Origin: Rhodobiaceae bacterium
GTDB lineage: Bacteria; Pseudomonadota; Alphaproteobacteria; Rhizobiales; TMED25
DNA: 63,417 nucleotides
Direction of reading: 5' to 3'
Assembly: GCA_018651345.1 (NCBI GenBank)
Contig: JABIEF010000067.1
Span: 1-63,417, forward strand
A model generated the notes under the pieces. The model searched no databases, was not told the DNA's origin, and worked only from the letters and a program-made list of their open reading frames with translations. Shown here one piece after another: positions 1 to 63,417 of the stretch. A program made the position numbers and the translations under genes. The number at the start of each line of letters is the position of its first letter. The first letter of the stretch is position 1.

Positions 1-215
1 ATCATAGGATAATTATTAAATAGACGAGGCAAAATTAAAATTTATTGTTTGACATTAAATCTTATTTTCTCCAGAAACCTAAAATTCCCGTCACTTTTAA
101 GCGGCGGGAATGACGGGACTCGAATCCCCGAACGAGATGCCCCATTGCCACCTATAGTTTATACATACATGGGGTGTGCAGTAGATGGTTTTTTTGGGGT
201 TACAATAAATGTAAA
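1..215 (-). ncRNA. possible two-piece (permuted) tmRNA, acceptor piece and start of coding piece, runs off the left edge
   Basis: Reading the minus strand from about 215 downwards there is a tRNA-like T arm at about 111-130 (five-base stem around an ATTCGAG loop). It is followed by an acceptor-like strand ATTCCCG that can pair with CGGGAAT about 14 nt further on. An acceptor 3' strand placed before its 5' partner and joined by a short loop is the arrangement of alphaproteobacterial circularly permuted ssrA genes. An upstream CCCCAT/ATGGGG pairing could belong to the acceptor-piece pseudoknot. Against this, the conserved D-loop-like GGnTTCGAC is not clear after the 5' strand, I find no convincing tag reading frame before the window ends, and CCA is not encoded. 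It could instead be a decayed tRNA-like element. Confidence 0.35.
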
Positions 216-230
216 ATAGATTGACATAAT

Positions 231-259
231 ATTAATAAGAAGTTCAGTGACAGTAAATT
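231..259 (+). promoter_or_regulatory. candidate sigma70-type promoter for the esterase gene
   Basis: A perfect TTGACA (231-236) is followed after 17 nt by TAAATT (254-259), a four-of-six match to TATAAT. It lies about 50 nt upstream of the esterase start, the only plus-strand gene it could serve. In such AT-rich DNA a weak -10 is common by chance. Confidence 0.3.
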
Positions 260-316
260 TTCTTGTAAAATGACTTTAAAAAAGTTAACTATTCCTGATA
301 ACATTAGATTGATATA

Positions 317-1354
317 ATGAGGAATAATATAATAATGATTTTTCAAAATATTAAATTTTGTATCTATTTCTTTACAATATTAATTACATTTATTTTAGGA
401 TTTGAGAGTGTAGCTCACAGTAAAACTTTTGAACTTCGTAAAGTCTCGGATACCAATGCTTTGTGTAATAATGGTAAGGTAGCGAATTATTGGCTAGCTA
501 AACAAGAGACTGATAAGTGGTTAATTCAGTTAGAAGGTGGCGGTTCAGGTTGGCCTGCGAAATATTTTAAAGATAGAGATTTTTATCTGAAATCACCAGC
601 TAGCAAAAAAAGCATTGGCGATTCAGCCATAGCTAAACAATTTTATGAACTAGGGTATAATGTAATCTGGATTCATTATTGCTCAAGCGATCTATACGGT
701 GGAAATCACATGAATTCAATTGATGGAAAAGAAGTTCCCTTCAAGGGGAGACTGATTGTAAAATCCATCATAGATGAACATGCAAAAGCATTATCGCAAG
801 CACAAGACATTATAATCGCAGGTACTAGTGCTGGAGCTTATGGAGTTACATTAAATTTAGACCTGCTTTCCTATTTCAATAATGTTCGTCTAATTTTAGA
901 TGGAATTTGGCGAGATGATTTCCAGAAATCAGCGGAAGTGGAAAAACCTGAATGGTTTAATCAAACAGATGATTGGGTTCCTTACCTACTGGGTAAAATG
1001 CCAGATCATTGTGAGGGAGACTTTTACAAAAATTGCTGGGTAGATAAAAAAATATTAGACAAATATGACATAAAGAATGCTTTCATTATTATGAATTATG
1101 GCGACCCTTATAACTTTGTGAATAAAGACTCCCAAAAAGAAAAATTTGTGTCTGCCTTTAAGTCTGATGCATTATATTTTGGTGGTGGATTTTCAGTTGA
1201 TGCTAAAAAGTTTAATTTACGTGGAAGCGTAAAATGGGGACATGCTTTATTAACTGAAAGTAAATATTACAAAAAAAAAATTGATGGTGAGTCTTTGCAT
1301 TCACTTATAGGACAATGGGTTAACCATAAAAAACCAATCCATATTAGGTATTAA
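317..1354 (+). CDS. secreted pectinacetylesterase/Notum-family carboxylesterase
   Basis: 345 aa with a hydrophobic N-terminus (about residues 12-30, AHS just before a likely cleavage site), so probably exported. The esterase signature is complete: LEGGG near 72-76 (oxyanion region), YCSSDLYGG at 121-129, and the nucleophile elbow GTSAGAYG at 169-176 with Ser171. His309 in WGHALL is a plausible catalytic His. These are hallmarks of the pectinacetylesterase/Notum family (alpha/beta hydrolases that remove O-acetyl or O-acyl groups). The true substrate is unknown and need not be pectin. The start may be the ATG at 317 or the one at 335; both keep the signal peptide. The gene is single, followed by tRNA-Ala on the other strand. 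Confidence 0.8.
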
Positions 1355-1358
1355 AAAT

Positions 1359-1434
1359 TGGTGGAGCCAAGGGGAATCGAACCCCTGACCTCTTCACTGC
1401 CAGTGAAGCGCTCTCCCAACTGAGCTATGGCCCC
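1359..1434 (-). tRNA. tRNA-Ala (anticodon GGC)
   Basis: The minus strand gives a full cloverleaf: acceptor GGGGCCA/TGGCTCC (with a G-T pair), D arm GCTC...GAGC, anticodon stem CTTCA/TGAAG around loop CTGGCAG (anticodon GGC, decoding GCC/GCU), T arm AGGGG-TTCGATT-CCCCT, discriminator A and an encoded CCA. It begins five bases after the stop of the convergent esterase gene. Confidence 0.95.
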
Positions 1435-1516
1435 ATATGTAAGTAATATTTTATATCACAGTTATTTACTGTGTCTATTTAAATAAGAATAATACAGATT
1501 TCAGTATTTTATTTTT

Positions 1517-1717
1517 CTATTTGTATATTAGTCTTCTGTCAGAAAAGGTTCTGACCCTTCTTCTCCATGCTTTATAGGAGCCTTCTTTTAAATTTTCTCG
1601 CATGATTTTTTTGACATCTTTCTCTGGGATCCCATATATATTTTTTATATTTTCGAAACTTATATGATCAGAAAGAGCCATCTCAATAATCTCACTTATT
1701 TCATTATCAGAAAACAT
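1517..1717 (-). CDS. DUF2805/TIGR03643 family small protein
   Basis: 66 aa. The sequence has the features I associate with DUF2805 (TIGR03643): an N-terminal helix ending in a acidic/aromatic stretch, then IYGIPEKDVKKIMRE (about 28-42) and a C-terminal SYKAWRRRV (about 48-56), which resembles the family's 'glsekeVikLMRr...sFkmWRkRV' pattern. The layout looks like a helix-turn-helix, but no function is established. The length is typical. It stands alone between tRNA-Ala and the DUF393 gene, both also on the minus strand. Confidence 0.75.
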   Translation of the reverse strand: MFSDNEISEIIEMALSDHISFENIKNIYGIPEKDVKKIMRENLKEGSYKAWRRRVRTFSDRRLIYK

Positions 1718-1813
1718 GCTATCTATTCCTATCAGATAAAATTATATTATATTGAATTAATTTGAGTCTCTTTTTCTATTATTAATAAATTAAGATTTAT
1801 CATTCGGATCAGC

Positions 1814-2164
1814 TTATTTTAGTTGGTTCCTATTTTTCAGAAAAAGGAAATATGAAATAATTTCATAAGAATAGTGAAATACCATAAAACATGGTTTAAA
1901 GCTGAATATCTTTGCCAAGAATTTATATTTATCCATGTTTGACCAAATGACAATAAAGGCCTCAGCTCCAACAATTACCTTGCCTTGATTAATAACGTGA
2001 AGTCTTCTTAATAAATCTTTTTGAGATTTTGAAGTTAATGAAAGAGCATCTTCATTATTAGTAATATCTATCCATTCAAAGGAATCGTCAGAGATTTTTT
2101 TATAATGATCAATCTCAAATCTGCATATATTACACGAGTTGTTAAAAAACACTTTTGTTCCCAA
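1814..2164 (-). CDS. DUF393 (DCC-type) putative thiol-disulfide oxidoreductase
   Basis: 116 aa. The N-terminus VFFNNSCNICRFEI matches the DUF393 signature (b-strand followed by DxxCxxC), with Cys12 and Cys15 as the probable redox pair. The usual Asp before the first cysteine is Asn here. A C-terminal hydrophobic segment (about 86-108) is typical of the family. DCC proteins are presumed redox proteins with a thioredoxin-like fold; substrates are unknown. It may be co-transcribed with the acyltransferase-like gene 36 bases upstream on the same strand. Confidence 0.7.
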   Translation of the reverse strand: MGTKVFFNNSCNICRFEIDHYKKISDDSFEWIDITNNEDALSLTSKSQKDLLRRLHVINQGKVIVGAEAFIVIWSNMDKYKFLAKIFSFKPCFMVFHYSYEIISYFLFLKNRNQLK

Positions 2165-2199
2165 AGGACTATCCTTTTGATTGAAGTTGATACCAGCTG

Positions 2200-2691
2200 C
2201 TAGCGTATTTTATATTGAAAATTTTGTGTTGTAGAATTAATACTGATTAGCTCTGCTCCATTCCTAATATGATAATGCGTTGCAATGGGTGTAAGCGGTG
2301 ATAGCGTTATAATCTTTTCTATCTGTGGCATGTCTTTAATAATATGGTTAGTAAGTTTCTTTATAATTTCTCTTCCTGCACCACGTTTTCTAGACCATAC
2401 CGTATACGCTACGGCGATGGTTGCATTATTTTCTAGGTAAGAATTTTTGCTCATTAGTTCTAATTCTTTTTCAGTGTTAGGGATTTCATTTGTAAAGGCA
2501 ACACAGACAATGCCTTCTATGTTATTTTCGTATTTAAGGCCATATATTTTTCTGTCATTACTTGTGCGAAACTTTAAATCAAGCGCTGGTCTTACAGGGT
2601 CTTCTGATACATCAATATCAAATAATTCAACTAATTCAGTACCCTTTACCCATTTAAAAAAATTATCAACTCGATTCATAAATGTTTTCAT
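2200..2691 (-). CDS. stand-alone malonyl-CoA decarboxylase-like (GNAT-fold) domain protein
   Basis: 163 aa. From about residue 47 the order of motifs follows the C-terminal catalytic domain of malonyl-CoA decarboxylase as I remember it: DRKIYGLKY, a VCVAFTNEIP strand-turn (family: FVEVALT..IP), NATIAVAYTVWSRKRGAGREI (family: TAVFYSISNCQ.GL.GI), a helix ending in P.I..IITLSPLTP (family: FVTLSPIP), and HYHIRNGAE (family: FHL.NGA). The all-helical N-terminal MCD domain is missing: full MCD is about 400-500 aa. It could be an acetyltransferase or a diverged decarboxylase. Cellular role unknown. Confidence 0.5.
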   Translation of the reverse strand: MKTFMNRVDNFFKWVKGTELVELFDIDVSEDPVRPALDLKFRTSNDRKIYGLKYENNIEGIVCVAFTNEIPNTEKELELMSKNSYLENNATIAVAYTVWSRKRGAGREIIKKLTNHIIKDMPQIEKIITLSPLTPIATHYHIRNGAELISINSTTQNFQYKIR

Positions 2692-2968
2692 TGTAAATAC
2701 CCTTGAATGTGTTTTAAATATTGTTGTGATGTAATCTCAGTTTATCTGATACACATTTATACTATTACATAACAAGATAAAATATAAATATAAAATCTTA
2801 TATTTACAATAAGGGTATTACATAATTAAAGAAGTTATAGGTATAATAATAGCAGCGATAAGCATTATAATTATTTTGCATTACTCTGCAAAATTATTAC
2901 AATATATTCTTTAGATTTTAGAACAGAATAATTTGACTTTGATTAATTAATTTATACAGGAGTTTATA

Positions 2969-3958
2969 GTGGTTAGTATTGCTGTTATTGGAGCTGGACT
3001 ATCAGGTTTAGTGGTTGCTAATTTATTAAAAGATAATGCCAAGGTCACTATTTTTGAAAAAGCTCGTGGTGCAAGCGGTAGATTGTCAACTAGACGAGCT
3101 GAGCCTTATTTTTTTGATCATGGAGCGCAATTTTTTAAAGCAAAAACACCAGAATTTCAAGCCTTCCTTACCCCTATGATGGAACAAGGTATTATAAAAG
3201 AATGGAATGCGCGTTTTGTAGAATTTATGAAAACAGACGTCATTAATAAGCGTCGTTGGAATGGCACAAACCCGAATTATGTTGGGGTTCCGGGTATGAG
3301 TGCAATTTGCAAATACTTAGCCAAAGATATCGATATTCAATTTAGTACCCGTGTTAGTGAGATGGTAGATAATGGTTCATGGAAACTCCTTGATAGCGAT
3401 AGAAATGATCTCGGCAGTTTTGATTGGGTTATTTCGACCGCTCCAGCACAACAAACGGCTGAATTAATGCCAAAATCATTTTTATATTATGATTCTGTTT
3501 GTTCTACTAAGATGGTTAGTTGTTTTACTTTAATGCTTGGATTTAATAAAGAATTGCCAATAGACTTTGATGCGGCATTGGTTGGTGGTTCAGACATTAG
3601 CTGGATTTCAGTTAATAGTTCAAAACCAGGAAGAGCTAAAGGCTATAGCCTTGTAATTCACTCAACAAATAAATGGGCGGAAGAACATCTACACGACGAT
3701 AGAAACGAGATCATGGAGTATATATGTCGTCACGCCAGTAGTATTATTGGAGTCGATCTTACTTCCGCAGATCACAAAAATATACATGGTTGGCATTATG
3801 CTAATATCCAAAAACAGCCAAAGCAGGATTTATTTATCGATGAAAAACAGAAATTAGCTGTTTGTGGAGATTGGTGTATTCAAGGAATAGCTGAGGCAGC
3901 TTTTATTAGTGCATTTAATATTTCAAATAAAATAAATGAAATCATATCGGGTAGGTAA
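2969..3958 (+). CDS. renalase-like FAD-dependent amine oxidoreductase
   Basis: 329 aa. The N-terminal Rossmann motif AVIGAGLSGLVVAN (about 5-18), the acidic FEKARGASGR stretch (about 30-39), and YFFDHGAQFF (about 48-57) are typical of the renalase-like NAD(P)/FAD proteins of COG3380. A C-terminal LAVCGDWCIQGIAEAAFISA closes the FAD site. Family members oxidise reduced nicotinamide isomers or unknown amines. The start is GTG at 2969, backed by ACAGGAG eight bases before. Single gene; the next gene starts 82 bases on, so co-transcription is possible but not required. Confidence 0.75.
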   Translation: MVSIAVIGAGLSGLVVANLLKDNAKVTIFEKARGASGRLSTRRAEPYFFDHGAQFFKAKTPEFQAFLTPMMEQGIIKEWNARFVEFMKTDVINKRRWNGTNPNYVGVPGMSAICKYLAKDIDIQFSTRVSEMVDNGSWKLLDSDRNDLGSFDWVISTAPAQQTAELMPKSFLYYDSVCSTKMVSCFTLMLGFNKELPIDFDAALVGGSDISWISVNSSKPGRAKGYSLVIHSTNKWAEEHLHDDRNEIMEYICRHASSIIGVDLTSADHKNIHGWHYANIQKQPKQDLFIDEKQKLAVCGDWCIQGIAEAAFISAFNISNKINEIISGR

Positions 3959-4040
3959 GTCTTTCTTGAATATAAATAGCTTGAGAGCTTGCAATTATCG
4001 GTTTACTGTAAATTTAGTAAATTTATTGATGTGAATTATA

Positions 4041-5033
4041 ATGCATGATGAAGTATTAAAAATGGGTCCACATGATGTGGGTGGAGAGAAGTATCTTCAA
4101 ATAGATACCGAAGATCATGGGATGACCTATTGGGAAAAATTTTCTAATGGGTTGAGAATAGCAGTATCTGCAAAGAAAATTATTACTTTAGATGAATTGA
4201 GACTAACCGCCGAGAAATTTGGCGATGAATATTTTCAAATGGAATATTTTGAAAGAAATGGTAAGGCTCTTACCCATGCTTGTTTGAATAAAAAGTTGCT
4301 AACGGATAAAGAACTTATAGCAGGAAAAAAAAGGCATAAAGAAAATTTTACGATTCCAATAATTGAATTGCCTGACCCAAAGTCAATAATTCATTTGCAT
4401 GACGGAGAGCCACATACTCATAGTAGAGATGATTTTCAGGAAGATGAAAAAGGTGAGGGACCTCCAGACTATTTTCTAGAAATGTTGACGATAGCAGATA
4501 TCTTGACAGAAAAAAAATTAATAAAAATGGAAGATATTTTTCTTAAAATTGAACAGTTTGATAATCAATACCCAGCCAGAGGAATTGATGTTGTTACCAG
4601 AGCATGGGTTGATAATTCATTCAGGGATTTTTTGATTAATGATGCTAAAAATGCAATCATTGATATTGGAATAAAGTTAGAATCTTTTGCCGATATTATT
4701 TGCATGCCTCAAAGTGATAAAATGCACCATCTTGTTGTTTGTACGCTTTGCTCATGTTATCCAAGAGCTCTATTAGGAATGCCGCCTTCTTGGTATAAAT
4801 CACGAAGCTACCGTTCTCGTGTTGTCTACGAGCCGCGTAAAGTATTAGAAGAGTTTGGTACAATAATTCCTGATTCTGTTGAAGTTAAAGTTCATGACTC
4901 TAATGCGGATATGAGATATTTAATATTACCGCAACGCCCTAAAGGAACAGAAGGTTGGTCTGAAAGTGCCCTTTCAGCTCTTATAAGCAGGGACCACTTG
5001 GTTGGAGTAAGGTTACCTAAAAATGTTATATGA
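4041..5033 (+). CDS. nitrile hydratase fusion: beta-subunit N-terminal part joined to cobalt-type alpha subunit
   Basis: 330 aa. Residues about 9-100 match the N-terminal half of nitrile hydratase beta (MGPHDVGG opening, WEKFSNGL, EYFQMEYFERNGKAL). Residues about 145-330 are a complete alpha subunit with the metal claw CTLCSC at 234-239; threonine in this motif indicates the cobalt form. GMPPSWYKSRSYRSRVV and the MRYLILPQRP region are also alpha landmarks. The linker holds a His/Asp-rich patch (about 116-130). The enzyme hydrates nitriles to amides; the related thiocyanate hydrolase, which also splits the beta fold over two chains, is an alternative. The missing beta C-terminal half is the next gene, overlapping by 11 bases. 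No P14K/p47K-type activator is visible nearby. Confidence 0.85.
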   Translation: MHDEVLKMGPHDVGGEKYLQIDTEDHGMTYWEKFSNGLRIAVSAKKIITLDELRLTAEKFGDEYFQMEYFERNGKALTHACLNKKLLTDKELIAGKKRHKENFTIPIIELPDPKSIIHLHDGEPHTHSRDDFQEDEKGEGPPDYFLEMLTIADILTEKKLIKMEDIFLKIEQFDNQYPARGIDVVTRAWVDNSFRDFLINDAKNAIIDIGIKLESFADIICMPQSDKMHHLVVCTLCSCYPRALLGMPPSWYKSRSYRSRVVYEPRKVLEEFGTIIPDSVEVKVHDSNADMRYLILPQRPKGTEGWSESALSALISRDHLVGVRLPKNVI

Positions 5034-5337
5034 TAATAAAAGTTCTTCATCCCCCTGTTTCGATAAAGACTCTGGCATTAGAGTTGCTAAGAGAAGTTCT
5101 GAAGGGCACTGCAGAACCCCAGCATATATAAGGGGGAAAATAGGAGTGATTGAAAGATATTGTGGTAATTTTCCAAATCCTGAACAAATTGCTATCTGCC
5201 ATCCTAAGCCAGATGTCATTCCACTATATAGATGCAGGTTTTATCAAAAAGATATTTGGCCGCATTATACAGGCAATGATTGTGATACTCTAGAGCTTGA
5301 AATTTTTGAGCATTGGCTTGAGCCAGCCACATTTTAA
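5023..5337 (+). CDS. nitrile hydratase beta-subunit C-terminal half as a separate protein
   Basis: 104 aa. HCRTPAYIRGKIGVIE (about 29-44), the GNFPNPE turn and a C-terminal 'PLYRCRFYQKDIWP ... LELEIFEHWLEP' barrel match the C-terminal SH3-like half of nitrile hydratase beta. In thiocyanate hydrolase the same half is a separate subunit (ScnB). The ATG lies inside the end of the alpha fusion gene (11-base overlap), so the two are translationally coupled and presumably form one complex. This is a subunit boundary and not a frameshift: both reading frames are intact and each half ends normally. Confidence 0.8.
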   Translation: MLYDNKSSSSPCFDKDSGIRVAKRSSEGHCRTPAYIRGKIGVIERYCGNFPNPEQIAICHPKPDVIPLYRCRFYQKDIWPHYTGNDCDTLELEIFEHWLEPATF

Positions 5338-5342
5338 TATGA

Positions 5343-6137
5343 TTAATTATCCAGCCAATACTGATTGATTTTCTTAAAGGCTTTAAGCCCGTTCTCTTTT
5401 CTTTTAGATGCGGTAATATCACCCCAATCTAATACAGCTTTCTTGTAGGCGTTTCTATTAGAAATTCTTTCATACCAATTATCTAAATAGCTCAGATCAC
5501 TCCATAATGGTGCCATCATAAATGATTCAAGTCTTTGTAAATATACAACTAAAGCAATATCTGCAAGTGAGTAGTTATCATTTACTAGCCACTTGTGAGT
5601 TTTTAAATGGTTATCCATTTCGGTAAATAATTTTTTAAATTGTGCAATGGCGTTTGGTAGCAGCGGAGATTCAAGGCCATATTCAATATTTACTTGATCA
5701 TTATTTTTACGAACTTCATCTTTCATCTTATCGTAATATTTTTTAATTAAATCTGGGTCTTTTTCTTCATAAATATGCCTATTGACAAGACAAACACCGA
5801 TAGTTCTGCTTGCAACGTGAATGCCGTCATCAATCTTCCTCATCCATAATCTCATATTAGCCTTATCCTCAGCACTATCTGGGCGGAAGCAGGGGGTTGG
5901 AAATTTATCTTCAAGATATTCTAGTATTATAAGGGATTCTGGTATGGCCTTCCCTTCGTGAATAATTACTGGAGTGAGACCTTTGGGGTTAAGTGTGTAA
6001 TAATTTTCTGGTAGATCGTCAATATCACCACGTGCCGTATCCACGATTGTGCTTTCCCATTCTAATTTTTTCTCTTCAAGAAGCAGTCTAACTCTCTGAC
6101 ATGCAGTAGATCTATCGTAATGAAACACTTTAATCAT
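5343..6137 (-). CDS. glutathione S-transferase family protein
   Basis: 264 aa. N-terminal thioredoxin-like domain: KVFHYDRSTACQRVRLLLEE (S-x-A-C at about 10-13 as the likely glutathione-activating region), then GLTPVIIHEGKAIPESLIILEYLE (cis-Pro and the ES pair that binds the gamma-glutamyl group). The C-terminal helical domain carries NDNYSLADIALVVYL, the N-capping box of GSTs. Slightly long for a bacterial GST because of an extended middle helix (about 110-160). Convergent with the nitrile hydratase genes, five bases apart; no functional link is shown. Confidence 0.85.
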   Translation of the reverse strand: MIKVFHYDRSTACQRVRLLLEEKKLEWESTIVDTARGDIDDLPENYYTLNPKGLTPVIIHEGKAIPESLIILEYLEDKFPTPCFRPDSAEDKANMRLWMRKIDDGIHVASRTIGVCLVNRHIYEEKDPDLIKKYYDKMKDEVRKNNDQVNIEYGLESPLLPNAIAQFKKLFTEMDNHLKTHKWLVNDNYSLADIALVVYLQRLESFMMAPLWSDLSYLDNWYERISNRNAYKKAVLDWGDITASKRKENGLKAFKKINQYWLDN

Positions 6138-6187
6138 AATTTCTCCCTTAACAAATATAATATAATAACATTAAACCGTCGTTTGAG

Positions 6188-6571
6188 TCATGGAACAATT
6201 TCTAAACAAACATCATTTAAACAGTTAAATTCTTTTGATTGGATCCCTTTATTATTATAGATAATTTTTTTGCCATTTTTTTGACCTTCCACATAATTTG
6301 TCTCAGATTTTTTCTGTCCATTTCTATCCCAAAATGTCCAAGTACCATCTTTTAACCCGTCCTTATAATAACCTTCGTACCATTTCTTATTACTAATATC
6401 CCATATGCATAGACTTCTTCCTGAAAAGGGAGTTTTTTTGTTTAAAAGATAAAGAATGCCATAAACTTTCTTCGCATCCATATCATCGCAGATAGTTTTT
6501 GTCCGTAATATAAAAAATATTAGAGCAATTGTTATAAGAAATATTATTATATAATTGAAATATTTTTTCAT
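6188..6571 (-). CDS. membrane-anchored MORN-repeat (YwqK-like) protein
   Basis: 127 aa. A single N-terminal transmembrane segment (about 6-23) is followed by MORN-type repeats: WYEGYYKDGLKDGTWTFWDRNGQ, then KSETNYVEGQKNGKKIIYNNKG. Such repeats occur in YwqK-type proteins, sometimes annotated as antitoxins, with little direct evidence. The C-terminal part has two cysteines (FNCLNDVC) that could form a disulfide outside the cytoplasm. No toxin partner is recognisable next to it. Function unknown. Confidence 0.6.
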   Translation of the reverse strand: MKKYFNYIIIFLITIALIFFILRTKTICDDMDAKKVYGILYLLNKKTPFSGRSLCIWDISNKKWYEGYYKDGLKDGTWTFWDRNGQKKSETNYVEGQKNGKKIIYNNKGIQSKEFNCLNDVCLEIVP

Positions 6572-6595
6572 AATAGCTTTGCGTATTTTATGGAT

Positions 6596-7045
6596 TTATT
6601 TTTTTTCAATACTTTCAAGATATTTTGCAAGTCCGGTAATTAGGGTATCTTCTGGGCCTTCTTGTAGCTCTTTTGATTCATTGTACCCTGTTTCAAACCC
6701 TTCTTTGTATAGCTTTCCTTCTTTATAGTATTTTTGAGTATTACTTATTATCGTAATTGCTTGTTTCTTACCATAAAAACCATGAAAAAAAGACAAAAGA
6801 GCCTTATTAATGCTCGCGGTATCATTAAAAATAGTGATTTGGAGAAAACAAGTAATAAAACCGGTTAAATATCCATAAATAAATTTTTTTTTCGGTAGGG
6901 TATTTATAAACTCTCCTTCATTTAATAGCTGTCCACCTGATTTCTTTGTAAGAATGATTTGAGTAACGAGTAAATCCTTTATTACTTGTATTAAGTATTT
7001 AAATTTTTCTGGATCCTGCTCGCATGCGGGCATATTTTTATTCAT
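6596..7045 (-). CDS. hypothetical protein, no recognised family
   Basis: 149 aa, predicted mainly helical and soluble, with one moderately hydrophobic stretch (IYGYLTGFITCFLQITIF, about 56-73) and an acidic C-terminal region rich in Lys/Glu (about 110-149). There is no signal peptide. It sits 24 bases upstream of the MORN protein and 21 bases downstream of the glycosylase on the same strand, so the three may share a transcript. Codon use looks like its neighbours. I do not recognise the family. Confidence 0.55.
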   Translation of the reverse strand: MNKNMPACEQDPEKFKYLIQVIKDLLVTQIILTKKSGGQLLNEGEFINTLPKKKFIYGYLTGFITCFLQITIFNDTASINKALLSFFHGFYGKKQAITIISNTQKYYKEGKLYKEGFETGYNESKELQEGPEDTLITGLAKYLESIEKK

Positions 7046-7066
7046 GATTAAACGTCCTAATTTTTT

Positions 7067-7699
7067 TCAATATTGAACAACATTATCATCTATATCGCAC
7101 CAAAGATAGAAGGTTGCAACAGTTCTCCAAGGCTTCCAATTTTTTGATAATTCAATAATTTTGTGATTAAGATCTGTTGCAGACAGGTTGCTAATATTAT
7201 AGTTATTCTTAATTGAATTTATTAGACCAATATCTTTTAATGGCAATATATCCGGTTTAAGGCAATGAAATATTAAAAACATGTCTATTGTCCAGGGCCC
7301 TATGCCTTTTATCTCTATTAATTCATCGTAGATTATATTTACATCGTTATTTAAGAAATAATTATTCTCAAGTCTATGAGGGCTATCTAGAAAAAAAATT
7401 GCGATATTTTTTAAATAATTAATTTTTTGTCTCGAGAGACCAATTTGTTGTAGAGATGTATCCTTGCATAAATATATGTTTTCTGGATTAATATTCGTTT
7501 GGCAGATAATTAGAAGTCTTTGATAAAGTATATCGGCAACTTTTACAGAAATCTGTTGTCCAAGAATTGATTTTACTAGAGTAATAAATGGGTTTTTATG
7601 ACTTACTAATTTAGCATATGAATATTTTTTAATAATATTGCCAAGCAAAGCATCGGAATTAATAAGATAATCTTTTGCAACTTCCCAATATTCAGGCAT
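7067..7699 (-). CDS. DNA-3-methyladenine glycosylase II (AlkA/HhH-GPD family)
   Basis: 210 aa. Contains KSILGQQISVKVADILYQRL (about 43-62), the helix-hairpin-helix ELIEIKGIGPWTIDMFL (about 126-142) and the Gly/Pro-Asp loop ILPLKDIGL (151-159) with Asp156 as the catalytic residue. The C-terminal WKPWRTVATFYLW is the usual end of short AlkA/MAG proteins. It removes alkylated purines from DNA to start base-excision repair. The N-terminal AlkA extra domain is absent, as in yeast Mag1-like members. Confidence 0.85.
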   Translation of the reverse strand: MPEYWEVAKDYLINSDALLGNIIKKYSYAKLVSHKNPFITLVKSILGQQISVKVADILYQRLLIICQTNINPENIYLCKDTSLQQIGLSRQKINYLKNIAIFFLDSPHRLENNYFLNNDVNIIYDELIEIKGIGPWTIDMFLIFHCLKPDILPLKDIGLINSIKNNYNISNLSATDLNHKIIELSKNWKPWRTVATFYLWCDIDDNVVQY

Positions 7700-7753
7700 T
7701 ACCCTGATATCTGGATTAATTTTTATAACGGATTGAATAAGTTTTTATCAAAC

Positions 7754-8206
7754 CTATTCATCATCATTTTGTTTTTTAATTATTATAGCTGAATCATGAT
7801 CGTCGTCATCTTCGACAAGGAAAGGGTCTTCATCTGCATCAAGTTCATCATTTTCTAACTCAGGGATATCGATGTCCCCGATAATATCTTCTTCTTCATC
7901 ATCTTCTTCTTCAGCATCATCATCATCAATAATTATAGGACTATCTTCTAGCAGAGGATTATTAATTACCTCTATTAAATCAGGTACGATCTCTTTGCTA
8001 TCAGTACTATCCTTCGCTATATTTGCTTCAGGCACTTCGGTAGTTACAGCATCTTGAAGTATTTCTATGTCAGGTATAGAAGTTTCTAATGTTTCATTTA
8101 CAGAAGTTCCGCATTCAGGACAATTAATATCTTTTTTGTTTAAGTCGTAAAATTTTACCTTACATTTTAAACAGGTTCTTTTGGTTCCTAATTCAGATTT
8201 AGCCAC
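7754..8206 (-). CDS. FYDLN acid-domain protein (TIGR02300)
   Basis: 150 aa. N-terminal zinc-ribbon-like segment with two CxxC pairs (about 12-33) around the diagnostic FYDLN sequence, followed by a long, very acidic low-complexity tail dominated by Asp and Glu. This is the alphaproteobacterial FYDLN acid-domain family, of unknown function. In many members of the class it sits directly upstream of aroA, as here (divergent, 128 bases apart). A serine-rich frame on the opposite strand (7872-8057) is only the complement of the acidic codons. Confidence 0.85.
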   Translation of the reverse strand: MAKSELGTKRTCLKCKVKFYDLNKKDINCPECGTSVNETLETSIPDIEILQDAVTTEVPEANIAKDSTDSKEIVPDLIEVINNPLLEDSPIIIDDDDAEEEDDEEEDIIGDIDIPELENDELDADEDPFLVEDDDDHDSAIIIKKQNDDE

Positions 8207-8334
8207 TATATTATATCCTTAATTTACTATATTAAAAATTATTGCCACGAGCTATGCTATTTTGTCAAAAGAAAATATTATTATTTATCAATATTATCAT
8301 AATATGTTAATAAACATTATATTTAATATATGAG

Positions 8335-9687
8335 ATGACAATGGAAATTAAAAATAAAAAATCAATAAAAGCATTTAATTCACCTGGACTAAAAGGTACC
8401 ATTACTATTCCAGGAGACAAGTCAATATCTCATAGAGCATTGATACTAGGTTCAATGTGTATAGGCAAGACCATAATTAAGGGATTGCTTGAATCAGAGG
8501 ATATTTTTTCTACAATCAACGCATTAATTAAATTTGGTGTTGATATAGAACGAAAAGAAAATGGTGATTTTATAGTTAATGGCGTTGGTATAGGAGGATA
8601 CTTACAACCCGACGAACCTATATATCTTGGAAATTCTGGTACAAGCGCTAGATTGTTAATTGGTTTGATTTCAAGTTGCGATATAACAGTAGATTTTTTA
8701 GGGGATGAATCCCTTTCATCTCGGCCTATGAATAGAATTATCGATCCAATCCTTAGGATGGGTGCTGAAATTATTAAGGGAGATAAAAGTAAATTACCTT
8801 TTACTGTAAAGGGTTCTTCTACTCCTTTGCCAATTGTATATGAAATGAAAATACCATCAGCACAGATTAAATCTGCCATTATGCTCTCAGCTTTGAATAT
8901 TCGAGGAGAAACAACAATAATTGAGCCGGTATTAACAAGAGATCATACGGAAAACCTGTTGAATATATTTGGAGGCAATATAACAATAACTAAAAATAAT
9001 TTAGGACATAAATGTATAAGAATTAATGGTCATAAAGAATTAAAATCTTCACATATTGAAGTTCCTGGAGACCCAAGCTCAGCAGCTTTTATTATAGTAG
9101 CAGCCCTTATTGTTCCTGGCTCTAGGGTTATTATTAAAAATGTAATGATAAATAAGACGAGATCTATTTTTATAGATTTTCTAATTGAGATGGGAGCTGA
9201 TATTACATTTTTATCGGAATATCAAAATAGTGGTGAGAAAGTGGTAGATTTAAGGGTTAACTATAGTCAATTACATGGTATCGATATTCCACCTATAGCT
9301 GCACCATCTATGATTGATGAATATTTAATAATTTCTATTGCAGCTGCATATGCGGAGGGAAAAACGTTATTAAGGGGTTTGGGTGAGCTGAGAGTTAAAG
9401 AGAGTGATAGATTTAGTGCTATAAAAAATATTTTACAGTCCGCAGGGATTAAATCCGAATCTTTTGATGATGATATTACGATATATGGTAACGATGGATC
9501 TGTAAAAGGGGGGTTTTCAATAAATACAAATTTAGACCATAGGGTAGCAATGTCTGCTATTGTCATGGGATTAGGTGCCGAAGAACCAATCGAGATTGAT
9601 GATAGTAGCTCTATTAATACAAGTTTTTCTGAGTTTTTTGATATTATTGAGACTATGGGTGGAAAAATAAAAAACAATGAAAATTAA
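8335..9687 (+). CDS. aroA: 3-phosphoshikimate 1-carboxyvinyltransferase (EPSP synthase)
   Basis: 450 aa. Transfers enolpyruvyl from PEP to shikimate-3-phosphate (sixth step of the shikimate pathway). Landmarks: PGDKSISHRALIL with the substrate-binding Lys (about 23-36), LGNSGTSARLLIGL (about 98-111), a SIDEY-type DEYL segment, RVKESDRF (about 356-363) and NLDHRVAMS near the C-terminus. Full family length. Two ATGs lie six bases apart (8335 and 8341). It is the first gene of a plus-strand run and overlaps cmk by 11 bases, so it is translationally coupled to it. Confidence 0.95.
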   Translation: MTMEIKNKKSIKAFNSPGLKGTITIPGDKSISHRALILGSMCIGKTIIKGLLESEDIFSTINALIKFGVDIERKENGDFIVNGVGIGGYLQPDEPIYLGNSGTSARLLIGLISSCDITVDFLGDESLSSRPMNRIIDPILRMGAEIIKGDKSKLPFTVKGSSTPLPIVYEMKIPSAQIKSAIMLSALNIRGETTIIEPVLTRDHTENLLNIFGGNITITKNNLGHKCIRINGHKELKSSHIEVPGDPSSAAFIIVAALIVPGSRVIIKNVMINKTRSIFIDFLIEMGADITFLSEYQNSGEKVVDLRVNYSQLHGIDIPPIAAPSMIDEYLIISIAAAYAEGKTLLRGLGELRVKESDRFSAIKNILQSAGIKSESFDDDITIYGNDGSVKGGFSINTNLDHRVAMSAIVMGLGAEEPIEIDDSSSINTSFSEFFDIIETMGGKIKNNEN

Positions 9688-10303
9688 TAACTTAGTAATT
9701 GCAATAGACGGAACTGCTGCAAGTGGAAAAGGTACTTTAGGAAAAAAGCTTGCTGAATCCTACAAAATCCCTTATTTAGATACAGGTAATCTATATAGAT
9801 CAGTTGCCTCTCTTATGTTAAGTGCGAATGTTGACCTAAATGATCAGGAAATTGCTATAAAAATAGCTAAATCACTCGATCTAAAAACTGTAAATGTTTT
9901 TAATAATAGGAATATAGAAGTTACAAATGCGTCCTCTTTAATCGCACAATTTGAAGGGGTTAGAAATGTTTTATTGGATTTTCAAAGAGAATTTGCTAAA
10001 GATGGTGCGGTCGTAGATGGAAGGGATATAGGAACTGTTGTATTGCCAAGCTCAGATCATAAATTTTATATAACTGCTTCGTCAGAAGTTAGAGCAATAA
10101 GAAGATTTGAACAATATAAAGAAAATAATGAAAAAATTGATTTAAAAACAATAAAGTATGATATAGAAGCAAGAGATAAAAGGGATAAAGAAAGAATTAT
10201 TGCTCCATTAAAAATAGCTGATGATGCAATTATAATTGATACTACGAATTTATCTATAAAATCTGTTTTTGATTTTGCTGTTATGCATATAGATAATAAA
10301 TGA
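9677..10303 (+). CDS. cmk: cytidylate kinase
   Basis: 208 aa. Phosphorylates CMP/dCMP. N-terminal P-loop GTAASGKGT (12-20), the YLDTGNLYRSVA CMP-binding segment (about 33-44; DTG.lYR signature), and VDGRDIGTVVLP (about 112-123). The C-terminal lid RRFEQYK...RDKRDKERIIAPL carries the expected Arg residues. Placement between aroA and rpsA is the standard order across Proteobacteria. The start overlaps the end of aroA. Confidence 0.95.
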   Translation: MKINNLVIAIDGTAASGKGTLGKKLAESYKIPYLDTGNLYRSVASLMLSANVDLNDQEIAIKIAKSLDLKTVNVFNNRNIEVTNASSLIAQFEGVRNVLLDFQREFAKDGAVVDGRDIGTVVLPSSDHKFYITASSEVRAIRRFEQYKENNEKIDLKTIKYDIEARDKRDKERIIAPLKIADDAIIIDTTNLSIKSVFDFAVMHIDNK

Positions 10304-10343
10304 TAATTTAAATACAAATAAAATAGAAAGTTTAGGAGATTGC

Positions 10344-12206
10344 ATGGAAGACCAAATTTTAAACCAAATGAATCCAACTATCGATGACTTTGCCTTGCTT
10401 CTTGATGAGAGCATGAATAAAATGAGCCTTGCGGAAGGACGTATTGTAACAGGAACTGTAATAGCTATTGAAAATGATTTTGCTATTGTTGATGTTGGTC
10501 TAAAAACAGAAGGAAGAGTTCCTCTTAAAGAATTTAAATCTCCAACTAATAAAGTACTTCCAGGAGTTGGTGATGAAATTGAGGTTTTTCTAGATAGAGT
10601 TGAAAATTCAAATGGCGAAGCGGTTTTAAGTCGTGAAAAAGCAAAGCGTGAAGAAAGTTGGGATATATTACAAAAACTTCATGACGATAATGTAAAAGTT
10701 GACGGTATTATATCGGGGAGAGTAAAAGGTGGATTTACTGTTGAACTAGATGGAGCAATTGCTTTCCTACCAGGTAGTCAAGTGGATGTAAGACCTATAA
10801 GAGATATAGGGTCAATGTTAAATGTATCACAACCTTTTTTGATATTAAAGATGGATAAGAAAAGAGGCAACATAGTTGTTTCAAGGAGAGCGGTTCTTGA
10901 AGAGACACGTGCGGAACAGAGGACAGAGCTTGTAGACAATCTTGCAGAAGGCCAAACTGTTGAAGGTATTGTTAAAAATATTACAGATTATGGTGCATTC
11001 ATTGATTTAGGTGGAATTGACGGGCTTCTTCATGTTACCGACATATCATGGAGGAGAGTTACGCATCCTAGTGATTTATTAAAACTAGGTCAGCAAGTTA
11101 AAGTACAAATTGTAAAAATTAATCCTGAGACTAAGCGTGTTAGCCTTGGAATGAAACAACTAGAAGTTGATCCTTGGGAAAATATTCACACAAGATATCC
11201 AATTAATTCTAAGTTTAAGGGTATCGTAACAAATATTACAGATTATGGTGCTTTTGTGGAATTAGAGCCAGGTGTTGAGGGTTTAGCTCATGTTTCAGAA
11301 ATGAGTTGGACAAAAAAAAATATACACCCAGGAAAGATTGTTTCAAGTTCTCAGGAAACAGAAGTGGTAATTTTAGAAATAGATGTACCAAAAAGACGCA
11401 TTTCTTTGGGTATGAAACAATGTATTGATAATCCTTGGTCTGCTTTTGCTGAAAAGAACCCTGTAGGTTCTGTTATTTCTGGTGAAGTTAAAAATTCTAC
11501 AGAATTTGGTTTATTTATTGGGTTAGATGGAGATGTTGACGGTATGGTTCACACATCTGATCTTGATTGGAATGAAAAACCTGAAATAGCAATTGAGAGT
11601 TATAAAAAAGGTCAGGTAATTGAAGCTAAAATTCTTGATATCGATATTGAGAAAGAAAGAATTAGTTTGGGTGTAAAACAACTAGCTAAAGATACTCGTG
11701 CAAAAACTAGCGATCTAAAAAAAGGTTCTGTGGTTACATGTCATATTATATCAGTTAGAGAAGGTGGAATTGATGTAACTATTGGTGAGAATGGCACCGC
11801 AGCATCAATTAGAAGAGCAGATTTATCTGTAGATAAATCCGAACAAAGACCCGAAAGATTTGCTGTAGGAGAGATGGTTGATGCTCGTATAATGCAGATT
11901 GATACAAAGGGTAATAAAGTTACTCTTTCTATAAAAGCTTTACAAATTGCAGAAGAAAAAGAAGCCGTTCAGCAATACGGTTCTGCAGACTCAGGAGCAT
12001 CACTTGGAGATATTTTAGGAGAAGCCCTTAGTCGAGAAAGCAATGAAGTGAAGGAAGAATCTGAAAAAAAACCTAAGAAGAGCGTCAAAAAAGATGTATC
12101 TGTTAAAAAGGAAAAAAAATTAGATTCTGAAATTAAGGATGATTCTGAAAAAAAGGAAGTTAAGAAAAAAGTTACAAAAACTAAACCTTCTAAAGTTTCA
12201 GATTGA
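10344..12206 (+). CDS. rpsA: 30S ribosomal protein S1
   Basis: 620 aa. Six S1/OB-fold repeats can be counted, beginning near residues 33, 119, 204, 289, 376 and 460. The best conserved repeats carry VKNITDYGAFIDLGGIDGLLHVTDISW and VTNITDYGAFVELEPGVEGLAHVSEMSW-type cores. A Lys/Glu-rich tail (about 570-620), longer than in E. coli S1, follows the last repeat. S1 helps load mRNAs onto the 30S subunit. An AGGAG motif eight bases before the ATG marks the start. Follows cmk by 40 bases. Confidence 0.95.
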   Translation: MEDQILNQMNPTIDDFALLLDESMNKMSLAEGRIVTGTVIAIENDFAIVDVGLKTEGRVPLKEFKSPTNKVLPGVGDEIEVFLDRVENSNGEAVLSREKAKREESWDILQKLHDDNVKVDGIISGRVKGGFTVELDGAIAFLPGSQVDVRPIRDIGSMLNVSQPFLILKMDKKRGNIVVSRRAVLEETRAEQRTELVDNLAEGQTVEGIVKNITDYGAFIDLGGIDGLLHVTDISWRRVTHPSDLLKLGQQVKVQIVKINPETKRVSLGMKQLEVDPWENIHTRYPINSKFKGIVTNITDYGAFVELEPGVEGLAHVSEMSWTKKNIHPGKIVSSSQETEVVILEIDVPKRRISLGMKQCIDNPWSAFAEKNPVGSVISGEVKNSTEFGLFIGLDGDVDGMVHTSDLDWNEKPEIAIESYKKGQVIEAKILDIDIEKERISLGVKQLAKDTRAKTSDLKKGSVVTCHIISVREGGIDVTIGENGTAASIRRADLSVDKSEQRPERFAVGEMVDARIMQIDTKGNKVTLSIKALQIAEEKEAVQQYGSADSGASLGDILGEALSRESNEVKEESEKKPKKSVKKDVSVKKEKKLDSEIKDDSEKKEVKKKVTKTKPSKVSD

Positions 12207-12236
12207 TAAATAATTATATGAATTGGATATTGGACT

Positions 12237-13193
12237 ATGGCTTCAATTGATCCAGGTTTTATGGCTGAGCGAAAAAGTATAAGAAGAAGACTATCTCTTT
12301 GGCGTATTTTTTCATTTATCTTACTATTAGCAATAATTAGTATTTTTTTTACTAAAGATAAAAATTTTCAGAATATATATAATAATCATATTGCAACAAT
12401 AGAAATCAATGGTCTAATTACCGGTAATAAAGAAATAATTGCCGTGCTAAAGGAAATGCGGGAAAGTAAGAATGTCACCGCAGTGATTGTATATATTGAT
12501 AGTCCAGGTGGCACTACAGTGGGTTCAGAAATTCTCTACGATGAATTAAGAAAGTTAGGAGAAGAGAAGCCTCTGGTTGCTGTTATGGGTACTATAGCCA
12601 CTTCGGGGGGGTATATTGCCGCATTAAGTGCTGATTATATTGTAGCTAGGGGTAATACTGTTACAGGTTCTATTGGTGTACTTTTACAATGGGTTAGAAT
12701 AGATGAAGGTTTAAAGAAACTTGGAATTGAAGTGAACGCTCTAAAGAGCGGGGCATTGAAGGCAGAACCGGATTTTATTGGTCCGGCATCTGTTAAAACA
12801 TTACAAGTAACTCAAAGTCTTATTGACGATTCTTATAATTGGTTTATTAAACTTGTTTCTGAAAGAAGAAAGATGAGCATCGAAAAAGTAAGAAAACTAT
12901 CAGACGGTAGAGTGTATACTGGAAGGCAAGCGCTAAATAACGGATTAATAGATATTCTTGGAGGCGAAGAAGAAGCAATCAATTGGTTAGTAAATTCAAA
13001 TGGTGTGAGTAAGGATATGATTGTTCTAGAATGGGATGATTATTTAGATAAAGATATTAAAATTATACCAAGTTTTGCCTCTAAAGTTTTTGGATTATTT
13101 GGAATAGAACTGAAAAATTATGGTATATTTCAAAATAGGATTACCGAAGAAGGGCTTGATGGCTTATTGTCTCTTTGGCACCCAGTAAATTAA
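12237..13193 (+). CDS. sppA: signal peptide peptidase SppA (short, S49 family)
   Basis: 318 aa. One N-terminal membrane anchor (about 20-40), then the S49 serine protease domain: IDSPGGTTVGSEILYDEL (about 88-105), the nucleophile region ATSGGY with Ser123, and Lys175 in SGALKAE, 52 residues later, as the general base of the Ser-Lys dyad. Short single-domain form like the Bacillus enzyme. It degrades leftover signal peptides in the inner membrane. Lies between rpsA and ihfB, the normal alphaproteobacterial order. Confidence 0.9.
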   Translation: MASIDPGFMAERKSIRRRLSLWRIFSFILLLAIISIFFTKDKNFQNIYNNHIATIEINGLITGNKEIIAVLKEMRESKNVTAVIVYIDSPGGTTVGSEILYDELRKLGEEKPLVAVMGTIATSGGYIAALSADYIVARGNTVTGSIGVLLQWVRIDEGLKKLGIEVNALKSGALKAEPDFIGPASVKTLQVTQSLIDDSYNWFIKLVSERRKMSIEKVRKLSDGRVYTGRQALNNGLIDILGGEEEAINWLVNSNGVSKDMIVLEWDDYLDKDIKIIPSFASKVFGLFGIELKNYGIFQNRITEEGLDGLLSLWHPVN

Positions 13194-13214
13194 ATTTTAT
13201 TATAAGGAAGACTA

Positions 13215-13499
13215 ATGATTAAATCGGAGTTGATAGAACAATTATCAAAGGAATATCCACATTTATATAATCGTGATATAGAAAGAATTGTTAACACCTT
13301 CTATTCTACAATATCAGATGCTTTAGCTGAAGGAAATCGAGTTGAATTAAGAGGATTCGGTGCTTTCTCGTTAAAGAAGAGAGCAGCGAGAGTTGGAAGA
13401 AATCCAAAATCAGGCGAAGCAGTCAATGTACCTAAAAAAGTGGTGATCTTTTATAAGCCAGGTAAAGATTTAAAGAATCGTTTGAATAATATTGGTTAA
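13215..13499 (+). CDS. ihfB: integration host factor subunit beta
   Basis: 94 aa, normal length. N-terminal [15 protein letters not shown], the [19 protein letters not shown] arm and the [22 protein letters not shown] intercalating-proline hairpin identify IHF-beta and not HU. It bends DNA with IHF-alpha in recombination, replication and transcription. The position after rpsA-sppA supports the beta assignment. AAGGAAG eight bases before ATG. Confidence 0.93.
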
Positions 13500-13529
13500 T
13501 TTGCAAATAATTATTTAGGAATAATTCTC

Positions 13530-14237
13530 TTGATATTTAATAAAAAAAAATTATTATTTTGCGCATTAGATACAAAGAATTTATCTTCAGCAGTTAGTCT
13601 GACTAATATAATTAAAGATCATATAGATGGAATAAAAATTGGATTAGAGGCTTACTATTCTATTGGTATTGAAGGTTATAGAGAGTTAGCAGATATTGGA
13701 ATTCCAATTTTCTTGGATTTAAAATTACATGATATCCCTAATACTGTTCATTCTGCAATAAAGGCTTTATTGCCATTAAAACCTGCAATTTTAAATATAC
13801 ATGCCAGTGGTGGAGAGAAGATGATGAGATCCGCTGTAGAAGCGATATCAGATAGTTTCGATCATAAACCTTTGCTGATAGGGGTCACAGTTTTAACAAG
13901 TTTAGATAGTAAAGATTTAATAAAACTTGGTATAAATAGTGATAGCAATGAACATGCCGTGAGATTAGCAGAGCTTGCTAAAAATTCTGGATTAGATGGT
14001 GTGGTTTGTAGCCCTTTTGAAGCAGCTAATATTAAAGAAATTTGTGGTAATAATTTTATTACTATTGTCCCTGGTATTAGACCAGAAGGTTCTGCTATTA
14101 ATGATCAAAAAAGATTTATGACACCATATCAAGCGATAAATAATGGGGCCGATATAATTATAATTGGTAGGCCAATAACCTCTTCAAAGGACCCGTTAAA
14201 AGCGGTAATGGCAATTCGTGAAGATATGAATGTATGA
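13530..14237 (+). CDS. pyrF: orotidine 5'-phosphate decarboxylase
   Basis: 235 aa. Last step of UMP synthesis. The catalytic DxKxxD array is LDLKLHDIPNT (about 68-78); an N-terminal LFCALDTKN holds the first Asp, and IVPGIRPEG (about 185-193) is the phosphate-binding loop. No in-frame ATG precedes the conserved core, so TTG at 13530, after a TAGGAA Shine-Dalgarno-like motif, is the likely start. It overlaps trpF by four bases (ATGA). Confidence 0.93.
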   Translation: MIFNKKKLLFCALDTKNLSSAVSLTNIIKDHIDGIKIGLEAYYSIGIEGYRELADIGIPIFLDLKLHDIPNTVHSAIKALLPLKPAILNIHASGGEKMMRSAVEAISDSFDHKPLLIGVTVLTSLDSKDLIKLGINSDSNEHAVRLAELAKNSGLDGVVCSPFEAANIKEICGNNFITIVPGIRPEGSAINDQKRFMTPYQAINNGADIIIIGRPITSSKDPLKAVMAIREDMNV

Positions 14238-14878
14238 CTTATAAAATAGGTATAAAAATATGTGGTTTAAAAGAGCAATATGCCATTGAATCTTCAGTGG
14301 AAAATGAAGTAGATATGTTAGGTTTTGTATTTTATGAAGATAGCCCAAGAAATCTAGATTTTAGTCTAGCAAAAAAACTATTCAGCTTCGTCCCTAGTAA
14401 TGTAACTGCTATAGCATTATTGGTTAATCCAACGGATGATTATTTAAAAAAAATAATTAATGATGTTGGTATAAATACAATTCAACTGCACGGCCAAGAG
14501 ACAGCAGAAAGAACTGCAGAGATAAAGAGTATCTATAACTTTGATATTATAAAAGCTTTTTCTGTTAAGAATCTCAAAAGTATTCAAAATTGTGATTTAT
14601 ATAAAGAAAGTGTAAGTAAATTTTTATTTGACGCGGAACCACCACTAAATTCACTTAGACCTGGTGGGAATGGAAATATTTTTGACTGGAAGATTTTAAA
14701 AAATTATACTAGTAATGTGCCTTGGATTTTATCAGGAGGCCTTAATCCAGATAATATTAAAGATGCAATAGAAGAATCAGGAACTAATTTTGTTGACGTT
14801 TCGTCTGGTGTAGAGAGTAAAAGTGGAATAAAAGATATTGGTCTAATTAATAAATTTGTCAAGAATGCAAGAAAATAG
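14234..14878 (+). CDS. trpF: phosphoribosylanthranilate isomerase
   Basis: 214 aa. Third step of tryptophan synthesis (PRA to CdRP). IKICGLKE (about 7-14) carries the catalytic Cys, MLGFVFYEDSPRN follows, TIQLHGQE (about 81-88) and FLFDAE (about 132-137) holds the catalytic Asp. ILSGGLNPDN and VDVSSGVE are the phosphate-binding loops. Translationally coupled to pyrF and 18 bases upstream of trpB. The pyrF-trpF-trpB-trpA-accD-folC order is common in Alphaproteobacteria. Confidence 0.95.
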   Translation: MTYKIGIKICGLKEQYAIESSVENEVDMLGFVFYEDSPRNLDFSLAKKLFSFVPSNVTAIALLVNPTDDYLKKIINDVGINTIQLHGQETAERTAEIKSIYNFDIIKAFSVKNLKSIQNCDLYKESVSKFLFDAEPPLNSLRPGGNGNIFDWKILKNYTSNVPWILSGGLNPDNIKDAIEESGTNFVDVSSGVESKSGIKDIGLINKFVKNARK

Positions 14879-14896
14879 CTATGAAGGAATTTTCTC

Positions 14897-16114
14897 ATGA
14901 ATAATGAACAAAAAAATTCATATAAATCTGGGCCAGATGAGAACGGTAGGTTTGGAATATTTGGCGGAAGATTTGTTGCTGAAACTCTTATGCCATTAAT
15001 CTTAGATCTTGAAAAAGCATATAATAAAGCCAAAGAAGATATTGATTTTCTTGAAGAATTAAATGAATTAAATGCAAAATATGCAGGTAGACCTAGTCCG
15101 TTATATTATGCGGAAAGATTAACCGAGCACTTAGGAGGTGCAAAAATATATTTTAAACGGGATGAATTAAACCATACTGGTAGTCATAAGATAAATAATT
15201 GTCTGGGACAGATTTTATTAGCTAGAAGAATGGGTAAGAAGCGCATAATCGCAGAAACAGGAGCTGGACAGCATGGGGTTGCTGTTGCAACAGTGGCAGC
15301 AAGGTTTGGTCTTCCTTGCGTCATATATATGGGTGCGACTGATATAGAGAGACAGAAACCAAATTTATTTAGAATGAAGTTGTTAGGTGCTGAGGTTATA
15401 CCGGTTACATCCGGAACTGGAACTTTAAAAGATGCTATGAATGAAGCATTAAGAGATTGGGTAACAAATGTTGATGATACTTTCTACATTATAGGCACTG
15501 TTGCAGGACCTCACCCTTACCCGTCAATGGTTAGAGATTTTCAATCTGTGATTGGTACTGAAGCAAAACAACAAATCCTTGATGAGGAAGGTAGATTACC
15601 TGATTATCTAATGGCATGTATTGGTGGAGGATCTAATGCTATGGGTCTTTTTTATCCATTCTTAGATGATGTAAATGTAGAAATGATAGGAGTTGAGGCT
15701 GGCGGTAAGGGGCTTCAAACAGAAGAGCATTGTGCAAGCCTTAGCGCAGGAAAACCTGGAGTACTTCATGGTAATAGAACATACTTACTTCAAAATTCAG
15801 ATGGACAAATTACTGAAGGACATTCTATTTCTGCAGGATTAGATTATCCTGGAATAGGACCTGAGCATGCATGGTTAAACGATATTGGTAGAGTTCAATA
15901 CGTAGCAATTACAGACCAAGAAGCTCTCGATGCTTTTAAGATGTGTACTAAATTAGAGGGTATAATACCCGCCCTAGAACCATCACATGCAATAGCACAT
16001 TTAATAAAAATAGCTCCAAAGATGTCGCGAGATAAGCTAATTATTGTTAATCTCTGTGGCCGAGGAGATAAAGATATTTTCGCAATTGCTGAACATTTAA
16101 ATATGGCAATATAA
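14897..16114 (+). CDS. trpB: tryptophan synthase beta chain
   Basis: 405 aa. The PLP lysine is Lys98 in [22 protein letters not shown] (about 120-132), the [13 protein letters not shown] phosphate loop (about 242-254) and the EPSHA substrate region near the end are all present. Condenses indole and serine within the alpha2-beta2 complex made with the next gene product. Two bases separate it from trpA, so the pair is co-translated. Full length; no anomalies. Confidence 0.96.
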
Positions 16115-16116
16115 TA

Positions 16117-16920
16117 ATGATAAAAACAAGAATTGATAAATGTTTTAATAATTTAAAGGCTAAGAATAAAAAAGGTTTAGTTACATTTATAACTGCGGGT
16201 GATCCAAATTACGATACGTCATTAGAGGTACTTAAAGGATTACCATCTGCAGGAGCAAGTATGATAGAGATCGGCATGCCATTTACAGATCCAATGGCTG
16301 ATGGTCCTGCAATACAAGCTTCATCGTTAAGAGCACTTAAATCTGGTCAGAATATGACTAAGACACTTAATTTGGTTAAGGAATTTCGCAAAACCAATCA
16401 ACAAACACCAATTATATTAATGGGCTATTACAATCCAGTCTATGCATACGGTAATGATCAATTTCTAGAAGATGCTTTTAGAGTAGGTGTCGATGGTTTA
16501 ATTATTGTTGATTTACCGCCGGAAGAAGATGATGAATTGTGCCTTAAAGCTATTAGAAAGGGTATTTCTTTTATAAGGTTAGCAACGCCAACAACAGATA
16601 ATAAAAGACTTGAAAGTGTTCTGAAAAATACATCAGGTTTTTTATATTACGTCTCGATTGCAGGTATAACGGGTGCCGCTACTCCAAATATAGATAATGT
16701 TAGAGATGTAATAAAAAGAATAAAAAATAAGACAAATCTACCGATTGGAGTTGGTTTTGGAGTCAAAACAAAACAAAATGTTGAAGATATGGCAAAGATA
16801 GCAGATGCTGTAATTGTAGGATCAGCATTGGTAAGTTTGATGAACAATGACAATAAAGATGACATTTCCATCGTTAAAGATGTCTTGGATAAAGTTATTG
16901 AATTGGCAGAAGGTTTATAA
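16117..16920 (+). CDS. trpA: tryptophan synthase alpha chain
   Basis: 267 aa TIM barrel. Catalytic Glu51 (MIEIGMPFTDP) and Asp62 (MADGP) are in place. YYVSIAGITGA (about 176-186) and the IGVGFGVKT phosphate loop (about 210-218) are conserved. Cleaves indole-3-glycerol phosphate and channels indole to TrpB. The ATG follows trpB directly; 39 bases separate it from accD. Confidence 0.96.
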   Translation: MIKTRIDKCFNNLKAKNKKGLVTFITAGDPNYDTSLEVLKGLPSAGASMIEIGMPFTDPMADGPAIQASSLRALKSGQNMTKTLNLVKEFRKTNQQTPIILMGYYNPVYAYGNDQFLEDAFRVGVDGLIIVDLPPEEDDELCLKAIRKGISFIRLATPTTDNKRLESVLKNTSGFLYYVSIAGITGAATPNIDNVRDVIKRIKNKTNLPIGVGFGVKTKQNVEDMAKIADAVIVGSALVSLMNNDNKDDISIVKDVLDKVIELAEGL

Positions 16921-16959
16921 TTTTTTTTAAATAACTTTGAAAGTAAGAAAAATAAAAAA

Positions 16960-17811
16960 ATGAATTGGATAAATAACGTAGTTCGACCAAAAATACAGGG
17001 GATTTTATCAAAAAGAGATACTCCAAATAATTTATGGATAAAATGCCCAGAAACTGGACAAATGGTTTTTCATAGTGATTTAGAAGAAAATCAATGGGTT
17101 ATACCAGGATCAGAATATCATATGAAGATACCTGCAAAGAAAAGATTAGAATTCTTTTATGATAAAGGAGACTTTGAGTTAATTGAAACAAAAGAAATAA
17201 AATTAGATCCATTAAAATTTAAAGACGAAAAAAGATATATTGACCGAATAAAGGATGCGCGAAAGAAAACGGGTATGGACGACGCTGTAATAATTGCAAG
17301 AGGTTTATTGGGTGGGCATCCTACCATTTGTATCGTACAGGATTTTTCATTTATGGGAGGTTCTTTAGGGATGGCAGCAGGTGAAGCAATAATTAATGCA
17401 ATGTCAACTGCTGTTAAAAATAAAATGCCTGTTGTATTATTTTCTGCTGCTGGTGGTGCACGTATGCAAGAAGGAATATTATCGCTAATGCAAATGCCAA
17501 GAACTACAGTAGCTGTGCAACAACTAAATGATTCAGGTTTGCCATACATTGTTGTTTTGACTAACCCTACAACAGGTGGAGTTACTGCTTCATACGCTAT
17601 GCTTGGAGATGTTCACATTGCAGAACCTGGAGCATTAATTGGTTTTGCTGGACCTAGAGTGATTGAACAAACAATAAAAGAGAAGTTACCAGACGGGTTT
17701 CAAAGGGCAGAATATCTATTAGAGCATGGCATGATTGACATGGTAGTACACAGACATGAATTACGAGATAAATTAATAACAATATTCAGTCATTTAAATG
17801 TACTAAAATAA
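16960..17811 (+). CDS. accD: acetyl-CoA carboxylase carboxyltransferase subunit beta, zinc ribbon degenerate
   Basis: 283 aa. The crotonase-type core is complete ([48 protein letters not shown]), so it should form the carboxyltransferase with AccA for malonyl-CoA synthesis. The N-terminal CxxC-CxxC zinc ribbon of E. coli AccD is reduced to one cysteine: KCPETG (Cys29) keeps the first, while the other three positions are Thr, Ile and Ser. From memory, similar zinc-less AccD forms exist in Rhizobiales and Caulobacter, so this is likely lineage-typical and not a defect. Confidence 0.93.
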
Positions 17812-17855
17812 TAGAAAAATTTAATTATATAAATTTATTTAAGAGAGAAAATAGA

Positions 17856-19169
17856 ATGTGTACTAAAAATGTTGTTTCAATACTGCAGCGTTTTATTTTA
17901 TTACACCCACAATTAATCGACTTGTCTCTAGATAGAATTAATAAATTAGCTGAAAAGCTAGGTAATCCAGAAAAGAATATAAAGAATATAATTCATGTTG
18001 CGGGTACTAATGGTAAGGGTTCCACCATTGCTTACCTTGCTGCATCATTAATTGCTTCAGGTAAAAAAGTAGATTCGTATACGTCACCACATCTTGTTGA
18101 ATTTAATGAGAGAATTAAGATAGGTATCAATGGAAAACAGGTACTTATTTCTAACGTAGACCTAGAAAATATCCTTCTTGAATGTGAGATAATAAATAAT
18201 AAATCTCCAATAACGATTTTTGAGATTACGACGGCAGCTGCTTTTTTGCAGTTTTCTAGAACAGGATCTGATTATTTATTACTTGAAACTGGATTAGGTG
18301 GAAGATTAGATGCGACTAATATTATTGAAAAACCACTTATTACTATAATAACACCCATAAGCATTGACCACCAAGATTTTCTAGGAAAAACAATTAAAGA
18401 AATAGCATCTGAAAAAGCCGGTATATTAAAGAAACATGTGCCAGCAATCATTGGTCCTCAAGAAAAAGAAGCTCTTCTTGTAATTGAAGATAGGGCACGT
18501 AAATTAGAATCCCCATTAATAAAATGGGGAACAGATTTTATAGCTTATGAACAGAATGGTAATTTAGTCTATGAGGACGGCCATGGATTGTTAGACTTGC
18601 CGATGCCTTTCTTGGAAGGTGATCATCAAATTATAAATGCTGGTGTAGCAATTGCTGCGTTAAGGCACGTCCCTGAAAATACTGTAAGCCAAAAATATAT
18701 AGCAGAAGGTCTGTTAAATGTGAAATGGCCAGCTAGGTTAGAACGTCTAGAAAAAGGAACTTTAAATAACTTGATGTTAGATGGATCGGAGTTATGGTTA
18801 GATGGTGGTCATAATATATCAGCGGCAAATGTAATATCGAAGGCTATGAAGAATATTAATGACAGAAATCCTTTGCCTCTTACTTTAATAGTTGGCATGA
18901 TGCAAAGTAAAGATAGCAAAGCATTTTTAAGTTATTTTTCTAGTATTTGCGACAAGGTAATAGCTGTAGATATTCCAGGTCAAAGTAATGCTCAAGACGC
19001 AAAATTAATAAAGAGGAATGCCCGCGATTTAGGAATAAAAACATTTATTGCAAAAGATATAAGTCAAGCAATAAAAATAGATAATAAAAATAAAGTTAGA
19101 ATATTGATTGTTGGATCTTTATATCTAGCAGGCCATGTTCTTAAGATACAAAAAGAAAGTGGCCATTAG
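17856..19169 (+). CDS. folC: bifunctional folylpolyglutamate synthase/dihydrofolate synthase
   Basis: 437 aa Mur-ligase family enzyme. ATP loop VAGTNGKGSTIAYL (about 48-61), YTSPHLVEFNERIKI (about 73-87), LETGLGGRLDATN (about 145-157), SIDHQDFLG (about 170-178) and DGGHNISAA (about 320-328) are all present. Adds glutamate to dihydropteroate and to reduced folates. Last gene of the plus-strand trp/acc run; convergent with trxA seven bases downstream, with no obvious terminator hairpin between. Confidence 0.94.
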   Translation: MCTKNVVSILQRFILLHPQLIDLSLDRINKLAEKLGNPEKNIKNIIHVAGTNGKGSTIAYLAASLIASGKKVDSYTSPHLVEFNERIKIGINGKQVLISNVDLENILLECEIINNKSPITIFEITTAAAFLQFSRTGSDYLLLETGLGGRLDATNIIEKPLITIITPISIDHQDFLGKTIKEIASEKAGILKKHVPAIIGPQEKEALLVIEDRARKLESPLIKWGTDFIAYEQNGNLVYEDGHGLLDLPMPFLEGDHQIINAGVAIAALRHVPENTVSQKYIAEGLLNVKWPARLERLEKGTLNNLMLDGSELWLDGGHNISAANVISKAMKNINDRNPLPLTLIVGMMQSKDSKAFLSYFSSICDKVIAVDIPGQSNAQDAKLIKRNARDLGIKTFIAKDISQAIKIDNKNKVRILIVGSLYLAGHVLKIQKESGH

Positions 19170-19176
19170 ATAAAAT

Positions 19177-19497
19177 TTAAAGTGTTTCTTCGATCCATTC
19201 AACTATTTTGCCTTTTGGATAAGCTCCAACTTTTGTAGATACCAATTCAGATTTCTTGAACAATAATAAAGTTGGGATACCTCTAATTCCATACTTACTT
19301 GGTGTAATTGGATTTTCATCAATATTAATTTTTATAATATTAATTTTATCAGCATATTCTGATGATATCTCTTCTAATGCTGGAGCTATTTGTTTGCATG
19401 GTCCACACCACTCGGCCCAAAAATCTACCAAGACAAGCTTTTCGGAATTTAATAATTCAGAATCAAAATTTTCATCAGTTATTTGTTTTGTAGGCAT
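19177..19497 (-). CDS. trxA: thioredoxin
   Basis: 106 aa, classical thioredoxin. Active site WAEWCGPCK with Cys31 and Cys34, preceded by the buried Asp of LVLVDFW; cis-Pro in GIRGIPTLLLF; final helix GKIVEWIEETL. AAGGAG before the ATG gives a strong ribosome binding site. First conserved minus-strand gene after folC, matching the folC-trxA junction of many Alphaproteobacteria. Confidence 0.95.
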   Translation of the reverse strand: MPTKQITDENFDSELLNSEKLVLVDFWAEWCGPCKQIAPALEEISSEYADKINIIKINIDENPITPSKYGIRGIPTLLLFKKSELVSTKVGAYPKGKIVEWIEETL

Positions 19498-19553
19498 TTT
19501 TCTCTCCTTATCCCAATTATTTTTTAGATTAGAGATTAATCAATTATTGTCAA

Positions 19554-20975
19554 CTAGGCTGACTGATATTTAATCTCTATTTCCTCTATCAGGTCATTTA
19601 TTTCATTCATTAGATTTAGAGATTCGACATCATTATCATTTTCATATTTAACCCTAAGATTATCAAGTTCATTATATGTCTTTGGTATTGTATTCCATTT
19701 TTCATCATTGGTGCTTAGAATTTTTTGTGCTATTGCTCTGTGAATAAGATTATAATCTTCTTTTGGTAAAAGGCTTGGATTTTCCTCGTAGATTATTTTT
19801 TTAGCAAAATACACATACCGCTCTTGTGAAAATTTATTTGCTAAATTCAGCCTTTCCTCCCATTTGGCATTGTAAAATTCTTCCATATTCTGTTTATCTG
19901 CATATGAAGCAAATCCGCCAGAATAAATGCTTTCCTCAGCTAGGATATCTATTTGCGAGTCTTCTGAATCATTATTGTCAGATTGATCAGTTAATATACT
20001 TATTATCTTATTTATAAATTCCGGATTAGACTTTATTTTACTAGACCTTTCCATTAGGATTTTAAACCCTATTTTTTCATAAGCAGGAAAATTTTCAGCG
20101 TAGGTTTTATCCATAATAATTGGATTTTTATTATTTTTTATACTGCGTAAAAATTTAGGACTTTTATTTATTTGTACCTTCAGCTCATCTTTCGTTAAAT
20201 GAATAAAGTCTTCAGGATCATTCTTTAAATCAAAGCACTGTGGATAATGGTACTTTGGATGATAGCATATAAAACTTGCCACATATGGATAGGCTTTGCC
20301 ATAATAGAATTCACTAAAGCAGAAAAAATTACTCTTCTCGACCAATAAGTTTGTCTCATTTTTTGAAGAGGTTATAAGACTTTTTTTCCATAATTCAGGT
20401 ATTTTTTCTGAAACTATTTTTGCAATTGCTATTGTGGCTTCTACATCTGCCATGGCGTCATGAGCATCGTCGTGACCGATTCCATTCAACGGAGCTATTT
20501 GATCTAACTTAAAGACAGGATTCCCTTTCTCACTTAATGGAGTTTTAATACAGTTTGGATAATATAAGTTTGAAGACCTGGCTATGCCTAGGACGTCAGC
20601 TCTTTGATTACCTTGTGTATTAGTTAGATAAGGTGGCCTTAAATTTTGAAAAAGAGCGTTCCTAACAAATTCCTCATCAAAACTTATTGAATTATATCCA
20701 ATAAATATTGCAGGAGACCATTTTATAAAAACATCTTTCATTTCGTTGATTAATTTAAAATGTGATAGATTTGAATTCTTTAACATTAATGGAGTTGTTT
20801 TATTTACAATTAGAGCACCGGGTTCTGGAATAAGACCAGGTCTTAAAGAACATCTCGATTCATATCTATCTACTTCTTCGAAATTTTCATTTACAAGAAT
20901 AGCCCCTATTTGAATTATTTGGTCCCAAATTGCATTCCTGCCTGATGTTTCTAGATCATAAAATACAAAGTTCAT
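19554..20975 (-). CDS. sbcB: exodeoxyribonuclease I (ExoI)
   Basis: 473 aa, same size as E. coli SbcB. DEDDh exonuclease: FYDLETSG (Asp7, Glu9), NSISFDEEFVRNALF (about 95-109), and the ExoIII-like HDAMADVEATIAIA (about 170-183) with catalytic His and Asp. The C-terminal half has the ExoI-specific SH3-like and helical regions (CFDLKNDPEDFIHLTKDELK; NAKWEERLNLANKF; the LIHRAIAQ end region). Degrades single-stranded DNA 3' to 5'. It occupies the place where addA would follow trxA in many related genomes. Confidence 0.88.
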   Translation of the reverse strand: MNFVFYDLETSGRNAIWDQIIQIGAILVNENFEEVDRYESRCSLRPGLIPEPGALIVNKTTPLMLKNSNLSHFKLINEMKDVFIKWSPAIFIGYNSISFDEEFVRNALFQNLRPPYLTNTQGNQRADVLGIARSSNLYYPNCIKTPLSEKGNPVFKLDQIAPLNGIGHDDAHDAMADVEATIAIAKIVSEKIPELWKKSLITSSKNETNLLVEKSNFFCFSEFYYGKAYPYVASFICYHPKYHYPQCFDLKNDPEDFIHLTKDELKVQINKSPKFLRSIKNNKNPIIMDKTYAENFPAYEKIGFKILMERSSKIKSNPEFINKIISILTDQSDNNDSEDSQIDILAEESIYSGGFASYADKQNMEEFYNAKWEERLNLANKFSQERYVYFAKKIIYEENPSLLPKEDYNLIHRAIAQKILSTNDEKWNTIPKTYNELDNLRVKYENDNDVESLNLMNEINDLIEEIEIKYQSA

Positions 20976-20993
20976 TTTTCATCCTATAAATAA

Positions 20994-21713
20994 TTATAAC
21001 ATATTTTCTGCAATTTCTAAGGCTTCTTTAGTACCAGTATGCACCCATTTTAGATTATTTTCTATTCCAAAGCATCTCTTATTTTTTATAGATATATCCC
21101 AAGCTTCATTTAATGAAAATATTCTCTTTTCTATCTTTTTAAGAATTTTTGGTTGCATAATAGATATGCCTATATTGACAAAAGGTACTTTATTTTGATT
21201 TTTATCAAACCTCTCAACCATTTTATTTGCAGTTAAATGAAAATCACCAATACCGCTATAACCAATAGCTTCATCAACAGTAGAAAGGGCTAATAAGAAG
21301 TCCATTCTTTTTTGATCAAAGTTTTCTCTTAACTTATTCAACATTGGTATGAAGTTATCAAATAACATGGCATCGCAATTTATTATATAAATTGGTTGAT
21401 CTAATTTACTTCCTAGGGCCTGTTTTATTCCACCTCCAGTATCAAGAATTCCATTATTTTCTTGTGATATAAATATTTTATAATCAGTTCTTTTATTTAA
21501 ATGTTCAATCAACTTTTCTGATAAATAATGTGTATTAATAAATATTTTTTTTATATTTATTTCATGTAATGGGTCTATAAGATGGTCTATTAAAGGTTTG
21601 TTCTTTAATTTTATTAATGGTTTTGGGTAATGCTTCGTTAGAGGTAATAATCTCTTTCCATAACCTGCTGCTAAAATAAATGCTTGCTCTATTTGATTTT
21701 TATTATTGTTCAT
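20994..21713 (-). CDS. murU: nucleotidyltransferase, probable N-acetylmuramate-1-phosphate uridylyltransferase
   Basis: 239 aa. NTP-transferase opening FILAAGYGKRLLPLTKHYPKPL (about 12-33) with the signature G-x-G-x-R and PKP lysine; IINCDAML (about 108-115) provides the metal-binding Asp. Adjacent to the AmgK-type kinase domain two genes upstream, which is the usual MurU/AmgK pairing of the anhydro-MurNAc recycling route (MurNAc-1-P to UDP-MurNAc). Starts three bases after the SbmA-like gene stop, on the same strand. The substrate assignment rests on context. Confidence 0.75.
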   Translation of the reverse strand: MNNNKNQIEQAFILAAGYGKRLLPLTKHYPKPLIKLKNKPLIDHLIDPLHEINIKKIFINTHYLSEKLIEHLNKRTDYKIFISQENNGILDTGGGIKQALGSKLDQPIYIINCDAMLFDNFIPMLNKLRENFDQKRMDFLLALSTVDEAIGYSGIGDFHLTANKMVERFDKNQNKVPFVNIGISIMQPKILKKIEKRIFSLNEAWDISIKNKRCFGIENNLKWVHTGTKEALEIAENML

Positions 21714-21715
21714 AG

Positions 21716-22954
21716 TTAATCTTGTAATATTTTTGGAATTTCAACACTAGCTGAGTTATCAATTTTAATTTGCTGTTCAAATGTATGTAGACGTTTGAAT
21801 ATTGATATTAATTCAATAATTGTAGGCCAGGCATTGACAATATATTGAAAAGAATTTGATACCTGGCTAAACGCTGTTAATATTTGCTGCAATATACCAA
21901 AAGTAATTTTCCCAGCAACAATTGTTGGAATCAGAATTAAATAGGAAAATATATTATCCGCTTGAATATAAAAACTTCTAGCAATATTAAAATATAAATA
22001 ATGAAAGTACAGTCTAAAGTAATTTTTTCTAACATTATCAAATAATTCATAAATTGTTGCTGGATTAGCCCTATCCGCATTGTCTTCTCCATAAACTAAT
22101 TCTTTTCTTAAGGAAGCTTCAACTTTTTGGTTGCGAAATTCAAGTCCTGGTAGTTTGATTCCAACTATAGCCAAAAAAACAGTCCCAAATAATGACCAAA
22201 AGATTGCTGCATTGACTAGTGGAGCTGATATTTCACCAAATATCGGTACTATGTTTACATATTCCGAAAGAGTTAATAAAACTGGTAAAAATGCAATCAG
22301 TGTCATAATAGAGTCAACAATTGATACCCCTAGACCCTCCATTATACTTGCAAATCTCATTGTATCTTCTTGAACTCTTTGTGCAGCACCTTCTACGTGT
22401 CTTAATTTTTTCCAGTATTCTGTATAGTAAAAATTCATAGCTGTTCTCCATCTGAATATGTAATGGCTGACGAAGAATCTTGTGATAACAAAAACGGTAA
22501 GTGATAAGAAGGCAATTTCTGCAAAAATGAAGATTAATTGATATAAATCTGATGCTAAAACTGTTTCTTGTCCAGTTAGGGCGTTTTGCACTGAGTCAAA
22601 GAAAGGCCTTCTCCAATTATTTATTGCAACCATAACTTGAACATTAAAATAAGTTGTAAATAATATAAAAGACGATCCTAATATTGACCAATATTGCCAT
22701 TTATGGGATGAAAATTTATGCCAGAAATAAAAGAAAAATAATGTAGATAATGCATAATATATGTAAAAGAATATAAATTCTGTTGTTATAAAGTATCTCA
22801 ATCCTATAATAGGTTCTTCTGATTTAGAAAAATCAAATCCTATGTATTCCACAAAAGATTTTGCTAAGGTGAACCATATTATTGTACATAATGAAATCCA
22901 AATAGTACCAGATGTAAAAAATAGTAAAGGCCTTGGAAAAAAGCATTTAAACAT
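21716..22954 (-). CDS. SbmA/BacA-like inner-membrane peptide transporter
   Basis: 412 aa polytopic protein with about seven to eight transmembrane segments. The NNWRRPFFDSVQNAL element near 111-125, a cytoplasmic FRWRTAMNFYYTEYWKKLRHVEGAAQRVQEDTMRF stretch (about 167-201) and FRNQKVEASLRKELVYGEDNADRA (about 273-296) are typical of SbmA/BacA (ABC-membrane fold without ATPase, proton-driven). Homologues import antimicrobial peptides, bleomycin or B12 and are needed by some symbionts. It overlaps the tsaE fusion by one base, placing it in an operon with peptidoglycan recycling genes; import of murein peptides is conceivable but not shown. Confidence 0.82.
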   Translation of the reverse strand: MFKCFFPRPLLFFTSGTIWISLCTIIWFTLAKSFVEYIGFDFSKSEEPIIGLRYFITTEFIFFYIYYALSTLFFFYFWHKFSSHKWQYWSILGSSFILFTTYFNVQVMVAINNWRRPFFDSVQNALTGQETVLASDLYQLIFIFAEIAFLSLTVFVITRFFVSHYIFRWRTAMNFYYTEYWKKLRHVEGAAQRVQEDTMRFASIMEGLGVSIVDSIMTLIAFLPVLLTLSEYVNIVPIFGEISAPLVNAAIFWSLFGTVFLAIVGIKLPGLEFRNQKVEASLRKELVYGEDNADRANPATIYELFDNVRKNYFRLYFHYLYFNIARSFYIQADNIFSYLILIPTIVAGKITFGILQQILTAFSQVSNSFQYIVNAWPTIIELISIFKRLHTFEQQIKIDNSASVEIPKILQD

Positions 22955-24423
22955 TATTTCTCTTCCTTAAAATTTTTTTTAAACCATCCACTAAGGTCTT
23001 TTAATACTTGATTTTCAAAATTTCTATCAATGTATCCTATAATTCTAGGAATATGCAATAAGTATTCAGGTCTATTAGCAGACATCGCAAGTCTTGCAAA
23101 TACACCAAGTATTTTGAAACATCTTTGAGTGGCAATAATGTGATAATCCTGAAACAAAGCTATTCTTAAATCTTCTGATATCTCAGGGTATTTTAATTCG
23201 ATATAATAATTTAATATTTGTATTTCTAACTCACTGCTAATATTAATCCTGGCATCTTGAGTTAGTGATACTAAATCATACAATGGATGACCAATTAAAG
23301 CATCCTGAAAATCGATAATTCCGCATCTTCTTAATCCATTTTCAGTATCTATCCAAAGTAAATTTGGCGAATGAAAATCTCGAAGAGTTAATGTTGAAGA
23401 ATGTGAAATTTTACTTAGCAGCGCTTCCCAAATATCAATATATTCATTATAAACATCAATCTCGCATAAAGTACTTTTTTTGTAAGGCCAGTACCAATTT
23501 ACTAATAGCTTAAGTTCTTCTAAATAAATATTATTATCATATGAGTTTAATGTGTGTCTCATCCCACCATACTCTAAATTTTTTTTATGTTGCGAATCTT
23601 GGATTAAAATTAATGATTCTAGGGCAGGAACATAATAATCAAATATATTATCGCTGTTTAGATTTATTTCACTATATTGAATATTCCCTAAGTCTTCTAA
23701 TAATAAGAAAGAATTTTTTGTGTCTACTTCGAAAATCTTAGGAACCTTTATACCTAAGCTTTCTAGATGATAATTAATTAAAATAAAGGCTTCAAAATTT
23801 TCCGCTAATTTTGTAGGATTTTCTTTGGTCTTTTTTTGATTATGATTCATAATGACATAAGATTTATCTGGGGTAATAATTCGCTGATAGGATCTTTCTG
23901 ATGCATCGCCTTGCATCCAACTTTTATCTATTATTTCTAAATTACACTGGTTAATAAAATTATTTAAATGAATATTCCTTTCTAATCTTTGATCCCAGCT
24001 TCCATAACCTTTTATATGAGCAATCCTATTATTTCCCTCGTCATCTTCAATTTGAATTTGAAGTCTATTCTTAGGAAGTTTATTTGAGAATTTATCTGCC
24101 CATTCTATAATTACGATGCCTTCTTCTAAGGTTTCGCTAAAACCAATCTCTTCGAGATCAGAATAATCCTCTATTCTATATAAATCGTAATGTGTTATAG
24201 GAGATCTTTTGGCTAGATAAGTCTGTGATAGAGTAAATGTTGGACTCGTTACTTCTTGGCTATCTCCGCAAATGTTATTTATAATATATTTAGTTAAGGT
24301 TGTTTTTCCTGAACCAAGTGGACCAATAAGTGATATAAAGTCTCCTTTTTGTATGATTAGCGAGACTTCTTTTGCCAGTGCTTCTGTTTCCTTTAGACTA
24401 TTTATTAAAAATTTATTTTTCAT
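22954..24423 (-). CDS. fusion of TsaE (t6A ATPase) and AmgK-type sugar kinase
   Basis: 489 aa, two domains. Residues about 1-150: TsaE, with Walker A GPLGSGKTTLTKYI (34-47), SPTFTLSQTY and HYDLYRIED; it supports TsaB/TsaD in threonylcarbamoylation of tRNA A37. Residues about 160-489: aminoglycoside-phosphotransferase fold, with LRDFHSPNLLW as the catalytic loop and GIIDFQDALIGHPLYDL as the metal-binding loop, matching N-acetylmuramate/N-acetylglucosamine anomeric kinase AmgK. The same fusion is known in other Alphaproteobacteria. With the downstream nucleotidyltransferase it forms the AmgK-MurU cell-wall recycling pair. Confidence 0.85.
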   Translation of the reverse strand: MKNKFLINSLKETEALAKEVSLIIQKGDFISLIGPLGSGKTTLTKYIINNICGDSQEVTSPTFTLSQTYLAKRSPITHYDLYRIEDYSDLEEIGFSETLEEGIVIIEWADKFSNKLPKNRLQIQIEDDEGNNRIAHIKGYGSWDQRLERNIHLNNFINQCNLEIIDKSWMQGDASERSYQRIITPDKSYVIMNHNQKKTKENPTKLAENFEAFILINYHLESLGIKVPKIFEVDTKNSFLLLEDLGNIQYSEINLNSDNIFDYYVPALESLILIQDSQHKKNLEYGGMRHTLNSYDNNIYLEELKLLVNWYWPYKKSTLCEIDVYNEYIDIWEALLSKISHSSTLTLRDFHSPNLLWIDTENGLRRCGIIDFQDALIGHPLYDLVSLTQDARINISSELEIQILNYYIELKYPEISEDLRIALFQDYHIIATQRCFKILGVFARLAMSANRPEYLLHIPRIIGYIDRNFENQVLKDLSGWFKKNFKEEK

Positions 24424-24434
24424 ATCAATTATAT

Positions 24435-26483
24435 TTATAAATTAGTTTGTTTTTTAATTGGTAATTTAATTTTAATTCCAGAATCATTTTTAGTATTATT
24501 CATAATAGATATCTCTCCATTATGAATCTCAACAAATCTTTTAATTATCGATAATCTGATTCCAGTAGCTGTGAATTCATTATTATTAGTTTTTTTAGAT
24601 ATTGGATCTATTAGTGTATTCATTTCTTGCCATCGACCGTAAGTTACTATTTCAATGAACCTATTTTTCTTATAGATTTTCAATTCAATTTTATTCTTTA
24701 CAAAAGAGTTTCCTATTGCACTAGTAAGTAAATTTTTAATTATTTTTTCAAAGCAATATTTATCTATTTCTATTTTTTGCATAGGGTTATCTATACTAAA
24801 AATAATCTTAATTCCCATAAATTCTAACGTAGATTGGATATCTGATCTGATTTTATCTAATGATTCTTGAATACTAATATGTTCATAATTTAATTTTAGT
24901 GTTCCAGAATCTGCAGCAGTTAGATCAAGTATATCATCAATTAATGAATGTAATTCTTTGCTTGAAATCTGAATATCATGTAGATAATCAGCTTGTTTCT
25001 TATTTATTTTACCAAAATTTTGATTGCTGAGTATTTCTGAAAAACCCATTATATTTGTAAGGGGAACTCTAAGTTCATATGAGATATGTCCCATGAATGT
25101 GTTCTTAATATTATTTGCTTCAATTAACGCTTTATTTCTTTCTTTTAACGCATTCTCTACCCTTGATTCATCTGTAATATCATTGAAGCTATAAAGCACG
25201 GCGCTATCCGGCAATATTACACTTCTGTAGTTTATAATTTTATTATCATCTACTTTAATTTCTCCAGCTACTGAGACCCTTTCATTTTCAGAAGAAATAA
25301 TATTATTGTATATATTAGACCATAAACCTTTGTTGACACCATTTTCTTCTAGGATATCTATAATATTTTCTATATGGGGCTCTTGTTCTAAATAATTTGT
25401 TTCTATATTCCATAATTTTGCGAACGAGGGGTTGTATAATTTTAATTTTCCATCTGTTCCAAATAAAGCTATACCTTCATATAGGTTTTCGATTGTCTGC
25501 TTCTGTATGCCATGTAATGTATTATAATCGCTCTGTAGATTCAATTTTTCTGTCAAGTTTTCATATAAATAAGTAACACCTCCAATAGGGTTTGGTTGCT
25601 TTAGTAATCTAATTGATTTGCCATCAGGCGTATGCCACCATTCTTCGGAATTATTATCTAATTCATAAATTTTTAGGTAATCCAATCTCCATTTTTTATA
25701 ATTAATTTGTTCTGGTATTTGATTTTTATTACGTAAATAATCAAGTATTTCTATATCCGAAGGATTACTTTGAAGCCACTCTTCATCCATTTTCCATAGT
25801 TTCACATACGCTTCATTATAAAAATTTAATTTTTTGTCTTGAGAAAAAATTGCTACTGCTGTTGTTATTTTATCTAGAAGGTGTTGATGAGCTAATATTT
25901 GTTTACTTAATATTTCAGATTGAGCTTCACGATTAGTTATATCTATGGCGATATAATAATTTTTGTTAGATCTAATAAATTTTGTAACTTCATAAATATA
26001 TCTTGATCCATTGACTATAGTTTTTAATTTAATTTTTTTAGTTATTATTTTATCTAATTCATTCTTTTGAATTATTTGAATATTATTTCTAATAATGTAT
26101 CTTTTATCTTCTATATTTAATATTTCTGCATAGGTTTTATTAATTGCACGTAATTTATTGTCTTTATCTGTGATCCACATGACTAAAGGAAGGCCATACA
26201 AATCTTTCTTAACTATGAATATATTCCATATAAAAAAAATTACATTGAGTTCTATTGTTGGAAATTTGAAACGCTGAATATAACTCAAAATTTTTATATA
26301 GAATGAGTCTAATTTTTTGTGTTTATTTTTAATTTCTATTCTATTCTTACTTAATGATTTAATGCTAGATAAATAAAAGAATACAACAATTATTGATATT
26401 GAGATAAATAAGGATATAGAGAGAATAAGAAATATTAAACTCCCTTCATTTGCTGAATTATTTAAATGAATAGATTCGAGCAT
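24435..26483 (-). CDS. divL: DivL-type PAS sensor pseudokinase (Tyr in place of phospho-His)
   Basis: 682 aa. N-terminal membrane helix (about 16-38), then about three PAS-like regions (around 98-185, 205-310, 330-440), a HisKA dimerisation domain and a HATPase-like end. The H-box reads GHISYELRVPLT: Tyr469 replaces the phosphorylated His, the diagnostic change of Caulobacter DivL, which regulates CckA with DivK. The ATP-binding part is also degenerate: where the G1 box (DxGxG) is expected there is VTYGRWQEM, although an N-box-like EKIIKNLLTSAIGNS and a G2-like TGIRLSIIKRF remain. Likely a scaffold/sensor in cell-cycle signalling. Immediately upstream of the tsaE fusion on the same strand. 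Confidence 0.75.
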   Translation of the reverse strand: MLESIHLNNSANEGSLIFLILSISLFISISIIVVFFYLSSIKSLSKNRIEIKNKHKKLDSFYIKILSYIQRFKFPTIELNVIFFIWNIFIVKKDLYGLPLVMWITDKDNKLRAINKTYAEILNIEDKRYIIRNNIQIIQKNELDKIITKKIKLKTIVNGSRYIYEVTKFIRSNKNYYIAIDITNREAQSEILSKQILAHQHLLDKITTAVAIFSQDKKLNFYNEAYVKLWKMDEEWLQSNPSDIEILDYLRNKNQIPEQINYKKWRLDYLKIYELDNNSEEWWHTPDGKSIRLLKQPNPIGGVTYLYENLTEKLNLQSDYNTLHGIQKQTIENLYEGIALFGTDGKLKLYNPSFAKLWNIETNYLEQEPHIENIIDILEENGVNKGLWSNIYNNIISSENERVSVAGEIKVDDNKIINYRSVILPDSAVLYSFNDITDESRVENALKERNKALIEANNIKNTFMGHISYELRVPLTNIMGFSEILSNQNFGKINKKQADYLHDIQISSKELHSLIDDILDLTAADSGTLKLNYEHISIQESLDKIRSDIQSTLEFMGIKIIFSIDNPMQKIEIDKYCFEKIIKNLLTSAIGNSFVKNKIELKIYKKNRFIEIVTYGRWQEMNTLIDPISKKTNNNEFTATGIRLSIIKRFVEIHNGEISIMNNTKNDSGIKIKLPIKKQTNL

Positions 26484-26610
26484 TTTACTAACACTTTATA
26501 TTTGAAATAATCATTCATATTTGTGAAATAAATATATCACTAAATCTTATAAAGTTTACATTTATTTCTAATAGTATCGGTAATTAAAAATAAAAATTTA
26601 TATGGATAAA

Positions 26611-28011
26611 TCAGTATCTATAGTGGTCTGGTTTATAGGGGCCATTCTCTGAAATACCAAGATAATCGCCTTGCTCTTCCGATAGTTTAGTTAATTTTAC
26701 ACCTAATTTTTCTAGGTGCAAGGAAGCAACCTTTTCGTCAAGTAATTTTGGTAACATGTAGACACCACTTTTATATTGAGCCGGTTTACTCCATAATTCT
26801 ATTTGAGCAAGAACTTGATTTGTGAAGGAAGCACTCATTATAAAACTAGGATGGCCAGTTGCACAACCAAGATTAACAAGCCTCCCCTCTGCTAGGACTA
26901 TTATTTTTTTGCCATCTGGAAATTCAATTTCATCAACTTGTGGTTTTATATTGTTCCACTTCAAATTTTTTAAGTGAGATATTTGAATTTCTGCATCAAA
27001 GTGTCCTATATTACACACTATAGCCCTATCTTTCATTGCTCTCATGTGACTGAGTGTAATAATATCTTTATTGCCTGTAGCCGTAACGAATATATCAGCT
27101 TTTGCTACAGCATCTTCCATTGTAACAACTTCAAAGCCTTCAAGGGCCGCTTGGAGAGCACAGATAGGGTCAATTTCTGTGATTAATACTCTTGCACCTG
27201 ATGCCCTCAATGCTTCTGATGATCCTTTTCCAACATCACCATAACCAGCTACAACGACTATTTTCCCGGCAATCATTACGTCTGTTGCTCTTCTTATTCC
27301 GTCAACTAAACTTTCGCGACAGCCATATAAATTATCAAATTTTGATTTTGTTACAGAATTATTAACATTGATAGCACCAAAAGGTAGCCTGCCTTCTTCA
27401 TCCATTTGATGGAGACGATTAACTCCTGTAGTAGTTTCTTCTGTTACGCCTTTTATATTTTTCAGTATTTTATTAAACCAACCAGGAGTCTTTTCTAACC
27501 TTTTCTTTATTTGCGCGAATAGAACTATCTCTTCTTCATTCTTTGGATTGTCTAGTACATTGATATTATGCTCAGCATCAGCTCCTAAAATTACATATAT
27601 TGTTGCATCTCCTCCGTCGTCAAGTATCATATTTGGACCATTATTATCAGGCCAATCAAATATCTTGTCTACATATTCCCAATATTGTTCTAAAGTTTCG
27701 TCTTTAAATGCAAATATAGGTATATTTTTTTTTGCAATTGCTGCCGCAGCATGATCTTGGGTAGAAAATATATTGCAAGATGCCCAACGGATATCAGCTC
27801 CAAGTTCTGCTAACGTTTCAATTAATACAGCTGTTTGAATAGTCATGTGTAAACAACCAGCTATTCTCGCTCCTTTTAGAGGTTCAGAAGATGAGAATTC
27901 TTTTCTTATTGACATTAAGCCTGGCATTTCAATTTCAGCAATCTCAATTTCTTTTCTTCCGAAATCAGCTAAATCTATATCATGAATTATATAATCATTT
28001 TTTTGTGTCAT
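26611..28011 (-). CDS. ahcY: adenosylhomocysteinase (SAH hydrolase)
   Basis: 466 aa. Reversibly splits S-adenosylhomocysteine to adenosine and homocysteine. [16 protein letters not shown] (about 79-94), LDDGGDAT (about 129-136), the NAD-binding [18 protein letters not shown] (about 252-269) and the C-terminal [14 protein letters not shown]...YKPDHYRY end are fully conserved. The extra insert typical of proteobacterial SahH is present. Placed between divL and ptsH, the usual alphaproteobacterial location. No SAH riboswitch is visible in the short 50-base gap upstream. Confidence 0.96.
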
Positions 28012-28061
28012 TGTATTTCTCTTAGTAGTATATTTTTTGTTAAAAAATTATTTGGATTAGT

Positions 28062-28343
28062 TTATCCTCCTTCATAGAATGAAGATGTAACTAGTTTTGT
28101 AAGTTCTTTTAATGCCTCTTTGGCATCCTCTCCTTTTGCTTTTATGGTAATATAAGAACCCTTGCTAGCGCCTAACATTAATAATTCCATAATTGATGTG
28201 CCTATCACGGTTTCATTATTTTTGCAAACTTCTATAATTGATTTATATTTTAATGCAGTTTTAACAAATTCCGCTGACGCCCTAGCGTGTAGGCCTTTCT
28301 CATTTGTTATCTGAACTATTTTTTTAAGTTGGCTACTCTTCAT
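28062..28343 (-). CDS. ptsH: phosphocarrier protein HPr
   Basis: 93 aa from the ATG at 28343; a longer in-frame extension to 28394 would add 17 unconserved residues lying inside the upstream EIIA gene, so I reject it. NEKGLHARASAEF carries the phospho-His (His19, His15 equivalent). GTSIMELLMLGASKG keeps Ser50, the regulatory serine (Ser46 equivalent) that HPr kinase phosphorylates in other bacteria. Part of the regulatory nitrogen/Man-type PTS of Alphaproteobacteria. It overlaps the EIIA gene by 11 bases. Confidence 0.93.
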   Translation of the reverse strand: MKSSQLKKIVQITNEKGLHARASAEFVKTALKYKSIIEVCKNNETVIGTSIMELLMLGASKGSYITIKAKGEDAKEALKELTKLVTSSFYEGG

Positions 28344-28734
28344 CAAGAACCTGACTAGCAATTGTAATATATTTTCTTCCTGCATCTTGAGCATTTTTAA
28401 CTACAATATCTAGGGTATTTTTCTCTCTTTCGCTTGCCAATGTAATAAGCATTGGTAAGTTAAACCCTGCAATTACCTCAATTTTTGACTTTTTTAGTGC
28501 TGATATTGCTAAATTAGAGGGGGTTCCTCCAAACATGTCAGATAAAATAATTACTCCATTTCCAGTATCAACATTTTCAATTGACTTTAAGAGGTCGAAT
28601 CTTCTTTCCTTAATTGAATCATTTGATTGAATAGATATTGTTTCAATATTTTTTTGCTTTCCAACTATGTGTTCTAGGATTTTTAGTGATTCTCCCGCAA
28701 GATTGCCATGCGATACTATAACTATTCCAATCAT
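28333..28734 (-). CDS. PTS system EIIA component, mannose family (ManX-like)
   Basis: 133 aa. VIVSHGNLAGESL with His9 as the phosphorylation site; ILSDMFGGTPSNLA (about 72-85) and NLPMLITLAS (about 102-111) are family hallmarks. In Alphaproteobacteria this EIIA lacks a sugar permease and is thought to be regulatory, receiving phosphate from HPr. Normally hprK lies between it and chvG; here chvG ends four bases upstream of its start, so no hprK is in the cluster. Confidence 0.9.
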   Translation of the reverse strand: MIGIVIVSHGNLAGESLKILEHIVGKQKNIETISIQSNDSIKERRFDLLKSIENVDTGNGVIILSDMFGGTPSNLAISALKKSKIEVIAGFNLPMLITLASEREKNTLDIVVKNAQDAGRKYITIASQVLDEE

Positions 28735-28737
28735 AAA

Positions 28738-30390
28738 TTAGTCCTTTTGTTTTATTAAATATCTTTTAATTGTGATTGTAAATATAGCACCTCCAGTTTT
28801 TTTCTCTAGAGTAGAATTATTTAAAACAGTTATTTCTCCACCATGCGATTGTATTATTTGCTTAGCTATTGATAACCCAAGGCCAGAGTGCGTGCCAAAT
28901 ATTTTATCATCTGGTCGATCAGTATAAAATCTATCAAATATTTTATTTATATCCGAACCTTTGATTCCTGGACCATTATCTTTTATTGATATTCTTATAA
29001 AATCTTTATTATTATTTATTGTTATTTTAATAGGATCATTTTTTTTAGAGAAAGACTTTGCATTGTCAAATAAATTTACAAAAACTTGACGCACCCTATT
29101 TTCATGACCATTAATAATCATTCTTTCTTCTGGCTCATCTGTGGAGGTATAAAGTTGGAATTGATTATATTTGTTTTTCCTATTCTCATCTTCAATTAAA
29201 TCCCTTATTAATTTTACTAAATTAAATGGAATTCTGTGTTCTAAGGATAGCTCTGCGTCTAATCTAGAGGCAGATGATATATCTGTGATTAACCTATCTA
29301 TTCTATTAATATCAGATTGAATTATATCAATTAGTTTCTTTCTTTCTTTTGTGCTCTTTACAATTTTGAATGCTTCAATGGCACTTCGCAGTGATGTTAG
29401 GGGATTCTTAAGTTCATGAGATACGTCAGCAGAGAAATTTTCAATTGCCTCTATTCTATCGTATAAACTTTTTGTCATTTCTTGTAAGGCTATCGATAAA
29501 TCTCCTATCTCATCATTTCTATGTGAGAAATCAGGTATCCCCTTTTTATAGGTTATATCTTTCTTAACATTATCTGCTGCATCTGCTAATTGTCGAACTG
29601 GTTTTCCAATGGTATAAGATAACATTAAAGAAAGAATAATTGTTACAAAAGCTGCAACTAAGAAGACTCTGAAGATAGCTTTTCTTTCAGAATCAACAAT
29701 CTTATCTATATCCCCTCCCTGTGTTGTTAAAATTAGAATTCCCAGTGTTGATTGAAATTTCTTTATTGGTACTGCAACTATTACAACCGATTCGTTTATT
29801 TCATTTTTACTAACTAATGAAACTAATTTTCCATTTAAAGCGTTAAAAACTGAGTTATAGTCATTATTAGATTCAATATTAGGATTTAACTTTTTAAATA
29901 AGTTTGTATTTTTAATAGTATTGTAAATTCTATAATAAATTGCTCTATTTTCAATCAATGGTACATCGTATTTTTTAATCTGACCTTTTGTAAATAAATT
30001 TATTGAATCTAAAATTATTTCTTTTTTATTATTGTGTATTATTGTACGCATCTTATTCGGATCAATTAGTTTTGTAATAATTGGTAAAGCTAACTCGGGA
30101 TCGATTTGGTAAGTTCTATATTTTATAACTTTTGAGTTCTTATTTTTTTTATTTTCATCTAAGTAATAATAACTAATTTTTGATGAGATAGAGGCACTTG
30201 TTGATATAGCGCCAGCTATGATTTGTCCTTGTGTAAGCAAGCTTTCTATTTTTGCTTCTATAAGACCTTCTTTGAATTGATTTATAGATATAATCCCACA
30301 CAATAATATTATTAGAGCAAATAAGTTTAGAGTTATTATTCTTTTTGTAAGACTAGAAAATAATTTATTGTAAATAGGGGCTAATTTCAC
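28738..30390 (-). CDS. chvG: sensor histidine kinase ChvG/ExoS
   Basis: 550 aa. Two membrane helices (about 19-37 and 239-260) enclose a periplasmic sensor region of about 200 residues; then HAMP, and HisKA ADVSHELKNPLTSLRSAIEAF with phospho-His325. The HATPase has NLFDNAKSFS (N), DNGPGI (G1), FDRFY and GTHSGLGLSIAK (G2). Full kinase, unlike the divL product. With ChvI it forms the acid/envelope-stress two-component system of Alphaproteobacteria, usually repressed by periplasmic ExoR. No exoR is seen here. Confidence 0.92.
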   Translation of the reverse strand: MKLAPIYNKLFSSLTKRIITLNLFALIILLCGIISINQFKEGLIEAKIESLLTQGQIIAGAISTSASISSKISYYYLDENKKNKNSKVIKYRTYQIDPELALPIITKLIDPNKMRTIIHNNKKEIILDSINLFTKGQIKKYDVPLIENRAIYYRIYNTIKNTNLFKKLNPNIESNNDYNSVFNALNGKLVSLVSKNEINESVVIVAVPIKKFQSTLGILILTTQGGDIDKIVDSERKAIFRVFLVAAFVTIILSLMLSYTIGKPVRQLADAADNVKKDITYKKGIPDFSHRNDEIGDLSIALQEMTKSLYDRIEAIENFSADVSHELKNPLTSLRSAIEAFKIVKSTKERKKLIDIIQSDINRIDRLITDISSASRLDAELSLEHRIPFNLVKLIRDLIEDENRKNKYNQFQLYTSTDEPEERMIINGHENRVRQVFVNLFDNAKSFSKKNDPIKITINNNKDFIRISIKDNGPGIKGSDINKIFDRFYTDRPDDKIFGTHSGLGLSIAKQIIQSHGGEITVLNNSTLEKKTGGAIFTITIKRYLIKQKD

Positions 30391-30450
30391 TTTAAAATCT
30401 CTTTATAAAAATATACTCATTTTCTAAATTACTTATATTAAAAATACTAT

Positions 30451-31155
30451 TTATTGTTCATCTGTTCTTATTTTGTAGCCCACTCCATAAATTGTTTGGA
30501 TGGTATTAAAGCCAGAATTTAAGAGTTTAAATTTTTTTCTAATTCTTTTAATATGACTATCAATCGTTCTGTCATCTAGGTATATATTTTCTTTATAAGC
30601 TTCGTCCATTAATTGATCTCTAGATTTTACTGCACCGGGTCGATTTAATAAAGATTTCATTAAAAGAAATTCCGTTGATGTAAGCGGAATATCATTACCT
30701 TTCCAAAGACAGGTATGCAATTTAGAATTAAGAACAAGAGGCCCACAGCTTATAATGCCATCTTCGATTAGAGATTTCTGAAAAGGTTTGTTCGAGGTAA
30801 TTCTTCTTAATATTGCTTTTATGCGTTCCAATAAAACTTTTTGTGAGAAAGGTTTGCATATATAGTCGTCTGCTCCCATTTTAAATCCAAAAATTTGGTC
30901 TATTTCATCACCTTTTGATGTAAGAAAAATTACAGGTAGATTATTAAATTCTCTTAATTTTCTGAATAGTTCCATCCCATCCATTCTAGGCATTTTAATG
31001 TCAAGAAGGGCTATATCGACAGGGTTATTTTTTATACCCTCTAGTGCTGCGACACCATCTGGGTAGGTATTAATAATGTAACCTTCTGATTCTAATACCA
31101 TTTTAAGCGATACAAGTATATTTTTATCATCATCTACTAGAGCAATTTTTACCAT
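30451..31155 (-). CDS. chvI: response regulator ChvI
   Basis: 234 aa from the internal ATG at 31155 (MVKIALVDDD); a start at 31167 would add four residues. Receiver domain with DDDKN acidic pocket, Asp52 in LLDIKMPRMDG as the phosphorylation site, FLTSKGDE (Thr) and the DYICKPF Lys. The C-terminal OmpR/PhoB winged helix contains LTSTEFLLMKSLLNRPG and the DNA-contact helix DRTIDSHIKRIRKKF. Upstream of chvG and divergent from pckA with about 120 bases between, the typical arrangement. Confidence 0.94.
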   Translation of the reverse strand: MVKIALVDDDKNILVSLKMVLESEGYIINTYPDGVAALEGIKNNPVDIALLDIKMPRMDGMELFRKLREFNNLPVIFLTSKGDEIDQIFGFKMGADDYICKPFSQKVLLERIKAILRRITSNKPFQKSLIEDGIISCGPLVLNSKLHTCLWKGNDIPLTSTEFLLMKSLLNRPGAVKSRDQLMDEAYKENIYLDDRTIDSHIKRIRKKFKLLNSGFNTIQTIYGVGYKIRTDEQ

Positions 31156-31274
31156 TATATAATCCAATTTATTGCTAGTTATTGTATCAAGTTATATATA
31201 TAATAATCTATTATGTTAAAATTAAGTCTAATAGCAAATATTATTTAAATTCATATTTTTAGGGGGACGGATAA

Positions 31275-32843
31275 GTGAATTCTTCAGACATCAATTCAAA
31301 GGTCAATAGAGTATATACAAATAATTCGGCAGCAGAATTAATACAGATAGCTTCGATGAGAGCAGAAGGCCTGTTGACTGTAGACGGATCTTTTTCTGTT
31401 GAAACGGGACAACATACTGGGAGATCTCCAAAAGACAAGCATATCATTTGTGATGCTAACACAGAGAATGAAATTTGGTGGGATAATAATGCAAAAATTA
31501 CAAGAGAAAATTTTGAATTGTTAGACTCTGATATGAACGAGCATATGGCAGGTAAGGAATTATTTATCCAGGATTTATATGCTGGGGCTGACTTGAAGGA
31601 AAGAATTAAAGTTCGAGTTATTACAGAATTTGCATGGCAAGCATTGTTTATTCAGCATCTATTAATATTGCCTCCAAGAAAAGAATTGGATAATTTTACC
31701 CCTGACCTTACTATTATTGATTTACCAAGTTTTAATACTGATCCAAAAAAGTATGGGGTTAGAACAGAAACTACAATAGCTTGTGACTTTTTAGGAGGAA
31801 AAATTTTAATTGCAGGCACCTATTATGCAGGTGAAATTAAAAAATCTGTTTTTACTTATTTAAATTATACATTACCAGCAAAAGGTATATTTCCAATGCA
31901 TTGTTCTGCTAATAGTAATAATGACGGGAGTGATGCGGCTTTATTTTTTGGTTTATCGGGTACTGGTAAAACTACACTTTCTGCCGATCCTAAAAGGGTA
32001 TTGGTTGGTGACGATGAACATGGTTGGACTGATGAAGGGATTTTTAATTTTGAGGATGGTTCGTACGCAAAAGCTATTAATTTATCTAAGCAGGCTGAAC
32101 CTCAAATATATAATGCAGTCAGACAATTCAGTTCTGTTCTAGAAAATGTCGTAGTTGATGAAGAGAGTAGAGAATTAAATTTTAATGATGGATCATTAAC
32201 TGAAAATACAAGGGCTGCTTTCCCGATGAGTTTTGTTGGAAATGTATCAAAAAGTGGAGTTGCTGGACATCCGAAGACTGTTATATTATTAACCTGCGAT
32301 GCATTTGGTGTCATACCTCCTATCGCTCGTTTAACTCCAGATGAAGCGGTATATCATTTCCTATCTGGATATACTGCTAAAGTAGCAGGTACTGAAAAAG
32401 GTGTTATAGATCCTGTAGCTACTTTTTCTACTTGTTTTGCAGCTCCATTCTTGCCAAGGCATCCAAAAGTATATGGAGACCTTTTGAAACAAAAAATGGA
32501 AAAATATAAAGTTAAATTTTGGCTGATCAATACTGGATGGAGTGGAGGTCCTGCCGGCATTGGAAGTAGAATGCCAATTGCATTAACTCGTAGCTTGCTT
32601 AAAGCTGCCTTGTCTGGAAATTTAGATAAAACGGAAATGAGAAAAGATCAATATTTTGGATTTGATGTTCCTGTTTCTATAAATGGTGATACAAGTTATC
32701 TGAATCCAAGAGAGACATGGATCGATAAGGATTCTTTTGATTCCTACTCCAAAGAGCTGGTAGGAATGTTTAATAAGAATTTTAAGAAATTCGAGGATGC
32801 AGTTGATGAATCTGTTGTTTCTTCTGGTCCGTCATCTTTGTAG
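31275..32843 (+). CDS. pckA: phosphoenolpyruvate carboxykinase (ATP)
   Basis: 522 aa. Gluconeogenic conversion of oxaloacetate to PEP. TGRSPKDKHI (about 48-57), MHCSANSN region, kinase-1a P-loop FFGLSGTGKTTLSADP (about 218-233), and GDDEHGW (about 239-245) are all present, with LINTGWSGGPAG near the end. GTG start at 31275, preceded by AGGGGGA, a strong Shine-Dalgarno match. Divergent from chvI; in relatives ChvI influences this locus, and control here is not visible. Confidence 0.96.
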   Translation: MNSSDINSKVNRVYTNNSAAELIQIASMRAEGLLTVDGSFSVETGQHTGRSPKDKHIICDANTENEIWWDNNAKITRENFELLDSDMNEHMAGKELFIQDLYAGADLKERIKVRVITEFAWQALFIQHLLILPPRKELDNFTPDLTIIDLPSFNTDPKKYGVRTETTIACDFLGGKILIAGTYYAGEIKKSVFTYLNYTLPAKGIFPMHCSANSNNDGSDAALFFGLSGTGKTTLSADPKRVLVGDDEHGWTDEGIFNFEDGSYAKAINLSKQAEPQIYNAVRQFSSVLENVVVDEESRELNFNDGSLTENTRAAFPMSFVGNVSKSGVAGHPKTVILLTCDAFGVIPPIARLTPDEAVYHFLSGYTAKVAGTEKGVIDPVATFSTCFAAPFLPRHPKVYGDLLKQKMEKYKVKFWLINTGWSGGPAGIGSRMPIALTRSLLKAALSGNLDKTEMRKDQYFGFDVPVSINGDTSYLNPRETWIDKDSFDSYSKELVGMFNKNFKKFEDAVDESVVSSGPSSL

Positions 32844-32857
32844 AAGATGAATATGTT

Positions 32858-35689
32858 TTAATGAGCTTCATCCCAGTTATTTGATACTTTTATATCAACT
32901 TTAATTGGAACTGATAATTTTATTATTGGTTCTGCTGCAGCTTCCATTGTATTTTTTATTATTTTTTTTACTTCTTCCACCTCATTGTCAGGAGCTTCGA
33001 ATATTATTTCATCATGAACTGACAAAAGCATCTTTGTGCTAATATTTTTATCAAGAAAAGTATTGTTTATATTAATCATAGCCCTTCTAATGATATCAGC
33101 AGCAGATCCTTGAATTGGTGCATTAATTGCTGCTCTTTCCGTAAAAGATCGAATAGCATGATTTTTTGAATTAATATCTTGATAATGACATTTTCTACCA
33201 AATATCGTTTCAACGAAACCATACTGATGTACAGATTCTTTAGTCTTTTCCATGTAATCTTGTATTCCAGGGAATTTCTTAAAATAATTTTCAATATATT
33301 TTTGTGATTCTATTCTTGATATAGATAATTGATTGGCTAGCCCAAATGCTGAAATTCCATATATTATCCCGAAATTTATAGCTTTTGCTTTTTGTCTGGT
33401 ATCGGGATCCATGTTCTCTATTGGAATATTGAATATTTCTGATGCCGTGATTGCATGAATATCTAAATCATCTGCGAAGGCTTTTTTTAATGCCGGTATA
33501 TTGGCAATATGCGCTAGGATTCTTAATTCAATTTGACTGTAATCTGCAGATATTAGAGAATTTTTACTTTTTGATATAAATGCTGATCTAATTAGCCTGC
33601 CTTCTTTGGTTCTTATTGGAATGTTCTGAAGATTAGGGTTCGATGACGACAGCCTTCCTGTTGATGTTGAGGCTAATGCAAAAGAAGTATGTAATCTATT
33701 TGTTTTATTATTAATATATTTTGGTAGGGCATCTGTGTATGTAGTCTTAAGTTTTGATAATTGCCTCCATTCTAACACATGACTTGCAATAGAGTGTCCT
33801 AATAAAGAAATATTTTCTAAAATATCGGCACCAGTTGCCCATGATCCTGTTTTTGTTTTCTTCCCTCCATCTAAGTTCATTTTTTGAAATAAAATTTCTC
33901 CTAGCTGTTTTGGGCTTCCTATATTAAATTCTTCTCCAGCTATTAGAAAAATAGAATTTTCTAATTTTTTAATCGATAGAGTAAATTTTTCTGATAATTC
34001 TTTAAGGATGCTTTGGTTTACTAGTATTCCAGAAATATACATTTGAGATAATATAGGAATTAATGGTTTCTCCAATGTATCGTATATAGGTATCATTTTT
34101 TCTACGAATAGTTGATTGTTTAAAATTTTCCACAAACGTATTATAGAATCAGTTTTTTGATTTGAGTAAGTAGACAAGTTTTCTATAGATAATTTATTAA
34201 AAGAAATACTTGATTTTCCTGATCCAACTAGGTCTTTTTCGTTGGCGATACTAAAATCTAAATATTTTTTTGCTAAGTCAGTTAAGTTGTGCATTTCGGT
34301 TCCACTATTGAGCACATAAGACATAAGCATTATATCGTCTAAGGTATTAATTTTTATATTTTTCTCTGATAGTAAAATAAATGCATTTTTAATGTTATGA
34401 CCAATTTTCAATATTGAATTATCTTGAATTATTTCCTTTAGTATTCTTAATGTAGTTTTTTCTTTGATTTGATCGTCTGCTTTTAAATCAAATACTAAAT
34501 CTGTTGATATATGATTTAGGGGAATATATGCAGAGTCCCCAACTTTATATGACAATGACAGGCCTACGATTTCTGTTGTTAATAAATCTTGAGAAGAGGT
34601 TTCTATATTTATTGACATCATTCCTGAATTTTTTATTTTTTTTACATAATCCTCTAATTCTTTCTCCTCTCTAATAATTATATATTTTTGATTATCGAAT
34701 GGGATTTTTAAAATTTCATCAGCAATACTTGAAGGACTTTGGTTCGTAGTTGTGTTAGTTAAAGCTTTTTCTTTAAGATATTTTTCAGCATTATTATCAA
34801 TATTATACTTTCTACTTACTTTTTCGCTAAAATTTGTTAACTCTAATTTATTTGAAAAATTTATTAGTTTTTCCGGATCTATATCTAATGATACTAGTTT
34901 CTCTAGTTTTATTTCAATGGGAACATCTTGTCGAAGTAGTGCTAACTTGTAAGAAATCCTTGCATTATCAGCATATTCTATTAGATTTTCACGCCTTTTA
35001 TTTTGCTTAACTTTTTCTGAATTTTCTAAAACTTCTATAAGAGATCCATATTCATTAATTAATTCAGCTGCAATTTTGACCCCTATACCAGGAACTCCAG
35101 GTATGTTGTCTGTTGAATCTCCAGCCAATGCTTGGACGTCAACGACTCTATCTGGCATCACACCAAATTTACTTTTAACCGCTTCCTTATCAATAAACCT
35201 TTCATTTCCAGGCATCGGATCATACATTTTAATTTTATCGTTAACCAATTGCATTAAATCTTTGTCACCAGATATAATTGTTACATTTGCATTGCGACTG
35301 TCGGCAATTTTTGCATATGTAGCTATTAGGTCATCAGCTTCAAAGTTTTCTTGAACTATAGGTTCTAAATTAAAAGCTCGTATTGCATCATGTATTAAAG
35401 GAAATTGAGGAATAAGATCCTCTGGAGCAGATTCTCTGTTTGCTTTATATTTTGGATATATTTCATTTCTGAATGTGTTGCCTTTGGGGTCAAATATAAC
35501 CGCAGTATGGGTTGGAAATACGCCATCTATTCCATTATTTATCAGTTTCCACATCATGTTACAGAATGCCATTACAGCTCCTGTTGGTGTTCCGTCTGAA
35601 TGAGTAAAATTATTGCCACGCGCTTGAGCCGCCTTATACATGGCAAAGTATGCACGAAATATAAAAGTCGATCCGTCTATTAGATACAC
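32858..35689 (-). CDS. polA: DNA polymerase I with degenerate 3'-5' exonuclease motifs
   Basis: 943 aa. The 5' nuclease domain (about 1-290; GDKDLMQLV, DSTDNIPGVPGIG) and polymerase domain (motif A DYSQIELRIL, motif B RQKAKAINFGIIYG, motif C VHDEIIFE) are intact, so gap filling and nick translation should work. The middle proofreading domain is degenerate: Exo I reads NIE at 361-363 where DxE is expected, Exo II reads HNIKNAF with Asp lost, and Exo III reads YSNQKTD where YxxxD is expected. GTG at 35689 is the probable start; no ATG lies upstream in frame before stops. Single gene, convergent with pckA. Confidence 0.92.
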   Translation of the reverse strand: MYLIDGSTFIFRAYFAMYKAAQARGNNFTHSDGTPTGAVMAFCNMMWKLINNGIDGVFPTHTAVIFDPKGNTFRNEIYPKYKANRESAPEDLIPQFPLIHDAIRAFNLEPIVQENFEADDLIATYAKIADSRNANVTIISGDKDLMQLVNDKIKMYDPMPGNERFIDKEAVKSKFGVMPDRVVDVQALAGDSTDNIPGVPGIGVKIAAELINEYGSLIEVLENSEKVKQNKRRENLIEYADNARISYKLALLRQDVPIEIKLEKLVSLDIDPEKLINFSNKLELTNFSEKVSRKYNIDNNAEKYLKEKALTNTTTNQSPSSIADEILKIPFDNQKYIIIREEKELEDYVKKIKNSGMMSINIETSSQDLLTTEIVGLSLSYKVGDSAYIPLNHISTDLVFDLKADDQIKEKTTLRILKEIIQDNSILKIGHNIKNAFILLSEKNIKINTLDDIMLMSYVLNSGTEMHNLTDLAKKYLDFSIANEKDLVGSGKSSISFNKLSIENLSTYSNQKTDSIIRLWKILNNQLFVEKMIPIYDTLEKPLIPILSQMYISGILVNQSILKELSEKFTLSIKKLENSIFLIAGEEFNIGSPKQLGEILFQKMNLDGGKKTKTGSWATGADILENISLLGHSIASHVLEWRQLSKLKTTYTDALPKYINNKTNRLHTSFALASTSTGRLSSSNPNLQNIPIRTKEGRLIRSAFISKSKNSLISADYSQIELRILAHIANIPALKKAFADDLDIHAITASEIFNIPIENMDPDTRQKAKAINFGIIYGISAFGLANQLSISRIESQKYIENYFKKFPGIQDYMEKTKESVHQYGFVETIFGRKCHYQDINSKNHAIRSFTERAAINAPIQGSAADIIRRAMININNTFLDKNISTKMLLSVHDEIIFEAPDNEVEEVKKIIKNTMEAAAEPIIKLSVPIKVDIKVSNNWDEAH

Positions 35690-35898
35690 TCTTGAATCAG
35701 AGTTTAATGTTTTTTCATTAATTACTGCTATTTCTTTTATTGTTCTATCCTCAATTATTATTTTATTAAAAAAAATTAAACCCTTTTTATTATTAGATTA
35801 TTATTCAGAATCATGAAATAGTATATTTTCTATTATAATTTATAGACTACTATGAGTGAATTAAATTACAAATTAAAAATCATTTTATAAAGGTTGGC

Positions 35899-36846
35899 AT
35901 GACTAGCTATCAAACAAAATTCGCAATTGAAACAAAATTATTAAATAAGACTTATCGTAATAAGAAATCTTCTACAAATAAACATGCTTTAAAAGATGTA
36001 AGTATTGAGATAGAACACGGTCAGATATATGGTTTGTTAGGACCTAACGGGGCTGGGAAATCTACATTTATAAATATATTAGGTAATCTTGTTTTAAAAA
36101 CCTCAGGGATGGCTAAGATTTGGGGTTATGATATTGAAAAGAATCCCAGAAATGCAAGATCTGCAATTGGCATAGTTCCGCAAGAATTGAATTTAGATCC
36201 ATTTTTTACTCCCATTGAAGTTTTAGAGACACAGGCAGGTTTGTATGGGGGACCTAAAAATGAAAGACATTCAATGGAATTATTAAAGACTTTAAGGTTA
36301 GAAGATCAAGCGCATGCATACGCTCGTTCATTATCTGGGGGAATGAGAAGAAGATTATTATTAGCTAAGGCAATGACACATAAGCCACCTGTTTTGGTTC
36401 TTGATGAACCAACAGCTGGCGTTGATATTGAATTAAGACATCAGTTGTGGGAATACGTTAAAAAATTAAATAAGGAGGGAACTACAATACTTTTAACAAC
36501 GCATTATTTAGAAGAGGCACAATCTTTATGTGATAGAATTGGTATTATAAATCATGGAAAAGTAGTTGCAGATGCTCCTACCAAAGATCTAATAAATAGT
36601 TTAGATAGAAAACAAGTATTGATAAAAACGGAAGAATCTTTAAATGTTTGCCCATCTTTAGATGGGGTAACCGAAGTTACGCTAGACGAAGAAAATATTT
36701 TGAACATAATTTATCAGCCCACAAAAATAGACTTTAATTATATTTTGGCTCAATTACAGGATAAAAAAATTAATATTAGAGATATAATAACAAAGGAAGC
36801 TGATTTAGAGGATATATTTCTAGAATTAACTAATACAAATGAATAA
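35899..36846 (+). CDS. ABC transporter ATP-binding protein (multidrug/ABC-2 exporter type), no permease nearby
   Basis: 315 aa. Walker A GPNGAGKST (about 50-58), Q-loop GIVPQELNLD, signature LSGGMRRRLLLAKAM (about 146-160), Walker B VLVLDEPTAGVD and the H-loop TTHYLEEAQ. The extra C-terminal domain of about 80 residues is typical of DrrA/CcmA-like ABC-2 exporters (YadG group). A permease gene normally follows; here the next genes are on the opposite strand beyond a terminator, so the partner must be encoded elsewhere. AAAGG ribosome binding site before the ATG. Confidence 0.85.
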   Translation: MTSYQTKFAIETKLLNKTYRNKKSSTNKHALKDVSIEIEHGQIYGLLGPNGAGKSTFINILGNLVLKTSGMAKIWGYDIEKNPRNARSAIGIVPQELNLDPFFTPIEVLETQAGLYGGPKNERHSMELLKTLRLEDQAHAYARSLSGGMRRRLLLAKAMTHKPPVLVLDEPTAGVDIELRHQLWEYVKKLNKEGTTILLTTHYLEEAQSLCDRIGIINHGKVVADAPTKDLINSLDRKQVLIKTEESLNVCPSLDGVTEVTLDEENILNIIYQPTKIDFNYILAQLQDKKINIRDIITKEADLEDIFLELTNTNE

Positions 36847-36864
36847 AATAGTAATCTAAATAAT

Positions 36865-36899
36865 AAAAAAGCCAAGTCTAATTAAAGACTTGGCTTTTT
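36865..36899. terminator. bidirectional intrinsic terminator
   Basis: AAAAAGCCAAGTCT - AATTAA - AGACTTGGCTTTTT: a perfect stem with six-base loop, with T-runs on both strands. It ends the ABC ATPase transcript on the plus strand and the small hydrophobic gene at 36918 on the minus strand. It is among the clearest terminators in the window. Confidence 0.92.
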
Positions 36900-36917
36900 A
36901 CTATTCAATAAAAAAAA

Positions 36918-37133
36918 TTATTTTAGTGTGTTCATAACTATTAAAGCTGCGATTACACCAATCAGTCCTGCACCTGAGAATTGATTAATAAGATCAATTA
37001 GGTTGCCTGCAACGTTTGCGTTAATAAATGCAAGAGCATCAGGAAATAGAATTTGTAAAACTACTCCTAAGCCTACAACAACTAAAGCAACGTCAATACC
37101 GCTTTTCAGCATACTTGTTAAAGATGATAACAT
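36918..37133 (-). CDS. small hydrophobic membrane protein, paralogue A of a tandem pair
   Basis: 71 aa. Short amphipathic N-terminus (MLSSLTSMLKSGID), a first hydrophobic helix (about 15-29) ending in VVLQILFPDAL, then a 'NVAGNLIDLINQFSGAGLIG' segment and a second helix (about 55-68). It aligns along most of its length with the protein encoded just upstream (LQxLFxD, GNIxxLxxQF, GLxGxIAAxxV). GGGAGAA sits before the ATG in the same context as in the paralogue. It has its own extended -10 promoter and ends at a strong terminator. No signal peptide, no named family that I can assign; a membrane oligomer, holin-like or pore-forming role is only speculation. Confidence 0.7.
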   Translation of the reverse strand: MLSSLTSMLKSGIDVALVVVGLGVVLQILFPDALAFINANVAGNLIDLINQFSGAGLIGVIAALIVMNTLK

Positions 37134-37173
37134 TTTATTCTCCCATTAGTTTTTTAAAAAAGTTAAGCAAAAT

Positions 37174-37182
37174 ATTATAGCA
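37174..37182 (-). promoter_or_regulatory. extended -10 promoter for small hydrophobic gene A
   Basis: On the minus strand TGCTATAAT, a perfect TATAAT with the extended TG motif, lies about 40 bases before the start codon of the 71-aa gene and inside the gap between the two paralogues. No good -35 is visible, which is normal for extended -10 promoters. It suggests the downstream copy is transcribed independently. Confidence 0.55.
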
Positions 37183-37234
37183 CACAAGATTTAATTAGCA
37201 GTGCACCATAAACCGAAAAAATTAGCAATCCAAC

Positions 37235-37468
37235 TTATTTACGCACAATAAGATATGCAACGACTCCTGCAGCAATTATGCCAACAAGCCCTTCGTTACC
37301 AAACTGTGTTACTAAACTACCGATGTTTCCAAGAATATCTATTCCGAAGAACATGACGAAACTATCGCCAAATAAAACTTGGAGTAAGGTCATTAGTGAA
37401 ACAAGCCAAAGAACCATTTCAAGAGCACTTGATAGAGTTCCTTTTAATTTGTCTAATAATGCTGTCAT
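37235..37468 (-). CDS. small hydrophobic membrane protein, paralogue B of a tandem pair
   Basis: 77 aa from the ATG at 37468. An upstream in-frame ATG at 37480 overlaps the GGGAGAAG ribosome binding site and is unlikely to be used. Layout matches its neighbour: amphipathic start (MTALLDKLKGTLSSALEMV), hydrophobic helix to TLLQVLFGDSF, then IDILGNIGSLVTQFGNEGLVG and a final helix ending in VRK. The spaced GN...QF.n.GLvGiIAA motif shared by both copies seems to be the conserved core. The duplication is old enough for about two-thirds of positions to differ. Function unknown. Confidence 0.7.
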   Translation of the reverse strand: MTALLDKLKGTLSSALEMVLWLVSLMTLLQVLFGDSFVMFFGIDILGNIGSLVTQFGNEGLVGIIAAGVVAYLIVRK

Positions 37469-37543
37469 TACTTCTCCCATTTTTTAAAACTATCATAAGA
37501 AAAAATTATCCATGATAGAATCACTATGTAAAAGTGTAATTAG

Positions 37544-37560
37544 TGACTAAAAAATAGTCA
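37544..37560. repeat. palindrome TGACTA-N5-TAGTCA, possible operator
   Basis: A perfect six-base inverted repeat with an AAAAA spacer, overlapped by a second inverted repeat TCACTA (37521-37526)...TAGTGA (37541-37546). It lies about 75 bases upstream of small hydrophobic gene B and about 185 bases before the divergent SDR gene, in a 264-base gap that otherwise holds only A/T-runs. Could bind a dimeric regulator; chance occurrence in AT-rich DNA is possible. Confidence 0.3.
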
Positions 37561-37744
37561 AGTGATTAAAAAAACCACACTTTCAGTTTTTTTTAAATTG
37601 AAATAGTTGATAAATAATTAATAAAATTTTTAATTAAGTTTCTATAATTATTATTATTGTAATGATCTAAGTTAATTTTTCTTTCATAAAATTTTAAAAA
37701 CCCTTTATATTAGATATTTATTTATAATTTTATTTTGGTGATAT

Positions 37745-38590
37745 ATGAAATCATTTACTAGAAATAGTATTTTAATAACTGGTTGTTCAAGTGGTATAGG
37801 GCTATGTGTAGCAAGGGATATGCATGATTTAGGATGGGATGTTGTTGCGGCTTGTAGAAAGAAAAAAGATTCGATCTTTATTCAAGAAAATTATGGAATT
37901 AAAAGTGTTGTTATAGATTATGAAAAAGAAGAGACTATTCAATCTGGTCTGAAAATAGCATTAAAAAAACTGAATGGCAGGTTAGATGTTTTGTTTAACA
38001 ATGGAGCTTATGCGATGCCAGGAGCTGTAGAGGATATTCCTGTGGATTCTTTACGAAAAATATTTGAAGCGAACTTTTTTGGTTGGCATTTATTAACAAA
38101 AGAGGCAATTCCTATAATGAGGAAACAAGGTTTTGGAAGAATAATACAAAATTCATCAGTACTAGGTTTTGCCGCTCTAAGGTATCGAGGTGCTTATAAC
38201 GCTACTAAATTTGCTTTAGAGGGTTTAACGGATACCTTGAGATTAGAATTATATGATACAGGTATTAAGGTTATTTTAATAGAACCTGGTCCAATAAGAA
38301 CTAAAATAAGAGAAAATTCATACCCACACTTTAAAAAATCAATAAAATGGAAAGATTCTCCTAACGGATCTATCTATGAAAAATATTTAATTCCAAGATT
38401 AGAACAAGTAGATCCTCCAATGGATAGATTCGAACTAATGCCAAGTGCTGTTAGTAAGGCGGTAATCCATGCATGTACTTCAAAGAATCCACATAATAGA
38501 TATCGCGTAACATTAGCAACAAAAATAATAATGATTTTAAAAAGACTACTAACATCAAAAGCATTTGATTCGATTGCTAGAAAAATATAA
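37745..38590 (+). CDS. short-chain dehydrogenase/reductase (classical SDR)
   Basis: 281 aa. NAD(P)-binding TGCSSGIGL (about 13-21), NNGAYA (about 90), catalytic Ser in QNSSVLGF, and YNATKFALEGL as the YxxxK dyad. RLELYDTGIKVILIEPGPI is typical of the SDR subgroup that includes short-chain retinol/steroid dehydrogenase-like proteins annotated 'SDR family NAD(P)-dependent'. The Arg residues after the first strand (ACRKKKD) suggest NADP(H). Substrate unknown. Followed 52 bases later by a secreted protein gene. Confidence 0.85.
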   Translation: MKSFTRNSILITGCSSGIGLCVARDMHDLGWDVVAACRKKKDSIFIQENYGIKSVVIDYEKEETIQSGLKIALKKLNGRLDVLFNNGAYAMPGAVEDIPVDSLRKIFEANFFGWHLLTKEAIPIMRKQGFGRIIQNSSVLGFAALRYRGAYNATKFALEGLTDTLRLELYDTGIKVILIEPGPIRTKIRENSYPHFKKSIKWKDSPNGSIYEKYLIPRLEQVDPPMDRFELMPSAVSKAVIHACTSKNPHNRYRVTLATKIIMILKRLLTSKAFDSIARKI

Positions 38591-38642
38591 GCTATCTTTT
38601 AATACGCTTCTTATTAATAATTATATTTAAGGAATTTATAGA

Positions 38643-39458
38643 ATGAGATATTTTATAACTTTTATGTTTTTTATGATAACAACTTCTGCATTTGCAAAAT
38701 GTCCAGATATAGATGAGATGAAAGTAGATAATAGTTTTGGTGTAGAAATTTGTGCTATGCCAGGTGTTAAACAAATTCTTTTAGATCACGCAACTTCAGT
38801 CATGGATAAAATACTTGATTATGATCAAGACGGATTAGTTGATAATCAAGATGTAGTTGATACTCTTGTGAAAAGTGGAAGTGTTTATGTTATTTTTAGA
38901 AGTGAAAGAGAGGAAGATGAGTTTGTAGAGGCTTTTTATGAAGATAACATGGATTACATTGAGGAAGTATGTTTTCCACTTGAAGATGAAAGAGATTATG
39001 TTGGATTTGATGAATGCATAGAGCAGTTTGGAACATTCCTCGCAGTTTTTACTAACGAAATGAATACTGGCAAAGGTTGGGATCCAACGATTGAAGAGGC
39101 TTTGCATTTAGTAACGCACGCAGGATATGCTCAATTCTATTATGATCAATTTGGTCAACATAAGGATTCATATATTGCTAAATTAATGGATCAGGCAAGA
39201 GGGGGTTATTTTGAAAAAAGCCAAAGAAGATACCCTCAGGGTTCATATTATACTTATGATGATTCATCGTGTAGTTATAGTTGCCAAATTACAGAATTTA
39301 CTTATTGGGCCATTACATCTTTGAGAGGCCAGCAGGCAAATAGAAAGCTTAAAGAGATTAAGGAAGAATGGAAATTAAATACTCCTGAAAAAATGAGAGA
39401 AATTGCTCCAGACCTAGTAGCTTTTTTAGAAGATCCTGAATATAAAATAAAATTTTAA
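38643..39458 (+). CDS. secreted protein with EF-hand-like loop and EEALHxxxH motif, unknown function
   Basis: 271 aa with a clear signal peptide (MRYFITFMFFMITTSAFA, cleavage before KCPD). An EF-hand/dockerin-like calcium loop DYDQDGLVDNQD lies at 59-70. EEALHLVTHAGY at 151-162 places two histidines four residues apart, with an acidic EFTYW segment near 218, a spacing reminiscent of zinc peptidases although HExxH itself is absent. Six cysteines in the mature region (20, 37, 110, 125, 210, 214) could form disulfides. I do not recognise the family. A periplasmic calcium-dependent hydrolase is a guess. Confidence 0.6.
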   Translation: MRYFITFMFFMITTSAFAKCPDIDEMKVDNSFGVEICAMPGVKQILLDHATSVMDKILDYDQDGLVDNQDVVDTLVKSGSVYVIFRSEREEDEFVEAFYEDNMDYIEEVCFPLEDERDYVGFDECIEQFGTFLAVFTNEMNTGKGWDPTIEEALHLVTHAGYAQFYYDQFGQHKDSYIAKLMDQARGGYFEKSQRRYPQGSYYTYDDSSCSYSCQITEFTYWAITSLRGQQANRKLKEIKEEWKLNTPEKMREIAPDLVAFLEDPEYKIKF

Positions 39459-39488
39459 TTATTTTTTTAATATTTATCTTATTTTAAT

Positions 39489-39565
39489 GCACCCGTAGCT
39501 CAGCTGGATAGAGTAGGTGGCTTCGAACCACTTGGTCGGGAGTTCGAATCTCTCCGGGTGCACCA
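39489..39565 (+). tRNA. tRNA-Arg (anticodon TCG)
   Basis: Complete cloverleaf: acceptor GCACCCG/CGGGTGC, D arm GCTC...GAGT, anticodon stem GGTGG/CCACT around CTTCGAA (anticodon TCG, reads CGA), T arm GGGAG-TTCGAAT-CTCTC, discriminator A and encoded CCA. U34 implies a species that reads CGA without inosine. Single gene. Confidence 0.95.
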
Positions 39566-39587
39566 TTTTAGAAAATAGGACTTGTTA

Positions 39588-39875
39588 TTAAGAAGATAAT
39601 TTTTTTATTTTATGCAGGATAAAAGCTATAGCTGCCAATCCTATAAATAGAAAATTAGCTTGGATATATACGTAATAAATATCAATGCCAAATACTATAT
39701 TACTTTTAGTCCAAAGATTTTGTACCCAATATATATTTGATAAGATAGGAAGGCCGGCACTTAAAACTCCAACGACTAATCCTTTTGATACGAAGGCTAT
39801 GCTTACTGTTGAAAGATAAACTATAACTCCAAGAATAAATAAAATTCTTGATAATATTCCTTGTATGATTCTCAT
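39588..39875 (-). CDS. small integral membrane protein, unknown
   Basis: 95 aa with about three hydrophobic segments (8-25, 30-48, 70-88) and a basic end (HKIKKLSS), so cytoplasmic C-terminus is likely. No conserved motif that I recognise. It lies alone between tRNA-Arg and the divergent SMR transporter gene. It could be a lineage-specific membrane protein; composition matches the neighbours. Confidence 0.5.
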   Translation of the reverse strand: MRIIQGILSRILFILGVIVYLSTVSIAFVSKGLVVGVLSAGLPILSNIYWVQNLWTKSNIVFGIDIYYVYIQANFLFIGLAAIAFILHKIKKLSS

Positions 39876-39946
39876 TTGAAGTCTTCTCTTTATTATTTTT
39901 TAATCTCTATAATGTAACTCTATTATTCTTTGTTAGGGGATGCAAT

Positions 39947-40279
39947 ATGTATTGGTTATATTTATGCTTAGCTATAAGCTCTGAAGTATTAGGAACTAGT
40001 TTTTTAAAATTATCGAATGGTTTCTCTATTCTTTATCCTTCAATTATTGCCGTGTGTTGTTTTTTATTTTCTTTTTATTTTTTATCTCTTACTTTAAAAT
40101 ATGTTCCTGTAGGTATTATTTACGCTATTTGGTCAGGCGCTGGTATTTTTTTTATTTCTTTAATCGGTGTTATCTTTTTTAAACAAAGTTTAGATATCGC
40201 AGCATTGATAGGTATGAGTTTGATAATATTAGGTGTAATCATAATTTATACTTTATCAGACAGCTTAAGAATTAATTGA
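39947..40279 (+). CDS. small multidrug resistance (SMR) family exporter
   Basis: 110 aa, four transmembrane helices. The first helix has the essential membrane Glu13 in AISSEVLGTSFLKLS, as in EmrE Glu14. YVPVGIIYAIWSGAGIFFISLIG is the SMR signature of helix 3. EmrE/QacE-type dimers export lipophilic cations in exchange for protons; the pattern favours this group over guanidinium exporters, but that is not certain. There is no guanidine riboswitch in the 71-base leader that I can see. Confidence 0.88.
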   Translation: MYWLYLCLAISSEVLGTSFLKLSNGFSILYPSIIAVCCFLFSFYFLSLTLKYVPVGIIYAIWSGAGIFFISLIGVIFFKQSLDIAALIGMSLIILGVIIIYTLSDSLRIN

Positions 40280-41134
40280 TTACTTTAAGTCAAGGCTAGT
40301 TTGAGATACAGAGTGATCCCATAGTTGATTTCTTAATTCCTTATTGAAGACGATTTTATTGGGATGCTCAATTATTAAAGGATTTCCTTTATATTGTTTT
40401 AGTGTATCTAGTCCTATAAAATCTTTTCCTTTAATTGAGGCATCTAAGCCAGCTTTAATCAAAGGTGCGGCTCCTTTTGAAACATTATGATGACGATTAA
40501 GCAATATAAATTTCATTTTCATCCTAAAAGAATATTTTTGGATATTGGTTAAAACAACACCGGGATGCCCTGATACTGCTATTGTTTCATATTTTTTATC
40601 TTTCAACCTATCATCGAGTTCATAAGTAAACATTGATCTCATTAATGTACTATCCTCGTAAACTTTCATTCTATTAAATTTTGCATGCTTCACATACTGT
40701 TCAATGTTCAATGTTCTTGGTCTGAAGCTGGCAAGGCTAGAGGTATTAATTATGCGTGATCCCGGAACTTTTTTCATGAGGTGAATTAATGAGTTAGTTA
40801 AATAGAAATAGGATAGATAATTAACACCATATGTTAATTCATAACCTTCATGGGTTTCTTTATATGGAGGGAGAAAAATGCCTCCGTTATTAAAAAGATA
40901 ATTAATATTTTCAAACTGGCTATTTATCGAATGGCAAAATTTTTCCATACTTTCAAAATTAGCGAGGTCACAATGGAGGTATTTTGATTTTTCACCCAGA
41001 TGTTTTTCTATTTCTTTCCCTTGTTTCTCATTTCTGCAGGCAAGTATTGTGTAAATATTATTTGCAACTAATTTCTTTGCTATTTCTTTCCCTATTCCTG
41101 AGTTGGCCCCAGTAACTATTGCTATTTTATTCAT
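40280..41134 (-). CDS. SDR-family protein (retinol dehydrogenase-like) lacking the catalytic lysine
   Basis: 284 aa. TGANSGIGKEIA nucleotide loop (about 8-19), ACRNEKQG, HCDLANFESM and LFNNGGIF are canonical for the retinol-dehydrogenase-like SDR group, and Ser is present in NTSSLASF. The YxxSK region reads VYEDSTLMRSMF, so Thr stands where the active-site Lys should be; the codon ACA is one base from AAA. It may be inactive, have shifted chemistry, or the difference may be a sequencing error. Stop adjacent to the convergent SMR gene. Confidence 0.75.
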   Translation of the reverse strand: MNKIAIVTGANSGIGKEIAKKLVANNIYTILACRNEKQGKEIEKHLGEKSKYLHCDLANFESMEKFCHSINSQFENINYLFNNGGIFLPPYKETHEGYELTYGVNYLSYFYLTNSLIHLMKKVPGSRIINTSSLASFRPRTLNIEQYVKHAKFNRMKVYEDSTLMRSMFTYELDDRLKDKKYETIAVSGHPGVVLTNIQKYSFRMKMKFILLNRHHNVSKGAAPLIKAGLDASIKGKDFIGLDTLKQYKGNPLIIEHPNKIVFNKELRNQLWDHSVSQTSLDLK

Positions 41135-41180
41135 ATTATTTTGCCTATCATAATAAAGGATAATTCTTTGGGATATATTG

Positions 41181-41483
41181 TTATCTTCTTACCCATTTTT
41201 TAATTAGATTGATAGTTTTAAGTAGTTCATATTTCCTTTTAAGGGGATCTTCATACCGTATATTTCTTTGAAAGGAATGGCTAAATATTTGACCTTTTTC
41301 AATATTATTTTCAACATACTCTAAAATATCATTAAACTCTGAGTCCTGTATATACTCATAGGAACATCTTTTGTAAATATTTTCCAATCTTTTTACAATA
41401 ACAGAGATTTCATCGTTAAATTTTATAGACTCTGACCAGTCACCACCGAAGGCAACATTTTTTAGTTGATTTTTCTTATCCAT
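41181..41483 (-). CDS. hypothetical protein
   Basis: 100 aa, soluble and mostly helical by composition. It contains a phenylalanine/serine patch (GQIFSHSFQRNIRYEDPLKRKYELLKT, about 64-90) and a basic end (WVRR). No family recognised. It lies between a minus-strand SDR and the divergent Y-family polymerase start (53 bases). Reading frame and codon use are consistent with a real gene, though only modestly supported. Confidence 0.4.
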   Translation of the reverse strand: MDKKNQLKNVAFGGDWSESIKFNDEISVIVKRLENIYKRCSYEYIQDSEFNDILEYVENNIEKGQIFSHSFQRNIRYEDPLKRKYELLKTINLIKKWVRR

Positions 41484-41536
41484 TATGAGAACAAAGTAAG
41501 AACAAAATAAAGAAAAATAAAGAAAAAAATGAAAAA

Positions 41537-42739
41537 ATGAATATTTTTAGAACGTTATATGTAGATATGGACAGTTTTTTTGCAAGCGTTGAAAAACAAT
41601 TAGATCCATTTTTAAGAAAAAAACCAGTTGGCATTACGGCAGTGAATCAAGATTTCGGTTGTATAGTTGCCGCAAGTTATGAAGCAAAAGCTTATGGTGT
41701 AAAAACGGGAACAAGGGTATACGAAGCAAAGATACTATGCCCAAATATCCTATTAAGAGAGAGTCGTCATAAATTATATGTTAGATATAATCAAAAAATT
41801 GCTTCTATTTTAGACAGTATAGCTGAATTAGAAAGAATTAGATCAATAGATGAATTTCAAATTGCATTAGGGGGTGATAGCGCAAGGTTAAAATCTGCTA
41901 TTAGTTTAGCTGTCCAAATGAAGTTGAAGATAAAAGAATTAATTGGACATGAAGTAACCTTATCAATTGGGATAGCTCCTAATCCTTTATTAGCAAAAAT
42001 TGCTAGTAAATTAGATAAACCGGATGGGTTGCAGTGGCTTTCTTTTGATAATATGCCTCAGAAAATTAGGCATTTAGATCTCGATGATTTACCAGGAATA
42101 TCAAGGGGATTAAGGTTACGTTTATGGAAAGCGGGAGTATATGACATAGAGAGTTTGTATAATCTTGATCCTACTCATGCGAGAATTATATGGCGGTCTA
42201 TCGAGGGAGAAAGATTTGTTCGGTCATTACGAGGAGAGGATATCCCGATAGTAAATACAATTCGTAGAAGGTACGGCAATTCAAAAGTCTTGTCTCCTGA
42301 GTATCAGCCAATAAAGAAAGCATATCTTGTTGGTAGATGGTTAATAGAAAAATCATCTGAAAGATTAAGGAAGCATAAATATTGTTCTGGCCGTCTAGAT
42401 ATTATTGTCAGAACTTCCTCTTTAGGGACGTGGGCGGACTCAATAACTTTTACATTCTCACAAGATACTTTTTTCTTTTTAAATCAATTTTCGAAACTAT
42501 GGAATAAGATGATTGATACTATTAAGCCTATTTATATAGATTCTTTGGGCGTACATTTTTCTAATATTATATTCCTACAAGATAGGTCGGCAGAGCTTTT
42601 TATAGGCTTTGAGGCAGGTAGGCAGAATAAGAAAGAGAAACTTTCTTCGTCTATTGATAATTTAAACTTTAGATATGGGAAGAGGGTAGTAAAGTTTGGA
42701 ATTCACAAAGAACACCCAGGATTTTTTGAAAAAGGATAA
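41537..42739 (+). CDS. Y-family DNA polymerase (DinB/Pol IV-like)
   Basis: 400 aa. Catalytic acidic residues are intact: LYVDMDSFFASVE (Asp10) and RSIDEFQ (Asp105, Glu106), plus the steric-gate-adjacent FFASVE segment and YEAKAYGVKTG. The helix-hairpin-helix thumb LDDLPGISRGLRLRLWKAG follows. The sequence after SIDE (FQIAL) deviates from the usual AYLD, so it may be a diverged Pol IV branch; it is not ImuB, which lacks the catalytic triad. I see no clear C-terminal clamp-binding motif. A translesion polymerase; single gene. Confidence 0.85.
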   Translation: MNIFRTLYVDMDSFFASVEKQLDPFLRKKPVGITAVNQDFGCIVAASYEAKAYGVKTGTRVYEAKILCPNILLRESRHKLYVRYNQKIASILDSIAELERIRSIDEFQIALGGDSARLKSAISLAVQMKLKIKELIGHEVTLSIGIAPNPLLAKIASKLDKPDGLQWLSFDNMPQKIRHLDLDDLPGISRGLRLRLWKAGVYDIESLYNLDPTHARIIWRSIEGERFVRSLRGEDIPIVNTIRRRYGNSKVLSPEYQPIKKAYLVGRWLIEKSSERLRKHKYCSGRLDIIVRTSSLGTWADSITFTFSQDTFFFLNQFSKLWNKMIDTIKPIYIDSLGVHFSNIIFLQDRSAELFIGFEAGRQNKKEKLSSSIDNLNFRYGKRVVKFGIHKEHPGFFEKG

Positions 42740-42846
42740 TTATAATTATTTATCATATTGAATATAATTATTAGCTATTGCTTTATATATAACATAAGTT
42801 AATATTTTTTATTGGGAATAATTATAATTAATTTGGGAGAATACTT

Positions 42847-43173
42847 ATGGTTTATGAACTTAGGATTTATCATTGTGTACCAGGCTGTTTGCCAAAGGTT
42901 TTAGACAGATTTGAAAATGTAGTATTTGATTTTTGGGATAAGTATGGAATAAAACAGGTTGGATTTTGGACAACGCTTATTGGAGAATCTAATCAAGATA
43001 TAACTTATATGTTAAAATGGGATTCATTGGCTGATCGTGAAACTAAATGGGCAGCATTTCAATCGGACCCTGAGTGGATAAAAAAAAGAGCAGCAACAGA
43101 GCCAAACGGACCTTTAGTTTTGTCGTATAGTAATTCAATATTAGATGCCACAGGTTTCTCAAATATTAAATAG
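42847..43173 (+). CDS. NIPSNAP family protein
   Basis: 108 aa. MVYELRIYHCVPGCLPKVLDRFEN and a middle GFWTTLIGESNQDITYMLKWDSLADRETKWAAFQ stretch are the NIPSNAP pattern (ferredoxin-like dimeric alpha/beta barrel). Such proteins often accompany aromatic or ring-opening catabolic genes in bacteria, but their reaction is not settled. First gene of a likely five-gene plus-strand operon; GGGAG precedes the start. The 107-base leader upstream is AT-rich with repeated ATAATTATAATTA words. Confidence 0.85.
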   Translation: MVYELRIYHCVPGCLPKVLDRFENVVFDFWDKYGIKQVGFWTTLIGESNQDITYMLKWDSLADRETKWAAFQSDPEWIKKRAATEPNGPLVLSYSNSILDATGFSNIK

Positions 43174-43217
43174 TACTAATTTTAGTGTACATAAATTTTT
43201 TTTAGAAAGGGAATAAT

Positions 43218-43547
43218 ATGTCTAAGAAATTAGATAATAAGGGAGATAAAATAGCTTCTAATCGCCCTGTAGCAAAGCATAGTGTGGTTTTAGAGAATGA
43301 GAAAATGATTGTTACGCATTGGGTTTTTAAGCCCGGTGAGCAAACAGGGTGGCATTTGCATGAAATGGACTATATGCCAATTCAATTATCGGAAGGTAAG
43401 CTGATGTTTGAATTTACCGATGGATCAACAAAAGAAATTAATTATATACCAAGAACATCTTCTATAGTGCGAGCGCCATTAGAACACAATGCAATTAATA
43501 CAAGTGATATTGATGTGGTAGCATTGGAAATTGAGTTTAAAGAATAA
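43218..43547 (+). CDS. cupin-domain protein
   Basis: 109 aa single cupin barrel. The first cupin motif is GWHLHEMDYMPIQLSEG (about 43-59) with two His and one Glu as metal ligands; the second holds APLEHNAIN (His). Small cupins of this kind can be lyases, isomerases or ring-cleaving enzymes. AAAGGGA ribosome binding site. Sits 44 bases after NIPSNAP and 28 before the SDR, so it is probably part of the same catabolic operon. Confidence 0.8.
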   Translation: MSKKLDNKGDKIASNRPVAKHSVVLENEKMIVTHWVFKPGEQTGWHLHEMDYMPIQLSEGKLMFEFTDGSTKEINYIPRTSSIVRAPLEHNAINTSDIDVVALEIEFKE

Positions 43548-43575
43548 TTTTTCACTTAATTTTGGAGAATAATTA

Positions 43576-44346
43576 GTGAGTAGATTAAATAAATTAGATA
43601 ATAATATTGCTATTGTAACTGCTGCAGGACAGGGGTTAGGTGAATCTATTGCAAAAACTTTTGCTAAAGAAGGTGCAATAGTAATTCTAGTTGATATTAA
43701 CCAGCAAGAATTGCTTAGGGTAAGAGAAGACATTATAGAAAGTGGCGGTAAAGCTGCTCTGGTAACTGCCGATTTAACTAAATCTGATCAGGTGAATGAT
43801 ATGGTTAATGGTGTTATTAAAGATTATAAAAAAGTCGATATATTGATTAACGGTGCTGGTGGATTTCAAAGTTTCTCGCCAATAAATGAGATTACTGATA
43901 GCGAATGGGATGATGTGATATCATTAAATTTAAATTCCGCTTTTTATTGTTCAAGAGCAGTATCTAGCATAATGATTGAGAATAAGAAAGGTCGAATAAT
44001 AAGCCTTTCTTCAGGTGCTGGTATTGCTCCAAACCCTTATGCTCCATCTTATATTCCCTATGGAGCGGCTAAAGCAGGATTGATTGGTATGACAAAGTTA
44101 ATGGCAAGAGATATTGGCCAATATGGAATTACTGTTAATGTAATAGCCCCAGGAACTGCCCTAACTCCTCGTGTAAGAAGAATTAGGGATCAAGAAAGTT
44201 TAGATAATATTGCTTCAATGAATCCGATGCGTAATTTAATTGAGCCTAGGGATTGTGCGGAAGCGGCATTATTTTTAGCATCTGATGAGGCTCGGTATAT
44301 AACTGGGATTACGTTAATGGTAAATGCTGGTAACTTAATATTATAA
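43576..44346 (+). CDS. short-chain dehydrogenase/reductase of the catabolic operon
   Basis: 256 aa classical SDR. TAAGQGLGESIA loop (about 15-26), Asp in VDINQQE (favouring NAD), NGAGG, Ser in LSSGAG and YGAAKAGL as the YxxxK dyad. Ends with YITGITLMVNAGNL, the FabG-like tail. GTG start after TTGGAG. In the operon between cupin and DHDPS-family genes, it likely oxidises a hydroxyl of a pathway intermediate; the substrate is not evident. Confidence 0.85.
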   Translation: MSRLNKLDNNIAIVTAAGQGLGESIAKTFAKEGAIVILVDINQQELLRVREDIIESGGKAALVTADLTKSDQVNDMVNGVIKDYKKVDILINGAGGFQSFSPINEITDSEWDDVISLNLNSAFYCSRAVSSIMIENKKGRIISLSSGAGIAPNPYAPSYIPYGAAKAGLIGMTKLMARDIGQYGITVNVIAPGTALTPRVRRIRDQESLDNIASMNPMRNLIEPRDCAEAALFLASDEARYITGITLMVNAGNLIL

Positions 44347-44378
44347 GGTTAATATATTTCTTTTAGAAGGAGTATGAA

Positions 44379-45293
44379 ATGGCAAGTAAATTTAAGGGTG
44401 TAATGCAAAGTCCAGTGACTCCTCTTAAGGAAGACTTTAGCCTTGATTTACAGACTTTTGAAAAGGTTATTGATTTTCATATTAGGACTGGCGCAACTGC
44501 TATATCCTGGCCTCATCATAAAGGCGAATCATTAAATCTTACGATTGATGAAAGAAAGTATTTTGCAGAAGCTGCTGTAAGAGTTGCTAATGCTAGGGTT
44601 CCAGTAACAATTCATGTTAGCGCACTTGCAGTTGAAGATACGCATGACTTGGCGCGTCACGCTGAATCTATAGGAGCAGATGGAATTCTCGCTATTACGC
44701 CTTATATTTGGTCGCTTACACCCGATTCTATATATAATTATTTTGTACGGTTATGTGAATCTATTGAGTTACCAGTGCTCTCATATAATTCTCCTAGTTA
44801 TTTAGCTGGAGTAAAGATGTCAAGTGAGCTTATTGAAAGGCTTGTATGTAAACTTCCGAATTTTATTGGAGTAAAGGAAGCTAGTTTTAATTCTGAAACA
44901 TTTATAGAAATATCAAGAGTTGCATTAAAGCTTAATCCAGATTTTGCAATGTTAACAGGCGTTGAATTTCTTTTACCATCAGTTCCATTAGGTGGCGTTG
45001 GCTGTTATTCTGCAGCTGGATCTATTTGTCCAAATTTATGTCTACAATTATATAAATCTTGTATTTCAGGAGAATGGGAAGAGGCAAGAATTTTACAAAA
45101 TAAAGTTACAAGAATATGGCATCTTTTCAAGGATCAGTACCCATCTTCTTTGAAAGGTGGGATGGTGATTATGGGTAGACCAGTTGGACCCACAAGATCG
45201 CCTTTACCGACGGCAGATGCAGAACGTTGTAAATATATTCAGTCAGAATTAGAAGACTTGGGCATACTTGAAAGCGAACCTTATGGATGGTAA
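44379..45293 (+). CDS. DHDPS/N-acetylneuraminate lyase-family aldolase (catalytic residues intact)
   Basis: 304 aa TIM barrel. Schiff-base Lys166 in FIGVKEASF and Tyr136 in LSYNSP are both present, so a class I aldolase, dehydratase or decarboxylase reaction is likely. The usual GTTGE pyruvate-carboxylate loop is replaced by WPHHKGES (about 44-51), so the substrate is probably not a simple pyruvate as in DapA. Strong AGAAGGAG site. It overlaps the next gene, a paralogue without the lysine. dapA itself is unlikely given the context. Confidence 0.85.
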   Translation: MASKFKGVMQSPVTPLKEDFSLDLQTFEKVIDFHIRTGATAISWPHHKGESLNLTIDERKYFAEAAVRVANARVPVTIHVSALAVEDTHDLARHAESIGADGILAITPYIWSLTPDSIYNYFVRLCESIELPVLSYNSPSYLAGVKMSSELIERLVCKLPNFIGVKEASFNSETFIEISRVALKLNPDFAMLTGVEFLLPSVPLGGVGCYSAAGSICPNLCLQLYKSCISGEWEEARILQNKVTRIWHLFKDQYPSSLKGGMVIMGRPVGPTRSPLPTADAERCKYIQSELEDLGILESEPYGW

Positions 45294-46218
45294 TAGAGAT
45301 ATGATGTTATTCGCGCCTGAATTGGTACATTCTTTGCTTACCCCTTTTAAGGAAGATAATTCTATTGATTACAATACATATGATAAGATTATCGAATTTC
45401 ATTTATCTAATGGTGCTGATAGCCTTGCATTGCCAATGCATATCGGAGAATACGTTAGTTTATCAAATGCAGAGAAAAGAGATTTAATTAGCTTTGTATT
45501 GAAGAAAGAGAAAAATATACCAGTAATAGCGCATGTAAGTGATGCTGGCACTAAGATAGCCGAGGATTTATCGTTTTTTGCTATAGATTCTGGTGCATCG
45601 TCAATAGTAGTCACAACGCCCTATTATTGGACCCCGCCGGCTTCAATGTTACTCGAGCATTTTTTAACGATTACTAAGAATATTAGATCTCCAATCTTTA
45701 TACACAACGATCCTTCAAATATGGGAAATGCAAAAATTAGTATTAATATTTTGAATGGTTTATTAGCAAGTCGTGCAAATAGTATATATTTATTAGACTC
45801 CAGCCTCGATTGGCAATTTATGATTGAACTGGTTACTTTAGCAGAAAAAAATGACTCTAAAATACAACTAGCATCAGGAACGGACTATTATTTATCTGCC
45901 GCTGCGATTGGCGCTAACACGTATTTCTCTTCATTGGGATTAATTGCGCCCAAACTAGTTCGAAGATTATATGATTATTGCAAAATAGATTCCTTATTTG
46001 AAGCAAGAAAAGTACAAGAAGCAATAGCAAAATTATTGTATATTTTAAAACCTTATGGGGTACCAGGATTAAAGGCAGCTAGTAAATATATGGGCAGAGA
46101 TTGTGGTTATTGTCGTGAGCCTCTAAATATACTTTCTGACGAACAACAAAAGACATTAGAAGGGCAATTAAAAAAATCTCAATTATTAAAAAATGAAATA
46201 ATTGGATGGAATAGATAA
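45283..46218 (+). CDS. DHDPS-family paralogue lacking the Schiff-base lysine
   Basis: 311 aa from the ATG at 45283, which overlaps the previous gene by 11 bases; ATG at 45301 and TTG at 45268 are alternatives. The barrel fold is kept (HSLLTPFKEDNSID, PMHIGEYVSLS, VTTPYYW, PGLKAASKYMG), but the position matching Lys166 of the preceding protein reads YLLDSS with no lysine, and the catalytic Tyr is His141 (FIHNDP). It cannot use the standard imine mechanism. It may be a non-catalytic partner of the upstream aldolase or an enzyme with new chemistry. Confidence 0.85.
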   Translation: MDGNRDMMLFAPELVHSLLTPFKEDNSIDYNTYDKIIEFHLSNGADSLALPMHIGEYVSLSNAEKRDLISFVLKKEKNIPVIAHVSDAGTKIAEDLSFFAIDSGASSIVVTTPYYWTPPASMLLEHFLTITKNIRSPIFIHNDPSNMGNAKISINILNGLLASRANSIYLLDSSLDWQFMIELVTLAEKNDSKIQLASGTDYYLSAAAIGANTYFSSLGLIAPKLVRRLYDYCKIDSLFEARKVQEAIAKLLYILKPYGVPGLKAASKYMGRDCGYCREPLNILSDEQQKTLEGQLKKSQLLKNEIIGWNR

Positions 46219-46228
46219 TTATTTTTGA

Positions 46229-46987
46229 TTATTTTAAAGTTAAACCGCCATCTATAATTAGAGTTTGTCCAGTAATACTATTCGCATCTTTGCTTGATAA
46301 AAATAGTGCTGAAGCTGCTACTTCCTCAGGAGTAGCAAGTCTATTTAATGGTATTTTAGACAGCATATTATTTATATAGTTTTTATCGTTCCCAGTTTTT
46401 TGTCTGCTAGGAGCTTCAGTTAACATTCTCCCAGGAGCAATGCCATTGACTCTTATATTATGATCTGCCCATTCAACTGCAAGCATACGAGTCATATGAT
46501 TAATTGCAGCCTTTGATATTCCATACATAGAACGATTAGCTTGACTTGCAATAGAGTGAGTGGATGTAATATTAACTATAGAGCCTGATTTAGCGTCATG
46601 AGCAATAATTTGTTTTGCGAAAGCCTGTGACATAAAAAAAGTACCATCAAGGTTTGTTTGTAATATTTCTTGCCAATCATCTCTTTTAATTTCTATTGCT
46701 GGTATTCTTTTATGAGTAGCTGCATTATTAATAAGAACATTAATAATGCCAGTCTGTTCTTTTATCTCTGCATAGATATCTTCAATATTTTTTTGTGAAT
46801 TCAGGTTTAGTTCGTGCAATGAAAATTTTAATTCCGATAGTTCTTGCGATATATTATTTAGATTTTTAATATTTGTTGCAGTTAGACATACGTGATAATT
46901 ATTTTTTGCAAATAATCTAGCGGTTGCAGCTCCAACTCCATAGGACGCACCTGTGATTAATGCTATTTTTTTTGAATCTTGACTCAT
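46229..46987 (-). CDS. short-chain dehydrogenase/reductase
   Basis: 252 aa from ATG 46987, which is nine bases after GAGG; in-frame GTG/ATG up to 47002 add only a few residues. TGASYGVGAATA nucleotide loop, NNAATH, Ser in NITSTHS and YGISKAA as YxxxK. ITGQTLIIDGG is the FabG-like end. Transcribed opposite to the operon it follows, so it is separately regulated, but its place between the aldolase pair and the flavoprotein suggests the same pathway. Confidence 0.85.
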   Translation of the reverse strand: MSQDSKKIALITGASYGVGAATARLFAKNNYHVCLTATNIKNLNNISQELSELKFSLHELNLNSQKNIEDIYAEIKEQTGIINVLINNAATHKRIPAIEIKRDDWQEILQTNLDGTFFMSQAFAKQIIAHDAKSGSIVNITSTHSIASQANRSMYGISKAAINHMTRMLAVEWADHNIRVNGIAPGRMLTEAPSRQKTGNDKNYINNMLSKIPLNRLATPEEVAASALFLSSKDANSITGQTLIIDGGLTLK

Positions 46988-47094
46988 TAACATAAACCTC
47001 ACAGAATAGTATTTATAGCATATTATATTATACTACAGATTAAATTTTAAAAAGAATTTTAGTTAAATTTGATATTTACAAAGAGTTTCCCAAT

Positions 47095-48585
47095 ATGAAA
47101 GAAAAGATTATTAATTCGGATGTTATTATTGTGGGTAAGGGTAATGCAGCATTATGTTCCGCTCTAGCTGCTGTTGACCAAGGTGCAAAAGTTGTAATGA
47201 TCGAGGCGGCATCAGAGCAAGAATCTGGAGGAAATAGTCGTTTTGCTGGAGGTGTTATGCGTTTTGCGTACGATGGCGTTTCTGATATAAAAAAACTTTG
47301 TGATTTACAGCCGAATGAAATTAAAGATGTAGATTGGGAAAGTAATACAAAAGAAGAATTCTTTGATGATTTGTGTAATGTTACTAATTATAAAACAGAT
47401 CCGCAGCTAAGTGAAATATTAGTATCAGAAAGCTTAGATGCAATGGTTTGGCTAAGAGAGCAAGGTGCCCATTTTACGCCTAATTATAGACATCAATCTG
47501 CGGTAATAAATAAAAAAAGAAAATTTTTTGGAAGAATGCCTCTTTGGATGGTTGGAGGAGGGCCTGGTCTTGTATCCGATTTAACTAAATCAGCTATAAA
47601 AAAAGGAGTTCTAATTCATTATAATACTCGAGCTGTTTCTTTGATTACAGAAAACTTTGATGTAGTCGGAGTTAATGCTAAAACAAGTGATGGTCTTGTT
47701 CAATTTTTTGCAAAAAATACTGTATTAGCGTGCGGTGGATTTGAAGCTAACCCAGAGTGGAGAACAAAATATTTAGGACCGGGATGGGATCTTGCTAAAG
47801 TAAGAGGCACTCGTTTTAATGTTGGTGAAGGCTTAAAAATGTCTTTGGATATTGGCGCTCAATCTTTTGGTAACTGGTCAGGAAGGCATGCAGTTTCTTG
47901 GGAAAGATATTCTCCAGAATTCGGAGATTTATCAATTCCTGAAAGTTCATATAGACATTCATTTCCACTTTCAATTATGATTAATGCTGATGGAAAACGT
48001 TTCGTAGACGAAGGTGCAGAATTTTATAATTATACATATGCTAAATACGGCGCAGAAGTATTAAAGCAGCCGCAACAATTTTCTTATCAAGTTTTTGATT
48101 CTAAAGTTAAGAATCTATTGCGACCTGAATATGGAGATAAGAAGGTTACCAGAATTGTTGCAAATACAATAGAAGAGCTTGCGGATAAGATGGAAGATGT
48201 TAACAGAGATGGCTTAATAGAAACCATTAAGAATTACAACAGTTCGATAAACCAAAAAATAAAATTTGATCATTCGAAAAAGGATGGAAGAAAAACAATT
48301 GGCTTAGAGGTAAATAAAACTAATTGGGCAAATACGATAGATACCCCTCCTTTTGAAGCCTATGCAGTAACTTGTGGTATTACATTTACTTTTGGTGGGT
48401 TAAAAACAGTTCCAGACACTGGTCAAGTCCTAGATGTTAACGATATTCCTATGTCTGGTTTATATGCGGCTGGAGAGATGGTGGGTGGTATATTTTACTT
48501 CAACTATCCTGCAGGAACAGGATTAGTTTCAGGAACAGTTTTTGGAAGAATTGCAGGAAAATCAGCAGGCTCATCTCTTACTTAA
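47095..48585 (+). CDS. FAD-dependent tricarballylate dehydrogenase-like/fumarate reductase-family flavoprotein
   Basis: 496 aa. N-terminal FAD motif VIIVGKGNAALCSALAA (about 9-25), ESGGNSRFAGGVMRF (about 42-56), a middle GFEANPEWR, and C-terminal CGITFTFGGLKTVPDTGQVL and GEMVGGIFYFNYPAGTGLVSGTVFGR, as in TcuA and other fumarate-reductase-family flavoproteins without a haem domain. Oxidises or reduces an unsaturated or carboxylated intermediate. No TcuB electron-transfer partner follows: only a 12-codon open frame comes next. The substrate is not evident. Confidence 0.8.
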   Translation: MKEKIINSDVIIVGKGNAALCSALAAVDQGAKVVMIEAASEQESGGNSRFAGGVMRFAYDGVSDIKKLCDLQPNEIKDVDWESNTKEEFFDDLCNVTNYKTDPQLSEILVSESLDAMVWLREQGAHFTPNYRHQSAVINKKRKFFGRMPLWMVGGGPGLVSDLTKSAIKKGVLIHYNTRAVSLITENFDVVGVNAKTSDGLVQFFAKNTVLACGGFEANPEWRTKYLGPGWDLAKVRGTRFNVGEGLKMSLDIGAQSFGNWSGRHAVSWERYSPEFGDLSIPESSYRHSFPLSIMINADGKRFVDEGAEFYNYTYAKYGAEVLKQPQQFSYQVFDSKVKNLLRPEYGDKKVTRIVANTIEELADKMEDVNRDGLIETIKNYNSSINQKIKFDHSKKDGRKTIGLEVNKTNWANTIDTPPFEAYAVTCGITFTFGGLKTVPDTGQVLDVNDIPMSGLYAAGEMVGGIFYFNYPAGTGLVSGTVFGRIAGKSAGSSLT

Positions 48586-48596
48586 AGGAGTCACTT

Positions 48597-48635
48597 ATGG
48601 ATACTAAGCATATAGCTGATCATGTTCTAAGTTAA
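48597..48635 (+). other. twelve-codon open frame with a perfect ribosome binding site, possible gene remnant
   Basis: AAAGGAG (48584-48590) is followed seven bases later by ATG and twelve codons (MDTKHIADHVLS) before TAA at 48633-48635. The Shine-Dalgarno is the best in the cluster, too strong for so short a frame. It may be the start of a deleted or truncated gene that once followed the flavoprotein, or a micropeptide. Convergent oxidoreductase begins 12 bases later. Confidence 0.35.
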
Positions 48636-48647
48636 TAGAGATTTATA

Positions 48648-49640
48648 TTATACTTTTGTCCAATTATTATCTTTAGCAGATTTGGTTATAGCTTCTAATA
48701 TTGCTACATTTTGAACCCGTTCGATATCATTAAATCTATATTTTTTATTTTGTGTAATCGATAATGCCCATTCCTCTAAGTTAGCTTTTATTGTATTTAC
48801 TGCGGGAAATACTTTAGAAATAGGTTCTTTATTTATAGCACATGAAAGTAATTGATTTTTAGCTCCATACATTGGATGTTTTGTATCTCTTACTTCAGCC
48901 CACATATTATCGCCAAAAGCTGATAATCTACAATAATATGGAGTTTTTGATATTACGGATAGTTGACCAGTTGCTCCATTAGTAAATTTCATTAACACAA
49001 CAGTTATATCACCTGTCTTAAAATCTAGTACTTGATTTGCTGTTTGCGCAAAAATAGATTCGACGGTCCCAAACAATGATAAGAAAAGATCAGTCATATG
49101 AACCCCAGTACCAGTCATTCCACCTGCAGGAGCTTCTTCTAAAGACCCTCTCCAATTATTAGAATCTAAAGCTGCAAGTATATCGTGTGACCAATTGGCT
49201 TCAATATGCATTTTTTTACCAAACTGCTTAGATTTTATAATCTTTGATAATTCTTCTATGGCAGGATCAAATCTTCTTTCATGGCCAACGCCTAATACTA
49301 AATTAAATTTATTTGCATATGAAATAATATTTTCTGCTGCATTTTTAGTCAAAGCAAGAGGTTTCTCACAGAAAATCTGTTTTCCAGCATATGCTGCTTT
49401 TTTTACTTGTTCTTCATGTTGAGTATTAGGGGTACAGAGAACAATTCCATCAACCAAAGGGTCGTTTAATAGTGTATTATAGTCTTCGTAAAGAATGATA
49501 TTTTTTTCGGTTGCAAACTTTTTGTGCTTATCAACAGTTCTAGATGCTGCCGCTACAACATTAATTATACTGCTGTTTTCTAATGTTGTTATAATATGTC
49601 GACCCCACCACCCAAGTCCAAGTATAGCTATGTTTAACAT
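48648..49640 (-). CDS. Gfo/Idh/MocA family oxidoreductase
   Basis: 330 aa. N-terminal Rossmann GLGWWGRHIITTL (about 7-19), the diagnostic CEKPLALT (about 93-100) and GVGHERRFDPAI (about 117-128), followed by the alpha/beta C-terminal domain GGMTGTGVHMTDLFL (about 172-186, with the catalytic-site His). NAD(P)-dependent dehydrogenase acting on sugars, inositols or related cyclic compounds. Convergent with the flavoprotein gene. Its substrate would help define the island. Confidence 0.85.
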   Translation of the reverse strand: MLNIAILGLGWWGRHIITTLENSSIINVVAAASRTVDKHKKFATEKNIILYEDYNTLLNDPLVDGIVLCTPNTQHEEQVKKAAYAGKQIFCEKPLALTKNAAENIISYANKFNLVLGVGHERRFDPAIEELSKIIKSKQFGKKMHIEANWSHDILAALDSNNWRGSLEEAPAGGMTGTGVHMTDLFLSLFGTVESIFAQTANQVLDFKTGDITVVLMKFTNGATGQLSVISKTPYYCRLSAFGDNMWAEVRDTKHPMYGAKNQLLSCAINKEPISKVFPAVNTIKANLEEWALSITQNKKYRFNDIERVQNVAILEAITKSAKDNNWTKV

Positions 49641-49759
49641 TAAATAACCTAATATCTTTTTTACTTATATTAATTTTACATAATTTTTATATAATATTAT
49701 ATATATGATAAAATATTTTTTGTAAGAATTAAAAATAATTTTTAATAAAGGTGTAAAAT

Positions 49760-50800
49760 ATGAAAGCTCTGGTATTGGAATCAAAAGGAACTCCGTTTGT
49801 ATATAAAGATGTTAAAGATCCTAAGCCTAATGAAAACGAAGCAGTTATAAGAGTAATAGCATGCGGATCCGGGTTAACAATACAACACGTAAGAGCCGGC
49901 AGAATAGAGGTAGATTATCCTAGAATTATTGGTCACGAAATTACAGGTATTATAGAAGAAGTTGGCTCAAATGTTACAAATATTAAGGTGGGAGATGCAG
50001 TAACTGCATATTTTTATCTTACCTGCGGTCATTGTAAGTGGTGTAGGATAAACAGAGAAACATTATGTGAGAATTTTGGTGGCTATATTGGCAGACAGAT
50101 TGATGGTGCTTACGCTGAATATATGAAGCTTCCAGCAGAAAATTGTTTAAAAATACCAGAAGCTCTTGATTGGAAAGAGTCACCGGCCGAAATTGCAGTG
50201 ATTTGTGATGCTATTGCAACTCCTGTTAAGGTCTTAAGGCACGCAAGCGTAACTCCAAATGATAAGGTTGTTATTATGGGTGCTGGTGGAGGTCTTGGAA
50301 TACATATGATTATGATGGCAAAATGGGCACACTCAACAGTAATTGCGGTTGATATTGCGTCAGATAAATTTGAAGCCTGTAAAAATGTTGGTGCTGATTT
50401 CTGTGTTAACCCAAGAGATTATAATGACAACGAAATATTTTATGAATTAACAAAGGGTGAAGGGGCTGATGTTGTTATTGATTTTGTATCAAGCACAGAA
50501 TCTTTAAATCTTGGTTTTTCTATCTTAGGGAGAGGTGGTCGTCTTGTCACTTTAGGTGGTGGAGGCCCTGAAAATGTTGTAAATGCAGCGGCTGGAATGC
50601 TTCTTGATAAAGAAGCAGTTGTGATGGGAAGTAGATATGCAACTAAGCAGGAAGTAATAGATTCACTAGATCTTGTAGCACGAGGTGAGATATGGCCATT
50701 AGTTACTGATATAAGAAAAATGTCGGAGGCAGAAGCTCTACATGATTGTGTTGAAAAAGGTTCTGTAATTGGTCGAGCTGCATTGTTAATTCAAGATTAA
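49760..50800 (+). CDS. zinc-dependent alcohol dehydrogenase (MDR family)
   Basis: 346 aa. Structural zinc lobe CGHCKWCRINRETLC (about 92-106), GHEITGIIEEVGSNVT (about 56-71) with the catalytic-zinc His/Glu, and the nucleotide loop VVIMGAGGGLGIHMIMMAKW (about 171-190). Cys35 (ACGSG) is the third catalytic-zinc ligand. AAAGGTG precedes the ATG. Followed 30 bases later by ytoQ on the same strand, so the two are likely co-transcribed. Probably oxidises an alcohol intermediate in the island's pathway. Confidence 0.88.
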   Translation: MKALVLESKGTPFVYKDVKDPKPNENEAVIRVIACGSGLTIQHVRAGRIEVDYPRIIGHEITGIIEEVGSNVTNIKVGDAVTAYFYLTCGHCKWCRINRETLCENFGGYIGRQIDGAYAEYMKLPAENCLKIPEALDWKESPAEIAVICDAIATPVKVLRHASVTPNDKVVIMGAGGGLGIHMIMMAKWAHSTVIAVDIASDKFEACKNVGADFCVNPRDYNDNEIFYELTKGEGADVVIDFVSSTESLNLGFSILGRGGRLVTLGGGGPENVVNAAAGMLLDKEAVVMGSRYATKQEVIDSLDLVARGEIWPLVTDIRKMSEAEALHDCVEKGSVIGRAALLIQD

Positions 50801-50830
50801 TTTCTATTTATTGAAGAAGGGTAAAAAAAT

Positions 50831-51283
50831 ATGAGTGATTTAATTGTATATTTATCAGGTGAAATACATACTGATTGGAGAGACCAAATTGAGAGTTTAT
50901 CTAAAATTAATAAATTATCAGTTTCTTATACTAGTCCAGTGACAATACATGAGAATAGTGATAATTGCGGTGTCTCAATTTTGGGAGATGAAGATAATTC
51001 TTTTTGGCATGACCATAAGGGCGCTAAAATAAATGCAATTAGAACAAGAAATTTAATTCAAAAATCTGATGTCGTTGTTGTTAGATTTGGAGAAAAATAC
51101 AAACAATGGAATGCCGCATTTGATGCTGGATATGCAACTGGATTAAATAAACCAATTATAATTATGCATAATTCTGAACATGCTCATGCATTAAAAGAAG
51201 TTGATGCCGCTGCTTTAGCTGTTTGTGAAACACCGGAACAGGTAGTTAAAATTTTGAAATATGTTTTGGAAGGTATGTTATAA
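50831..51283 (+). CDS. YtoQ family protein
   Basis: 150 aa. VYLSGEIHTDWRDQI (about 6-20), LGDEDNSFWHDHKGAKINAIRTR (about 51-73), and QWNAAFDAGYATGLNKPIIIMH (about 96-117) match the YtoQ family (TIGR03646), which has a nucleoside 2-deoxyribosyltransferase-like fold. The biochemical role is not known to me. Co-directional with the alcohol dehydrogenase just upstream. Convergent with the ABC permease gene. Confidence 0.85.
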   Translation: MSDLIVYLSGEIHTDWRDQIESLSKINKLSVSYTSPVTIHENSDNCGVSILGDEDNSFWHDHKGAKINAIRTRNLIQKSDVVVVRFGEKYKQWNAAFDAGYATGLNKPIIIMHNSEHAHALKEVDAAALAVCETPEQVVKILKYVLEGML

Positions 51284-51295
51284 CTTAAATAATAT

Positions 51296-52081
51296 TCAGT
51301 TTTGATAACTGCTATGCCATTTTCTCAATAATAGGTATGTGATATAAGTAATAATTAGATAAATTGTTATTCCAATTATGGCTATCAGAAATAATGCTGC
51401 AAACATTCTTGGTATATTAAGCCTGTAACCTGATTCTAATATTCTAAAGGCTAATCCTGATCCTACTCCAGCAGTGCCTGCCGTAAATTCTGCAACAATT
51501 GCTCCTATTAAAGATAATCCTCCTGCTATTCTTATGCCCGATAGAATATTTGGGAGTGCATAGGGTATCCTTAAATAATAGAGAGTTTGTATCTTATTAG
51601 CATTTTGTAATTTAAATAATTCAACCAGATTAGTTTCAACGCTAGTTAATCCAAAAATAGTATTTGATAACACAGGGAAGAATGCAACTAGCCACGCACA
51701 TATTAATAAAGCTGTTTCAGTTGAATTGGCGTAAATAAGAATTATTGGAGATATGGCTATGATTGGAGTAACTTGAATGATGACTGCTATTGGGAATAAA
51801 GCGTTTTCTATTGTTTTCGATAAAGAAAATACTATTGCTATTGCAACCCCACCAACTGTTGCGATAGCGAAGCCCCCAAGTGTAATTTCTATTGTATTTA
51901 TCATTGATGGATATAATATAGGCCAATCAATAATCAATGTTTCTATAATAAATGACGGTCTTGGTAGTATATAGGCTGGAATATCATTTAAAATAACTAT
52001 AATTTCCCATAATAGCATTAACCCCACTATAACTAGGACTGGAAGAAAAATTTTTTTTGATATTTTATTTTTAAAGCTCAT
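51296..52081 (-). CDS. ABC transporter permease (SsuC/TauC/ThiX type)
   Basis: 261 aa with about six transmembrane helices and the cytoplasmic EAA-like loop (NANKIQTLYYLRIPYALPNILSGIRIAGGLSLIGAIVAEF, about 165-204, with the conserved glycine in SGIRIAGG). Family of nitrate/taurine/pyrimidine-precursor importers. The substrate-binding protein gene lies 53 bases upstream; the ATPase subunit is not in the window. Confidence 0.88.
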   Translation of the reverse strand: MSFKNKISKKIFLPVLVIVGLMLLWEIIVILNDIPAYILPRPSFIIETLIIDWPILYPSMINTIEITLGGFAIATVGGVAIAIVFSLSKTIENALFPIAVIIQVTPIIAISPIILIYANSTETALLICAWLVAFFPVLSNTIFGLTSVETNLVELFKLQNANKIQTLYYLRIPYALPNILSGIRIAGGLSLIGAIVAEFTAGTAGVGSGLAFRILESGYRLNIPRMFAALFLIAIIGITIYLIITYITYLLLRKWHSSYQN

Positions 52082-52134
52082 ATATTTATGTTGAATTATT
52101 GATGATATTTTTTATCTTCAATCGATCTTTCAAA

Positions 52135-53148
52135 TCATTTAAGTAATATTTCTTTTTCTGTCAATCCAATGCTTTTATTTACATACTCTAATGTATAGGC
52201 ATCTTTATAATTTAGATTATTACTAAGTATACCTGATTTTACCATTTTATTATAAAAACTTGTTTGTCTCTCATGGGTCATTGATCCTATGCCTAATTCT
52301 AGCGAAGATCCGGAGTCAACAATGCCATGTATTTTTATTTTTCCAATTGAATAGGCAATTTGTTCATCTGTTATATCTGGGTTATGATATTTTATTAATG
52401 CGTTAGCTTTTTCAGGGTTTCCATATAAATAATTAACCCATCCGATATTAGAGGCATTGATAAAACATTCAACAACACCTGAATTATTAATAATTTTTTC
52501 TTCCATGATTTCAATGGTTGTAGAGTATGAATCAAAACCATAATCAGATAGAAGAAATACGTTTGGCTCTTCCCCTGTTTTATTTAGAATAGAGAATGGT
52601 TCAGAAGTTAGATATCCTTGTTGCCCAGAATTTTTATTGGCAATAAAGGGAGCAGAATTATAAGTATAAGGTCTTCTTTGTTCTTCTGTAAATTTATGTT
52701 CATTTATCATCCACTGATAAAAGCTTACAAATCCAGTATCACTAATATATAAGGGGTAAGTTTTTTTTGCATCTTCCCAATTATCTGCACCTGCATTCTT
52801 ATGCGTCATTATGATTTGTGGATCTTTTTGAAAATAAGCTGCTACAACTTTAATTGGAATTCCCTGAGATCTGGCGAGAATTGGTTGAATCATATTACCG
52901 CCCATATAAAAATCAATTTTACCGGCGATTAATTTTGCTCTATTGTTAACCTGGGGACCACCTTGAATGATTTCAACGTCTAAACCACATTTCGAGTACT
53001 CATTATCTCCTAGAGCTTGATAGAAACCACCATGTTCAGGTTGGGCTAGCCAATTTGTTGCAAATAATATCTTTTCATTTGCATTTGCAAATAATATTGA
53101 ATTCATGAAAACAAAGATAGATAATATAGTACAGAATTTATATTTCAT
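52135..53148 (-). CDS. ABC transporter substrate-binding protein (NMT1/THI5-like)
   Basis: 337 aa with a signal peptide (about 1-23, ending FANA). FATNWLAQPEHGGFYQAL (about 28-45), DVEIIQGGPQVNNRAKLIAGKIDFYMGGN (about 57-85) and QGIPIKVVAAYFQKDPQ are characteristic of NMT1/THI5-like solute receptors such as ThiY; the 'AQPEHGGFYQA' start is typical for pyrimidine-moiety (HMP-like) binders. The real ligand is uncertain: it could be the substrate of the neighbouring island. A TPP riboswitch was looked for upstream and not found. Confidence 0.85.
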   Translation of the reverse strand: MKYKFCTILSIFVFMNSILFANANEKILFATNWLAQPEHGGFYQALGDNEYSKCGLDVEIIQGGPQVNNRAKLIAGKIDFYMGGNMIQPILARSQGIPIKVVAAYFQKDPQIIMTHKNAGADNWEDAKKTYPLYISDTGFVSFYQWMINEHKFTEEQRRPYTYNSAPFIANKNSGQQGYLTSEPFSILNKTGEEPNVFLLSDYGFDSYSTTIEIMEEKIINNSGVVECFINASNIGWVNYLYGNPEKANALIKYHNPDITDEQIAYSIGKIKIHGIVDSGSSLELGIGSMTHERQTSFYNKMVKSGILSNNLNYKDAYTLEYVNKSIGLTEKEILLK

Positions 53149-53282
53149 ATTTTTTATATTCCATTAGATTATACGATTCCGAGAAGTTTATAAATTATTA
53201 TCATTTATATATAGTAACTAAAATGAGAATATTTAGATATGCATGCACAATAATTTTCTTTATGTAAAAAAATAACCTTAAT

Positions 53283-53338
53283 ATTATTATTCTAGGCGAT
53301 ATTAAATTTATATTCTTTATTTAAGATTATTATTCTAG
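53283..53338. repeat. pair of 13-base direct repeats, possible regulator sites
   Basis: ATTATTATTCTAG occurs at 53283-53295 and again at 53326-53338, a 43-base offset (close to four helical turns). Both lie in the 246-base gap between the divergent substrate-binding protein and TauE/SafE genes. Same-face spacing suits cooperative binding by a regulator. The low complexity of the sequence means chance cannot be excluded. Confidence 0.3.
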
Positions 53339-53394
53339 TATGTTGTTTTATAGGTTAATTTAGTTCTCATTTTTATAAATTTTTTGTGATTATA

Positions 53395-54312
53395 ATGTAC
53401 ATATATCTTCCTATTGCTGAAGTTTCCGTCAATATATTTATTATATTTGGAATGGGAGGGTTAGTTGGTTTTTTATCCGGTATGTTTGGAGTCGGAGGTG
53501 GTTTCTTGATGACCCCTTTGTTAATATTTTATGGAATCCCTCCTATGATTGCCGTTGCAACAGAAGCAAACCAGATTGTTGCCTCTTCTATATCAGGTAC
53601 TATTGCTCACTGGAGAAGATCAGCAGTAGATATAAAGATGGGTTCCATTCTTCTATGTGGTGGGATTATTGGTTCTTTTATTGGCATTAAACTGTTTGTT
53701 TTTTTAAAGAATATTGGCCAAATAGATACATTTATATCAGTGTCATATGTCATTCTATTGGGATCAATTGGGTCTTTGACATTAATTGAAGGTCTTCGTT
53801 CTTTATTAATAAAGAAGTATAATTTAAAAATCTCTAAAAAGAAGAAAGTGGATAGAAATTGGATATATTTATTACCATTTAGATTAAGATTTAGAAAATC
53901 TGGTTTATATATTAGTATAATTCCTCCAGTATTAATCGGAATGGTTGTTGGTGTTCTGGCAACAATTATGGGAGTTGGCGGAGGCTTTATAATGGTTCCC
54001 GCAATGATATATATTCTACGCATGCCTACAAATGTTGTTATAGGCACATCATTGTATCAGATAGTTTTTGTTACAAGTTTAGTGACTATACTTCATTCTT
54101 ATCAGAATCAGACTGTTGATATAATATTAGCAATAATACTGATGATAGGTGGTGTTATAGGAGTTCAAATAGGCGCACATTATGGGCATAAATTAAAGGG
54201 TGAACAGCTTAGAGCTCTACTTGGAGTTATTATATTATTGGTTTGTTTTAAGATGGCTTACGATTTAGCTTTAAAGCCAGACGATCTATTTTCAACAATT
54301 AACATAAAATGA
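53395..54312 (+). CDS. TauE/SafE family sulfite/organosulfonate exporter-like permease
   Basis: 305 aa from ATG 53395 (an in-frame GTG at 53386 would add three residues). About eight transmembrane helices. The two internally repeated signatures are GLVGFLSGMFGVGGGFLMTPLL (about 23-44) and GVLATIMGVGGGFIMVPAMIY (about 187-207), typical of TauE/SafE. A cytoplasmic loop rich in Lys (SKKKKV, about 150) divides the halves. Transports sulfite, sulfoacetate or similar anions in other bacteria. Overlaps the next gene by four bases (ATGA), a pairing seen across Alphaproteobacteria. Confidence 0.88.
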   Translation: MYIYLPIAEVSVNIFIIFGMGGLVGFLSGMFGVGGGFLMTPLLIFYGIPPMIAVATEANQIVASSISGTIAHWRRSAVDIKMGSILLCGGIIGSFIGIKLFVFLKNIGQIDTFISVSYVILLGSIGSLTLIEGLRSLLIKKYNLKISKKKKVDRNWIYLLPFRLRFRKSGLYISIIPPVLIGMVVGVLATIMGVGGGFIMVPAMIYILRMPTNVVIGTSLYQIVFVTSLVTILHSYQNQTVDIILAIILMIGGVIGVQIGAHYGHKLKGEQLRALLGVIILLVCFKMAYDLALKPDDLFSTINIK

Positions 54313-55088
54313 TAAAATTTGATATGGTTAGGTATTATTATAAATCTCTTTTAATATTAGGATTATTTTTTTTAATGATCACTGATGTCCATTCTGATGG
54401 CTTAATCTCGGATATATCTGATAAAAACATATCAATAGAAACTCAGTTTACTGGAAAAGATCTATTACTATACGGATCTATAGAGACAGAAGAAAAAATT
54501 CAATCTGATATTATTATTACTGTAATAGGGCCTGAATATCCATTGATTGTGAGAAAGAAAGATAAGAAGTATGCTATGTGGATTAATGATGCTTCATATG
54601 AATACTCTAATGTACCTTCTTATTATTCAGTTTATAGTAATCGTCCTTTAGAGAATATTCTAGATAAATTGCAGATGAAGAAAAATAAAATTGGAATTAA
54701 TAACTTGTCTTTTACTAGTCGATCGGAGTTAGATAATGAAGATGTTAAGCTAGATTTATTTGAGGCGATTGTAAGGCATAAAAAGATAGATAAATTATTT
54801 TCAGAAGACGCAAATGGAGTAACGATAAAGAATAATAAGTTATATAAATCTAACATACATTTGCCTTCAGGAGTAAAAGAAGGCAGATTAAAGGTAACTA
54901 TTTTTTTGATAAGAGATGGTAATATTGTCAATAAAGATTATTTAAATATCTATTTAAATAAACGTGGTGTTGGTAAAATTGTATATGATGTTGCTAACAA
55001 AAAACCATTTATTTATGGCATAATAGCAGTTCTATTTGCATTGTTATTGGGTTGGTCAATGGCAGTTATTGTTAAATATATTCGATAA
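54309..55088 (+). CDS. TIGR02186 family membrane-anchored protein
   Basis: 259 aa. Signal/anchor at the N-terminus (about 8-25), an extracytoplasmic beta-rich part with ISIETQFTGKDLLLYGSI (about 40-57), the diagnostic PEYPLIVRKKDKKYAMWIN (about 75-93) and a C-terminal transmembrane helix (about 234-253). This matches TIGR02186/PF09608, which is nearly always next to a TauE/SafE gene. It may be an accessory subunit of that exporter. Translationally coupled to it. Confidence 0.85.
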   Translation: MIKFDMVRYYYKSLLILGLFFLMITDVHSDGLISDISDKNISIETQFTGKDLLLYGSIETEEKIQSDIIITVIGPEYPLIVRKKDKKYAMWINDASYEYSNVPSYYSVYSNRPLENILDKLQMKKNKIGINNLSFTSRSELDNEDVKLDLFEAIVRHKKIDKLFSEDANGVTIKNNKLYKSNIHLPSGVKEGRLKVTIFLIRDGNIVNKDYLNIYLNKRGVGKIVYDVANKKPFIYGIIAVLFALLLGWSMAVIVKYIR

Positions 55089-55093
55089 TGAAA

Positions 55094-56152
55094 TTATTTT
55101 TTATATTTTTTAGCGTCAATCCCAACTATTTCTTTTATAGATCTAAAGCCTTCTTCTAGAATTAATTTAGATAATTCTTTCTTTATATTAATAGCAATAC
55201 TGGGCCCTTGAAAAACCATTCCTGTATAGAGTTGCATTAAACTAGCTCCAGCTTTAATCTTCAAAAAAGCATCATATCCATTAGCAATACCGCCGACGCC
55301 TACTAAAGGTATTTTTCCTTCAGATATTATATAAGCCTGAGCTAATAGACGAGTTGATAAATTAAAAAGAGGTTTCCCGGATAGTCCGCCGTCTTGATTT
55401 GCATTTTTTATTTTATCAAGCATTGATTTATCAACAGTTGTATTTGATATAATTAAGCCATCAATTTTAGAATTTATTGCAGCTTCTATGATATCAGATA
55501 ATTCTAGCTGATTTATATCTGGGGATATTTTTAGTAAGATGGGTAAGTTGCAATCAACAGGTTTCTCCGCATTAATTAAATTTAACAGTTCTTGAATATT
55601 TTGTTTTTTTTGTAATTTTCTTAAATTAGGTGTATTCGGAGAAGAAATGTTAATAGTTATGTAATCTGCTATTTTATAAAATGTTTTAAGACCATATATA
55701 TAATCTTCCATCATATTATTGCTATCTCTGTTGGCCCCTATATTGACACCTAAGATTCCCATTTTTTGTCTATTTTCTAATTTTAATTTTACTTCTTCTG
55801 ATCCTTTATTATTAAAACCTAATCTATTTATCATACCCTCTTCTTTTTCTAATCGGAATATGCGTGGCTTAGGGTTTCCTTCTTGAGGTCTAGGTGTAAC
55901 GGTTCCCACCTCAGCAAAACCAAACCCCATTTTTAATAGTTCATTAGGTACTTCTCCATTTTTATCAAAACCCGCTGCCATTCCAATTGGGTTTTTAAAA
56001 GATAAATTCAGAAGATTCTGAGAAAGTATATTTGATGATGGCTCTGTATCCAATGGATGTAAGCCAAGTTTTATAGCACTTATCGCGAGGTTATGAGCTT
56101 TCTCAGGGTCGGTAGTAAAAATAGCAGGTTTTATAAACTTATATATATCCAT
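55094..56152 (-). CDS. pyrD: dihydroorotate dehydrogenase (quinone), class 2
   Basis: 352 aa. The N-terminal membrane-associating helix pair (about 1-40; DPEKAHNLAISAIKLG) marks class 2. FMN-binding NPIGMAAGFDKNGEVP (about 54-69), EVGTVTPRPQEGNPKPRIFRL (about 77-97), ISSPNTPNLRKLQ with the catalytic Ser (about 168-180), and GVGGIANGYDAF are conserved. Fourth step of UMP synthesis, feeding electrons to quinone. Convergent with the TIGR02186 gene, five bases away. Confidence 0.95.
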   Translation of the reverse strand: MDIYKFIKPAIFTTDPEKAHNLAISAIKLGLHPLDTEPSSNILSQNLLNLSFKNPIGMAAGFDKNGEVPNELLKMGFGFAEVGTVTPRPQEGNPKPRIFRLEKEEGMINRLGFNNKGSEEVKLKLENRQKMGILGVNIGANRDSNNMMEDYIYGLKTFYKIADYITINISSPNTPNLRKLQKKQNIQELLNLINAEKPVDCNLPILLKISPDINQLELSDIIEAAINSKIDGLIISNTTVDKSMLDKIKNANQDGGLSGKPLFNLSTRLLAQAYIISEGKIPLVGVGGIANGYDAFLKIKAGASLMQLYTGMVFQGPSIAINIKKELSKLILEEGFRSIKEIVGIDAKKYKK

Positions 56153-56192
56153 TGTTTATAATAATAACCTAAAATTATGATTTTTCATCTAT

Positions 56193-57791
56193 TTATTTTG
56201 TAATTAAATTGCCATCTAGCGCATCTTTAATTAATTTTTGAGTTTCTTTAATGCCATAGATTGCTACAAAAGAACCAAATCTTGGCCCTTGTTTAAGCCC
56301 AAGAAGAACCTCATATATTGCGCTAAACCAATCTTTTAAAGGTTCAAAAGAGAAGTCTTTTCCCACTTGATATATAAGGGTTTGTATTTCTTCGCTATCT
56401 GCGTTCTGATCCATTTCCCCAATCAATTTAGATAAGTTTATCAGAGCTTCTTCTTCTATTTTTGTTGCTAATCTGTAAACTTTATTTGGTTTTACAAAAT
56501 CATGAAAATATGAAATAGCATATTCAATCATTTGGTCTAAGAGTGGATTATTTTCTTGGTTTGCACTTTCGCCAATATAGTTTTTTATGAATCCCCATAG
56601 AGTATTTTTATCTTCAGAGTTTGAAGCGCTAACGAGATTAAGAAGTAGGGAGAATGATACAGTGCTTTCTATTTTTGGTGGATTTCCAGAATGGATATGC
56701 CAGACCGGATTTTCAAATTTTTCTTTTTCTTCTTTGGTCTTATGGTAATTTATTAAATGTGTATTGTAGTCATCAACATTTTTAGGAATTATATCAAAAT
56801 ATAACCTCTTTGCTTTTCTTGGAGATTGAAACATGAATAACGATAAACTTTCTTGAGTTGCATACTTTAGCCAGGATTCTATTGAAATACCATTCCCTCT
56901 AGATTTTGATATTTTCTCACCATTCTCATCTAAGAATAGTTCGTAGTTAAATCCTTCTGGCGGGGTACCTTTTATAATCCTGCATATTTGACTGCTAATT
57001 TTTACAGAATCTATTAGATCTTTTCCTGACATTTCGTAATTAACTTTTAGAGCTTTCCATCTCATCGCCCAATCAGCTCTCCATTGTAATTTGCACTTTC
57101 CTTTTAAAATAGAAACTTCTGTTTCTTTTTTTGAATTAGGATTTGTAAAGATAATGGTGTTATTTTTTATATCACATTCATTAATTTTAACCTGTAGTAC
57201 TTCTCCAGTAATTGGGCATATTGGGAGTATAGGGCTATAATTAGCTTTACGCTCTTTACCAAGAATAGGAGTAACAGTTGAACAAATTTTATCGTGGTTG
57301 ATCAATATTAGCTTTAGCGTTTCATCAAAAATACCTGAAGTATAATAATCCGTAGAACTCACAAATTCATAGGAAAAGTTGAATTTGTTCAAAAACATTT
57401 TTAGTCTTTCGTTATTATGTTGACCGAAGCTATCATATTCTCCAAATGGATCTGGAACTTTAGTAAGGGGCATTCCAATATAAGGTAACATTTTATCTTG
57501 GTTTGGGATATTTTCTGGAACTTTCCTGAGAGCATCCATATCATCAGAAAAGCAGATTAGTTTCGTCTTAATTTTATTATCGGTTATAACTTTGAATGCA
57601 TTTTGTACCATAAGAGTTCTAGCAACTTCTCCAAATGTTCCAATATGAGGTAGTCCAGATGGCCCATAACCAGTTTGAAATATAATTGTATTACTACAAT
57701 CATCTTCTGATAATCGATCAATTAATCTCCTAGCTTCTTGAAACGGCCAAGCTTTGCTCTCTGATGTAATGTTTTGTATTGTTTTATTCAT
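56193..57791 (-). CDS. lysS: class I lysyl-tRNA synthetase
   Basis: 532 aa. Class I signatures: GPSGLPHIGTFGE (HIGH motif, about 47-59) and KISKSRGN (KMSKS-like, about 290-297). This is the archaeal-type class I LysRS that replaces the class II enzyme in many Alphaproteobacteria. FSDDMDALRKVPENIPN and the C-terminal FSAIYEVLLGLKQGPRFGSF are typical. No second LysRS is seen. The gene lies 40 bases upstream of pyrD on the same strand, so the two may be co-transcribed. Confidence 0.95.
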   Translation of the reverse strand: MNKTIQNITSESKAWPFQEARRLIDRLSEDDCSNTIIFQTGYGPSGLPHIGTFGEVARTLMVQNAFKVITDNKIKTKLICFSDDMDALRKVPENIPNQDKMLPYIGMPLTKVPDPFGEYDSFGQHNNERLKMFLNKFNFSYEFVSSTDYYTSGIFDETLKLILINHDKICSTVTPILGKERKANYSPILPICPITGEVLQVKINECDIKNNTIIFTNPNSKKETEVSILKGKCKLQWRADWAMRWKALKVNYEMSGKDLIDSVKISSQICRIIKGTPPEGFNYELFLDENGEKISKSRGNGISIESWLKYATQESLSLFMFQSPRKAKRLYFDIIPKNVDDYNTHLINYHKTKEEKEKFENPVWHIHSGNPPKIESTVSFSLLLNLVSASNSEDKNTLWGFIKNYIGESANQENNPLLDQMIEYAISYFHDFVKPNKVYRLATKIEEEALINLSKLIGEMDQNADSEEIQTLIYQVGKDFSFEPLKDWFSAIYEVLLGLKQGPRFGSFVAIYGIKETQKLIKDALDGNLITK

Positions 57792-57840
57792 TTTTGATTA
57801 CAGTTATTTTTTTTCATGTAGAATTTGATAATATTTAAAA

Positions 57841-59040
57841 CTATCCATAAAAATGTTTGGATAATTTTAATTTCTGCGATTGATATGTTGATCCTATATC
57901 TTTTCCATATAATTTTTTTGAATCCTCCGCTAGTTTTTCGTATTTTAAACGTGCAACAATTTGTTTATGTTCAAGGTAAAAAGGAACATCTAAACTTCTT
58001 ACTTCTAAAACTGCTCGGCTCCCTTTTCCTCCAGTTGAAGAAAAGCCAAATCCAGGATCAAAGAAACCTGCATAATGAACCCTGAATTCTCCCATTGATG
58101 GATCAATTGGAACCATCTCTGCTGCAAAATCTGGTGGAATACTGACTGATTCTGACGAAGCTAATATATAAAATTCATTAGGATCAAGTATTATTCTATT
58201 TGATGAATCTTGAATTATAGGATCCCAATAATCACTGGTCTTGTAATAGTTTATATTGTCTACATCTATTGGTGCTGTGTATGGTTTTGCTCTATAACCA
58301 ATAATGTCTGAATCACTTTTGAGAGAAATGCTTAATTGCAAGCCGTCCCTAATGTTTGCTTTCCCTTCTACTAGACCAATCCCATTATGCACTTTGCATA
58401 GCTCATCGTGTAATTTCATTAGATCTCTGTCGGATAAAGTGGATCTTTGGGTTTCAAGTTGAGTTGAATTTTTTCTAATAAATCTAATTTGGCTTAGACG
58501 ACTACCTTCTCTAACTTTTATAGAGAATTTATGGGGTGAAATCTCGGCATATAACGGACCATTATAACCAAGTGGAATTGTATCAAAAGCTTGCGTTCCA
58601 TCAGCTATAACTCTTGTAAAAACATCAATTCTTCCAGTTGAACTTTTAGGGTTGGCGATAGCCCACAAACTGTCTGGAAGGTCTAAATATTCTTGCAATT
58701 CAACTAAATAAACACAATTTCTTTCTAGTACGACTCCATCTTCAATATTAAATTCATGGTCAATTAGATCCTTTGCGCATTCTTTAATTGACTTACCTTC
58801 GCTTGGAATAAAACTAGCTCTAATTCTATAAGCTCTTTTCCCTAATCTTAGATCTAGGCTTGCAGGTTGTATTTGTTCTTTTTTTATTTCATTTATTGAT
58901 AATAATTTCTTTCGTGCAATGAGTGTTTCAATCAGGTGATCTGGAAGAATTCCACTGGCACCACTTAAAGATTGCGTTTTTTTTGAGTTTGGAAAATTGT
59001 GCTCTTCTTCTGAATTTATAAGGAGATTTTTATTTATCAT
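57841..59040 (-). CDS. 2'-deoxycytidine 5'-triphosphate deaminase (long alphaproteobacterial form)
   Basis: 399 aa, about twice canonical Dcd (PF06559 family, tandem dUTPase-like halves). First half: QPASLDLRLG and IDVFTRVIADGTQAFD; second half: EMVPIDPSMGEFRVHYAGFFDPGFG and RAVLEVRS, with the catalytic Glu context. Makes dUTP from dCTP for dTMP synthesis. Divergent from metZ, whose riboswitch lies between. In many Alphaproteobacteria dcd, metZ and apaG are neighbours, as here. Confidence 0.88.
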   Translation of the reverse strand: MINKNLLINSEEEHNFPNSKKTQSLSGASGILPDHLIETLIARKKLLSINEIKKEQIQPASLDLRLGKRAYRIRASFIPSEGKSIKECAKDLIDHEFNIEDGVVLERNCVYLVELQEYLDLPDSLWAIANPKSSTGRIDVFTRVIADGTQAFDTIPLGYNGPLYAEISPHKFSIKVREGSRLSQIRFIRKNSTQLETQRSTLSDRDLMKLHDELCKVHNGIGLVEGKANIRDGLQLSISLKSDSDIIGYRAKPYTAPIDVDNINYYKTSDYWDPIIQDSSNRIILDPNEFYILASSESVSIPPDFAAEMVPIDPSMGEFRVHYAGFFDPGFGFSSTGGKGSRAVLEVRSLDVPFYLEHKQIVARLKYEKLAEDSKKLYGKDIGSTYQSQKLKLSKHFYG

Positions 59041-59143
59041 TTTATTAAGCTTTAATTATATGAAACACATCTTTATGACTAAATTTAGTATATACAAGAT
59101 TATTCTCGATAAATAGAAATAAATTTAGTAATTAAAGTAATTA
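59041..59143. other. AT-rich spacer between dCTP deaminase and metZ promoter
   Basis: About 100 bases of low-complexity AT-rich sequence holding the promoter region of the divergent deaminase gene. I see no further RNA element, repeat or open frame of note in this stretch. Confidence 0.5.
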
Positions 59144-59170
59144 TTGACCATTAATCATAACCGTTATAAT
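59144..59170 (+). promoter_or_regulatory. promoter of the metZ riboswitch transcript
   Basis: TTGACC (59144-59149) and a perfect TATAAT (59165-59170) are 15 bases apart. Transcription would begin about seven bases after the -10, at about 59177, which is exactly the first base of the SAM-II aptamer, so the assignment is consistent in two ways. The spacer is slightly short. Confidence 0.65.
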
Positions 59171-59177
59171 ATAACAA

Positions 59178-59236
59178 AGTGGTAATTTGGGCCAGCCAGC
59201 TTGCAACCACTTATATAAATTGCTAAATAGGCTGGG
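59178..59236 (+). ncRNA. SAM-II riboswitch
   Basis: The stretch carries the SAM-II consensus elements in order: AGTGG (P1 5') - TAATTT - CCAGCC (P2 5') - TTGCAA - CCACT (P1 3') - TATATAAAT - TGCTAAA - TA - GGCTGG (P2 3'). P1 pairs AGTGG/CCACT and P2 pairs CCAGCC/GGCTGG, forming the H-type pseudoknot that binds S-adenosylmethionine. SAM-II elements are found mainly upstream of metA/metZ genes in Alphaproteobacteria, matching the O-succinylhomoserine sulfhydrylase that follows. Confidence 0.93.
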
Positions 59237-59241
59237 TTATT

Positions 59242-59270
59242 GAACCTAGCATATAGCTAGGTTTTTTTTT
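59242..59270 (+). terminator. intrinsic terminator of the SAM-II leader
   Basis: AACCTAGC - ATATA - GCTAGGTT followed by a run of T. The stem begins six bases after the riboswitch 3' strand, and the T-run is followed at once by GGAGA, the ribosome binding site of metZ. The layout allows SAM to control both elongation and access to the ribosome site. Confidence 0.85.
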
Positions 59271-59280
59271 GGAGAAAAAT

Positions 59281-60474
59281 ATGAAAGATAAATCTTTTTT
59301 ATCTAATAGAAGTATAGAAAGTAACTTAATTCATGGAGGTATCCTGAGATCCCAATTCAACGAGACCTCGGAAGCAATATTTTTAACGTCTGGATATGTG
59401 TATAATAGCCCAGAAGAAGCGGAAGCTAGGTTTAAAGGTGAAAGTGAGGGGTATATTTATAGTCGTTATTCTAACCCTAATATCACGATGCTTGAGAATA
59501 AGCTATCTATAATGGAAGGTTCTGAAGCGGTACGCTTGACATCAAGCGGTATGGCTGCAGTTTTTGCTTCATTATTTACAAATGTTCAAAGTGGTGATCA
59601 TATAGTTGCTGCAGATGCTTTGTTTGGTTCGTCTTTGTACATACTGAAAGACTTATTTCCAAAATATAATATAGAGGTAACTCTTGTCAGGGCAACTGAT
59701 ATGGATGCCTGGGAAAGTGCTATAAAAGAAAATACAAAATTATTTTTTTTTGAAACCCCTACAAACCCAATGTTAGAAGTTTTAGATATTAATCTTTTAA
59801 GCTCACTTGCAAAATCAAATAACATTAAAGTCATCGTGGATAATGTTTTTTCAACACCATTAAGACAAAGGCCCCTTCAATTAGGTGCGGATATAGTTGT
59901 GTATTCAACAACAAAACATATAGATGGCCAAGGAAGATGTCTTGGTGGAGCAATACTTGGTAAAGCTGAGTATATTGAAGGTGAACTGCATAATTATTTA
60001 AAACATACAGGGCCCGCATTAAGTCCATTCAATGCTTGGGTCATGGTTAAAGGGCTTGAGACTCTTGATGTTAGGACTTCAAGGCATATAGAAAATGCAC
60101 AATTAATAGCTGAAGAAATGTCTCTAAATTCTAAGATTAAAAAATTAATTTATCCGGGCAATGAAGATCATCTCCAGAAATCGATAATTAATAAGCAAAT
60201 GGTTGGAGGGGGGCCAATTGTAACATTTGAATTACACGGAGGAAAATCTAATGCATTTAAATTCTTGAACTCTTTAAATATGATATTAATCTCAAATAAT
60301 CTTGGAGACTCGAAAAGTTTAATCACTCATCCATCAACAACTACACATCAAAAATTAACAGATAAGGAAAAGGATACACTTGGTATTACAGATTCTATAT
60401 TAAGGCTATCTGTTGGCCTAGAAAATCCTAATGATTTAATTGACGATATAAGCAATGCACTTAATGCAATATGA
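59281..60474 (+). CDS. metZ: O-succinylhomoserine sulfhydrylase
   Basis: 397 aa from ATG 59281, ten bases after GGAG; a TTG four codons upstream lies in the terminator T-run and is not the start. PLP-dependent Cys/Met family: YSRYSNPNITMLE (about 60-72), SSGMAAVFAS, DNVFSTPLRQRPLQLGADIVV, and the PLP lysine in YSTTKHIDGQGR. The family includes metB/metC; the SAM-II element and apaG neighbour favour direct sulfhydrylation to homocysteine. Regulated by SAM through the riboswitch. Confidence 0.92.
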   Translation: MKDKSFLSNRSIESNLIHGGILRSQFNETSEAIFLTSGYVYNSPEEAEARFKGESEGYIYSRYSNPNITMLENKLSIMEGSEAVRLTSSGMAAVFASLFTNVQSGDHIVAADALFGSSLYILKDLFPKYNIEVTLVRATDMDAWESAIKENTKLFFFETPTNPMLEVLDINLLSSLAKSNNIKVIVDNVFSTPLRQRPLQLGADIVVYSTTKHIDGQGRCLGGAILGKAEYIEGELHNYLKHTGPALSPFNAWVMVKGLETLDVRTSRHIENAQLIAEEMSLNSKIKKLIYPGNEDHLQKSIINKQMVGGGPIVTFELHGGKSNAFKFLNSLNMILISNNLGDSKSLITHPSTTTHQKLTDKEKDTLGITDSILRLSVGLENPNDLIDDISNALNAI

Positions 60475-60547
60475 TTATATTTTATGTATATTTTTTTTAC
60501 TGTTAATTATATAATTAAGACAATACTTAAATTACCAAGGCTTATAG

Positions 60548-60940
60548 ATGAATAAAAATATAAAGAATGACATTACAATTAATGTTGATCCTGTTTATTT
60601 GGAGGATGAATCGGAGCCTGAAGAGGATTATTTTCTATGGGCATATACAATAAATATTTTAAATAAAAGCAAAGAACCAATTCAATTAAGATCAAGGTAC
60701 TGGAGGATTACAGACAGTCAAGGTATTATTCATGAAGTTAGTGGTGAAGGCGTTGTTGGCGAACAGCCAATTCTAAATCCAGGAGAGTCATATGAATATA
60801 CCAGTGGAGTTCCTTTAACAACGCCATCTGGAATTATGGTAGGGGCCTATATGATGGAGAATGATATGGGAGAAAGCTTTATTGTTGACACCCCCCCTTT
60901 TTCTCTTGATAGCCCATTCGACTTACATCAAATACATTAA
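60548..60940 (+). CDS. apaG: ApaG protein (DUF525/Co2+-Mg2+ efflux-associated)
   Basis: 130 aa, single Ig-like ApaG domain: FLWAYTINILNKSKEPIQLRSRYWRITDSQG (about 28-58), GVVGEQPILNPGESYEYTSG (about 66-85) and an MxGxY-like end (GIMVGAYMME). Cellular role not settled (linked to Co2+ resistance). Downstream of metZ by 73 bases, the usual order in Alphaproteobacteria, though it may be separately transcribed. Upstream of trkH by 20 bases. Confidence 0.92.
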   Translation: MNKNIKNDITINVDPVYLEDESEPEEDYFLWAYTINILNKSKEPIQLRSRYWRITDSQGIIHEVSGEGVVGEQPILNPGESYEYTSGVPLTTPSGIMVGAYMMENDMGESFIVDTPPFSLDSPFDLHQIH

Positions 60941-60960
60941 CAAAATGATTTTATAATAAG

Positions 60961-62406
60961 ATGAATTATCGCCCAATTATAAAAGTTATTGGAATATTTT
61001 TAATTATATTAGGTATATTTATGTTTATACCTGCTGCTGTTGATATGATTAGCGGCACTAAAGACATAAAAGTATTTGTGCTTTCAGGATTAATAACCAT
61101 TTTAATTGGTGTCATATTAAATTTATCAGTCTGGGGAAGAAATGATGTTTTAGGTACCAAGGAAGCATTTATTCTGACGACACTATCATGGTTTGTTATT
61201 GCTGTATTCTCAGCTATACCATTTTATTTATCTGATATTGGTTTAAATTTTACTGATTCATTTTTTGAGTCTATGTCCGGAATCACAACTACAGGGGCAA
61301 CGGTTATTGATGCTTTGGATGATCAATCAAGAGGAATATTGATATGGAGGTCTTTGTTGCAATGGTTAGGAGGGATAGGGATTATTGTAATGGCGGTTGC
61401 GGTATTGCCTATGTTACAAATTGGCGGTATGCAATTATTTAGGTTGGAATCATCCGATGCGTCAGATAAAATCTTGCCAAGGGCTACTCAGATTGCTGGT
61501 TCATTAACATTATTATATTTAACGCTAACGTTACTATGTACGCTTGCCTATAAATTTTCTGGCATGGGCTTATTTGATTCACTTGCTCACTCAATGACCA
61601 CAATATCAACTGGCGGATATTCAACCCACAATGAGTCATTTAAATATTTTGATAATGCCATGATTGATTATATGGCTATTATCTTTATGATATTAGGAAG
61701 CCTACCCTTTGTTCTATATCTTCATTTAATAAGAGGAAAAGCATCTACTTTTTATAAAGATTCACAAGTGATCTCATTCATACTAACGTTATTTATAATA
61801 GTCTTTTTAACGTGTCTATATTTATATTTTAATGGGTTTAGCGATAACTTCGAGATATTGAGGATCGTATCTTTTAACATTGTATCGATAATGACAGGCA
61901 CAGGGTATGTAACGGCTAATTACATGGAATGGGGATCTTTCGCTGTTATTATTTTCTTCTTTATTATGTTTATTGGTGGTTGTGCGGGTTCTACTTCTTG
62001 TGGGATTAAAATATTTAGATTTCAAGTATTATTTCAGCACATAAAAATACAACTTAAGAAAATCTCTTATCCTAATGCAATACTGATACCACAATATAAC
62101 AGAAAAGAGATTCCTGATGGCGCCTCACGATCTGTAATGGCGTTCTTTTTATTATTCTTTTTATCATTTATTTTATTATCTTCTGCTTTAAGTTTTATGG
62201 GTTTGGATACAATTACAGCGCTATCAGCTGCTGCAAGCGCTCTTGCTAATGTTGGTCCTGGTTTAGGTGATACTGTTGGCCCAGCGGGCTCATATTCATC
62301 TCTTTCTATAGGTATTAAATGGCTTCTTTCATTCGGTATGTTATTAGGTAGACTTGAATTATTTACTGTTTTAGTAATACTAACGCCATATTTTTGGAGA
62401 AAATAA
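60961..62406 (+). CDS. trkH: TrkH-family potassium uptake protein
   Basis: 481 aa with about ten transmembrane helices. The repeated pore loops are present: ESMSGITTTGATVI (about 102-115), AHSMTTISTGGYSTH (about 215-229), SIMTGTGYVTANY (about 310-322) and ALANVGPGLGDTVGP (about 430-444). Each carries the selectivity-filter glycine. TrkH imports K+ with the TrkA NAD-binding regulator, which is not seen here. The stop is directly followed by argE; GGAG at the end of this frame serves the next gene. Confidence 0.93.
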   Translation: MNYRPIIKVIGIFLIILGIFMFIPAAVDMISGTKDIKVFVLSGLITILIGVILNLSVWGRNDVLGTKEAFILTTLSWFVIAVFSAIPFYLSDIGLNFTDSFFESMSGITTTGATVIDALDDQSRGILIWRSLLQWLGGIGIIVMAVAVLPMLQIGGMQLFRLESSDASDKILPRATQIAGSLTLLYLTLTLLCTLAYKFSGMGLFDSLAHSMTTISTGGYSTHNESFKYFDNAMIDYMAIIFMILGSLPFVLYLHLIRGKASTFYKDSQVISFILTLFIIVFLTCLYLYFNGFSDNFEILRIVSFNIVSIMTGTGYVTANYMEWGSFAVIIFFFIMFIGGCAGSTSCGIKIFRFQVLFQHIKIQLKKISYPNAILIPQYNRKEIPDGASRSVMAFFLLFFLSFILLSSALSFMGLDTITALSAAASALANVGPGLGDTVGPAGSYSSLSIGIKWLLSFGMLLGRLELFTVLVILTPYFWRK

Positions 62407-62407
62407 A

Positions 62408-63417
62408 ATTATTAAAGATTTAAATATTGAGTCATTATTAGCTGAGCAAAGAAGAATATTGTCAAAGCTAGTATCATTTGACACAACGAGTTGTAATTCA
62501 AATATTGGAATCATTGAATTCATTACATCTTATTTTGAGAATTTTAAAATAAGCCCTATTGCAGTTAGGAATATAGAGGCAAATAAAGTTGCACTTTATG
62601 CAACTATTGGACCTAACGTAGAAGGAGGTGTAGTTTTTTCAGCTCACACAGATACAGTCCCAGCTAATCCAAAAGAATGGAAATTTAATCCATTAAGATT
62701 AACTGAGGTTAATCGCCGTTACTATGGTTTGGGATCGGTTGATATGAAAGGTTTTATCTCAATTATTTTGTCATTGATCCCTTATTTCCAATATATGGCT
62801 ACTGTGCGTCCCATACACATTGCCTTGTCTTATGATGAGGAAGTTGGATGTTTAGGAGTGCGTCCTTTGCTTAAAAGCATGCAGCAAGAAGTAGCAAAAC
62901 CATCTCTAGTGATTGTTGGTGAACCAACAGAACAGATAATTGTTAATAGTCATAAAAGTTGTTATACATTTAACACAATATTTAAAGGCAAAGAAGCTCA
63001 TTCAAGTAATCCAGATTGGGGGCTTAATTCTATAACATATGCTGCAAAGTTTATTGATAAAATTGATGAAGTCAGTAGAGATATATTATTAGAAGAAAAA
63101 ATAAATAAAAATTTTAATCCTCCTAATACTACTCTTAATATAGGAAAGATAATTGGAGGTAAAGCACACAATATAGTGCCTAGTAATTGTGAAATCATAT
63201 GGAGCTTAAGGGTTCTGCCGGGTACAAATGCAGATGAAATTATTCAAAAAATAGAGAACCTTAAATTAGAAATTTTGGAGAGGTGTATGCAACCTCTCTA
63301 TAAAGATGCTGACATACAAACAGAAATGATAAGTAGTATCTTAGCATTGGATACAAAAATTGATTCTCCTGCATTAGACTTTATGAAGAAAATATTAAAT
63401 GATGATAGGATTGAATC
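62408..63417 (+). CDS. argE: acetylornithine deacetylase, truncated by the window edge, probable ATT start
   Basis: About 336 aa present, then cut by the window end. M20 peptidase: SAHTDTVP (His and Asp metal ligands), GLGSVDMKG (bridging Asp), YDEEVGCLG (catalytic Glu) and GEPT. The dimerisation-domain EAHSSNPDWGLNS carries the substrate His. These fit ArgE, which makes ornithine for arginine synthesis. No ATG, GTG or TTG precedes the conserved N-terminus within the frame; GGAG at 62396-62399 lies eight bases before ATT at 62408, suggesting an ATT start. The first alternative, TTG at 62459, would cut into the conserved start. Confidence 0.85.
   Translation, partial: MIKDLNIESLLAEQRRILSKLVSFDTTSCNSNIGIIEFITSYFENFKISPIAVRNIEANKVALYATIGPNVEGGVVFSAHTDTVPANPKEWKFNPLRLTEVNRRYYGLGSVDMKGFISIILSLIPYFQYMATVRPIHIALSYDEEVGCLGVRPLLKSMQQEVAKPSLVIVGEPTEQIIVNSHKSCYTFNTIFKGKEAHSSNPDWGLNSITYAAKFIDKIDEVSRDILLEEKINKNFNPPNTTLNIGKIIGGKAHNIVPSNCEIIWSLRVLPGTNADEIIQKIENLKLEILERCMQPLYKDADIQTEMISSILALDTKIDSPALDFMKKILNDDRIE

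Follow-up and report, generated by a model that had tools for sequence, protein, structure and literature searches.

Genes A and B, two neighbouring genes on the reverse strand of the window (the whole stretch of 63,417 nucleotides analysed here), belong, on sequence evidence, to a new and unnamed family of a known type of object, the small two-helix membrane protein. Comparison of family members reveals two unusual features: diverged paralogues have been kept paired in several lineages, and the gene has been taken up by T4-like marine phages at four positions. As a tentative possibility, we propose that in planktonic Alphaproteobacteria the pair forms a so far unnamed membrane assembly of two subunits, which are diverged hairpin paralogues of 70-80 aa, and that uncultured T4-like phages carry the gene at several positions as an auxiliary gene, where it may maintain or reprogramme the membrane of the infected cell. 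Retention of the pair over long evolutionary distances and uptake of the gene by phages imply a role in fitness. Annotation readily overlooks small membrane proteins. Pfam, NCBIfam and PHROGs do not recognise this family, although a widespread marine clade has it fixed, roughly one in ten of the alphaproteobacterial genomes sampled carries it, and no fewer than 80 viral contigs of marine origin contain it. Its loci provide a defined set for studying which features of the host membrane phages depend on.

Layout, conservation and expression signals of the gene pair

The source genome comprises 1.53 Mb in 79 contigs, and its nearest named relatives are OCS116-cluster/Hyphomicrobiales marine MAGs and single cells. 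The two genes, as read from their ORFs, are as follows.

37235..37468, reverse strand: gene A, the A-type paralogue, first in the unit, encoding a predicted two-TM membrane protein of 77 aa
36918..37133, reverse strand: gene B, the B-type paralogue, second in the unit, encoding 71 aa

A preliminary description of this DNA had read the locus as a tandem pair of small hydrophobic paralogues with common LQxLFxD and GN...QF...GLxGxIAA motifs. This was borne out: both reading frames and both motifs are present, BLASTP aligns the two proteins at 37% identity over 67 aa (E 3e-12), and their Smith-Waterman score of 117 compares with 31 +/- 6 (maximum 68) for 2000 shuffles of B. By these alignments A and B are true paralogues. 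Both carry a net charge near neutral, with lysine plus arginine against aspartate plus glutamate standing at 4 versus 5 in A and 2 versus 3 in B. The preliminary description had also pointed to sister genomes as a check, and both genes were found in each of the 14 genomes that were searched within the same GTDB family (the OCS116 cluster of marine Alphaproteobacteria). Between genera, B retains 90% and A 78% identity, compared with 67% for the flanking ABC ATPase and 64% for the flanking short-chain dehydrogenase, so that the pair is more conserved than the genes around it. Substitution rates (B, dN 0.059 and dN/dS ~0.05; A, dN 0.163 and dN/dS ~0.13; dS above 1) indicate protein-coding genes under strong purifying selection. 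The ATPase gene (35899-36846, forward strand) is of the ABC-2 type and convergent with B, and the ORF list shows no permease beside it; the order ABC ATPase, B, A, short-chain dehydrogenase is also kept in a sister genus (L225).

Single-chain models of both proteins were made with AlphaFold2. The model of A has helices at residues 2-33, 35-41, 45-58 and 61-75 (pLDDT 86, pTM 0.55), and that of B at 2-29, 41-54 and 57-70 (pLDDT 86, pTM 0.57). The two models agree in predicting a long first helix, made up of an amphipathic start and TM1, followed by an amphipathic helix and a hydrophobic TM2 that begins with an invariant GLxG; the hydrophobic moments peak in the first ten residues and near residues 40-50. 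The earlier reading of A and B as small, hydrophobic, two-helix membrane proteins is thus supported at the level of prediction. Foldseek/VIA searches with the two models returned no PDB match and, among viral models (BFVD), a best E of 7.7 that is not credible; since short helical hairpins are poorly discriminated, this absence of structural relatives is not evidence of a new fold. In the wider family the core takes the form LQ[IV]LFG...PF.GDVVGNL...LG..GLVGLIA, and the consensus of 64 members runs from an amphipathic start with W through L-T-E-x-G-L-x-L-I-A-L-G-I-V-L-Q-I-L-F-G ... P-F-x-G-D-V-V-G-N-L-x-x-L-x-x-x-L-G-x-x-G-L-V-G-L-I-A; the C-terminus is basic in most members. Across these 64 sequences G56 and G59, both in TM2, are invariant, and A21 (91%), F36 (91%), an acidic residue at position 14 (91%), Q27 (81%) and N44 (78%) are well kept.

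The signals that surround the two genes were located by sequence, folding and alignment.

37533..37561, reverse strand: promoter-like element of A, TTGACT-17-TACACT, within the invariant block TTTAATCACTTGACTATTTTT (promoter scan and ten-genome alignment)
37490..37518, reverse strand: leader (5' UTR) hairpin CTATCAT...ATGATAG before A (compensatory changes, folding z)
37472..37478, reverse strand: ribosome-binding site GGGAGAA of A, conserved in sister genomes
37170..37215, reverse strand: A-B intergenic hairpin, its 3' arm including TGCTATAAT (covariation, folding z)
37138..37144, reverse strand: ribosome-binding site GGGAGAA of B, invariant in ten genomes
36866..36899, no strand assigned: strong intrinsic terminator common to B and the convergent ABC ATPase gene (14 pairs)

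The ribosome sites that had been described for both genes lie 3-4 nt 5' of each ATG, and the signals as a whole are compatible with good expression, as had been suggested. The independent expression of B did not stand. The sequence TGCTATAAT, described as a perfect extended -10 promoter, is literally present before B (37182-37174, reverse strand), but its TATAAT is confined to the window genome, the nine aligned sisters having TGTAAT, TGTAAA or TATAAA, and the promoter scan found no promoter at this site. An independent promoter for B is unsupported because, in addition, TGCTATAAT forms the 3' arm of a covarying hairpin, in which 96.6% of cells are paired versus 36-63% when slid, with 10 doubly changed cells versus 3.9 in shuffles and a folding z of -3.2. 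A single A-B transcript with an internal stem therefore appears the better reading. The conserved, promoter-like sequence sits before A and not before B: ten genomes have in common TTTAATCACTTGACTATTTTT (with a single base changed in one of them), a -10-like element and ATAGTGATTCTAT, and the surroundings of the -35 element are invariant. A regulon search on the invariant promoter stretch found its exact 19-mer AATCACTTGACTATTTTTT once in the genome and nowhere else in it. The leader hairpin shows compensatory changes at two of its seven pairs, with 98.6% of cells paired versus 40-66% when slid (z -3.0). An AAGTGAT...ATCACTT repeat at the -35 element was ruled out as an RNA hairpin for want of covariation, and is therefore perhaps an operator; in most OCS116 genomes three boxes of the AATCACT/AGTGATT type flank the invariant TTGACT (37480-37620, reverse strand), and these boxes are perhaps a candidate operator. 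The terminator, which the preliminary description counted among the clearest of the window, is very strong (14 pairs, -20.6 kcal/mol, z -6.2), but B and the ABC ATPase gene converge on it, and with flanks rich in A and in T it would serve the ATPase gene equally. Rfam searches of the region gave sub-threshold matches around the terminator only.

Distribution of the family and age of the pairing

A nine-member alignment found relatives in MAGs named as Rhodospirillaceae or Rickettsiales and in Acidiferrobacteraceae/Arenicellales-type Gammaproteobacteria, where the carriers are a few MAGs; it also matched viral contigs in IMG/VR, 143 in all, and 80 of these were retrieved. Of 385 alphaproteobacterial genomes drawn evenly, 41 (~11%) gave a match to a 26-member profile, and the phylum sample, many of whose genomes came from groups already searched, gave one weak match besides the window's own genome. 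A match in genome G085 (L038) was spurious. The statement that no known family has this motif held in Pfam, NCBIfam, PHROGs and PDB sequences, which, like PADLOC, gave no convincing match to single proteins or to alignments of up to 64 members; one DUF5708 match to a single member (E 0.00097) was treated as chance among 64 scans. No PADLOC defence-system model, as would mark an anti-phage or toxin-antitoxin membrane effector, matched seven members at E up to 1, the family was not found by tblastn, at the thresholds used, in 50,697 GenBank phage records or in PLSDB plasmids, and a literature search found nothing on it. Around 50 cellular loci were surveyed, with the immediate neighbours read for most, and no conserved cellular neighbour was seen beyond the OCS116 family and its close relatives.

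In the family tree, which is limited by few columns and leaves 18 of 62 inner branches open, the A-type and B-type sequences form separate clades (support 100/100 and 99/93). Both clades are represented in OCS116, in the Rhodospirillaceae/Rickettsiales-named MAGs and in G552, and in all of these genomes one A and one B are found adjacent, with gaps of ~40-150 bp; the order B-A occurs once, in L064. The A-B pair is judged to be ancient because separate, well-supported A and B clades recur, adjacent, in distant Rhodospirillaceae-type genomes; it may alternatively have spread between lineages by transfer as a unit.

A further clade has a diverged partner, C, which lies 250-340 bp downstream of the main copy at ten loci and joins the family by profile comparison (98% probability, E 2e-13). 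All nine class-sample genomes with a strong match to C also have the main gene. Partner C was placed as follows.

L217:5142-5390: partner C
L218 near 2328: partner C
L219:4587-4814: partner C
L220, downstream of the main gene: partner C

The consensus of C contains ...LLLG.xAGxFVxSVAxNVxxF...; it is unannotated, and in several genomes the main profile is not sensitive enough to detect it. Further tandem duplicates are present at L192, L193, L194 and L210, and two separated copies in genomes G425, G555, G590, G652 and G729. At least about 20 of the 41 genomes have two members. Pairing is not obligatory for the family, since about half of its genomes have a single detected member.

Copies in T4-like marine phages

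The family is present in at least 80 marine viral contigs, which are T4-like where checked. The phage copies group in a single clade (94/89), whose sister is the gammaproteobacterial sequence (both together 99/97) and which is nested among cellular sequences. In contig L080 PHROGs identified clamp loader, translation repressor, dUTPase, Hsp20, endolysin and DNA polymerase genes around the family member, a gene order that is that of a T4-like replication region. The polymerase of L137 is 52% identical to those of cyanophages, and the group is distant from cultured phages, since the major capsid protein of L097 shares 60% identity with its counterpart in Pelagibacter phage HTVC008M. Within the 80 contigs the gene is preceded by dUTPase (37), the major capsid gene (17), a phosphoribosyltransferase (16) or a ThyX-like gene (7, this neighbour being assigned by our own reading of the ORF); most of these neighbours belong to nucleotide metabolism. 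T4-type late promoters are rare 5' of the phage copies, except in the seven loci of the ThyX context. Beside the gene in L138, L125 and L107 are ammonium-transporter-like, BMP-lipoprotein-like, ThyX, phosphoribosyltransferase and Fe-S-assembly-like genes (partly by our own ORF reading). Two small proteins of these phages that lie near the gene and have no confident family (L080:2707-3015 and L107:3293-3778) are other holin candidates; that of L107 resembles GTA_holin_3TM, below threshold only.

Proposed function and relation to known systems

Amongst the suggestions in the preliminary description, a small membrane oligomer is the best. We regard it as plausible, if short of probable, that A and B are two subunits of a small, non-lethal inner-membrane assembly whose benefit is borrowed by phages. 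Both ends of each chain would face the cytoplasm, and the small-residue face of TM2 (GLxGxxA) would pack chain to chain, such that A and B, at high copy, could together form a mixed ring, patch or gated pore. One A-B transcript may supply both subunits, the leader and intergenic hairpins setting its stability and the A:B ratio. The assembly would support the membrane in its energised state or help membrane proteins to pack, and the one-gene form in T4-like phages may keep or imitate its function during infection. Consistent with this are the occurrence of the pair in 14 of 14 family genomes at dN/dS 0.05-0.13 and with conservation above that of flanking genes, the recurrence of the A and B clades, one each and adjacent, in distant genomes, the separate clade with its own divergent and homologous partner C, the invariant G56 and G59 in TM2 along with the well-kept A21, acidic residue 14 and Q27, the agreement of the two AlphaFold2 models, and the nesting of a phage clade from T4-like genomes among cellular sequences. 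Against it stand the pTM values of only 0.55-0.57 with no structural relative found, the single detected member in about half of the family's genomes, the lack of a conserved cellular neighbour that hints at a pathway, and the fact that phages do well with one copy.

Cyanophages with photosystem genes offer an analogy for a phage-supplied subunit. A and B could in the same way serve a larger membrane complex that is already known (respiratory, transport or translocase) as small subunits or as assembly factors, with phages supplying a version of their own to sustain the energy supply during infection. The strong constraint on both proteins is consistent with this, as are the neighbours, which reveal no function of the pair's own, and the fact that the T4-like marine phages with this host-type gene carry other metabolic genes too, an ammonium-transporter-like one among them. 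We nevertheless consider it unlikely, though it carries a real chance: large complexes are nearly universal, whereas this family occurs in ~11% of the alphaproteobacterial genomes sampled; no conserved synteny with any complex was seen at ~50 cellular loci; and the formation of pairs within the family itself points to self-assembly.

The phage copies could also be class II-type holins that permeabilise the membrane at lysis, with the cellular pairs acting as holin/antiholin-like controllers of leakage. The size of 70-80 aa, within the roughly 65-95 aa of class II holins, the two hydrophobic helices and the basic C-terminus of most members fit, and the topology of a class II holin would fit too if both ends lie inside, an orientation read from charges only. 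In the dUTPase context an endolysin of the M15 type follows a few genes further on. A weak profile hint, a sub-threshold PHROG match at E 0.2, is also the best holin match in PHROGs and Pfam, and PHROGs recognises no holin. The cellular genes, however, are fixed and constrained, lie outside prophages and are not beside endolysins or other lysis genes, and the phage clade sits inside the cellular family. The phage gene occupies four positions, mostly after dUTPase, phosphoribosyltransferase or ThyX, with an endolysin in none of the tabulated first neighbours, and late promoters are rare outside the ThyX context. The holin comparison made in the preliminary description therefore survives as to size, and perhaps as to predicted topology, but not as to genomic setting; for the cellular pairs a holin role is unlikely, for the phage copies it is unproven, and the reading as a whole is improbable.

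That A and B are divergent VirB2/TrbC-like pilins of type IV secretion is very improbable: weak matches to DUF2976 (9 of 64 members, best E 0.004), T4SS_pilin (2 of 64, best E 0.008) and TIGR03745 (best E 0.023) fall short of threshold and share their lists with many unrelated TM families, the ~50 cellular loci surveyed (immediate neighbours read for most) revealed no gene of the VirB3/VirB4 type nearby, and there is neither an evident cleavable signal nor a Foldseek match. The leaderless bacteriocin pair of the preliminary description, secreted against competitors, is scarcely credible, since small, helical, hydrophobic, tandem proteins with good ribosome sites would suit it, but the genes are fixed in every family genome at dN/dS ~0.05, near neutral rather than cationic, found in phages, and flanked, across the family, by no conserved gene for export or immunity.

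Compared with known systems, the two-subunit assembly proposed here resembles the class II holins and pinholins of phages (S21, HP1 Hol; PMC7312051) in its chains of ~70-80 aa, two hydrophobic helices, ends that may both lie inside and presence in phages, but it differs in having no sequence match to them, in forming a constrained cellular family outside lysis modules and in having phage copies at four positions. Short chains, two hydrophobic helices and weak sub-threshold profile matches are held in common with the VirB2/TrbC pilins and DUF2976 (TIGR03745), from which A and B differ in lacking type IV secretion neighbours and an evident signal peptide, the matches not being significant. Pmp3/YqaE are small, stress-type, two-TM proteins that are short, hydrophobic and membrane-resident, often with several copies per genome. 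The A/B family is likewise short, hydrophobic and predicted to be membrane-resident with two helices, often in several copies per genome, but has no Pfam similarity to them and differs in its motifs, GLxG and GDVVGNL. Unlike auxiliary host-derived genes of T4-like marine phages such as hsp20, the family is absent from the 50,697 GenBank phage records at the thresholds used; like them, it is a host-type gene, found as one clade in uncultured T4-like myoviruses and in one context beside hsp20 itself.
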